Shown here: positions 1 to 40,793 of the stretch, in pieces
Layout of the letters: every line of letters begins with the position of its first letter
Numbering within the stretch: the stretch's first letter is position 1
Source of the DNA: Acidobacteriota bacterium
Lineage (GTDB): Bacteria; Acidobacteriota; Terriglobia; 20CM-2-55-15
Length of the DNA stretch: 40,793 nucleotides
Direction of reading: 5' to 3'
Assembly (NCBI GenBank): GCA_023265365.1
Contig: JAHFTY010000002.1
Coordinates: 13,612-54,404, forward strand
Position numbers and translations under genes: made by a program
Notes under the pieces: model-generated
Told to the model about the DNA's origin: nothing
Database searches by the model: none
What the model saw: the letters and a program-made list of their open reading frames with translations, nothing else

Positions 1-932
1 CCAAACAACCAGTCACGCCGCACCTTGTCGCCGATCCGCGTCAGCTCGGGTCCCATCGTTCCGCCCCGTCCATTCACAGAGTGGCAACTGACGCACCGTA
101 ACTCGCCGAAAAGCGCGCGTCCGTTGGCCGTGTCGGCTTTCTTCCAGTCGATGGCGGTGCTGTCGAGCGGCATTTGGGCGCGCTGCGAGAGCAGGAATGC
201 TTGCAGGTTGGCGATCTCGCCGGCCGACAGGCGAAAGTTGCCCATTTTCGATTTCGCGAGATAGCTGCTGGGGTCTTTGAGCCAGGCGGCCAGCCATTCG
301 GGCTTGATCTTGAATCCTATGCCGTCGAGGGCAGGGCCTCGAAACGTCAACCCTTCAAAGCCGGGAATTTCGTGGCAACTGAAGCAGCCCAACTCGATAA
401 TCAGCCGGCGCCCTTCCGCCAGGCGCGGCGCATCGGGTGAATCGAGCGCGCGATGACACCTGCCGCAGTTCGCTTCGATGGTTTCCAGCGGCCGCATGGG
501 CCACGGCACGAATGGTTGCGCCTGGTGCGCCGCATTGCGGAAATCGGTTGCCTGTCCCTGTCCGTCGTGGCATGCGGTGCACCCAAAACGGTCCGGCGGA
601 TGCGACTCCATCCACGCCCCCGAGTGCGTCCTGAACGGTTGCGCGGCCTTGGCAAACGCCGGATCGTCAATGCCGAGATGGCAGGTCACGCACCGGTCGA
701 CCCGATCGAGATCGGGCAGCCAGATCTGGCGCAGGGCGGCGGCGGTGGCCGATTGCGCGCCCTGGTAAGGGTTCTTGACCGTCGTCTCGATCTGCCGGAA
801 ATGCGCCTGCGTCGTTCGCCATTCGGCCGTGTCCTCGTGAAACAGCACCCAGGAGAAAATCAGAAGGAAAGCGAGGCACAGGCCCACAAACACAAAATGC
901 AGCCGCGGCGGAGCGGTATTTTTCACTTCCAT
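1..932 (-). CDS. Multiheme c-type cytochrome, C-terminus truncated by window edge
   Basis: Manual reverse-strand translation from ATG at 932 (MEVKNTAPPRLHFVFVGLCLAFLLIFSWVLF...) stays open to base 1. N-terminal TM helix and five CxxCH motifs (CVTCH, CTACH, CGRCH, CFSCH, CVSCH). Not in ORF track. Confidence 0.85.
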   Translation of the reverse strand, partial: MEVKNTAPPRLHFVFVGLCLAFLLIFSWVLFHEDTAEWRTTQAHFRQIETTVKNPYQGAQSATAAALRQIWLPDLDRVDRCVTCHLGIDDPAFAKAAQPFRTHSGAWMESHPPDRFGCTACHDGQGQATDFRNAAHQAQPFVPWPMRPLETIEANCGRCHRALDSPDAPRLAEGRRLIIELGCFSCHEIPGFEGLTFRGPALDGIGFKIKPEWLAAWLKDPSSYLAKSKMGNFRLSAGEIANLQAFLLSQRAQMPLDSTAIDWKKADTANGRALFGELRCVSCHSVNGRGGTMGPELTRIGDKVRRDWLF

Positions 933-1041
933 GGCCACACCCACTTCCGCCAGGGCTGCCAGGACTGCCCGAGATTGACCGCAACAACGGCGGTTGGCGG
1001 TGCCTGACGGCCGCTAATGACGGCGCCACTCGCACGTGGGA

Positions 1042-1290
1042 TCATTCATCGGGGTCGGGGGTGTTTTGCGGCGGTCGCAGGTCTTCGGGGACGTTGCGCA
1101 GGTTCACGCGAATGCGGGTCCAGGTGGATGAGCGGCCGCGCATGGAGTCCACCAGGATAGCGTCCACAGCGAGGAGCTTTGCGGCATCGGGATACCGGCT
1201 CTTCCATCGTTCCAGTCCCTCCAGGGCAGCCTGCTTGTCCGGAGAATTTGGGCATCGACGCCGGCCCCCTGGTGGATATTTGTCATGCCG
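1042..1290 (-). CDS. Small hypothetical protein, start uncertain
   Basis: C-terminal part of the 1042..1551 ORF (...ALEGLERWKSRYPDAAKLLAVDAILVDSMRGRSSTWTRIRVNLRNVPEDLRPPQNTPDPDE) looks protein-like; the upstream part overlaps the plus-strand gene. Start is approximate. Confidence 0.4.
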   Translation of the reverse strand, partial: RHDKYPPGGRRRCPNSPDKQAALEGLERWKSRYPDAAKLLAVDAILVDSMRGRSSTWTRIRVNLRNVPEDLRPPQNTPDPDE

Positions 1291-1342
1291 CAATCCTATA
1301 ACAACCGGCTGGGTTGGGTTATTGTGCGGGTAGCCCAACACC

Positions 1343-1918
1343 ATGAACTCCAAATACCGGCAAACAAAACAATGGGAGGCTGCACCGCTTGCATTCTGGC
1401 TGGCGCCCCTCGTCGCAACTTTTCCGCTCGTCCCGTTGTTTTCCTTGCGAATCTCTCCGCTATTCCTCGGGACGCTGATGGCGGACTCCACCCACCCCAC
1501 CAATGCCGCATGGTTCGGCCCGTGGTTGTCGGCGCTTGCCGTGGTGTTCAACGGAACGATGCTGGGTTATTCGGTGACGCTCGTTGCGGGCTTGCCGGTC
1601 TACCTGCTTCTGCGACGTGCCGGACACCTTTCGGTGAAAGGGAGCGTTGTGATGTTCGTCCTGCTCGGTATCTTCGCGTCACAACTCGTGGGCGCGCTCG
1701 AACATTTCAGCCAGCCCGGTCTCCATGCGTTCGCACATTCCTGGTTTTCTCCGTTTTTCGGCGCCGCATGCGGGCTCGTGGGCGGAGTGTTCTTTGTCGT
1801 GTGCGCGAATCGCAGGTCGGGCGAAGCACACCCCTTCTTTTACCTCCTGCCGGTTTTTGTGCTGAGCTTCAGCGCGATTGTCCAGGTGTGGGAAGCAAGA
1901 ATATGGATAGCCCGCTAG
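1343..1918 (+). CDS. Hypothetical multi-pass membrane protein
   Basis: 191-aa ORF with several hydrophobic segments. Confidence 0.65.
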   Translation: MNSKYRQTKQWEAAPLAFWLAPLVATFPLVPLFSLRISPLFLGTLMADSTHPTNAAWFGPWLSALAVVFNGTMLGYSVTLVAGLPVYLLLRRAGHLSVKGSVVMFVLLGIFASQLVGALEHFSQPGLHAFAHSWFSPFFGAACGLVGGVFFVVCANRRSGEAHPFFYLLPVFVLSFSAIVQVWEARIWIAR

Positions 1919-1945
1919 TCAAAATCTAAAAAAGCCGAAGTCTGC

Positions 1946-4381
1946 TCACTGCATGGGAAGTGCCGCCAGGACGGACAGCGTCCGGGTTCCGAACACGGCA
2001 AAGCTCAGGATGTTTCGATCTGAGGTGAGCTTGAAATAGCCGCCGCTGCTGGGCGGCAACTGCGGAACGATCTCGGCAAGAAGTTGGGAGACTCTCCCGT
2101 TTGGCGGGACGATCGCCTGTCCGGCGCCAACCTTCGCTCCAGCGGTGTTGAAAACGGTCACCGTGACGGCAGCCGGTTCCGTGTTTCGATTGACGATCGC
2201 CACTCCCGTGAAGTACGTGGCGTCCTGCGCCACGTGCGCAAACAACGCCTCGCGAACCGTCTGGCCGATCAACGGCAGCGACGTTTCAAATCGTGCGCCG
2301 GCGGCGTCACCGTAGCGGACGAATCCGGTCATTAGATTCGAACTGCCGATGACCAGATAGCCATCGACCCCGGCCGCCGGTGGCGTGATGCCAAAAACAC
2401 CGGCGCCGCTGAACGTCAGCGACCCGAGCGCCGCGATCGGCCGGGAAATGGATTGGCCAAGACGAATGGCGGAGTTGTCGAACCAGGTGATATTGACGGT
2501 TGTATCGGTTGTTTCAAGATTGATGAGGGTCACCGTCGATTGGTACCCACCGCCTGCCACGTACTGAGGCGCATAGATATTCCTCGCGCCTCCATCCGCG
2601 TAAAGCGCAGGCATCGTCGTTTTGTCGCGCGCCGTTCCGGATTGAGCGATCGGAAACACCGGATCGGCCGACGTGATCCGAAGGTAACCGTCGCGATCGG
2701 CGGAAGACAGGACGACTCGCCCGCTCGGTGGGATGCGCGCGCTTCCCGGAGCCATGGGTTCCTTTCCGGCCGGGTCGAAAAGGCGGAACACGACGTCTGC
2801 GGGCCGGGTGGGATCCGGATTCGCTATCGAGATCGTAGCGCCACGCGCCTCGGGAACAATGAAATCGCGGGAAAGACGATTGGAGAGATTTCCGCCGTCG
2901 AGTGTGTTCAGCGCGGGATCGAAGTGAAGGTAGAAGCCCGAGATCCCGGGTTTCGAGGTGGAAATGCGAACACGGAAATCCGGCTCGATCGTCGGGCCGA
3001 ACCATTCGGAGGCAAGCCGCGCGATCTGCGTTCCAGCCGGAATCGAGACAGGCGACGATTTCATGATGGCGCCCGCGTTGTTGAAAGCCGTCAGACTGGT
3101 CTCGATCGGGCTCGAACTGGAATTCACCAGCGCGATGCCGGTCATGGCGGAACCGCTGTTGAACACCGACGGCAGGTCCATCGAGAGAGGATTGCCGTAG
3201 ACCAAATCCCGGATTCCCGTGATCTTCGCAAACGTCTCTCCGCCGTCCGTGCTTTTGTACATGAAATAGCCCTTGGCGCAGGCCCACACCACGCTGGGAT
3301 TGGAGTCGGAGATGCGGATGTCCACCATCTGGGCGTTCAACGGCAAGTCCGGATCGTTGTAGACCTCGCGCTGGCTGGCGAATCCATCCGAAGTTTTCAG
3401 AATGCCGGTTCTGCCCAGAAAAAGAACGGTGCGGCTGTCGCGAGGGTGCACGCGGATGGGTCCGAACAAGCCGGCATTGAGGGGGACCCAGGTGACGCCG
3501 CCATCGGTTGATTGATGAACGCGCCGGGAATCGCTGTCATCGTGGGCGTAAAGGATGTTTGGATCCTGCTTGAACGAGCCAAACCCATACACGAGCCGGG
3601 CTGCGGGATTGGAGATGCTCCATGTCTGGCCGCCGTCCGTGCTGCGGATGAAACCATAGGCCGCCGGAGCATCGGTTCCGTGAAGTTGCGCGGATGCATA
3701 GATCGTCCTCTGGTTCGCTCCTGCCAACTCCATATCGACAAAAATGTTCGTGCTGATGCCGGGAGGCGTCGGCAGCGCGGACCAGGATTCGGCAGCGTCG
3801 TTGCTGACCCAGATGCCGCCCTCATAGAAGGCGCCCGAATTTCCGAACGTGCTTTTCACACCGCCCAGGCCTGCGTAAACGCGGTTGTGATTCGTCGCGT
3901 CGACTTTGACGAACGTCACATAACTGTTCGTGAAGCCGTTGACCTTCTGAGTCCAGGTCAGGCCGCCGTCCGTACTCTTGTAGACGCCTCCGGAAGAACT
4001 GGGAAAAGCGGCGTTCCCAACCGGTCCCGGTCCATTGACGGTGGCCGCGTACAGGATTTGCGTGTTGGCCGGATCGATCGCGATATCGAAGATCTGCGAA
4101 TAGCCCGTCTTGTTGGGTGTGCATTTGAAACCCAGACGCAGCCGGGACCAGGTGACGCCGCCATCGACGGTCTTGAAGATGCCACTCGTTTCGGTTCCGG
4201 CATAGACGATGTTTTCATTGACGGGATCGATCGCGAGGGAATGAAACATGTGATCCTGAATGTTGCCGGGACCGCCTTTGAGCGCGCCGTTGATTTCGAC
4301 GGAGCAGTCGTCGGCCTGTTGCGGTGTGGCAACCGATGGGATCAGAAGGAGGATGGCGGTCAGGAATCCTTTCGCAACCAC
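1946..4381 (-). CDS. Secreted BNR/Asp-box repeat (sialidase/VPS10-like propeller) protein with C-terminal tandem modules
   Basis: Signal peptide; repeated S/T-x-D-G-G-x-T-W motifs (TVDGGVTWSR, STDGGLTWTQ, STDGGQTWSI, STDGGVTWVP); C-terminal repeats of 'GxAIVN...VTVFNxAGA...IPPNGR...GYxxLTS'. Confidence 0.85.
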   Translation of the reverse strand: MVAKGFLTAILLLIPSVATPQQADDCSVEINGALKGGPGNIQDHMFHSLAIDPVNENIVYAGTETSGIFKTVDGGVTWSRLRLGFKCTPNKTGYSQIFDIAIDPANTQILYAATVNGPGPVGNAAFPSSSGGVYKSTDGGLTWTQKVNGFTNSYVTFVKVDATNHNRVYAGLGGVKSTFGNSGAFYEGGIWVSNDAAESWSALPTPPGISTNIFVDMELAGANQRTIYASAQLHGTDAPAAYGFIRSTDGGQTWSISNPAARLVYGFGSFKQDPNILYAHDDSDSRRVHQSTDGGVTWVPLNAGLFGPIRVHPRDSRTVLFLGRTGILKTSDGFASQREVYNDPDLPLNAQMVDIRISDSNPSVVWACAKGYFMYKSTDGGETFAKITGIRDLVYGNPLSMDLPSVFNSGSAMTGIALVNSSSSPIETSLTAFNNAGAIMKSSPVSIPAGTQIARLASEWFGPTIEPDFRVRISTSKPGISGFYLHFDPALNTLDGGNLSNRLSRDFIVPEARGATISIANPDPTRPADVVFRLFDPAGKEPMAPGSARIPPSGRVVLSSADRDGYLRITSADPVFPIAQSGTARDKTTMPALYADGGARNIYAPQYVAGGGYQSTVTLINLETTDTTVNITWFDNSAIRLGQSISRPIAALGSLTFSGAGVFGITPPAAGVDGYLVIGSSNLMTGFVRYGDAAGARFETSLPLIGQTVREALFAHVAQDATYFTGVAIVNRNTEPAAVTVTVFNTAGAKVGAGQAIVPPNGRVSQLLAEIVPQLPPSSGGYFKLTSDRNILSFAVFGTRTLSVLAALPMQ

Positions 4382-4470
4382 GCGGCGATCATGCCACGCC
4401 GGGTCCGCGGCGGCAAAGGCAATCCCGGATTGTCATGGTAAACTCGTGGAACTTTCCGGAGGGCACAACG

Positions 4471-7400
4471 ATGAATCATCGATGCGTTATCCTTGCCGTC
4501 CTGGCCGCTTCCTGTTTCTGCATTCAGGCGGATCGCGCGTCCGCACAATCCACGGACGCATCCTTTTTCAACACCTACAAGTGGCGCAGCATCGGTCCGG
4601 CGCGCGGCGGCCGGTCCATTGCAGTCGCCGGCGTGAAAGGACGCCGGAATGAGGCGTACTTCGGCGCGACCGGAGGCGGGTTGTGGAAGACGACCGACAG
4701 CGGCATGAACTGGACGCCGGTGACGGATGGCCAGATCCACAGCTCGTCCGTGGGCGCCGTGGCCGTCTCGGAATCGAACCCGGACGTGGTGTACATCGGC
4801 ACGGGTGAGTCTTGTATCCGCGGCAACATCATGCCGGGCGACGGCGTGTACAAATCAACGGATGCCGGCAAGACGTGGACGCACATTGGGTTCGAGGGGT
4901 CCGACGCCATCTCGAAGATCCGGATTCATCCCACCAACCCCGATATCGTTTTCGTCGCAGACTTCGGCCGGTACGGCGTTCCAGGCGACGAGCGCGGCGT
5001 TTTCAAAAGTACAGACGGCGGCAGAACCTGGAAGAAAGTCCTGTTTCGCGACAACCGGACGGGCGCCGTCGATATCACCATCGATCGGAAGAATCCGCGT
5101 GTCATGTTCGCCGCCATGTGGGAGGCGTACCGCGTCGAATACCAGATGTCCAGCGGCGGGCCGGGCAGCGGCCTGTTCAAATCGACGGACGGAGGCGACA
5201 CGTGGACCGAGATCACACGCAATTCCGGCCTGCCGCAGGGCGTTGTGGGCCGGATCGGAGTGGCCGTGTCCGGCGCGGATTCGAATCGGGTGTATGCGCT
5301 GGTCGAGAACGACAAGGGCGGTCTGTACGTATCCGATGACGCCGGGACGACATGGAAACTTGTGAACGAAAGCCGGAACGTGCGTCAGCGGGCCTTCTAT
5401 TACACGCACGTCTTTGCAGATCCCAATAACAAGGACGTCGTCTACATGCAGAACACCGCCGTGTTTCGTTCGGCCGACGGCGGCAAAACATTGGTCAACG
5501 CGGGCGGCGGAACACACGGCGACCATCATGACCTGTGGATCGATCCCGATGACTCCGAACACGTCCTCGACGCGAACGACGGTGGAGGCGCCATCTCGTA
5601 CAACATCTCCTCGCGGCAGCGCACCTGGTCCGATCAGGATTTTCCGACGGGCCAGTTCTACCACGTCACCACCACGAAGAACCTGCCGTTCCACGTGTGC
5701 GGCGCCCAGCAGGACAACAGCACCATGTGCGTGCCGAGCGACACCGGCGACGGCGGGAAAGGCGCCGTCGGCGGCGGCGGCCGCTTCGTTCCCGTCGCTC
5801 CCTATCAGGTCGGCGGCGGCGAGCCCGGATACATTGCCGCCGATCCCAGGGACCCGGACATCTTTTACGCCGGCGCCAACAACGGCACGTTCCTGACGAG
5901 GCTGAACCGGAGAACGAGCGAGTTGAAGGAAGTCGGCGCCTACCCCCGGTTCTTTTCCGGTGAGACCGCGCTCGAGGTGAAGGAAAGGTGGCAGTGGACG
6001 TATCCGATTATTTTTTCGTACGTCGATCCCAACGTGCTCTACACATCGTCGCAACGGATCTGGAAATCGACGGACGAAGGGCAGACCTGGCAGGCGATCA
6101 GCGGAGATCTCAGCAGGCACGATCCCAAAACAATGCAGGAGTCTGGAGGTCCCATTACGCACGACATGAACAGTCCGGAAATCTACGGCACCGTGTTTTC
6201 CATCGGGCCGGGTAAGACGGACGTCAACCTGATCTGGGCTGGATCCGATGACGGCATCGTTCAGGTCACGCGCGACGGCGGCAAGTCGTGGACAAACGTC
6301 ACGCCGCAGGGAATGCCCGAGTTCGGCCGCGTCAGCCAGATCGACGCGTCGGCGTTTGACGCGGGATCGGCCTACATCGCCGTCAAGAAGATGCTGCTTG
6401 GCGACAAATCGCCGTACATCTTCCGGACACGCGACTTCGGCAAAACGTGGACGAAGATCGTCAACGGAATCGACCCGAACGATTTTACGCATGTGGTGAG
6501 GGAAGACCGGAACCGCAGAGGACTGCTGTACGCGGGGACGGAGCACGGCGTCTACATTTCTTACGACGACGGCGACCGCTGGCAGTCGCTCCGGTTGAAT
6601 CTGCCGGACGCCCAGGTGTCCGACATCTGGGTCGAAGCGAACCAGTTGGCCATCTCCACCATGGGCCGCGGCTTCTACGTGCTGGACGACGTCGCGGCGC
6701 TCCGGCAGTACACGACCGCCACGACATCGGCCGACGCGCTGCTGCTCAAGCCCGCCACCGCCATCCGCGGCGTGTCCACGGCGAGCGTTGGATACTGGCT
6801 CAAGGCACAACCGAAATCGTTGACGCTCGACATCCTCGACAGCCGCGGACAAGTCGTTCGAACCTTCAACGGCGCGCCTCCGGCGCCGCCCCCGGCCGCC
6901 GGATCGGCAGCAACTGTTCCGGAAGAAGGAGGTCCGCCGCGGCCTCCGGCAGGTGTGCCGATGAGTGCCGGTTTGAACCGCTTCACCTGGGATCTGGCAT
7001 CGCAGCCGGTTGTTTCTTTTCCGGGAATGATTCTGTGGGGCGCCACACAGAACGGTCCGGCGGTCGTGCCGGGAACGTATCAGGTTCGTCTCACCGTCGA
7101 TGGAAAGGCGCAAACCCAATCCTTCGACGTGAAGAAACATCCGCAGCGCGACATCACGGATGCCGATCTGCGGATTCAGTTCGATGTCGCCACGCAGATA
7201 CGGGACAAAGTGAATGAAGCAAACAATGCCGTCATTCAGATCCGGCGCATCAAACTGGCGGTGACCGACCGTCTCGGCAAGTCGAACGATGCGGAGATGA
7301 AGAGCGTTGCCGATCGTCTGACCCGCAATCTGAGCGCTGTCGAGGAAGACATTTACCAGGTGCGGAACCAGAGCGGACAGGATCCACTGAACTTTCCGAT

Positions 7401-7608
7401 CAAGACGAACAACCGCCTGGCTTCTCTGCTGCGCGTTGCCGGGACCGGAGACGGCAAGCCCACCGGCAACGTGATTCCGATATTTAATGACTTGAAGGCG
7501 GAACTGAAAGCCGAGACGGATCGTCTGCAGCAGGTACTCACGACGGACCTGCCCGCGTTCAACCGCGTGTTGCAGCGTCTGGGTCTCGACGCCGTGAATG
7601 AGAAGTAG
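4471..7608 (+). CDS. Secreted BNR/VPS10-like 'glycosyl hydrolase' repeat protein
   Basis: ATG at 4471 after GGAGGG; signal peptide MNHRCVILAVLAASCFCIQADRASAQ; many Asp-box motifs (TTDSGMNWTPV, STDAGKTWTHI, STDGGRTWKKV, STDGGDTWTEI). Confidence 0.88.
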   Translation: MNHRCVILAVLAASCFCIQADRASAQSTDASFFNTYKWRSIGPARGGRSIAVAGVKGRRNEAYFGATGGGLWKTTDSGMNWTPVTDGQIHSSSVGAVAVSESNPDVVYIGTGESCIRGNIMPGDGVYKSTDAGKTWTHIGFEGSDAISKIRIHPTNPDIVFVADFGRYGVPGDERGVFKSTDGGRTWKKVLFRDNRTGAVDITIDRKNPRVMFAAMWEAYRVEYQMSSGGPGSGLFKSTDGGDTWTEITRNSGLPQGVVGRIGVAVSGADSNRVYALVENDKGGLYVSDDAGTTWKLVNESRNVRQRAFYYTHVFADPNNKDVVYMQNTAVFRSADGGKTLVNAGGGTHGDHHDLWIDPDDSEHVLDANDGGGAISYNISSRQRTWSDQDFPTGQFYHVTTTKNLPFHVCGAQQDNSTMCVPSDTGDGGKGAVGGGGRFVPVAPYQVGGGEPGYIAADPRDPDIFYAGANNGTFLTRLNRRTSELKEVGAYPRFFSGETALEVKERWQWTYPIIFSYVDPNVLYTSSQRIWKSTDEGQTWQAISGDLSRHDPKTMQESGGPITHDMNSPEIYGTVFSIGPGKTDVNLIWAGSDDGIVQVTRDGGKSWTNVTPQGMPEFGRVSQIDASAFDAGSAYIAVKKMLLGDKSPYIFRTRDFGKTWTKIVNGIDPNDFTHVVREDRNRRGLLYAGTEHGVYISYDDGDRWQSLRLNLPDAQVSDIWVEANQLAISTMGRGFYVLDDVAALRQYTTATTSADALLLKPATAIRGVSTASVGYWLKAQPKSLTLDILDSRGQVVRTFNGAPPAPPPAAGSAATVPEEGGPPRPPAGVPMSAGLNRFTWDLASQPVVSFPGMILWGATQNGPAVVPGTYQVRLTVDGKAQTQSFDVKKHPQRDITDADLRIQFDVATQIRDKVNEANNAVIQIRRIKLAVTDRLGKSNDAEMKSVADRLTRNLSAVEEDIYQVRNQSGQDPLNFPIKTNNRLASLLRVAGTGDGKPTGNVIPIFNDLKAELKAETDRLQQVLTTDLPAFNRVLQRLGLDAVNEK

Positions 7609-9906
7609 TCAGAAGCGAATCAGTCTTGTCATCTTGACCACGAACGCGCGGTTGCGCAGCCCGATGCCGTTCGGGCGCGTGTCCCGTTCGTCGGTCCACA
7701 CCACGAAGAACTCGCTTCCGGGCCGGTATTCCCATCGATAACGCAGGTTGCTGCTGAAGGTGCGGTCGCTTGAACTGTACTGCAACAGAGCGCTGGCGAA
7801 CATGCGGGGCGAGAATCCGTAGTCGGCGCGGGACCGGACGATTTTTGTGGTGAATTCGCCATTGGGAAGGACGACGTGGCTGACCGAGAAACTCGGCTCG
7901 ACCGACAGCCGCTTCGTGATCGAGATGCGGCCCTGGCTCAAGCCAAGCGTGGTGATGTCCCCGCTGTAGTACCGGCCGAAATTCAACGACACGTTGCCGG
8001 ACAGGCGGCGCTGCTGGCCGAAGTTATAGGAGACGGTGGCGTCGTTGTAGTTGTATCCGCCAATGGGAATGACCAGTCCGCCGACCCTGAACGGAGTCAG
8101 CAGCCGGTCGAAGTTCCGGTTGGCTTCGAAGTTCAAACGGTCGCTGTTGTTCAACTCGATGTTGAATTTGCCGGTCTGCTGACGGGACTCCATGAAGCCC
8201 GCGCCATTCTGGAGATATTCCAGCTGGCCTTCCCATGAATATTTACGAATGATGCGGCTCGACCGCGGTCTGGGGCTGAATCGCGCAGTGGCGAAGGACC
8301 GCTTGACGTTGTCGCGTCGAACGAATCCGACTTCCGGATTGAAATTGTCGCCGATCTTCAGGAACTCCATGCGTGCGCCGTAGCGGTCGGCCGCGTAGTC
8401 GAGTCTGGCCTGGTAGCTGTCGTCGTCTTTCGTGAACTTGCCGGTTCGGGTCTTGGCGTAATACGCGCTGAGGGAGAGGTTTTGATAGAAGGAGAAGGCG
8501 GCGTCCGCACCGTACCCCCGATTGGTTCCTTTCTGCACGGTCGAGACGGAGCGGTTCGTGAACATCGCGCCGATCGTGCTCCGCCTCAGGATGTCCCGCT
8601 TGATGCGGAAGACCGTGAAGTTGGTGTCAGGCGTGCCTGACACCTTTTCCTTACCGGCCTGGATGTTCATCAGGCCGAGACCATAGCGGCCGGCCTTGCC
8701 GGTCAAACGGCCGCCGGCCCGGATGGGAATCACTCGATTTCCGTTCAAGCCGATGCGTCTGCTGTAAAACAGATAGGGCGTGTCCGCGCCGCCCCCGTCG
8801 CCTCCGCCGAAGCCTCCGGCGCCGCCGCTGCTTCCTCCGCGAGCGAAGTCGAACACGCCGCGCCCCTCGAGGAAGAAATCGCGCTTTTCGGGAAAGAGCA
8901 GATTGAAGCGTGTGAGATTGATCTGCTGTTCGTCGATCTCGACCTGGGCGAAGTCCGTGTTGACGGTGAAGTCCGCAGTGAGATTTGCCGTGACGCCGTA
9001 CTTCACATCGATACCGCCGTCAGGCGAGAACTCATTGGAGATCGGCGCCGTTCGCAGGCGGTCCGTGGTGATTTGTGAAACGCCGTAGGGCTTCAACTCG
9101 ACGTTTCGGCTCGCCGGCGGAAGGTCCAGGCCCACCAGCGTGCCGCCCGCCGAAATGCGATTGAATGCCTGCGGTCCCGCAAGGTTTCTCGGAACCGGTG
9201 TGAGGTACGTCCATTCGTTTTTGTGGCGGATCGAACGCCGAAGCTGGATACCCCAAACCTGGTTCAGGCCGGACCGGTATCGCAGCGTTTTGAACGGGAT
9301 CGCCATTTCGACAGTCCAGCCGCCTTCAAACCGTCCGGTGTGCGAACTCCACACCGGATTCCAGTCGGTGTTGGAGCCGCCTTCATCGACCACCGAATAG
9401 TCGGCAAGCGCGCCGAGAGGATTCGTATAAAACAGAAAGCCGCTGCGCCGGTCATAGAAGGTGTCGAACATGACGCCGAAGTGGTCGTTCTGCCGGAGCT
9501 GGTTCGTGTCCCGCCGGAGTTCGTTGGAGATCCATTTTTCCGGAGGCGTCGAGTCCCAGCACCGAGCCGACACATAGATATTGTCCTGGTCGTACGTGAT
9601 CCAGACGTCCGTTCGCTCCGAGGATTCTGCGCCATAGTTCGGCGCGACCTGCAGCAATCCGCCGAAGGGTTTTGTGGCCGAATAGACCTCGTCGTCCAGC
9701 CGTCCATCCAGCTTCAACGGCTTGTCCAGTTTGATTGCTCGGATGGTTGCCCGGTTGCGGGCGTCGCGAGTGATGGTTTCGGGTGAAACCGGCGCCGGAG
9801 AACCGTCGATGATCTTCTCCTGAGCGAAGCCGGGCACGATCAGGACCGTCGATAAAAGAACCGCCGCAGAAACCCTTTCGAACATGGCGGGTATTCTAGC
9901 AGGCAA
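7609..9906 (-). CDS. DUF5916 domain protein with N-terminal CBM9-like domain (outer-membrane beta-barrel-like)
   Basis: 765 aa; 'LDGRLDDEVYSATKPFGGLLQVAPNYGAESSERTDVWITYDQDNIYVSARCWD' is typical of the CBM9/DUF5916 arrangement; beta-rich C-terminus ending in a hydrophobic/aromatic residue. Confidence 0.8.
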   Translation of the reverse strand: MPARIPAMFERVSAAVLLSTVLIVPGFAQEKIIDGSPAPVSPETITRDARNRATIRAIKLDKPLKLDGRLDDEVYSATKPFGGLLQVAPNYGAESSERTDVWITYDQDNIYVSARCWDSTPPEKWISNELRRDTNQLRQNDHFGVMFDTFYDRRSGFLFYTNPLGALADYSVVDEGGSNTDWNPVWSSHTGRFEGGWTVEMAIPFKTLRYRSGLNQVWGIQLRRSIRHKNEWTYLTPVPRNLAGPQAFNRISAGGTLVGLDLPPASRNVELKPYGVSQITTDRLRTAPISNEFSPDGGIDVKYGVTANLTADFTVNTDFAQVEIDEQQINLTRFNLLFPEKRDFFLEGRGVFDFARGGSSGGAGGFGGGDGGGADTPYLFYSRRIGLNGNRVIPIRAGGRLTGKAGRYGLGLMNIQAGKEKVSGTPDTNFTVFRIKRDILRRSTIGAMFTNRSVSTVQKGTNRGYGADAAFSFYQNLSLSAYYAKTRTGKFTKDDDSYQARLDYAADRYGARMEFLKIGDNFNPEVGFVRRDNVKRSFATARFSPRPRSSRIIRKYSWEGQLEYLQNGAGFMESRQQTGKFNIELNNSDRLNFEANRNFDRLLTPFRVGGLVIPIGGYNYNDATVSYNFGQQRRLSGNVSLNFGRYYSGDITTLGLSQGRISITKRLSVEPSFSVSHVVLPNGEFTTKIVRSRADYGFSPRMFASALLQYSSSDRTFSSNLRYRWEYRPGSEFFVVWTDERDTRPNGIGLRNRAFVVKMTRLIRF

Positions 9907-9937
9907 GGTAAAGGAGAACTCCCGGATGTCTCTGCGT

Positions 9938-10510
9938 TCAAATTCCGCTGCCGTGCACGGCTGCGGCGATCAACGCTCGAAGCTTTTCGCCGGGAAGCGG
10001 ACCGGAGGCGGCTTTCATGTTGTCGTGCAGGTGAGCCGGCTTCGATGTTCCGGGAATGGCGCAGGCGATTGCCGGATGAGCGATCACAAACTTCAGCAGA
10101 ATTTGAGGCCAGTTCTCGCAGGCGATTTCTTTCGCCCATGCCGGCAGTGGCTGAGCGCTCAGTTGACGTGCCAGGTTTCCCGCGGCGAGCGGCCGGTTCG
10201 CGATCACGGCGATTCCGCGATCCATGGCCAGCGGGAGAAGACGCTTTTCGGCCTCGCGTTCTGACGCGGAATAGTTGATCTGAACGAAATCCACCGGCTC
10301 CGTGGCGATCAGATCCGCCACGGCATCCTGGGCATCTGCGCGATAGTGCGTCACGCCGATGTAGCGGATGCGGCCGTCCTGTTTCCATCGGCGAAGTGTC
10401 TTCAGGTGGGTTTCCACGTCGACCAGGAAAGTCTGCCAGGTTCCCAGGCCAATGGCCGGGATCGGTTCGCCCGTGGAAGGAATTGTGCGTGTGAGAATCG
10501 GGTTCGTCAT
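9938..10510 (-). pseudogene. Aldo/keto reductase with in-frame internal deletion (about 190 aa)
   Basis: 'IPAIGLGTWQTF' (AKR N-term) joins directly to 'LVDVETHLKTLRRWKQDGRIRYIGVTHY' (AKR middle); the segment with catalytic Asp/Tyr/Lys is absent. Confidence 0.75.
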
Positions 10511-10579
10511 CACGTTGGCGATTGTAAACGTGCGTCCTTCGCGGCGCGAGCGTCCTTTTGCGCCGCGCGCTCTGCGGAT

Positions 10580-10611
10580 AAGCCACTTATTCATTAAGCC
10601 ACTTATTCATT
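10580..10611. repeat. Perfect 16-bp tandem duplication (AAGCCACTTATTCATT x2)
   Basis: Read directly: aagccacttattcatt|aagccacttattcatt. Confidence 0.95.
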
Positions 10612-10631
10612 TGCCGACCCGCCGCGATTCT

Positions 10632-10646
10632 TGTATACGGTATACA
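10632..10646. promoter_or_regulatory. 15-bp palindrome TGTATAC-G-GTATACA, candidate operator
   Basis: Perfect 7-bp arms in the AKR/TonB-receptor intergenic region, about 130 bp upstream of ATG 10776. Confidence 0.5.
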
Positions 10647-10775
10647 GTTTTCCAAAAAAAAGCGGTTCCCCTCACCCCAATACAGACGTTGGCTGCCTGG
10701 GATAACAAGCCGATGAAGGCGCACATCAGGCAACGACCGCTGATCGAAATACAGGAATGCTTTGGAGGGTAAGAA

Positions 10776-13682
10776 ATGAGTGCGAGGAAAGTTTGCTGGT
10801 TACTTTTGATTTTGTTCGGGCTTGCTGTTCCGGCGTTCGCGCAGTTGTCCACCGGCTCAATCGGCGGGACGGTGCAGGATTCGACAGGAGCGGTCATACC
10901 GGGAGTGAGTGTCACGCTGACCAGCGCCGGCGTCATCGGCGGTAATCAGCAGGTCATCACGAACGAGCGCGGCACTTATCAGTTCACGCGTCTCGTCCCG
11001 GGAAAATACAGCGTCAAAGCGGAATTGACCGGCTTCAAGCCCTTTGTTCACGAGAACCTTGCTGTCAATGCGGACGTCACTGTTCGCGCGGACATCAAAC
11101 TCGAAGTCGGAACGGTTGCGGATACCGTCACGGTGACGGGTGAAGCCGCCCTTCTGGATACCACTTCGGCCCTCAATCAGGCCGTGCTCGATCGCGCGTC
11201 CCTGGACAAGCTGCCTACCGGCCACGACCTCTGGTCCATCGGCCGAATGGTTCCGGGCGTTGTTCCCGGCAACTACGATGTCGGCGGGAACCAGTCCTTC
11301 CAGCAGTCGACCCCCACGGTCCATGGCAGCAGCGGAACCGACAATAAATATGCCGTCGACGGACTGGACGTCGCATGGGCGGGCGGCGCCGGCACGGTGA
11401 TGGTTTACTTCGATCCCAACATGTTCGAAGAAATCAATTACCAGGTGGGCAACATCTCCGCCGAGAACCGCCAGGGCGGCGTGGTGATGAACATGGTGAC
11501 GAAAACCGGCACCAATAGTTTCCACGGCTCGTTCATGTTCACCGGTACACGCAAATCCCTGCAGGGAAACAATATTTCGCCGGCTCTGGACAAACAGCTC
11601 CGGCTTCAGATTCCGGCGATCGCCATCGCCGCCAACCCGAATATCCGGTCGGGGCAGCAGATCCAGAGCTTGTTCGATACAGCCGCCAGCCTTTCCGGGC
11701 CGATCGTCAGGAACAAGTTGTGGTTCACAAGCACGTACAAGGTTTCGTCTCTGAATCAGTTCGTCCTCGGCAATTACAATCCGAACGGAACACAGGGTCT
11801 GGACGACAACCGGATCATCAACGGCACGTTCAAAGTGTCCTATCAGTTGAACGACAAGAGCCAGCTCCACTACACCTACAGCCGCAATCTCAAGTACCGG
11901 TATCACCGCCGCACCACGACCTACCAGGAAGACGCCGCATCGCGTTTCCAGGATCAGTGGGCGGACATTCACCAGATGAAGTGGACCAATACGTTTTCCT
12001 CCAAAATGGTCACCGATGCCGGCGTCAGCCTTCAGGTGGGTCCGAGCCCCTACCTGCCCAAAGCGGAAGCCGAAGCGAACGCGAAGCTGGGTCTGTTCCC
12101 GAAGAACGATCAGGCCACCGGCGCATCGACCGTGATGAACAACGGCTACAACACACAGCCGCAGTATCGAATCGCGTCCAACTTCAATTTGAGCTATTTT
12201 GCCGGCCCCCACGAGATCAAGATCGGATACCAGTTCAGCCGGCTGATGTTGCGCAGCAAGACGTGGTCGATCGTCAACTATGCGGATCTTCCCGGAATAC
12301 CGTTCTCTGCCCGGTACAACAACGGCGCGGCGAATGCCGTGCTTCTGTACAACTATCCCGCGGATTCCCGGGTGTTTTCTCAGGAGCACGGAGTCTTCGT
12401 CCAGGACAAATGGACCGTGACCCGAAAACTCACGCTGAACGCAGGCATTCGTTTTGACAATGTCAACTCGTGGGTGCCGCCGCTCTGTCAGCCCAATACG
12501 GCCGTCGTGGCCGGTCAGTGCTTCAAGGAACTCAAGGATCCTGCGATTCCGAAGCTCTTCAACATGGCGCCGCGTTTGTCGTTCATCTATGACCTCTTCG
12601 GTGATGGACGAACGGCGATCAAGGGGTCGGCAAACGTCTATCACATCGGGATCGACTCCAACTATCCGGACCGGCTCAATCCGTACAGTTCGGCCACCAA
12701 TACGTGTAACTGGTCGGATACCAACGGCGACGGCAAGCCCCAGAAAAACGAGATTCCCGGATTCAACTTCAACACGAAGGTGAGTTCCACCGGTTGCACC
12801 GGGTTCAGCTTCGGCAACACCAACGTCTACGACCCCAAGCTCAAGCGTCCGTACAGCGTCGAGTTTTCGGTCGGTCTCCAGCGGGAACTGCCGGGCGGCT
12901 TCGTCCTGTCCGGCACCTATTTCCGTCGCGATACGTGGCGCACGCTCGGCAACGTGAACACGGCCCTGAGCCAAGCGTCCTACGATCCGATCAGTATTAC
13001 GATTCCGGAAAACAGCCAGAAGATGACCATCTATAACATCAAGCCCGCGCTGCAGACGCTCAGCACGTGCACCGGTATTCCGGCCTGTATTTACTGGAGC
13101 AACCACTCGGATCGCGGCGAGTACTTCAACGGCTTCGACCTGACGGTCAACAAGCGGATGAGCCATCGATGGATGATCATGGGTGGATTGAGTTTGAACT
13201 CCGATCAGCGGCGCATTCCGTACCGGCCGGACAATCCAAACCTGAACATCTTCCCAGGCGGCCCGGTGTCCGGAAGCGTTCCGGTCGAGTTCAAGATGTC
13301 CGGAATTTACCAGGCTCCTTTCGGTTTCGAGGTGGCAGCGAATTTCCAGAACTTCTCCGGAAAACCGGAAGCCAAGACCTATCAGATCGGCAGGTCCCTC
13401 GTTCCACAACTCACGGGTACCTCGCTGACCGTCAATCTTGCCGACTTCGGCGCAACGAGCCTGCCGGCTGTCCGGATGCTCGACCTATCGATCGGCCGTG
13501 AATTCCGCCTGACCGAAAAGTTGAAAGCATCACCGAAGATGGAGTTCTTTAACCTGAACAACTCGGCCGCCGTCCAGGGCAGGAGCACCCTGCTGAACGC
13601 CACGGGTGCCAGCGCCTACCTGAATCCCAGCAGCATTCTCAATCCCAGAATGCTCCGCCTCGGTTTGCAGATGAACTTCTAG
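10776..13682 (+). CDS. TonB-dependent receptor with carboxypeptidase-regulatory-like N-terminal domain
   Basis: 968 aa, signal peptide, 'GSIGGTVQDSTGAVIPGVSVTLTSAG...GTYQFTRLVPGKYSVKAELTGF', plug 'AENRQGGVVMNMVTKTGTNSFHGSFMF', barrel ending '...MLRLGLQMNF'. RBS ggaggg upstream. Confidence 0.92.
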   Translation: MSARKVCWLLLILFGLAVPAFAQLSTGSIGGTVQDSTGAVIPGVSVTLTSAGVIGGNQQVITNERGTYQFTRLVPGKYSVKAELTGFKPFVHENLAVNADVTVRADIKLEVGTVADTVTVTGEAALLDTTSALNQAVLDRASLDKLPTGHDLWSIGRMVPGVVPGNYDVGGNQSFQQSTPTVHGSSGTDNKYAVDGLDVAWAGGAGTVMVYFDPNMFEEINYQVGNISAENRQGGVVMNMVTKTGTNSFHGSFMFTGTRKSLQGNNISPALDKQLRLQIPAIAIAANPNIRSGQQIQSLFDTAASLSGPIVRNKLWFTSTYKVSSLNQFVLGNYNPNGTQGLDDNRIINGTFKVSYQLNDKSQLHYTYSRNLKYRYHRRTTTYQEDAASRFQDQWADIHQMKWTNTFSSKMVTDAGVSLQVGPSPYLPKAEAEANAKLGLFPKNDQATGASTVMNNGYNTQPQYRIASNFNLSYFAGPHEIKIGYQFSRLMLRSKTWSIVNYADLPGIPFSARYNNGAANAVLLYNYPADSRVFSQEHGVFVQDKWTVTRKLTLNAGIRFDNVNSWVPPLCQPNTAVVAGQCFKELKDPAIPKLFNMAPRLSFIYDLFGDGRTAIKGSANVYHIGIDSNYPDRLNPYSSATNTCNWSDTNGDGKPQKNEIPGFNFNTKVSSTGCTGFSFGNTNVYDPKLKRPYSVEFSVGLQRELPGGFVLSGTYFRRDTWRTLGNVNTALSQASYDPISITIPENSQKMTIYNIKPALQTLSTCTGIPACIYWSNHSDRGEYFNGFDLTVNKRMSHRWMIMGGLSLNSDQRRIPYRPDNPNLNIFPGGPVSGSVPVEFKMSGIYQAPFGFEVAANFQNFSGKPEAKTYQIGRSLVPQLTGTSLTVNLADFGATSLPAVRMLDLSIGREFRLTEKLKASPKMEFFNLNNSAAVQGRSTLLNATGASAYLNPSSILNPRMLRLGLQMNF

Positions 13683-13700
13683 CCGTTTCACGCCGTGTTC

Positions 13701-13725
13701 GCCCGGGGGCTTGATGTCCCCGGGC
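13701..13725 (+). terminator. Hairpin downstream of TonB receptor (GCCCGGGG-9nt-CCCCGGGC), terminator-like, weak T tract
   Basis: 8-bp perfect GC stem 19 nt after the stop codon. Confidence 0.4.
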
Positions 13726-13792
13726 TCTCTCCATGAAAATGCTCCCATTCGATACCACCACCGCGCAGCACAGAACTGTGGCTGGACGAGGA

Positions 13793-14005
13793 CTTTTCCC
13801 CGCCTTGGCCAAGGCGGGGTGCCGCGGAGCGGCGGGGCGGTTCGACCAATAAAATCCTTTTCTTGAAAGCACCACCCCGGCGCTTCGCGCCACCCCTCCT
13901 CGTCGAGGAGGGGAAAACGCTTTTCCTCGATTTCGCTTCATTGGGACAGCAGTGCCTCAACGAGGGGAAAACGCTTTTCCTCGATTTCGCCTTATTGGGA
14001 CAGCA
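13793..14005 (+). repeat. Dispersed multi-hairpin repeat, copy 1 (with duplicated 3' segment)
   Basis: ccccgccttggccaaggcgggg palindrome, gccgcggagcggcggggcggttc, ggcgcttcgcgcc hairpin, cccctcctcgtcgaggagggg palindrome, then gaggggaaaacgcttttcctcgatttcgcYtYattgggacagca twice. Confidence 0.9.
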
Positions 14006-14054
14006 CCGGCGATCAGATGGGTCTTACAACTTCGTGGGCGTTCTCGCGATCCCT

Positions 14055-14249
14055 TCAGGCAGCGACGAGGTCGCCGTCCTCCTCCATCAGGTCAAGCCAT
14101 GACACAACAGGTTCAACGAACTCCCAGAAGCACAGGCTTTGGCACCTCGGGCATCGTGAAAAAGTGTCGTTGCGGTCGAAGAGCGTTTCTTCCCGGCAAC
14201 AGGCTGATGCGTACAGTGCGAGTTGTTTCACGTTTTCCGTCGTTCTCAT
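14055..14249 (-). CDS. Small putative zinc-ribbon protein
   Basis: 64 aa MRTTENVKQLALYASACCREETLFDRNDTFSRCPRCQSLCFWEFVEPVVSWLDLMEEDGDLVAA; CC and CPxC...C pattern. Confidence 0.55.
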   Translation of the reverse strand: MRTTENVKQLALYASACCREETLFDRNDTFSRCPRCQSLCFWEFVEPVVSWLDLMEEDGDLVAA

Positions 14250-14315
14250 GATGCCCCCATTCCGTTTCTACTCTCCATGCACGGTGCTCGCCAAAACTGG
14301 TATCTTCGCTGAGCT

Positions 14316-15743
14316 ATGGACTTCCGCCGATTTCTGACAATTCTGGTGATCCTTCTGTTCGCCATGGACCGGGGAGCTTTACCCCAGAATTCCACTTTGC
14401 GACCACCTCTGCACAAGGTATGGGACGATGACGCCCTCGCCTCGATGGAACTGCCTCTCGCCAATCCGGCGTCGTCGCCGAAGCACGTGAGTTCGGATTA
14501 TTACTACCGCATGAAGGAACGCGTCATCTACAAGAGCTATCCGATTTATGCGCCAGACAAAGAACCTGCCGGCTACATGGAATCTCTGGCACAGATGGAA
14601 CCTGAAATCCTGGCGCATCCGGCAGGCGAAGACGTGTTCGATGCGCCGATCGGTTATGGCGCGACGTTCAAGGTGTCGCAGGTGCGGGATCCGGAGTGGT
14701 ATCGACTGAACGACGTTCCGGTGACGAAGGACGGCATCATGCCATTCTCGCGATATGTCGTTCGTCAGAAGGGATCCGTCGAGGCCGGCGGAGGGGCATG
14801 CCTGATGTGTCATGCTCGAGTGATGCCGGATGGAACTCTGTTGAAAGGCGCACAGGGAAACTTCCCGGTCGACCGCGCGATTGCGTTTAACCTGCGCGAG
14901 CAGGCCGCCGCCGCGTCAAACCGGAATGCGCTGCTGGACGCGATCCGGTTGGGTCAGCGAACGTTTTTCTCCGTCCCGTGGCGGACTCCCAATCCAATCG
15001 ATCGCATCGACGGGATGTCGCTTGCCGACATCATCGCCACGTTCGACCGCATTCCCGCCGGCGCGACGACGCGCGTCAATCTCAGTCTGTTCCATCCTGC
15101 GCAGATTCCGGATCTGATTGGGGTGAAGGACATCCGTCACCTCGACCACACCGGCATCGTGCGGCAACGTTCCATCGAAGACCTGATGCGGTACGTCGCT
15201 CTCGTCCAGGGCGCCAATTCATTCGACCGGTTTGGAACCTTTGCGCTCCTGGACCCGCTGCCGGATCCGAACCGGCTTGAACGTTACAGCGACGATCAAC
15301 TGCAATCGCTGGCGCAATTCCTCTACGCGCTTCGGCCTCCACCGAATCCGAACAAGGCAAATTCAATCACCGGGCGCGGAAGGAAAGTCTTTGCGGGCGA
15401 AGGGTGTGTCCAATGTCATACGCCTCCGTTGTATACAAACAACAAACTCACACCGGTGGATGGGTTTGACGTGCCACCCGAACACCTTCGCAAATTCCAG
15501 ATCGTCAATCGATCCGCCGGTACCGATCCCGCCCTGGCCCTGGAAACTCGAAAGGGAACCGGTTACTACAAGATCCCATCACTGCGAGGCGTCTGGTATC
15601 GCGGCCCTCTGCAGCACGGCGGCGAGGTCAGGAGTCTTGAAGAATGGCTGAACCCGGCCCGCTCGACCAGGGGCCATCCGTTTGGCCTGAAGCTGAATGC
15701 CACGGATCGCGCAGCTCTCATCGCATTTCTCCGCACGCTCTGA
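14316..15743 (+). CDS. Secreted diheme cytochrome c / cytochrome-c-peroxidase-like protein
   Basis: 475 aa, signal peptide, two heme motifs CLMCH and CVQCH, 'YYKIPSLRGVWYRGPLQHGGEVRSLEEWLNP'. Confidence 0.85.
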   Translation: MDFRRFLTILVILLFAMDRGALPQNSTLRPPLHKVWDDDALASMELPLANPASSPKHVSSDYYYRMKERVIYKSYPIYAPDKEPAGYMESLAQMEPEILAHPAGEDVFDAPIGYGATFKVSQVRDPEWYRLNDVPVTKDGIMPFSRYVVRQKGSVEAGGGACLMCHARVMPDGTLLKGAQGNFPVDRAIAFNLREQAAAASNRNALLDAIRLGQRTFFSVPWRTPNPIDRIDGMSLADIIATFDRIPAGATTRVNLSLFHPAQIPDLIGVKDIRHLDHTGIVRQRSIEDLMRYVALVQGANSFDRFGTFALLDPLPDPNRLERYSDDQLQSLAQFLYALRPPPNPNKANSITGRGRKVFAGEGCVQCHTPPLYTNNKLTPVDGFDVPPEHLRKFQIVNRSAGTDPALALETRKGTGYYKIPSLRGVWYRGPLQHGGEVRSLEEWLNPARSTRGHPFGLKLNATDRAALIAFLRTL

Positions 15744-15821
15744 TTGAACAACCATATAAAACCGTATTGAACTGCTTGTTCCGGTGGAGGACTACCGCAT
15801 CGTAATGTATAAAACTCCTTC

Positions 15822-18800
15822 ATGCTTCAGATTGCGTTGCTGCTGGCATTATTTCAGGCTCAACTCTCCGGCGAGGTGACCGACGCCTCCGGCGCCGTGG
15901 CGCCGGGAGCCACTGTGGTTCTCACTGAACTGCAGACGGACGCGGAACTTCGTGCGGTCGCGGGGGTCGATGGAAGCTACGCGTTTGCGCTGGTTCGTTC
16001 CGGCCTCTACCGGATTGAAGTTCGGATGACGGGTTTTGAGAAGATCGTCCGCGAAGGTATTTCCATCTCAACGGGCGACCATCTCCGGCTCGACTTCCAG
16101 CTTCGCCCGGAGGGCGGCTCGACTTCGGTGACGGTACAGCCGGATGCGCTGATGTTGCGCGCGGACGCTGCGAATCTCGGTCAGACTGTCGACGGACGCA
16201 GGATAACGGACCTGCCCCTGAATGGGCGATCGTTTGTGACGCTCGCGCAATTGGCTCCGGGAGTTGCGCTTCCGCCGAATTCCTCTCTTCCCCGTATCAA
16301 TGGCGGCCGGCCCCGGACGAACGAATACCTTTACGACGGGATTTCCGTGCTGCTGCCGGAGCCGGGCCAGGTCGCGTTCATGCCGGTGATCGATTCGATA
16401 CGCGAGTTCAGGATCGAGATCAACAGCCCTTCAGCGGAGTTCGGCCGCTTCAATGGCGGCGTCGTGAACCTCACCATGAAGTCGGGAACCAACCAGTTTC
16501 ATGGATCGATCTTCGAGTTCTTCCGCAATGAGGCGCTCAATGCCCGCAACCTCTTCGCGCCGGCAGCCAAACCCCGGTTCCGGCGCCACCAGTTTGGTTT
16601 CGTTCTGGGCGGACCCATCGTCCGGAACCGCGCGTTCTTCTTCGCCGACTACCAGGGTTTGCGGCAGGAGATCGGTCGCGTGCGCATTTCCACCGTGCCG
16701 CTGGAGGAACAACGTCAAGGCGGACGAATCGATCCCGTGACCGCGGCGCTGCTTCTTCGATATCCGCTTCCCAATGCTCCCGGACCCGTGAACAACTTTA
16801 TGCGTGTTGGAAACGAGAGCAGCCACCAGGATCAGGGCGACCTGCGCATCGATCACCAGATCACGTCGGCGAGCCGGATGTTCGCGCGGCTCTCCCGGCT
16901 GGTGGATTTTCAGAATCCCGTCACGCCCTTGCCGGACGGCAGCGGTGCGCTGACGGCGGGCGCGCTGGGGCATATGCGAACGTTGGGCGATTCCTTTGCC
17001 GCAGGTATTCTGCGCTCCGGTTCCCGCATCACCAACGAGGGCCGCCTCGGCATCACCCGCCGGTCATTACGTTCGGCTGCGCTCGCCCTGGCAACCTATG
17101 TCATTCCGGGATATCAACAGATCGGGCCGACGCCGGGAGCGTTCGCGCGGAACCGCACGGGCGTGACGGAGATTGCCGACACTCTGGCCTTTCAGCGCGG
17201 GCGGCATCTGATCAAGACGGGTTTCGATTTCCGATGGGAGCGTATGGATGCGTTTCAGCAGTCCTCCCCGTTCGGGGTCTTCACCTTCAGCGCCGCTCAA
17301 ACGGGGTCTGCGTTCTCCAGTTTTCTTCTGGGACTGGTCGATCGATACAGCATCGACCTGCAGCAAAAGACGCTGAGGCCTCGAGCGCGAATTCAGGAAT
17401 ATTTCTTTCAGGATGACTGGAAGTCGTCGCGCCGGCTGGCGCTCAACCTGGGCGTCCGTTACACGCTCAATTTCCCGTCGACGGAGGTTGATGACCAGGG
17501 CGCTGTTTTCAATCTTCGGACGGAGCAACTCGACTTCCTGGGGCAGAATGGCTTTTCGCGTTCGGCGCGCCAGCTTCACAAGTTGAACTTCGGTCCCCGC
17601 CTCGGGGTTGCGTATCGGCTGAACGAGGAAACGGCGGTGCGTTCCGGGTACGCGCTGGTATGGATCGAACAGTCCGGCATTACGACTCCGTTTACGAATC
17701 CGTACTTTCCCTTTGTGCAGACATTGACCGAGCGGTCGCTGGACGGCGTAAGTCCGGCTTTTTCCCTGTCACAAGGGCCGGGCGTCGCGTGGATGCCGCC
17801 CAGTGCCGGTTCGTCCCTGGGCCAGGGCGCGTTTGCAGTCGACCGGCAACTGGGTTCCGGTTACGTTCAACAGTGGAATGTCTCGATCCAGCGCCAGCTG
17901 AATCCGGAGACTCTCATCGAGCTTGCCTGGGCCGGATCGAAAATCACGCATGTCGGCATTCCGGACACGAATCTGAATCAACTGGCGCCGCGGCAACTGG
18001 CTCTCGGCTCACAGCTCCTGGAGTCCGTTGCCAATCCGTATTTCGGCGTCATCCCCCGATCGTCGTCGCTCGGCGCTCCGGCCATTTCACGAGCGCAGTT
18101 GCTGAAGCCGTATCCCCGGTTCACGAATATCACCCTCTTCAGAAACAATGTCGGAAACTCGAACTACAACGCCTTTCAGGCGAAGATCGACAGGAGGTTT
18201 TCATCCGGCCTTTCCTTTCTCGCAAGCTACACAAGGTCGAAGTTGATCGATGAAGCCTCATCGGTTTTCGACGCATCCATCCTCTCCGGACCTACAACGG
18301 ACGTTCCTGTCGCCGACTCACACAATCGCCGGCTGGAACGCGATGTCTCCACCGGCGATATCCCGAATATCTTCGTGGCGAGCATCTCATACGATTTGGG
18401 GCACGGCTGGTCTGTTGCGGTCATTGCGACCTGTCAGTCCGGAACGCCTCTGGCCGTGACCCAGATAACGAACTTCAATTCGTTCGCCGGCTTTGGCGCG
18501 CAACGGCCGGATCGCCTCGGCAGGACGGCGCTTTCGCGGCGGGAGCGCTCGACATCGCGTTTCTTCGACACGTCTGCGTTTTCGATCGCGCCTCAGTTCA
18601 CGTTGGGCAACAGCTCGCGCAATCCGGTTCGAGGGCCCGGTTATGGAAGCGCGGACATCGCCGTTACCAAGCGGATTCGGGCTGCGGAACTTCGGGCTGA
18701 GGTCTTCAATCTGACGAACACGCCGCCGCTGGGTATTCCGAATGTCCTGGCCGGATCTCCGGGCTTCGGCACGATTAATTCGGCGGGCGATCCGCGCGTG

Positions 18801-18830
18801 TTCCAACTGGCGCTCAAACTCCGCTTTTGA
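15822..18830 (+). CDS. TonB-dependent receptor with carboxypeptidase-regulatory-like domain (paralogous type to 10776..13682)
   Basis: 1002 aa; 'LSGEVTDASGAVAPGATVVLTELQT', 'VVNLTMKSGTNQFHGSIFEFFRNEALNARNLF', C-term 'GDPRVFQLALKLRF'. Confidence 0.92.
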   Translation: MLQIALLLALFQAQLSGEVTDASGAVAPGATVVLTELQTDAELRAVAGVDGSYAFALVRSGLYRIEVRMTGFEKIVREGISISTGDHLRLDFQLRPEGGSTSVTVQPDALMLRADAANLGQTVDGRRITDLPLNGRSFVTLAQLAPGVALPPNSSLPRINGGRPRTNEYLYDGISVLLPEPGQVAFMPVIDSIREFRIEINSPSAEFGRFNGGVVNLTMKSGTNQFHGSIFEFFRNEALNARNLFAPAAKPRFRRHQFGFVLGGPIVRNRAFFFADYQGLRQEIGRVRISTVPLEEQRQGGRIDPVTAALLLRYPLPNAPGPVNNFMRVGNESSHQDQGDLRIDHQITSASRMFARLSRLVDFQNPVTPLPDGSGALTAGALGHMRTLGDSFAAGILRSGSRITNEGRLGITRRSLRSAALALATYVIPGYQQIGPTPGAFARNRTGVTEIADTLAFQRGRHLIKTGFDFRWERMDAFQQSSPFGVFTFSAAQTGSAFSSFLLGLVDRYSIDLQQKTLRPRARIQEYFFQDDWKSSRRLALNLGVRYTLNFPSTEVDDQGAVFNLRTEQLDFLGQNGFSRSARQLHKLNFGPRLGVAYRLNEETAVRSGYALVWIEQSGITTPFTNPYFPFVQTLTERSLDGVSPAFSLSQGPGVAWMPPSAGSSLGQGAFAVDRQLGSGYVQQWNVSIQRQLNPETLIELAWAGSKITHVGIPDTNLNQLAPRQLALGSQLLESVANPYFGVIPRSSSLGAPAISRAQLLKPYPRFTNITLFRNNVGNSNYNAFQAKIDRRFSSGLSFLASYTRSKLIDEASSVFDASILSGPTTDVPVADSHNRRLERDVSTGDIPNIFVASISYDLGHGWSVAVIATCQSGTPLAVTQITNFNSFAGFGAQRPDRLGRTALSRRERSTSRFFDTSAFSIAPQFTLGNSSRNPVRGPGYGSADIAVTKRIRAAELRAEVFNLTNTPPLGIPNVLAGSPGFGTINSAGDPRVFQLALKLRF

Positions 18831-18834
18831 AAAT

Positions 18835-19017
18835 GTTCCCCGCCTTGGCCCAGACGGGGTGCCGCGGAGCGGCGGGGCGGTTCGTCCAACAAAAATCAAT
18901 TTCTTGAACAGCACCACCCCGGCGCTTCGCGCCACCCCTCCTCGTCGAGGAGGGGAAAAACGCCTTATGGGGAAAGTAGTGCCCCGACGAGGAGGGTGGC
19001 GCGAAGCGCCGGAGTGG
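18835..19017 (+). repeat. Dispersed multi-hairpin repeat, copy 2 plus inverted half-copy
   Basis: ccccgccttggcccagacggggtgccgcggagcggcgggg ... ggcgcttcgcgccacccctcctcgtcgaggagggg, then the opposite-strand gacgaggagggtggcgcgaagcgccggagtgg. Begins within about 8 nt of the 18830 stop. Confidence 0.9.
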
Positions 19018-19029
19018 CCGGCGACGCTG

Positions 19030-19434
19030 TCATGCCCGGACGACCATGACTTCAGTCGACTTGATCAGCGCGTAAGCGTGAGCGCCGCGCTTCAGTCCGA
19101 GGTCTTTGCAGGACTGGCTCGTGATGATGGCGGTGATGATCTGGCCGGCCACGTTGATTCTCACTTCCGCCAGCAGACCTTCGCGCCGGACGCTCTCGAC
19201 AACGCCGAACAGTTTGTTTCTTCCGCTGATGGCGTCCAGCACGGCCGGCCGCGTTCGGGCGGCCTTCGTGGCCACTTTCACCATGGTTAATCGATCGACT
19301 TCGCTTTGAGGAATGCGGTGATGGCCTCCCGGCATTTTGATGGATCGAATCCGGCCCTTGTAGATCCATTGCTTGATCGTGGGATAGCTGATGTTGAGGA
19401 GCTTTGCCGCTTCGGGCAGTTTTAGTAGCGTCAT
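19030..19434 (-). CDS. Excisionase-type HTH + TOBE/Mop (molybdate-binding-like) regulator
   Basis: 134 aa: MTLLKLPEAAKLLNISYPTIKQWIYKGRIRSIKMPGGHHRIPQSEVDRL (HTH_17-like) + SGRNKLFGVVESVRREGLLAEVRINVAGQIITAIITSQSCKDLGLKRGAHAYALIKSTEVMVVRA (TOBE/Mop). Confidence 0.85.
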   Translation of the reverse strand: MTLLKLPEAAKLLNISYPTIKQWIYKGRIRSIKMPGGHHRIPQSEVDRLTMVKVATKAARTRPAVLDAISGRNKLFGVVESVRREGLLAEVRINVAGQIITAIITSQSCKDLGLKRGAHAYALIKSTEVMVVRA

Positions 19435-19461
19435 TGTTGGACCCGATTGTACTCTTCCGCG

Positions 19462-20334
19462 ATGCAGTTCCTCACGTTCGATCAGGCGCAACTGGAGCCC
19501 TTCCGCCTGCAGTATCGATATTCCGCGGTCAACAGCTTCCTCGCGTGGCTCGCTTGTTTCGCGATAGCGGCGGGCTGCGCATTCGGCGCTTTCCAGGCGT
19601 GGACCGGCGGCGCCTGGATTGGAGTGTTTATTCTGGGCTGGTGCGGTTTCTGGTTTGGGTTGTTTGCGCTGCTGACATGGTCCGTATTCAAGGCCCGGCG
19701 TCTGCCCACAAACTGGCTGGTCCGCGTTCAGACGGACGGACTTCTCGTGAAGTATCGGACGTATCTGAATCATCACTTTCCGTCCGAAGACATGACCGTC
19801 GTTTACATGCCGTTCGCCGAAATCGAATGGGTGCGTGAACACCGCGTTCAGCGAAACATTCCGGGCGCGGTTCCAGGCAACGACATGCGGAATCGCTTCA
19901 AATATGCCGAGTTCAAGCTTCCGGACCAACAGATTCGCGAACTGGATAATCGTCTCGCTTCGGAGCGCCTCACGCCTGCTCCGAAAGGATCCCGGTGGTT
20001 TGGAAACGCCCAAACCAGCAGCCCGCACTATCCGGTGCAGGTCGTCAAGGATGGACTCGTTCGAGTGGAATGGGGAGTTCGGCCGAAGCTGCAGGCGTTC
20101 CTTGCCGAGATCGGAAATTTCGTTCAGGTGAAACCGCAGGCGGGTACGAGCGTCGATTACCGGTTGATCGCCGGGATGCCAAAAGCAGAACAGGAACAGA
20201 GACTGCTGGAACTCGTCGAAAGCGGAGACAGGATGGGAGCCGTCAAAGTGGCGAAACTGCTTTATGGCTACAACACGACGGAGGCCGTCAAATTCGTGAA
20301 CGAGTTCAGCGGCCGCCAGACGAGCAGGCTTTGA
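19462..20334 (+). CDS. Hypothetical membrane protein
   Basis: Two N-terminal TM helices then a soluble domain; divergent from the HTH-TOBE gene. Confidence 0.75.
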   Translation: MQFLTFDQAQLEPFRLQYRYSAVNSFLAWLACFAIAAGCAFGAFQAWTGGAWIGVFILGWCGFWFGLFALLTWSVFKARRLPTNWLVRVQTDGLLVKYRTYLNHHFPSEDMTVVYMPFAEIEWVREHRVQRNIPGAVPGNDMRNRFKYAEFKLPDQQIRELDNRLASERLTPAPKGSRWFGNAQTSSPHYPVQVVKDGLVRVEWGVRPKLQAFLAEIGNFVQVKPQAGTSVDYRLIAGMPKAEQEQRLLELVESGDRMGAVKVAKLLYGYNTTEAVKFVNEFSGRQTSRL

Positions 20335-21367
20335 CTTCGGCCGCCATCTTTCCCAGATCCGAGTTCAGCCCGTAACCGCTGCCATAGCGCCCACCTCTCA
20401 CGGAGCGAATGAACGCGCTGGTTTCGTCCAGGGGCAGGGTGGCGGCGTTTTCACAGAAGCTCTTCCAGCTTCCTTCACGATAAAGATAGTCCTCCACGTT
20501 CGAGAGATAGAACGCCGAGACGGTCGCGCCGATTTCCTTCAGGTACCGTCCGACGGCGCGGATGGCCTTGGGGCCTGAAAAATTTCCAATCACCGGGACG
20601 AGCAGGTTCTTCGTTTCGAGTTCCTTCAGAAACTTATAGTTTTCTTCGTTTGCCAGGAAGCTCCGGGTGGTTCCGTCCTGATCCGAGGCCGTCATCAGAT
20701 CCGCGTACGACACGCGATTGCCGCCTCCGCCGAATCCGCCGCCGGTCGATGAGTTGTAGCTGATGGCGGGACCGAACTGGAAGAAATTCCGGAGGACGTA
20801 GCCGACACCGGAAACGTCGTCGCCGGAGAGTCCGAAGCCGTGTTTGGTTTTGAGGTGATCGACGATCTTCCTGAGATTCTCATTGAAGAGATCTTCACTT
20901 CTGGAGACGTTCGAATAAGCCGCAAAAATATCCTTCGCCGTGGATTTCTCCGAAAGGTCGTCCGGCCGTTTTTTCGAGAACAGCATGGAAACGAAGTCCG
21001 CGCGGTCTTTCGAAAGTTCGAAAATGGCTTTGTACATCAGTTGAAGGTCGAGATTGCCGCGGCGGATGTCGACGATGAACGCCATTTTCGGCTTGAGCGC
21101 TGCGATGTAGGTGAAGTTCTGCTCCGGTCCGACGCCCAGGTAGATTCGTTCGGGCTTGGCGGTCTTGATCAGATCCGGAATGACATACTGGAAATAGAGC
21201 TCGTTGGACAACAGGTTATCCGAGCGAAACGTGCCGTCCGCCTCCGAGGAATCCGTGCTCAATTTCCAGAATTGCGAATCGCTGAGCTGGGCGGGAATCG
21301 ACTGGGAGCAGACAAAAAGGCTGACCGAAAGGATGAGCAGAGCGGCTCGCAGGCAGTGTCTTTTCAT
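20306..21367 (-). CDS. Hypothetical secreted protein
   Basis: MKRHCLRAALLILSVSLFVCSQSIPAQLSDSQFWKLSTDSSEADGTFRSDNLLSNELYFQYVIPDL...; signal peptide; convergent 29-bp overlap with the preceding gene. Confidence 0.75.
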   Translation of the reverse strand: MKRHCLRAALLILSVSLFVCSQSIPAQLSDSQFWKLSTDSSEADGTFRSDNLLSNELYFQYVIPDLIKTAKPERIYLGVGPEQNFTYIAALKPKMAFIVDIRRGNLDLQLMYKAIFELSKDRADFVSMLFSKKRPDDLSEKSTAKDIFAAYSNVSRSEDLFNENLRKIVDHLKTKHGFGLSGDDVSGVGYVLRNFFQFGPAISYNSSTGGGFGGGGNRVSYADLMTASDQDGTTRSFLANEENYKFLKELETKNLLVPVIGNFSGPKAIRAVGRYLKEIGATVSAFYLSNVEDYLYREGSWKSFCENAATLPLDETSAFIRSVRGGRYGSGYGLNSDLGKMAAEVKACSSGGR

Positions 21368-21419
21368 AGCCGCGCATACTATCACGCGCTCCGCGGCTCC
21401 TTCGAAAAGTACATCGGCA

Positions 21420-21689
21420 TCAACCGACCCGGACCGATAGCATCGCAAACAACAGCAACAGGGACGTAGCCAGGAACCCGATCGCGAACGGGAGCCCGCT
21501 CCGATGCAGAATCGGGGCGCGGTGAAGGAATACGATTCCCATGAAACCCGCCAGCATGCCGGCGAACAGCGGAAAGGTCACACGCCATCCCGCATGATTG
21601 TTTCGGAGTGGCGAAACCGGTCCATGGAAACCGGGAAGAATGGTCTTCCACCGGTTGTAATCCCAGAGTGGATTCAAGCCGCACAACAT
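21420..21689 (-). CDS. Small membrane protein
   Basis: 89 aa with two hydrophobic segments. Confidence 0.6.
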   Translation of the reverse strand: MLCGLNPLWDYNRWKTILPGFHGPVSPLRNNHAGWRVTFPLFAGMLAGFMGIVFLHRAPILHRSGLPFAIGFLATSLLLLFAMLSVRVG

Positions 21690-21890
21690 TTCAACGCCGG
21701 AGATGCGCGCCGGTTAACACCGCGTAATTCCGCTTTCAGTTTGAGCTTCTCGCGAGCAAGCCGTTAATGTAACCCAGCCAAAGACGACGATGGTGGGGAG
21801 GTTGGGAGTCCGAAGATATCACAGGGTTATGGAGCGGGTCTGATCCGGCTGTTGGCGGTGGTTTGGGCCCGTTGGAAAGGAGGAAGTGCT

Positions 21891-22418
21891 TTGAGTCGCA
21901 GAAAATCTCCGAGGGTCGAACTTCGCCGTCCCGAAAGCAAAGACGTCCATGCATTCCTGGCCATGGTGGGTGCGAGCCGCGTCCTTCATCGGCCATGGGT
22001 ATACGCGCCGGACAGCGAGGAGAAGTTCCAACGGCTCGTGGACCATGGAGCCGGCGGAAGGACGGAAAGCTTCGTGGTCTGCCGGAAGACCGACGGCGCC
22101 ATTGTCGGTGTGATCAATCTGAGCGAGATCATCCGGGGCGCGCTGCAGAGCGCGTTCGTCGGTTATTACGGGGCGGCCGGTTTCGAAAAGCAGGGGTACA
22201 TGACCGAAGGACTCGATCTCGTCATCCGGTACGCCTTCCGGACCCTGCGGCTGCATCGGCTTGAAGCGAACATCCAGCCGGAAAACATTCGCTCGATCAA
22301 GCTCGCGAAACGCTGCGGTTTTAGGAAAGAAGGGTTTTCGCCGAAGTATCTCAGGATTGCAGGGCGGTGGCGCGATCACGAACGCTGGGCAATGACAGCC
22401 GGGGAAATGCGATCGTGA
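21891..22418 (+). CDS. GNAT family N-acetyltransferase (RimJ/RimL-like)
   Basis: TTG start after AAAGGAGG; 'VELRRPESKDVHAFLAMV...YGAAGFEKQGYMTEGLDLVIRYAFRTLRLHRLEANIQPENIRSIKLAKRCGFRKEG'. Confidence 0.9.
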   Translation: MSRRKSPRVELRRPESKDVHAFLAMVGASRVLHRPWVYAPDSEEKFQRLVDHGAGGRTESFVVCRKTDGAIVGVINLSEIIRGALQSAFVGYYGAAGFEKQGYMTEGLDLVIRYAFRTLRLHRLEANIQPENIRSIKLAKRCGFRKEGFSPKYLRIAGRWRDHERWAMTAGEMRS

Positions 22419-22434
22419 ACGCGCCGGGTTCTTC

Positions 22435-22806
22435 TTATGGCCGGATGGCGGACCAGTTCGCGCCGCCATTCCCGCCGAAGTCGACCGTTCCGAGCATGGC
22501 GAGTGGTCCGGGTTTTCCGGTGAACGTCAGAAGAAATCCCTGAGTTTCACCGGTGAACTTGATCGTCTCTTTATCCACCGTTCCCGCCACCGACAGGGTT
22601 CCTCGTTCGGACACCAACTCGCCGGTGATCTTCTCGCCCTCCAGCTTGAAGTTGAGGTCGGCAACGAATGAGCCCATCGGCGTCTCAATGGTGAGCTTCC
22701 ACGCCCCACTCACATCCGCCGGCTTGTCCTGCGCAATTAGAATCGAAGGAACACAAGCCAAAGCGGCCATCGTCAACAGAATTCCAAGGCATTTCTTCAA
22801 CGTCAT
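22435..22806 (-). CDS. Hypothetical secreted protein
   Basis: 123 aa with signal peptide; 'VSGAWKLTIETPMGSFVADLNFKLEGEKITGELVSERGTLSVAGTVDKETIKFTGE'. Confidence 0.8.
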   Translation of the reverse strand: MTLKKCLGILLTMAALACVPSILIAQDKPADVSGAWKLTIETPMGSFVADLNFKLEGEKITGELVSERGTLSVAGTVDKETIKFTGETQGFLLTFTGKPGPLAMLGTVDFGGNGGANWSAIRP

Positions 22807-22885
22807 TCTCCTCTCCGAAACAAGGTGCGCGCATTATAATCCCGGCTATCATTTTGATGTAATCGGAATTGGGGGGGGTAACAGT

Positions 22886-23644
22886 ATGGCGGCAGGAACT
22901 CGACGCGTTGGATTCATGCTTCTGACAGGGGTAGTTCTGCTCGCGGCCTCGGCAGCATTTGCCCAGGATTTCTGGACGAAAAAACAGTTCAATCAATGGA
23001 CCGACGAAGAACTGAAGGAATTCGTTTCCGACTCGCCCTGGGCAAAGGACATCACCATGGCGACGCGCCCGCCGGGCGGCGGCTCTTTCGATATGGGGGC
23101 CGGCGCGACCGGCGGTGGAGGAGACGATAGTGGCGGCGGTGACGCCGGCGGAGGCGGAGGCGGAGGCGGCCGGCGCGGTGGAGGCGGCGGGGGCGGCAGG
23201 GGTGGCGCGGGTGGCGCGGCGGCAACGATGAAGCTCGTCATTTCCTGGCAGAGCGCTCTGCCGATCAAGCAGGCCAACGTCCGTTCCAAAATGCCCGGGC
23301 CCGGAGAAGTTCCCGCGGACGCGAAGGAATACCTCGCCGCTGCCGACGCGTTCTACATTGTTCTCATCGAAGGCATGCCGCAGAATCTGGCCCGCCAGGC
23401 GCTTGCCGACACCGGAAAACTCAAGAAAAGCGCGCTGAAGGCCGGGAAGCGCGAAATCCCTCTGGCCCGCATCAGCACCAACCCGCACGGGCGCAACCTG
23501 GATTTCATTCTTTTCTTTGACCGGAAAGAACCGATCCAAATCGAGGACAACGAGGTCGAGGTCAATGCAAAACTCGGTATCTTCGAGGTGAAGAAGAAAT
23601 TCAAACTCAAGGAAATGGTGGTCAACGGCAAGCTCGAGATCTGA
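22886..23644 (+). CDS. Hypothetical secreted protein with Gly-rich linker
   Basis: ATG 22886; signal peptide; '[28 protein letters not shown]', Gly-rich tract, C-terminal beta domain. Confidence 0.75.
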
Positions 23645-23703
23645 TTTCAGGAAATGACGACCCGGGCTGGGATTTTGCCGGCGGCATCGGTAGAATCGAG
23701 AGC

Positions 23704-24738
23704 GTGAATAACACCACGATTCGATCGGACTGGACCCGCAGGGAAATCGAAAATATCTACAACCTGCCATTGCTGGACCTCGTGTTCGACGCCCAGGGCG
23801 GGTATCGCCGCCATTTCGGCGCGCCGGAAGTGCAGTTATGCCAGCTCCTGTCCATCAAGACGGGCGGCTGTCCCGAAGATTGCGCCTACTGTCCTCAGAG
23901 CGCGCACTATTCCACCGCGGTTAAAAGAGAAGACCTGATGTCCGTTTCCGAAGTGAAAGGCATTGCCGAACAGGCTCGCGCGGATGGCGTTGAGCGTTTC
24001 TGCATGGGTGCGGCCTGGCGAGAAGTGAAGGACGGCGAGGAGTTTGACCGCGTCCTGGAGATGGTTCGAGCGGTGGCGGCCACCGGCATGGAAGTGTGCT
24101 GCACGCTCGGGATGCTGACCGAGTCGCAGGCGCAGCAGCTTGCCGAAGCGGGACTGACCGCGTACAACCACAATCTCGATACGTCGCCCGAGTACTACGG
24201 CGAGATCATCTCGACCCGGAACTATGCCGACCGTTTAAAGACGCTCGGCGCTGTGCGAAGCGCGGGCATTTCGGTGTGCTCCGGCGGAATCATCGGAATG
24301 GGCGAGTCCGACGGGGATCGCATTGGCCTGCTGCATCAGCTCGCCACGCTGAGCCCGCATCCGGAAAGCGTCCCGATCAATATGCTTGTTCGTGTGGAAG
24401 GCACGCCGCTCGAGGATGCCGAAACGATCGACCCGCTCGTGCTGGTCCGCATGATCGCCACGGCACGCCTGCTCATGCCCGCGTCGCGCGTTCGCCTGAG
24501 TGCGGGACGCCGCTCCCTGACGCGGGAAGCGGCCGCGCTTTGTTTTATGGCCGGCGCGAACTCCATTTTCGTTGGAGAAAAACTGCTGACGACTCCGAAC
24601 CCCGATCGCGACGACGACTATGCGCTGCTCGGTTCGCTCGGCTTGAAACGCGAGCGGCGCGAATCCAAAGCCAGCCCGATAAGCACCGCAGCGGTGACGG
24701 CCGATATCAGCAGCCCGATTCTGAAACTCGGCGACTGA
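23704..24738 (+). CDS. bioB: Biotin synthase
   Basis: Radical-SAM CxxxCxxC in '[17 protein letters not shown]'; '[26 protein letters not shown]'; '[25 protein letters not shown]'. Confidence 0.95.
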
Positions 24739-26494
24739 AACTCGAACCGCACGTCGTGCTGCCCCTCCGGAACCTCGATCGCCGTTAACGCGAAGTCGGC
24801 CGGAAATACGTCCACGCTCCGCTCGTCGACAGAGGCTGCCCAGCCCGGATAGTAGATCTGGCTCACCACGAGCACGCTCGGCGACTCCGCGGTGACTCTC
24901 ATTGCAAAACTGGCACGGCCTGGAGTCCGTACACGGATTGAACATTCTCCGGATAGGCGCCATTGACCTGCACGATTCGAAAAGGCTCCGGCCCCCGCCC
25001 CGGCAGACGATCGAACAACTCCACCGGCGGAAAGATATGCGCAGGATCCGAAAACGGCATGAACCCATAACTGAAGCTCAGAACATCCAGACAGACAAGA
25101 CTCACCACTGCCACGCGAAAGGGCGCGACCGGGAGTTTCCCGAGAAGGCGGAGCAGAAGCAGAAGCGCGCTCGCCGCCAGCAGCATGGCCGAAACGCGCG
25201 GATACCGTGACGGCTCGGATACGGCGAACGTGAGACTGCGGAGCGCGTAAATCAGCGAGAGCGCAATCGCGCATCCCGTGAACATCAAAATCGAAGCCCG
25301 CGCAAGCTGCCGTCGCGGCTTCGGCTGGCTCCATCGCTCCAGTTCCGAAATTCCAAGGCCGGCGAGCACGGCAATACCGAACGCGCCGGCAAAAATCAGC
25401 CGGGAATTCTTGATTCCCTGAATGAGCGGCAGTTTCAGCGAAAACCAGTACATCGGGCCCACGCCATACGCGACCGACAGGATAATCGCTGTCCAGATCG
25501 CGAGGAACACGGCCACCCTTCGAGACCGGTTCATGAACGCGAGAGGCGCCGCCGCAAAGGCGAGCATGCCGATGTAGGCGGCCTGCTCCGGAATCTCGAT
25601 GCCGGCGGAACTGGTCGAATGCAGGATGTCGCGCGAGACCCAGGAAACTACCGTCCACAACGGCTGGTGCGGCCACGAATCGCTCAGCGACCGGTACGCG
25701 TGATCGACCCATTCCATGCTCGGCAGCAGTTGCACGGCAGCCAGGCCGGCCGGCAGGAAAGCCGAAGCCATGAAGCCCAGGATGAACGTTGTTCCCGGTC
25801 GCGATGCAAAGAGGAATGCCGCAAAGGCCAACGCTGTCAGCGTCGTGTGTACGACGGTTTCGGGATGGCCCGCCAGAACCGGCATGGCGAAGGCAATCGA
25901 GGCCAGAATCACATTGCCGGTCGACGGTTGTTCATGCAGCCGGAAAACGGCCAGGCAGATGAATGGAAGAGCGATCGCGGCGTCGTACATCGCCTGGGCC
26001 TGCCACGCCGTCAGAAATCCGCAGAACGCGAACAACACCGCCGCCGTGACCGCGCCGGTGGTTGTACCGCCCACGCGCCGGACAAATGCGGCGGTGAACA
26101 GAATCACGAGGAGAACCTTTAATGCGGAAACCAGCCCCCAGGCCATGGCGGTCGGCAGCACGTAAAACGGAATCGTCAACGGATAAAAGATGGCCGACTG
26201 TGCGCTCGCCAGCAACGGCGTGCCGGAGAGCATGTAGGGGTTCCACAGTGGAATTTCACGGTTTCTCACAGCATCCGCGGCAATGGCGCGAAACGGATAG
26301 AAAGACGTTACGACGTCTCCGATGTTGGCCGGAACCTGCAGCGGTTCCCGCGGCGCCGACTGCATGAAGGCGGGCCACTGGAAAACAACGAAGGAAGGAA
26401 ACGGAACTTTACCGAGAAGCATGCGGCCGTCGACAACGCCGATCGACAAAACCGCGACGCCGATAACGGCGATCCAGAATCGGCGATCCATCAC
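24618..26494 (-). pseudogene. YfhO-family membrane glycosyltransferase-like gene, disrupted by internal deletion/frameshift (N part 24899..26494; C-terminal domain in another frame, about 24618..24905)
   Basis: N part is polytopic YfhO-like ('PLWNPYMLSGTPLLASAQSAIFYPL', '...PENVQSVYGLQAV') and stops at 24899. The YfhO tail '[65 protein letters not shown]' follows immediately in a different frame. Confidence 0.75.
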
Positions 26495-27192
26495 TTTTGC
26501 GCGAAAACCGCGTACTGTCCGCCCAGCGGCAAACCGGACAGCGCGCTTTCCAGCGACGCGAGACGGCGATGAAGGAATTGGGGAAGCAGAAGAAAATAGC
26601 TCCAGTCGATGATCCTGGCTCCTGAATCAAGGAGAAGCCGCCGGGCTTCCCTGAGCCGGAGCAATTGCGCATTCGCGTCCACGGGTGCCCGGGCGACGAT
26701 GACGCGCGTGACCGGATTGAGCGGATTGTGTTCGATGATGCACATGATCCCGTCCGGTTTCAGCAGCCGTTTCATTTCCAGCGTCAGCAGCGCACGGCCC
26801 TCCGGCGGGACGTGGTGGTAGACCGAGACGGCGGTCACGAAGTCGAAGGCGCCATCGTCGAAAGGCAGCTTGTCCGGCGGATCCTGCCGCCGGACGTCGA
26901 ATGGGGCGCAGGCTTTCAGCATTTCTTCGGAGGGGTCGCATCCCGACACCGATTGGAAGTGAGTTTGTCCGGCACGCATGAGATCGCCCCGGCCGCATCC
27001 GACGTCGAGCCAGGCCAGGCTGTTGGTGCTTATGCCGCGTTTCCGGTAGAACGTTTCGATGACCTGGATTTTGCGTTTGAAGAAGAAATCGGTCGAAGCG
27101 GCAAAGCGGTCGCGAATCGGATCGCGGACGAGTTCTCCGTAATTGCCGGCGTAGGCGTCAAACTCGGTCGGCGGCTTCGGTTTGTCGCTCAT
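26491..27192 (-). CDS. Class I SAM-dependent methyltransferase
   Basis: 'LAWLDVGCGRGDLMRAG' motif I, 'LPFDDGAFDFVTAVSVYHHVP', 'LKPDGIMCIIEHNPLNP'. 4-bp overlap with the YfhO gene. Confidence 0.9.
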   Translation of the reverse strand: MSDKPKPPTEFDAYAGNYGELVRDPIRDRFAASTDFFFKRKIQVIETFYRKRGISTNSLAWLDVGCGRGDLMRAGQTHFQSVSGCDPSEEMLKACAPFDVRRQDPPDKLPFDDGAFDFVTAVSVYHHVPPEGRALLTLEMKRLLKPDGIMCIIEHNPLNPVTRVIVARAPVDANAQLLRLREARRLLLDSGARIIDWSYFLLLPQFLHRRLASLESALSGLPLGGQYAVFAQK

Positions 27193-28168
27193 GAGAATCG
27201 TCGACGGTGAGGATCACGCCTCGGGTTGTGGGCGCCTGCCGGGCCGCCACGTTGGCGCTTTCGGTGACCACGTAGAGCGGACGACCCTTCGCCTCCTCGT
27301 AGATTCGAGCGATGTAGTCTCCCACGAGGCCGATCGCCATCAGGGTCGCTCCGGAGAAAACAATGTTCAGGCACACGAGCGACGTCCAGCCAGGAACCGT
27401 CGAGTGGAGCACCGTTTCGGCAAAGATGCTGTAGAACGCATAGCCGAACCCGACGGCGGTGACGAAAAAACCGAACCAGATCGTGAGGCGCAGTGGCAAC
27501 GCCGAGAAGGAAGAGATCGCCGTCCATGCGAGCCGAAGCATCTTCCATGTCGAGTATTTCGTGGTTCCCGCGACCCGCGCGTTGCGATGATACGGAAGAA
27601 TGACTTCCTTCAAGCCAAGCCAGGCCACCATTCCGCGCATGAACCGGTGCTGTTCGCGGAGTTGACGAATCGCGATCACGGCGCGCCTGCTGAACATCCG
27701 GAAATCGCCGACCTCGGGTTGGATCCGCTCGTCGACCATCCGTCGCATCACCCAGTAAAAGAACGTTGCAGTGAGCCGTTTGACCGGGCTCTCGCCGTCA
27801 CGGCCGGTGCGTTGCGCGGAGACGACGTCGTAGCCGTGATTCAACAGCTCGATCATGTCGAGAAGAAGCTCCGGAGGGTCCTGCAGATCCGCATCGATAA
27901 CAGCGACGGCATCGCCCGACGCCTGATCCAGACCCGCGGTGATCGCGGCTTGGTGTCCGAAATTGCGTCCGAAGAAAAGCACCTTGACGCGTGCGTCGGC
28001 GGCCGCCGCGCTCTTCAGCAACGGGACCGAACCGTCAGTGCTGCCATCGTCGACCAGAATGATCTCGTAGTCGCACGCCGTGCCCGCCATCACGCGTTCG
28101 AGCGTGGAAAGCAGCTTCGGCAAAACTTCGATTTCGTTGTAAACGGGAACAACAATGGAAACGCGCAT
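27158..28168 (-). CDS. Family 2 polyprenyl-phosphate glycosyltransferase (GtrB/DPM1-like, two C-terminal TM helices)
   Basis: ATG 28168; 'MRVSIVVPVYNEIEVLPKLLSTLE', 'IILVDDGSTDGS', 'AVIDADLQDPPELL', C-terminal TM pair 'IWFGFFVTAVGFGYAF...LMAIGLVGDYIARIYEEAKGRPLYVV'. Confidence 0.9.
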   Translation of the reverse strand: MRVSIVVPVYNEIEVLPKLLSTLERVMAGTACDYEIILVDDGSTDGSVPLLKSAAAADARVKVLFFGRNFGHQAAITAGLDQASGDAVAVIDADLQDPPELLLDMIELLNHGYDVVSAQRTGRDGESPVKRLTATFFYWVMRRMVDERIQPEVGDFRMFSRRAVIAIRQLREQHRFMRGMVAWLGLKEVILPYHRNARVAGTTKYSTWKMLRLAWTAISSFSALPLRLTIWFGFFVTAVGFGYAFYSIFAETVLHSTVPGWTSLVCLNIVFSGATLMAIGLVGDYIARIYEEAKGRPLYVVTESANVAARQAPTTRGVILTVDDSHERQTEAADRV

Positions 28169-28320
28169 CAATCCGCCGATTCTAGCACGCGGCGCCGGGA
28201 ATAAACGGCCAGAGCGCCAAGGAAGCCAAGGAAGAGCGCAGTCGCGGCCGAGATCCACAGACCGGTACGGAATGCGCTCGATCGAAACTCAACTCGAAGT
28301 CCAGTCGTGCCATGGGATTT
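28168..28320 (-). pseudogene. 3' remnant of a second YfhO-like gene
   Basis: Manual translation KSHGTTGLRVEFRSSAFRTGLWISAATALFLGFLGALAVYSRRRVLESAD*; resembles the tail of the 24618..26494 gene ([37 protein letters not shown]). Stop overlaps GT2 start as TGATG. Confidence 0.7.
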
Positions 28321-28342
28321 TGCAGTGTACAATAATCGGCTC

Positions 28343-29488
28343 ATGCGAACGAGGTGGAAGACTCACGCGATTCTTGCTCGCCTGCAGGCGGAACTGGACG
28401 AACTCCAAAGGGCCGATCAGTTCCGGAAGGTTGGCGCCGTTGAGGGAATCAACCTCTGCTCCAATGATTATCTCGGCCTCAGTGACGACCCGCGGCTCAA
28501 GCTGGCATTGACATCCGCTATCGAACGACAGGGCGAACGCGTGTGCTCCACCGGCTCGCGGCTTCTCTCCGGAAACTCCAGCCAATGGGAGATGCTCGAA
28601 GCGAAGGCGGCCTCCTTTGTCGGCGCGGAAGCGGCCGTGTGTTTCAGTTCAGGCTATCTTGCAAATATCGGTGTGCTCACTTCTCTGCTGGGGCCGGAGA
28701 CAACCGTGTTTTCCGATGCCGCCAATCACGCGAGCATCATCGACGGCATCCGGCTCTCGCGCGCCAACAAGGTGATTTTTCCCCACGGCGATCTTCAGTT
28801 TCTCGAAGAGATGCTTCGGGCATCGAACGACACCCGGGAGCGATTCATCGTGGTCGAGAGTGTTTTCAGCATGGACGGCGACCTCGCTCCGATCGAGGAT
28901 TTGTACGTTCTCGCCGCCCGGTATGACGCGGGACTGATCGTCGACGAGGCGCATGCGACCGGCGTTATGGGGCCGAATGGCCGCGGCATCGTCGCGCAGA
29001 GCGGGCGTCCGGACTGCGTCATTGCCACGATTCACACGTGCGGAAAAGCCCTCGCCTCGACGGGCGCGTTCGTGGCGTGCGCGGAAACGACACGGCGATA
29101 CATTGTGAACAAGGCGCGTTCCTTCATTTTCAGCACGGCCCTGCCGCCATTCGCCGCAGAGCAGATTTCGGAAGCGCTGAGCATCGTCGCCGGGGAGGAC
29201 GAGCGCCGGCGTCATCTGCGGCTTCTTTCGGAGTATTTGCGCGTGGAGTTGAACAGCCGGGGTTTCGATACGAGCCGCTCCGAATCGCATATCGTTCCTG
29301 TCGTGCTTGGCTCGAACGACACGGCGTTGTCTGTTGCCCAATCTCTCATCGACCGGGGCTTCGGCGTAAAAGCGATCCGGCCTCCAACCGTTCCTGCCGG
29401 GACCGCGCGCCTGCGCCTTTCATTGACGTCGCGCCTCCGCTTCGACGACCTTGCGACGCTGGTCCGGGCCCTCTGCGATGCCCGCTAG
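28343..29488 (+). CDS. bioF: 8-amino-7-oxononanoate synthase
   Basis: 'LCSNDYLGLSDDPRLK', 'STGSRLLSGNSSQWEMLE', 'DEAHATGVMGPNGRG', 'ALSVAQSLIDRGFGVKAIRPPTVPAGTARLRLSLTS'. Lys region is 'TIHTCGKALASTGAFV'. Confidence 0.93.
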   Translation: MRTRWKTHAILARLQAELDELQRADQFRKVGAVEGINLCSNDYLGLSDDPRLKLALTSAIERQGERVCSTGSRLLSGNSSQWEMLEAKAASFVGAEAAVCFSSGYLANIGVLTSLLGPETTVFSDAANHASIIDGIRLSRANKVIFPHGDLQFLEEMLRASNDTRERFIVVESVFSMDGDLAPIEDLYVLAARYDAGLIVDEAHATGVMGPNGRGIVAQSGRPDCVIATIHTCGKALASTGAFVACAETTRRYIVNKARSFIFSTALPPFAAEQISEALSIVAGEDERRRHLRLLSEYLRVELNSRGFDTSRSESHIVPVVLGSNDTALSVAQSLIDRGFGVKAIRPPTVPAGTARLRLSLTSRLRFDDLATLVRALCDAR

Positions 29489-30110
29489 CGATCTCTTCAT
29501 TACCGGAACCGACACGAATGTCGGCAAGACGGTTTTGTGCGCGACGTTGTGTGCCGGACTCGGTTACTCGTATTGGAAGCCCGTTCAGACCGGAACCGTG
29601 GAAAGCTCCGATCGTGACGCCGTGATCCGGTACGCCGGCATTCCGGAATCGCAGACGGCGCCCGAAATCTACCGGTTCGAACCGCCGGTTTCGCCGCACC
29701 TCGCTGCGCGCCGCGCCGGCATCCGGATCGAGATCGATCGCTTTCGACGCCCGGCCATGGACGCTCCTCTCGTCATTGAAGGGGCCGGGGGCATTCTGGT
29801 TCCACTGAATGAGGACCACCTCATGCTCGACTTGATGCGGCGCCTCGGCGCTCCCGTTGTGCTTGCCGCACGCACCACATTGGGAACGATCAATCACACG
29901 CTGCTCAGCGTTCACGCGCTCCGGCATGCGGGCATCGCGTTGAAGGGAGTCGTGATGATCGGCGATCCGGACGAAGACAACCGGCGCGCGATCGAACATT
30001 ATGGCGATGTGCGTGTAGCCGGTGAGATTCCCATGCTGCAGGAAATCTGTCGTCACACGCTGCTGGATGTTTTTAATCGACACTTCGATGGCGGCTTCTG
30101 GAAGGAATGA
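29478..30110 (+). CDS. bioD: Dethiobiotin synthetase
   Basis: 'LFITGTDTNVGKTVLCATL' P-loop, 'YWKPVQTG', 'VIEGAGGILVPLNED'. Confidence 0.93.
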   Translation: MPASDLFITGTDTNVGKTVLCATLCAGLGYSYWKPVQTGTVESSDRDAVIRYAGIPESQTAPEIYRFEPPVSPHLAARRAGIRIEIDRFRRPAMDAPLVIEGAGGILVPLNEDHLMLDLMRRLGAPVVLAARTTLGTINHTLLSVHALRHAGIALKGVVMIGDPDEDNRRAIEHYGDVRVAGEIPMLQEICRHTLLDVFNRHFDGGFWKE

Positions 30111-31390
30111 AAATCTGGCGTCCCTACACACAGGCCGCACTGGATCCACCGCCCATCGCGATCGACCGCGGTGAAGGTGCGCTCCTCTACACCAGGGATG
30201 GCCGCAAGCTCATCGACGGTATTTCGTCCTGGTGGGTGAACATTCACGGCCATGGCCATCCGCTGATCGCCGAAGCCATTGGGGAGCAGGCCCGCAAACT
30301 CGAGCAGGTCATCTTCGCGGGATTCACCCACGAGCCGGCCGAACAGCTGACTCACGGTCTGAAAAAGATTCTTCCGGGAGAACTGTCGCACATCTTTTTT
30401 TCGGACGACGGATCGACCGCGGTCGAAGTCGCGTTGAAGATGGCGCTGCAATTCTGGCGGAACAGCGGGCAGCCGCAGCGGACCAGATTTGTCGCTCTCG
30501 ATCGCGCGTATCACGGCGACACGGCCGGGGCGATGTCTGTGAGCGACGACTCTCCCTTCACCACAGCGTTCGACACCATGCGATTCCCGGTCATGCGAGG
30601 CCACTCCGCCGATTGCTTCCGTTGCCCCGTCGGAAAAGTCCGGGAGACGTGCAATATCGAGTGCCTGGATCGCTTGCGTATCGTGTTCGAGCGGCATCAT
30701 CGTGAAATCGCGGCAATCATTGTGGAACCGCTGATCCAGGGGGCGGCCGGAATGATCATTCATCCGGTGGAGTTCCTGCGGCGTCTTCGCACGATGGCTA
30801 CCGGGTTCGGCATTCCGCTCATTGCCGACGAGGTGTTTACCGGGTTCGGCCGGACCGGCGCGATGTTCGCATGTGAGCTTGCGGCCGTCGTTCCGGACAT
30901 GATGTGCCTTTCAAAAGGACTGACCGGCGGATTTCTTCCCATGGGAGCGACGGTCTGCACGGAAGAAATCCATAAGGCGTTCGATGTGCCGGACCGGTCC
31001 CGGACCTTCTTTCACGGGCATTCCTACACCGGAAATCCGCTCGGCTGCGCCGCCGCGAACGCCAGTCTCCGCGTGTTCGAGACCGAACCCGTGTTTGAGC
31101 GGATTCGCGCGATCGAAGCGATTCACCGGGAACGGCTTTCGAAATTGTCCGGGCATCCCTCGGTCGCAACCACGCGTTTTCTCGGCGACCTCGGCGTGCT
31201 CGAACTGAAAGCGCCCGACGCCGGTTACCTTTCCGGCATTCGCGAGCGTTTGTATTCATTCTTTATCGATCGCGGTGTGCTGCTGCGTCCGTTGGGCAAT
31301 GTCATTTATGTCCTGCCGCCTTATGTCATCGCGCCGGAACAACTGCACTATATTTACGATGTACTGACCGCTGCCGTGGAAATGGTATGA
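30107..31390 (+). CDS. bioA: Adenosylmethionine-8-amino-7-oxononanoate aminotransferase
   Basis: 'IWRPYTQ', 'LIDGISSWWVNIHGHGHP', 'LIADEVFTGFGRTGAMFACE', 'LSKGLTGGFLPMGATV'. ATGA overlap with bioD. Confidence 0.95.
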   Translation: MKIWRPYTQAALDPPPIAIDRGEGALLYTRDGRKLIDGISSWWVNIHGHGHPLIAEAIGEQARKLEQVIFAGFTHEPAEQLTHGLKKILPGELSHIFFSDDGSTAVEVALKMALQFWRNSGQPQRTRFVALDRAYHGDTAGAMSVSDDSPFTTAFDTMRFPVMRGHSADCFRCPVGKVRETCNIECLDRLRIVFERHHREIAAIIVEPLIQGAAGMIIHPVEFLRRLRTMATGFGIPLIADEVFTGFGRTGAMFACELAAVVPDMMCLSKGLTGGFLPMGATVCTEEIHKAFDVPDRSRTFFHGHSYTGNPLGCAAANASLRVFETEPVFERIRAIEAIHRERLSKLSGHPSVATTRFLGDLGVLELKAPDAGYLSGIRERLYSFFIDRGVLLRPLGNVIYVLPPYVIAPEQLHYIYDVLTAAVEMV

Positions 31391-31436
31391 GCATTTCGGC
31401 GTTCAACCGGATTTGTGGCCGCGAAAGGGATGGACG

Positions 31437-31901
31437 ATGACGACTTTGGTCGAGCTGGGAAAATCCGCGATCCTCACGTGCAGAGACTTGCTTGACGTGC
31501 CCCTGGCGTCCGTGGCCGGGGTCCAGGGAATGCTGCTGGACTCGGTGGGCCCGACGCACCATGCCGTCCGCGTTCCGTTCCACGATTCCCAGGCTCGGGG
31601 AAAAGCCATCCTCATTCGAACGGGTTGGGATGAAGTGGAAGGCGTCGCGCCCGGCCCTTACTTGCACGAAGACACCGTTTTTCGTTTGATTCGCGCCAGG
31701 GTCCGGCTTGTCGGCGTGGATTTCGGCGGCGTGGAATGTTCCGAACTCGTCGCTCATGAAATCGTCGTCGTTCAAAATCTCGGAAATCTAAAATCCATAC
31801 CCAGGACTGGCTTTCGATTCTTCGCCGCGCCGCCGCGGATTCCCGGCACTTCCACTCCCGTTTGCGCCTTCGCCGAATGTTCCGGGTCAACCAGTCATTG
31901 A
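31437..31901 (+). pseudogene. Cyclase-family (kynurenine formamidase-like) protein, probably 5'-truncated
   Basis: 'GKAILIRTGWDEVEG...FRLIRARVRLVGVDFGG...VVQNLGNLKSIPRTGFRFFAAPPRIPGTSTPVCAFAE' matches the C-terminal half of cyclases; no HxGTHxD metal-binding motif upstream. Confidence 0.55.
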
Positions 31902-32311
31902 AGACGTGATGGGTTTGCCAGACGCATCAATGTCGCCGTGCTCTTCGCCACCAGTTGATCGCTCGCATCGAAGACCTCGGCCTCCGCGTAAACGATGCGA
32001 TTGCCCAGGTGCACCACTCGGCCGTGACCCACGATGGCGCCCTCGGCGACAGGACGCAGAAAGTTGATCTTCTGCTCCACGGTCGCGCACCACTGATCCG
32101 GATAAACCCGGGTTAGAAGAGCATGCGCGGCCACGGTATCGGCGAGCGCATAGATGATGCCGCCGTGAATCACGCCGGGTTGGAGGAATTCGGGCCGGAA
32201 GGGAAGGCGTTCTTTCACCCAGCCTGAACCCGCATCGAGGAGTTCGATGCCGAGCCATTTCACCAGGGGCTGATCGTTCAAAAGTTCGCGAAGGATCTGA
32301 AGCTCTTTCAT
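31895..32311 (-). CDS. PaaI-type hotdog-fold thioesterase
   Basis: 'ELLDAGSGWVKERLPFRPEFLQPGVIHGGIIYALADTVAAHALLT...VEQKINFLRPVAEGAIVGHGRVVHLGNRIVYAEAEVFD'. Confidence 0.88.
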   Translation of the reverse strand: MKELQILRELLNDQPLVKWLGIELLDAGSGWVKERLPFRPEFLQPGVIHGGIIYALADTVAAHALLTRVYPDQWCATVEQKINFLRPVAEGAIVGHGRVVHLGNRIVYAEAEVFDASDQLVAKSTATLMRLANPSRLQ

Positions 32312-32330
32312 CCGTTAGAATCTGATCGAT

Positions 32331-33131
32331 ATGACGGTCATCATACCTTATCGCGAGTGGGGGCAAGGAACCCCGCTGCTCTTTCTTCATGGCGGCTGGG
32401 GCTATGCGATGTACCCGTTCGACATCCAGATCGCCGCTCTCCGGGATCGATACCGTATCCTGATTCCGGATCGCGCCGGCTACGGGAAAGCCGCCCGCGT
32501 GACCTCGTTTCCCCGTGGATTTCACGAGAACGCCGCCCGGGAAATGCTCGAGTTTCTGGATTCCCTGAATATCGAGAGATGCGTTCTCTGGGGACACAGC
32601 GACGGTGCGGTGACTGCCATTCGGATGGGCCTGTCGCAGCCGGAAAGGTTTTCGGCGATCGTTGGAGAAGCCATTCACTATGACCGCTCGAAACCTTCGT
32701 CTCGCGCATTCTTTGAAACGGCGGCCACCAATCCGCGCGGATTTGGTTCGGGGGTCGCGAAAGCGATGGCGAGCGAGCATGGGGAAGACTATTGGGAGTT
32801 TCTGATGCGGGTTCACGGAAAGGCGTGGCTCGACATTCTGGACAACTGTTCCGATCCGGAGCAGGATCTCTACTCCGGACGCATCGGCGAACTGCCGGTT
32901 CCCACGCTTCTCATCCATGGCTCCCGGGATCCGCGGACGGAAGCGGGTGAGTTGGACCGTCTTCAGGAAGCTCTGCCGGCCCTGAGGGTCCATCTGATTT
33001 CCGGCGCCACGCACAGTCCTCACAGCGAACCCGAATACGCGTCGGAAGCCACGCGGGTGGTGGAAGCATTCCTGAAGGAGTGTCTGACAAGACTTCAACT
33101 CCCCTCCGACGAGGCAAGGCTGTCCCAATAA
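32331..33131 (+). CDS. Alpha/beta hydrolase, C-terminus altered by insertion/duplication
   Basis: 'TPLLFLHGGWGYAMYPFD', nucleophile elbow 'LWGHSDGA', 'TLLIHGSRDPRTEAGE', 'GATHSPHSE'. Ends FLKECLTRLQLPSDEARLSQ*, where the second copy of the same DNA ends FLKERQ*. Confidence 0.9.
   Translation: MTVIIPYREWGQGTPLLFLHGGWGYAMYPFDIQIAALRDRYRILIPDRAGYGKAARVTSFPRGFHENAAREMLEFLDSLNIERCVLWGHSDGAVTAIRMGLSQPERFSAIVGEAIHYDRSKPSSRAFFETAATNPRGFGSGVAKAMASEHGEDYWEFLMRVHGKAWLDILDNCSDPEQDLYSGRIGELPVPTLLIHGSRDPRTEAGELDRLQEALPALRVHLISGATHSPHSEPEYASEATRVVEAFLKECLTRLQLPSDEARLSQ
32962..33080 (+). repeat. 119-bp exact direct repeat, copy A (3' end of hydrolase)
   Basis: Base-for-base identical to 34610..34728 by direct reading. 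Confidence 0.95.
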
Positions 33132-33276
33132 GGCGAAATCAGGGAAAAGCATTTTCCCCTCCTCGACGAGGAGGGGTGGCGCGAAGCGCCGGGGTGGTGC
33201 TTTCAGGAATCTCATTTTCTTGGTCGAACCGCCCCGCCGCTCGGCGGCACCCCGCCTTGGCCAAGGCGGGGAAAAG
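33100..33276 (-). repeat. Dispersed multi-hairpin repeat, copy 3 (inverse orientation)
   Basis: cccctcctcgacgaggaggggtggcgcgaagcgccggggtggtgc...gaaccgccccgccgctcggcggcaccccgccttggccaaggcgggg. Confidence 0.9.
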
Positions 33277-33553
33277 ACTTCGTCCTGCGACTCCACGGTT
33301 TCACGTAATAACGTTTCGCTTGTCCCTTGAACCCGGCCTTTGCGGCCCATCTGAAGGCGATTCCGCCAAACTCGCCGATCTGTAAACATGCAATGGATGC
33401 AATGGACCCATACACAATGGACCCATACGTTGACGACCCCGCCTGTTTTCCTTATCCTCAGGGACCTGCGGAAGCGTTTCACCTATGCCGCTGTGCCGTT
33501 TTGCTCTACCGCGGTTGGGCTGGACCAGCCTGGCGCACCAGAAGGAGGATACC

Positions 33554-34501
33554 GTGTCTGACACCGTTACACTGTCGGGCTCCGAAGAGGGCTCCGACTA
33601 CGACGAATTGGATATCACCGGCGACGACGAGGCCAACATCACCGTGGCTCCCCGAAAACCCCGCAAAGAAATTATTCCGCCACGAAAACCGGAGACTTTT
33701 CCTCCGCTTGATTTTGGACCGCCACCGTACGGAGCAAAAAAAGTGAGTGCCAGCGGAAGAATGATTGAATATGTCGTGGTGGAGATCGATGTGCCGAGGG
33801 AATGTTGTATCAGGTGTACAAGGTGGCGCCAGATGATCACAGACGGCGGCGATGTTCTCGACCCCATGATCACTTGGCGTTTCACGAAGTGCGGGAACGA
33901 CTCCCAGACCAAGGACCGGCTCCGGCGCATGTTTGGCCGACGGTCTGGCCATTGGCAGGGGACGCAACCCGCAGACAAGTCGGTCAAGGTGATCGGACCC
34001 TTCCCGTCAGGACGCTTCGTGAAAGGGGTGGTCAAGCTCCGCGCAGGCTCGCCCTTTGAGCTGCGGGGCCTCGATTCCGGGGCTGAAGTCCGCAGCGGCG
34101 ACCTGACGTTTGGGAGTGAACAAGCCGTCTTCCGAGACGCCGAAGGTAACGTCATTCCCCTGCGCCTGGATGGCCGCCTCATCGTGGCTGAACCCGTGGT
34201 CGTGTGGCAGGGCGAGACTCCGTCGGGGGCCGTGCGGGTGGAAAAAGATGTGGAGACGGGTGTCGTGGTACAAAAACTGAACGGCATTCCGGTTGTGAGG
34301 ATCACTCCGAACGTCGATTTTCATGTCCTCTTCCACGCCGAAATCGACACGATGAACCGCAGCGCCCGCATCCTGGACGAAGGTGGCCGGCCCATATCGG
34401 TATCTATCGAGATCAAGGACGAGGCCGCGCGATTGGTCATCGAGTCGGGCGCCGGGCAAGCCGTTGCCGTGGATTTGCGGACAGGGAATGTTATCCATTG
34501 A
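33554..34501 (+). CDS. Orphan hypothetical protein (cargo of the insertion)
   Basis: GTG start 3 nt after GAAGGAGGAT; MSDTVTLSGSEEGSDYDELDITGDDEANITVAPRKPRKEIIPPRKPETFPPLDFGPPPYG... with a CCIRC motif and beta-rich C-terminal half. No family recognised. Confidence 0.7.
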   Translation: MSDTVTLSGSEEGSDYDELDITGDDEANITVAPRKPRKEIIPPRKPETFPPLDFGPPPYGAKKVSASGRMIEYVVVEIDVPRECCIRCTRWRQMITDGGDVLDPMITWRFTKCGNDSQTKDRLRRMFGRRSGHWQGTQPADKSVKVIGPFPSGRFVKGVVKLRAGSPFELRGLDSGAEVRSGDLTFGSEQAVFRDAEGNVIPLRLDGRLIVAEPVVVWQGETPSGAVRVEKDVETGVVVQKLNGIPVVRITPNVDFHVLFHAEIDTMNRSARILDEGGRPISVSIEIKDEAARLVIESGAGQAVAVDLRTGNVIH

Positions 34502-34576
34502 GAAAAGTTGTCAAACCGGCCAACGAAAACCGCGTGGTTGAAACAGCGTCGTATGCGTAAAGATCAATGGAATTAA

Positions 34577-34592
34577 CGCGACAATTGTCGCG
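34577..34592. promoter_or_regulatory. 16-bp perfect palindrome CGCGACAATTGTCGCG
   Basis: Read directly, between the cargo gene and repeat copy B. Confidence 0.5.
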
Positions 34593-34609
34593 ACGACGCA
34601 GTACAGCAT

Positions 34610-34728
34610 TTCAGGAAGCTCTGCCGGCCCTGAGGGTCCATCTGATTTCCGGCGCCACGCACAGTCCTCACAGCGAACCCGAATACGCGTCGGAAGCCAC
34701 GCGGGTGGTGGAAGCATTCCTGAAGGAG
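34610..34728 (+). repeat. 119-bp exact direct repeat, copy B (orphan hydrolase tail before SpoIIE gene)
   Basis: Identical to 32962..33080; followed by cggcaGTGAac, the stop/start overlap with the SpoIIE gene. Confidence 0.95.
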
Positions 34729-34733
34729 CGGCA

Positions 34734-36716
34734 GTGAACATCTGGTCGAAGCTCAAAGGTCTGACAAGACTTCAACGCGTCACTCTGATTCTGTTTGTTG
34801 CGATGATCGTGAATTCCATCCTGGATTCCACGATCGGCTACCAGCTTCTGGGTGGCGACCTTCTCGGCGTTCTATTCACGTTTTCGCTCTTCTTCCTGAT
34901 CCTCAGCCTGATCAAACCGCTCACGCGGCGTCTGGTGTGGCGTGTGCGCAACCGGCTGTTGGTGACGTATGTCCTGTTCGGCGTGGTCCCCATCGCTTTG
35001 ATATTCGTGATGCTGGGGATTGGTTCCTACATTCTGTTCGGGCAAATTGCAGCAAACCTGGTCCGGGAAGAAATCCAGCGCCTCACCGATAACGCGGTTT
35101 CGGCCGCGCGCGCGGTGGCGCTCCTCTCCGATCGTCCGGAGGACGCGCTTCGGCTTTTTCCGGGAATGTCGGTCGTTGTGCGATCGGGATCGAGTCTTCG
35201 CGACATCCCGGTCGACGGCATCATCCTGGATATTCCGTCCTGGATCACACCGGGATTCAAAGGCGTTGTTCAAAGGGATACAACCTTCATGCTTGCGGCT
35301 GCCGTGCGGCTTGAGGCGGCGGGCCATCGCGTTGACGTCCTGGCGTACTCGCCGATCGATTCGAAAATGCTCGGCGAATTCGATCCCGATCTCGGCGCTG
35401 TCTCTGTTTACGACACGCAGTTCGAGTCGGCCGATGGAGGTGTCCGGCTCAGCGAAAGCAAGCAGCCCAGCTCCGGTTTCCGGTTCACGACGAGCCGCCG
35501 CGGGCAGGACAATCCCAATCCGCAGGCACGGCCCATCGTCACGTCCGCCCGCACGTTGCCGGAGCCGCGAGGTTTCTGGGATTTTCAGGTGGAATGGCCG
35601 TCCATCCTGGCGGTCACGCGGCTGGACGGCACGTCTCATAACGCCATCCTGGCAGTGGCGTCGCGTGCGTCGATGTTCATTCCAAGGCTTTTCAGCTCGC
35701 TCGGCACGATCGCCCCGATCATGGGTTACGCCCTGCTCGTGATCGCGTTCATTTTCCTGTTCGTCGAAGTGATTTCCCTCATGCTAAGCGCCGGCCTCAC
35801 GCGTTCGATCACTCGCGCCGTTCACGACCTGTATCTCGGAACGAAGAAAGTGGCGAACGCGGATTTTTCGCATCGCATTCCGGTGCGCAGCCGGGATCAA
35901 CTCAGCGAACTCGCCGCCTCGTTCAACGGAATGACGGAGCAGATCCGGCGACTGATCGACGAGGTGAAGGAAAAAGAAAAGCTCGAAGCGGAACTCGAGA
36001 TCGCGCGCGAGGTCCAGGCGCAGTTGTTTCCGAAGGGGATTCCCCAGTTGAAGACGCTCGAACTGGCAGGCGTCTGTAATCCGGCACGGGTCGTGAGCGG
36101 CGACTACTATGACTTCGTTCCCATCGCCGCGCGTTACATGGCAATCGTGATCGCCGACATCTCCGGGAAGGGCATTTCCGCCGCGCTGCTGATGGCGAGC
36201 GTTCAGTCCTCGCTGCACGCGCAACTGACGAACCGGGAGAATGGGGAGACGCCGTCGACCGCAACACTGGTCGCCCGGTTGAACCGCCAGTTGTACGAAA
36301 ACACGCCTCCCGAAAAGTACGCCACGTTCTACTGCTCCATTTACGACGATCAAAGCGGCTGCCTGGCCTACACGAACGCCGGACATCTGCCTCCCATCCT
36401 GGTGCGCAGTGGGAATGCGAGCCGCCTTGAAGGTAACGGAATCGTGGTGGGAATCCTCCCGGATGCTCCTTACGAACAGGTCGTCATCCAGCTTCAGCCG
36501 GGAGACCTTCTCGCGGCCTTCACGGATGGCATTACCGAATCGGAAAATGAAAAGGGTGAGGAATTCGGAGAAACGCGTCTGGCGGGTCTGCTGGTGGAAC
36601 ACGCTGCCAAACCTTTGGACCGGATTGTCGAAATCGTGACACAGACCGTCCGCGAATGGGCCTACGACTTCGACAATCGCGACGATACGACTATGCTACT
36701 CGCTCGACGGGTCTAG
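34734..36716 (+). CDS. Membrane sensor phosphatase: TM + HAMP + SpoIIE/PP2C (RsbU-like)
   Basis: HAMP-like 'GLTRSITRAVHDLYLGTKKVANADFSHRIPVRSRDQLSELAASFNGM'; PP2C motifs 'EIAREVQAQLFPKGIP', 'VSGDYYDFVPI', 'IADISGKGISAALLMASVQ', 'FTDGITESEN', 'DDTTMLLARRV'. Confidence 0.93.
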   Translation: MNIWSKLKGLTRLQRVTLILFVAMIVNSILDSTIGYQLLGGDLLGVLFTFSLFFLILSLIKPLTRRLVWRVRNRLLVTYVLFGVVPIALIFVMLGIGSYILFGQIAANLVREEIQRLTDNAVSAARAVALLSDRPEDALRLFPGMSVVVRSGSSLRDIPVDGIILDIPSWITPGFKGVVQRDTTFMLAAAVRLEAAGHRVDVLAYSPIDSKMLGEFDPDLGAVSVYDTQFESADGGVRLSESKQPSSGFRFTTSRRGQDNPNPQARPIVTSARTLPEPRGFWDFQVEWPSILAVTRLDGTSHNAILAVASRASMFIPRLFSSLGTIAPIMGYALLVIAFIFLFVEVISLMLSAGLTRSITRAVHDLYLGTKKVANADFSHRIPVRSRDQLSELAASFNGMTEQIRRLIDEVKEKEKLEAELEIAREVQAQLFPKGIPQLKTLELAGVCNPARVVSGDYYDFVPIAARYMAIVIADISGKGISAALLMASVQSSLHAQLTNRENGETPSTATLVARLNRQLYENTPPEKYATFYCSIYDDQSGCLAYTNAGHLPPILVRSGNASRLEGNGIVVGILPDAPYEQVVIQLQPGDLLAAFTDGITESENEKGEEFGETRLAGLLVEHAAKPLDRIVEIVTQTVREWAYDFDNRDDTTMLLARRV

Positions 36717-36914
36717 GAGCATGCTCTCCCCTTCCGGTTCTGCGTGGGACCGTAACGTCCCTTTCGCCAACTGCGCGATGCCATGAATGATCAAAAACAA
36801 CCCACTGGCGAGAAGAACTCCCGACACACCGAGTAAAACGGACATCAAAATTACGTCGCGGAACATATCTAATAACTTAATGAGCAATCGCGATGCCGGA
36901 AACTGCTGATGCAC
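36696..36914 (-). CDS. Small membrane protein (GTG start)
   Basis: 72 aa with two hydrophobic stretches; convergent overlap with the SpoIIE gene end. Confidence 0.4.
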   Translation of the reverse strand: MHQQFPASRLLIKLLDMFRDVILMSVLLGVSGVLLASGLFLIIHGIAQLAKGTLRSHAEPEGESMLLDPSSE

Positions 36915-36930
36915 AAAGGGGAGATCGAGG

Positions 36931-37061
36931 AGAAGCGTTTTCCCCTCCTCGACGAGGAGGGGTGGCGCGAAGCGCCGGGATGGTGTTCAAGAAAAGGATT
37001 TTATTGAACGAACCGCCCCGCCGCTCCGCGGCACCCCGCCTTGGCCAAGGCGGGGAAAAGT
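36931..37061 (-). repeat. Dispersed multi-hairpin repeat, copy 4 (inverse orientation)
   Basis: cccctcctcgacgaggaggggtggcgcgaagcgccgggatggtgttcaagaaaaggattttattgaacgaaccgccccgccgctccgcggcaccccgccttggccaaggcgggg. Confidence 0.9.
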
Positions 37062-37149
37062 CAAAGCCAGCCCTCCACCGCAATTTGGACTGCTCCTCCT
37101 CGCCGCCGGCATTCGAATTGCGCTTTTAGTCGTTGAAGGAGGCCGGGAC

Positions 37150-37329
37150 ATGATTCTCGTAAAGGTTGCATACGATGCTTACAACCAGCAGTTCCGCCTG
37201 ACGGATCCCACCCTTTCGCATATGTTCGAGGATGGTGAGTCGTACCTGCTGGCGGTGGAGATTTTCCCGACGGAGTGGGAGAAAGACGAGGCGCTGGACT
37301 ACCCGCCGGCCGAAATGGGACACGCCTGA
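37150..37329 (+). CDS. Small conserved-looking protein, 59 aa
   Basis: AAGGAGG at 37136..37142, then ATG: MILVKVAYDAYNQQFRLTDPTLSHMFEDGESYLLAVEIFPTEWEKDEALDYPPAEMGHA*. Not in ORF track. Confidence 0.65.
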   Translation: MILVKVAYDAYNQQFRLTDPTLSHMFEDGESYLLAVEIFPTEWEKDEALDYPPAEMGHA

Positions 37330-37349
37330 CGTAAGGTATAATCGGGCCG

Positions 37350-38054
37350 ATGAAACGCAGTGAACCTCTCGGCCTCGACCGGAGGCGCGTGCAGCAATTG
37401 CTGGAAGCGGCGAAATCCGCGACGCGCGCCAGTTCCCGGATCGACCGGATTTCCTCCAATTTGGTTGGAAAACCCTACGTCGTCAACCCGCTGATCGGGT
37501 CCGCAGAAACTCCCGAAACATTTACCATCGACATGCATCGCTTCGATTGCGTCACGCTCGTCGAAACGGTTCTCGCGCTCGCTCAATCGAAGAACGCGGG
37601 CCGCTTTATCGATCGGTTGCGCCGCATTCGATACGAAGACGGGCGGATCGAGTGGAAGCGCCGCAATCACTACATGACTCAATGGATCCGCAATAACATC
37701 GCCGCCGGGTTCGTCCAGCGTATTCCGGCCCTGAAACCCATCGTGACCCGGAAGCGCATTCTCGACATGATTCCCGGCCTGCCGCCGCGTTCCGCGGCTT
37801 TCTCGTGCATTCCCAAACGTTACTTGTTGCGCTCCGTGGACAAACTCGAAAGCGGCGATCTGATCTTCTGCGCTTCGACCCGGAAGCGTCTCGACATCTT
37901 TCACTGCGGCATCATTGTCAAAAACGGCCGGGGCCTGCTGGTCCGGAACGCGGCCAAGAGCCGGGGGGCTGTCGTCGAAGAAAAGCTGGAAGACTTCCTG
38001 AAGCGTAACCGGATGGCCGGCGTTCTGCTGGTTCGGCCGGCGGAGGCGCAGTGA
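37350..38054 (+). CDS. DUF1460 family (N-acetylmuramoyl-L-alanine amidase-like / NlpC-P60-like) protein
   Basis: 'FDCVTLVETVLALAQSKN' catalytic-Cys region; 'LESGDLIFCASTRKRLDIFHCGIIVKNGRGLLVRNA'. Confidence 0.8.
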   Translation: MKRSEPLGLDRRRVQQLLEAAKSATRASSRIDRISSNLVGKPYVVNPLIGSAETPETFTIDMHRFDCVTLVETVLALAQSKNAGRFIDRLRRIRYEDGRIEWKRRNHYMTQWIRNNIAAGFVQRIPALKPIVTRKRILDMIPGLPPRSAAFSCIPKRYLLRSVDKLESGDLIFCASTRKRLDIFHCGIIVKNGRGLLVRNAAKSRGAVVEEKLEDFLKRNRMAGVLLVRPAEAQ

Positions 38055-39304
38055 ACCTTTCCACCGCCGAACTCCGCGAACTGCTGGACGGCGCGCCATC
38101 AGACGTCCTCGTTCTGACCGATCCTTTTTTTCAGGTCACGCCCGGCCAACGCATGATGCCCCGCATGACCCAGGCCATCGCCGATTCGGGCGCCGCCTTT
38201 GTCTACGCCGACGCGACGGATCATCCTCGCATTCACTATCAACCTGGAAGCATTCGCGATAACTTCGACTTCGGCCCCGTTGTCGCGATCTCCGTTCCCG
38301 CAGCGCGTGAAGCCGCCATTGGAGAATGGAAGTGGGGCGCACTTTACGACTTGCGCCTTCGTCTGTCGGAACATTACCCGGTCATGAGAATTCCCGAACC
38401 GTTGTATTCCGCTTCCGTTCCGGATGCGCGACCGGCGGGAGAAAAGCAGTTCGATTATGTCGATCCGCGAAACCGCGATTATCAGATCGAAATGGAAAGG
38501 ATCGCCACCGCGCATCTCCAGCGGATTGGCGCCTGGCTGGAACCGTCATTCCGGTCTGTTCCACGAGAGACCGCCGCGGGGATTGCCGCCAGTGTGGTGA
38601 TTCCGGTCCGAAATCGTGCCGGGACGATCAGGGACGCCGTCGCGAGCGTCTTTTCACAGAAGGCATCCTTTCCGTTCAACCTGATCGTTGTGGACAACCA
38701 TTCGACCGACGGCACGACCGAGTTCCTGCGCGGCATCCGTGATCCTCGCCTCGTTCATATCATCCCGGAGCGGACGGATCTTGGAATCGGCGGATGCTGG
38801 AACGAGGCGATTTATTCCGAGTCGTGCGGCAAATACGCCGTGCAACTCGATTCGGACGATATCTATCGAGACGATCTCGCACTCGCGCGCATCGTGGACG
38901 AGCTGGAACGCGGACCTTATGCGATGGTCGTGGGGTCGTACACGATGGTGAACTTCAAGCTTGAGGAGATTCCTCCCGGTCTGATCGATCATCGCGAATG
39001 GTCCCGCGAGAATGGCCGCAACAATGCGCTTCGCATCAACGGCTTTGGTGCGCCGCGCGCTTTCGACGTGTCCGTGCTGCGGGGAATCGGGTTTCCCAAC
39101 ACGAGTTATGGCGAGGACTATGCTGTCGCGTTAAGAATCAGCCGGGAATACGAGATTGGCCGCATCTATGAATCGGTCTACCTGTGCCGCCGGTGGGAAG
39201 GGAACACCGACAGCGCCCTTCCCCTTGAGACCGAGAACCGCTACGACGCCTATAAGGACTGGATCCGGACCAATGAAATTCGCGCACGCCAGCGACATCG
39301 ATAG
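38051..39304 (+). CDS. Family 2 glycosyltransferase with extra N-terminal GT-A-like half-domain
   Basis: 'SVVIPVRNRAGTIRDAVASVFSQ', 'LIVVDNHSTDGTTEFL', 'YAVQLDSDDIY', 'NTSYGEDYAVALRISREYEIG'. GTGA overlap with DUF1460 gene. Confidence 0.88.
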   Translation: MNLSTAELRELLDGAPSDVLVLTDPFFQVTPGQRMMPRMTQAIADSGAAFVYADATDHPRIHYQPGSIRDNFDFGPVVAISVPAAREAAIGEWKWGALYDLRLRLSEHYPVMRIPEPLYSASVPDARPAGEKQFDYVDPRNRDYQIEMERIATAHLQRIGAWLEPSFRSVPRETAAGIAASVVIPVRNRAGTIRDAVASVFSQKASFPFNLIVVDNHSTDGTTEFLRGIRDPRLVHIIPERTDLGIGGCWNEAIYSESCGKYAVQLDSDDIYRDDLALARIVDELERGPYAMVVGSYTMVNFKLEEIPPGLIDHREWSRENGRNNALRINGFGAPRAFDVSVLRGIGFPNTSYGEDYAVALRISREYEIGRIYESVYLCRRWEGNTDSALPLETENRYDAYKDWIRTNEIRARQRHR

Positions 39305-40058
39305 GCTGATCGAGGAACAGGCTGCGTCCTGGCCGATGCTTGCCCGGGGCATGGAGGGCCTGAGGCACGCGCTGACGAAACCGGTCGACGTCAACGGATT
39401 CCGGATTCAGGTCCGGCATCTGCCGCACCGCATCGTCAGCACCACCGCGAACGTGGATCCGGATTCCGTTGCGAAGCGGCCGTGCTTCCTGTGTCCGTCC
39501 AATCTGCCGCCGGAAGAAGAAGGCCTCGAGTTTAACGACGACTACACCATTTACTGCAACCCCTTCCCCATTCTCGAGAAACACCTCACGATTGTGCATC
39601 GCCATCACCGCCCTCAACGGATCGCTGGGCAGATCGAGAATATGCTCGCGCTGGCGGAAGCGCTTCCCGGGTTCTTTGTCATTTATAACGGCGCCCGGTG
39701 CGGCGCCTCGGCTCCGGACCATCTCCATTTCCAGGCATGCTGGGGCAAGGGTGTCCCGATTATCGATCAAGGCCTTCCCTCCTTCGGGCTTCGCGTCGAT
39801 CCGGTTCTGGCGGAATCGATAATCGGGACTCCGGAACCCCTGGTGAACATCGCCGCGTTTCGGGACGGAGGCGAAACGGTCGTGGTCGTCTTCAGGCGCA
39901 GCAAACATCGTCCCGCTGTCTTTCATTCGGGCGAGTTGACCGTGAGTCCCGCAACGATCGATCTGTGCGGCGTATTCGTCACGCCGGTGGAAAAGGATTT
40001 TCACAAGATCACCGGCGACGATATCCGCCGCATCATTGAAGAGGTGACGATACCGTGA
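39273..40058 (+). CDS. DUF4922 family (GalT/HIT-like nucleotidyltransferase/phosphorylase fold)
   Basis: 'RPCFLCPSNLPPEE', 'NPFPILEKHLTIVHRHHRPQ', 'GASAPDHLHFQA' (HxHxQ motif). Overlaps GT gene by 32 bp. Confidence 0.82.
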   Translation: MKFAHASDIDRLIEEQAASWPMLARGMEGLRHALTKPVDVNGFRIQVRHLPHRIVSTTANVDPDSVAKRPCFLCPSNLPPEEEGLEFNDDYTIYCNPFPILEKHLTIVHRHHRPQRIAGQIENMLALAEALPGFFVIYNGARCGASAPDHLHFQACWGKGVPIIDQGLPSFGLRVDPVLAESIIGTPEPLVNIAAFRDGGETVVVVFRRSKHRPAVFHSGELTVSPATIDLCGVFVTPVEKDFHKITGDDIRRIIEEVTIP

Positions 40059-40793
40059 AGACAATCTCGGTCGGGTTGATGGAAGGAAGGAAGTCGGTCG
40101 ATATCGAACTGATCGGCAACTGGAAGGGGATGGATTCGGGTCGACATCACCTCACTTCCGCTGTGACTCTCGTACCAGCCGGTCCGGATGCGTCATTTGC
40201 GGTGAACGACGTCACGATCGGGATCGGGTTCCACTGGGAGCGCAACGAACGCCAGGCATTCCGGGGCGGGTTGCGCATCCTCCAGCGGCCCGGAGGTCTG
40301 ACGGTCATCAACGACGTCGAGCTCGAAGACTACGTCACCAGCGTGATCTCATCCGAGATGAGCGCCGCCTGTCCGCCGGATCTGCTGAAAGCGCACGCTG
40401 TGATCTCCCGAAGCTGGATGTGGTATCCAAAGGCCAATCCCGAAGCCCGCGGCCCCGGCACGGAGTTCATTCAGACACCCGGCGAACTGATTCGCTGGTA
40501 CGGACGCGAGTCGCACGAGGACTACGACGTTTGCGCGGACGACCACTGCCAGCGATACCAGGGAATCACGAAAGTGTTTTCAGAATCCGTGCAGCAGGCT
40601 GTCCGGGACACCAAGGGGCAGATGCTCATGTTTGAGGGAGGAATCTGCGACGCCCGCTTCTCGAAGTGTTGCGGCGGTGTGAGCGAAGAATACCGGGTGG
40701 CATGGGACGATCGGAACATCCCGTATTTGAGCTCCGTCGTCGATCCCTACTGCGACACGAACGACAAGGAACTCCTGGCACAGATTCTTCCGG
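40055..40793 (+). CDS. SpoIID/LytB domain protein, 3' end beyond window
   Basis: GTGA overlap at 40055; manual translation MKTISVGLMEGRKSVDIELIGNW...INDVELEDYVTSVISSEMSAACPPDLLKAHAVISRSW...DDHCQRYQGI...AVRDTKGQMLMFEGGICDARFSKCCGGVSEEY. Not in ORF track. Confidence 0.9.
   Translation, partial: MKTISVGLMEGRKSVDIELIGNWKGMDSGRHHLTSAVTLVPAGPDASFAVNDVTIGIGFHWERNERQAFRGGLRILQRPGGLTVINDVELEDYVTSVISSEMSAACPPDLLKAHAVISRSWMWYPKANPEARGPGTEFIQTPGELIRWYGRESHEDYDVCADDHCQRYQGITKVFSESVQQAVRDTKGQMLMFEGGICDARFSKCCGGVSEEYRVAWDDRNIPYLSSVVDPYCDTNDKELLAQILP

Follow-up and report, generated by a model that had tools for sequence, protein, structure and literature searches.

Insertions formed by illegitimate recombination with duplication leave a direct copy of the target on both sides, together with a small deletion and a filler base. 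Homology-facilitated illegitimate recombination and single-crossover integration (PMC3240628) combine a homologous anchor with an illegitimate join and leave repeats behind; bacterial examples of single crossing-over by circularised DNA have been documented (PMC3240628). Transposons place direct repeats of a few bases at each end of the insert. Finally, the REP and palindromic families tagged by GTAG and CGTC (PMC3733652) are high-copy, palindromic and dispersed. We describe an insertion between a hydrolase gene and a SpoIIE gene in an Acidobacteriota genome, found in a stretch of 40,793 nucleotides that was analysed as a whole (hereafter the window). The locus has the direct duplication, small deletion and filler base of the first class, but its duplication is long for bacteria (167 bp) and one edge of the insert is a repeat of a dispersed family. 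It has the anchor, illegitimate join and repeats of the second, but the homology is only 119 bp and no donor molecule is known. As in transposition, direct repeats lie at each end of the insert, but at 167 bp they are far longer than the usual few bases, and they come with neither transposase nor inverted ends. The family repeat is high-copy, palindromic and dispersed like the REP families, but it is ~213 bp long with several hairpins, an end tag was not found, and it does not flank the Y1 transposase of the genome. The scar looks unusual in detail and ordinary in kind, and does not look like a new type of mobile element.

The genes and the junctions are arranged as follows:

32331-33131, forward strand: alpha/beta hydrolase gene, with native coding to 33080 and then 16 foreign codons (Pfam Abhydrolase_1, E = 3.9e-20; homologues)
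32962-33080, forward strand: copy A of the 119-bp direct repeat, the 3' end of the hydrolase (100% identity to 34610-34728)
33081, forward strand: single T in place of 30 bp of copy B (34729-34758), from direct comparison
33082-33099, forward strand: 18 bp of the SpoIIE head kept in copy A (identity to 34759-34776)
33100-34609, forward strand: inserted DNA, 1,510 bp, extending from one copy of the duplicated block to the other
34610-34776, forward strand: copy B of the duplicated block, 167 bp, with hydrolase stop and SpoIIE start intact
34734-36716, forward strand: intact gene for a SpoIIE-type phosphatase with a HAMP domain (Pfam SpoIIE, E = 1.8e-48; HAMP, E = 1.2e-10)

The first-pass annotation had reported an exact 119-bp direct repeat around an insertion of ~1.5 kb. 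Direct sequence comparison agrees on both counts: the two stretches are identical at 119 of 119 positions, and the insertion can now be delimited exactly. When the window was simulated ten times under a dinucleotide model, the longest repeats measured only 14-16 bp. After the repeat, copy B continues with CGGCAGTGAACATCTGGTCGAAGCTCAAAG and then GTCTGACAAGACTTCAAC, while copy A continues with T and then GTCTGACAAGACTTCAAC. The latter is the second identity between the copies, which had rightly been seen to recur within SpoIIE but as a 17-mer; it is 18 bp long. Likewise, the loss in copy A had been counted as 31 bp replaced by 2, which is the same event with the count shifted by one base (30 bp replaced by 1). 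The duplicated block thus spans 32962-33099 in copy A, a length of 138 bp, against 167 bp in copy B, and its ends coincide with those of the insert.

Both copies contain a hydrolase tail followed by a SpoIIE head. Copy A is contiguous with the full hydrolase and copy B with the full SpoIIE gene. Because each copy carries parts of both genes, the content of the block requires that hydrolase and SpoIIE were neighbours before the event. In copy B the hydrolase stop and the SpoIIE start overlap as GTGA. In copy A the hydrolase frame reads through into the insert and ends with CLTRLQLPSDEARLSQ and a stop. Both details are as first annotated, as is the read-through into repeat-family DNA, with which the insert begins. 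Seven class-level homologues of the hydrolase stop at, or within a few residues of, the stop of copy B (FLKERQ and stop), and the longer tail of copy A is, on this comparison, derived. The identity of the two copies argues that the scar is recent and well preserved.

We searched relatives for the uninterrupted pair with its GTGA overlap, as the first-pass annotation had proposed, and found none in the family, class and phylum samples; two public genome scans for an empty site also returned nothing. Hydrolase homologues at 42-55% identity were not followed by SpoIIE in the flanks examined, and SpoIIE relatives were found without the hydrolase. The nearest SpoIIE orthologue (L069; 75% identity over the last 153 residues, with conserved downstream genes) starts at a contig edge. 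The pairing seems private to this lineage, which would explain why relatives offer no uninterrupted pair. The case for an ancestral contiguous state is therefore internal to the locus: of the contiguous, coupled ancestor originally proposed, adjacency is supported by both copies and the seven homologue ends, while an uninterrupted relative was not found.

Insert and duplicated block end at the same positions, so a single event probably accounts for both the duplication and the insertion. One could instead suppose that the 167-bp junction was first duplicated in tandem, and that repeat and gene were inserted and the 30 bp deleted later. Every step of this would be ordinary, but the insert sits exactly at the boundary of the two units, for which a separate insertion has a chance of ~1/167, and we give this order of events little credence.

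We favour, at about an even chance, a non-transpositional insertion by illegitimate repair or recombination that formed the duplication and captured DNA with the lineage's own repeat at one edge. Such an event should leave a flanking duplication whose ends are those of the insert, which is what we found. The hydrolase/SpoIIE junction would have suffered a break or a stalled fork, whose repair left 167 bp around the junction on either side of a captured 1.5-kb fragment, for example by fill-in of widely staggered ends or by template switching. The fragment, attached by end joining, would have had the lineage's REP-like repeat as its left edge and carried the orphan gene as accessory cargo. In the left copy, 30 bp would have been skipped by slippage and one base added, during synthesis or trimming. 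We infer the break, the synthesis, the order of the steps and the source of the fragment. The genome encodes a Ku gene, and illegitimate joining typically leaves small non-templated changes such as the one in copy A. However, this change lies 18 bp inside the junction and requires slippage or a second step.

This last point is where the main rival does better. A single crossover (Campbell-type integration) of a 1,648-bp circle or concatemer that carried the hydrolase tail, the T, the 18-mer, the repeat and the orphan gene would, by one exchange within the 119-bp identity, yield exactly the observed structure. The 30-bp difference would simply be the version of the incoming molecule, with no deletion needed after the event, and the genome encodes a ComEC-type competence domain. 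Yet the altered junction of the incoming molecule itself needs an earlier illegitimate join to the repeat, a replication gene is lacking, and we found no plasmid, phage or viral relative of the cargo. We consider this integration unlikely.

The inserted DNA consists of a dispersed hairpin-rich repeat (first 213 bp) and 1,297 bp of single-copy sequence, with the following features:

33100-33312, forward strand: copy of the dispersed hairpin-rich (REP-like) repeat, flush with the left junction (genome matches, alignment, four window clusters)
33430-33458, forward strand: sigma-70-like promoter match, TTGACG-17-TATCCT (consensus scan only, 1 found against 0.5 expected)
33554-34501, forward strand: orphan gene of 315 aa, GTG start behind AAGGAGG (codon-position GC; no family or relative)
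34577-34592, no strand: perfect 16-bp palindrome CGCGACAATTGTCGCG, 17 bp from the right junction (read from sequence)

The palindrome might serve as an operator or mark a break site. Elsewhere in the genome, the insert is matched only over its positions 1-217. The repeat family has at least 40 copies there at E below 1e-60 (423 first-look candidates), and 157 clusters in a 1.57-Mb sample. It is high-copy and palindromic, as expected of REP-type elements, although its ends are ragged and a GTAG/CGTC terminal tag was not obvious by eye in the alignment. Copies align from ~33100-33111 to ~33312 and have variable flanks, which places the left junction, by this alignment, at or a few bases from a natural end of the element. 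Relatives have mainly short cores of the repeat, mostly ~45-100 bp. As full-length matches come from this genome, the fragment probably originated in this lineage or one very close to it. The genome holds the cargo only once and thus shows no resident donor, which may have been lost, be unassembled or never have been present.

The window contains three more clusters of the repeat (13778-14005, 18836-19017 and 36898-37062), two of them inverted relative to 33100-33312 and one just downstream of the SpoIIE gene. We considered whether the downstream repeat (36898-37062) had mediated a tandem duplication and rejected this, as the similarity of the repeats is only ~88% and the downstream site lacks the cargo.

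Direct repeats on both sides, and the natural 5' end that several other repeat copies have within a few bases of the left-junction position, would suit a transposable element whose target-site duplication is unusually long. But a Pfam search found no transposase domain in the insert, which has only one good open reading frame; no inverted repeat of at least 16 bp pairs its ends; and the genome holds no second copy of the 1.5-kb unit. Nor did we find a short target duplication at the insert, or a match to it in Rfam. REP elements of the RAYT type go with a Y1 (RAYT) transposase that the repeat flanks; the sole Y1-type transposase of this genome (L205 1324-2136) has no copy of the studied repeat in its 3.3-kb locus; it lies near different hairpins, GGGGACAGTCCCC / GGGGACTGTCCCC. 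Among the 157 clusters, only one other (L082) has a long local duplication at a repeat edge. We consider a transposable element decidedly unlikely, in line with the initial remark that 119 bp is too long for a usual target-site duplication.

A high-copy repeat is also the most likely route to an assembly or strain-mixture artefact; the first-pass annotation had asked that an assembly join be considered. The genome is in 362 contigs and the repeat is multi-copy. However, the window has no N, contig ends share no overlaps of 119 bp or of k-mer size, and a misjoin within the repeat leaves the duplication unexplained. Because an overlap join cannot write a T and 18 bp of SpoIIE between the hydrolase tail and the repeat, an assembly join is unlikely to account for everything, and we regard an artefact as quite improbable.

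We surveyed 1.57 of the 4.72 Mb of the genome for local duplications and found 18 local repeats outside the repeat family. Two of these combine an identity of 95% or more with a length of 100 bp or more, and both abut a family member: the insertion described here and a 121-bp duplication in L082 (3085-3205 / 3901-4022; 96.7% identity) that begins 1 bp away from its neighbouring family repeat. The L082 duplicate is a piece of a dienelactone-hydrolase-like gene (named from its translation), ~370 bp past the gene end. It is older than the hydrolase/SpoIIE duplication, occupies the other edge of its repeat and does not form a flanking pair. The end of a repeat pair falls within 20 bp of a family edge with a chance of ~3% per event. 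Because one of the two cases is the insertion itself, the involvement of repeat edges is only suggestive, a lead and not a result. The scar offers a testable hint that repeat edges may be fragile or prone to joining. It is very doubtful that they are systematic points at which this lineage captures accessory genes together with duplications of more than 100 bp of neighbouring genes, duplications that would let downstream genes keep a coupled start. Elsewhere, far from the repeat family, two 168-bp stretches in L139 (12898-13065 and 19461-19628) are 90% identical and probably represent the ends of paralogous genes.

The orphan gene, which has a good ribosome-binding site, is the one convincing gene in the single-copy part of the insert. 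Its codon-position GC (0.64/0.46/0.68) is like that of the neighbouring genes, and its product has an acidic, proline-rich N-terminus. Searches against Pfam, NCBIfam, PHROGs, PDB, plasmids, phages, viral contigs and genomes gave no match or none that was significant; weak class-level matches (L060, L061) are short and marginal. An AlphaFold model made with no alignment is unusable (pLDDT 34.5).

It had been said that the insertion split the gene pair. It does lie between the two genes, but splitting is too strong a word: the hydrolase retains its catalytic region, including the conserved THSPHS motif, and SpoIIE its full frame. An accessory or foreign gene can thus enter a tightly overlapping gene pair with neither gene destroyed. 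Moreover, the duplicated junction gives the downstream gene an overlapping upstream frame:

34567-34737, forward strand: new frame of 56 codons, 14 from the insert fused to the duplicated hydrolase tail, ending in the GTGA/SpoIIE overlap

It opens with an ATG in the insert, with no notable ribosome-binding site upstream, and continues into the hydrolase tail in its native frame. As it still overlaps the SpoIIE start, translational coupling of SpoIIE could survive. Upstream of the insertion, the window contains biotin-synthesis-like genes (bioB-, bioF-, bioD- and bioA-like, named from translations) at 23704-31390.
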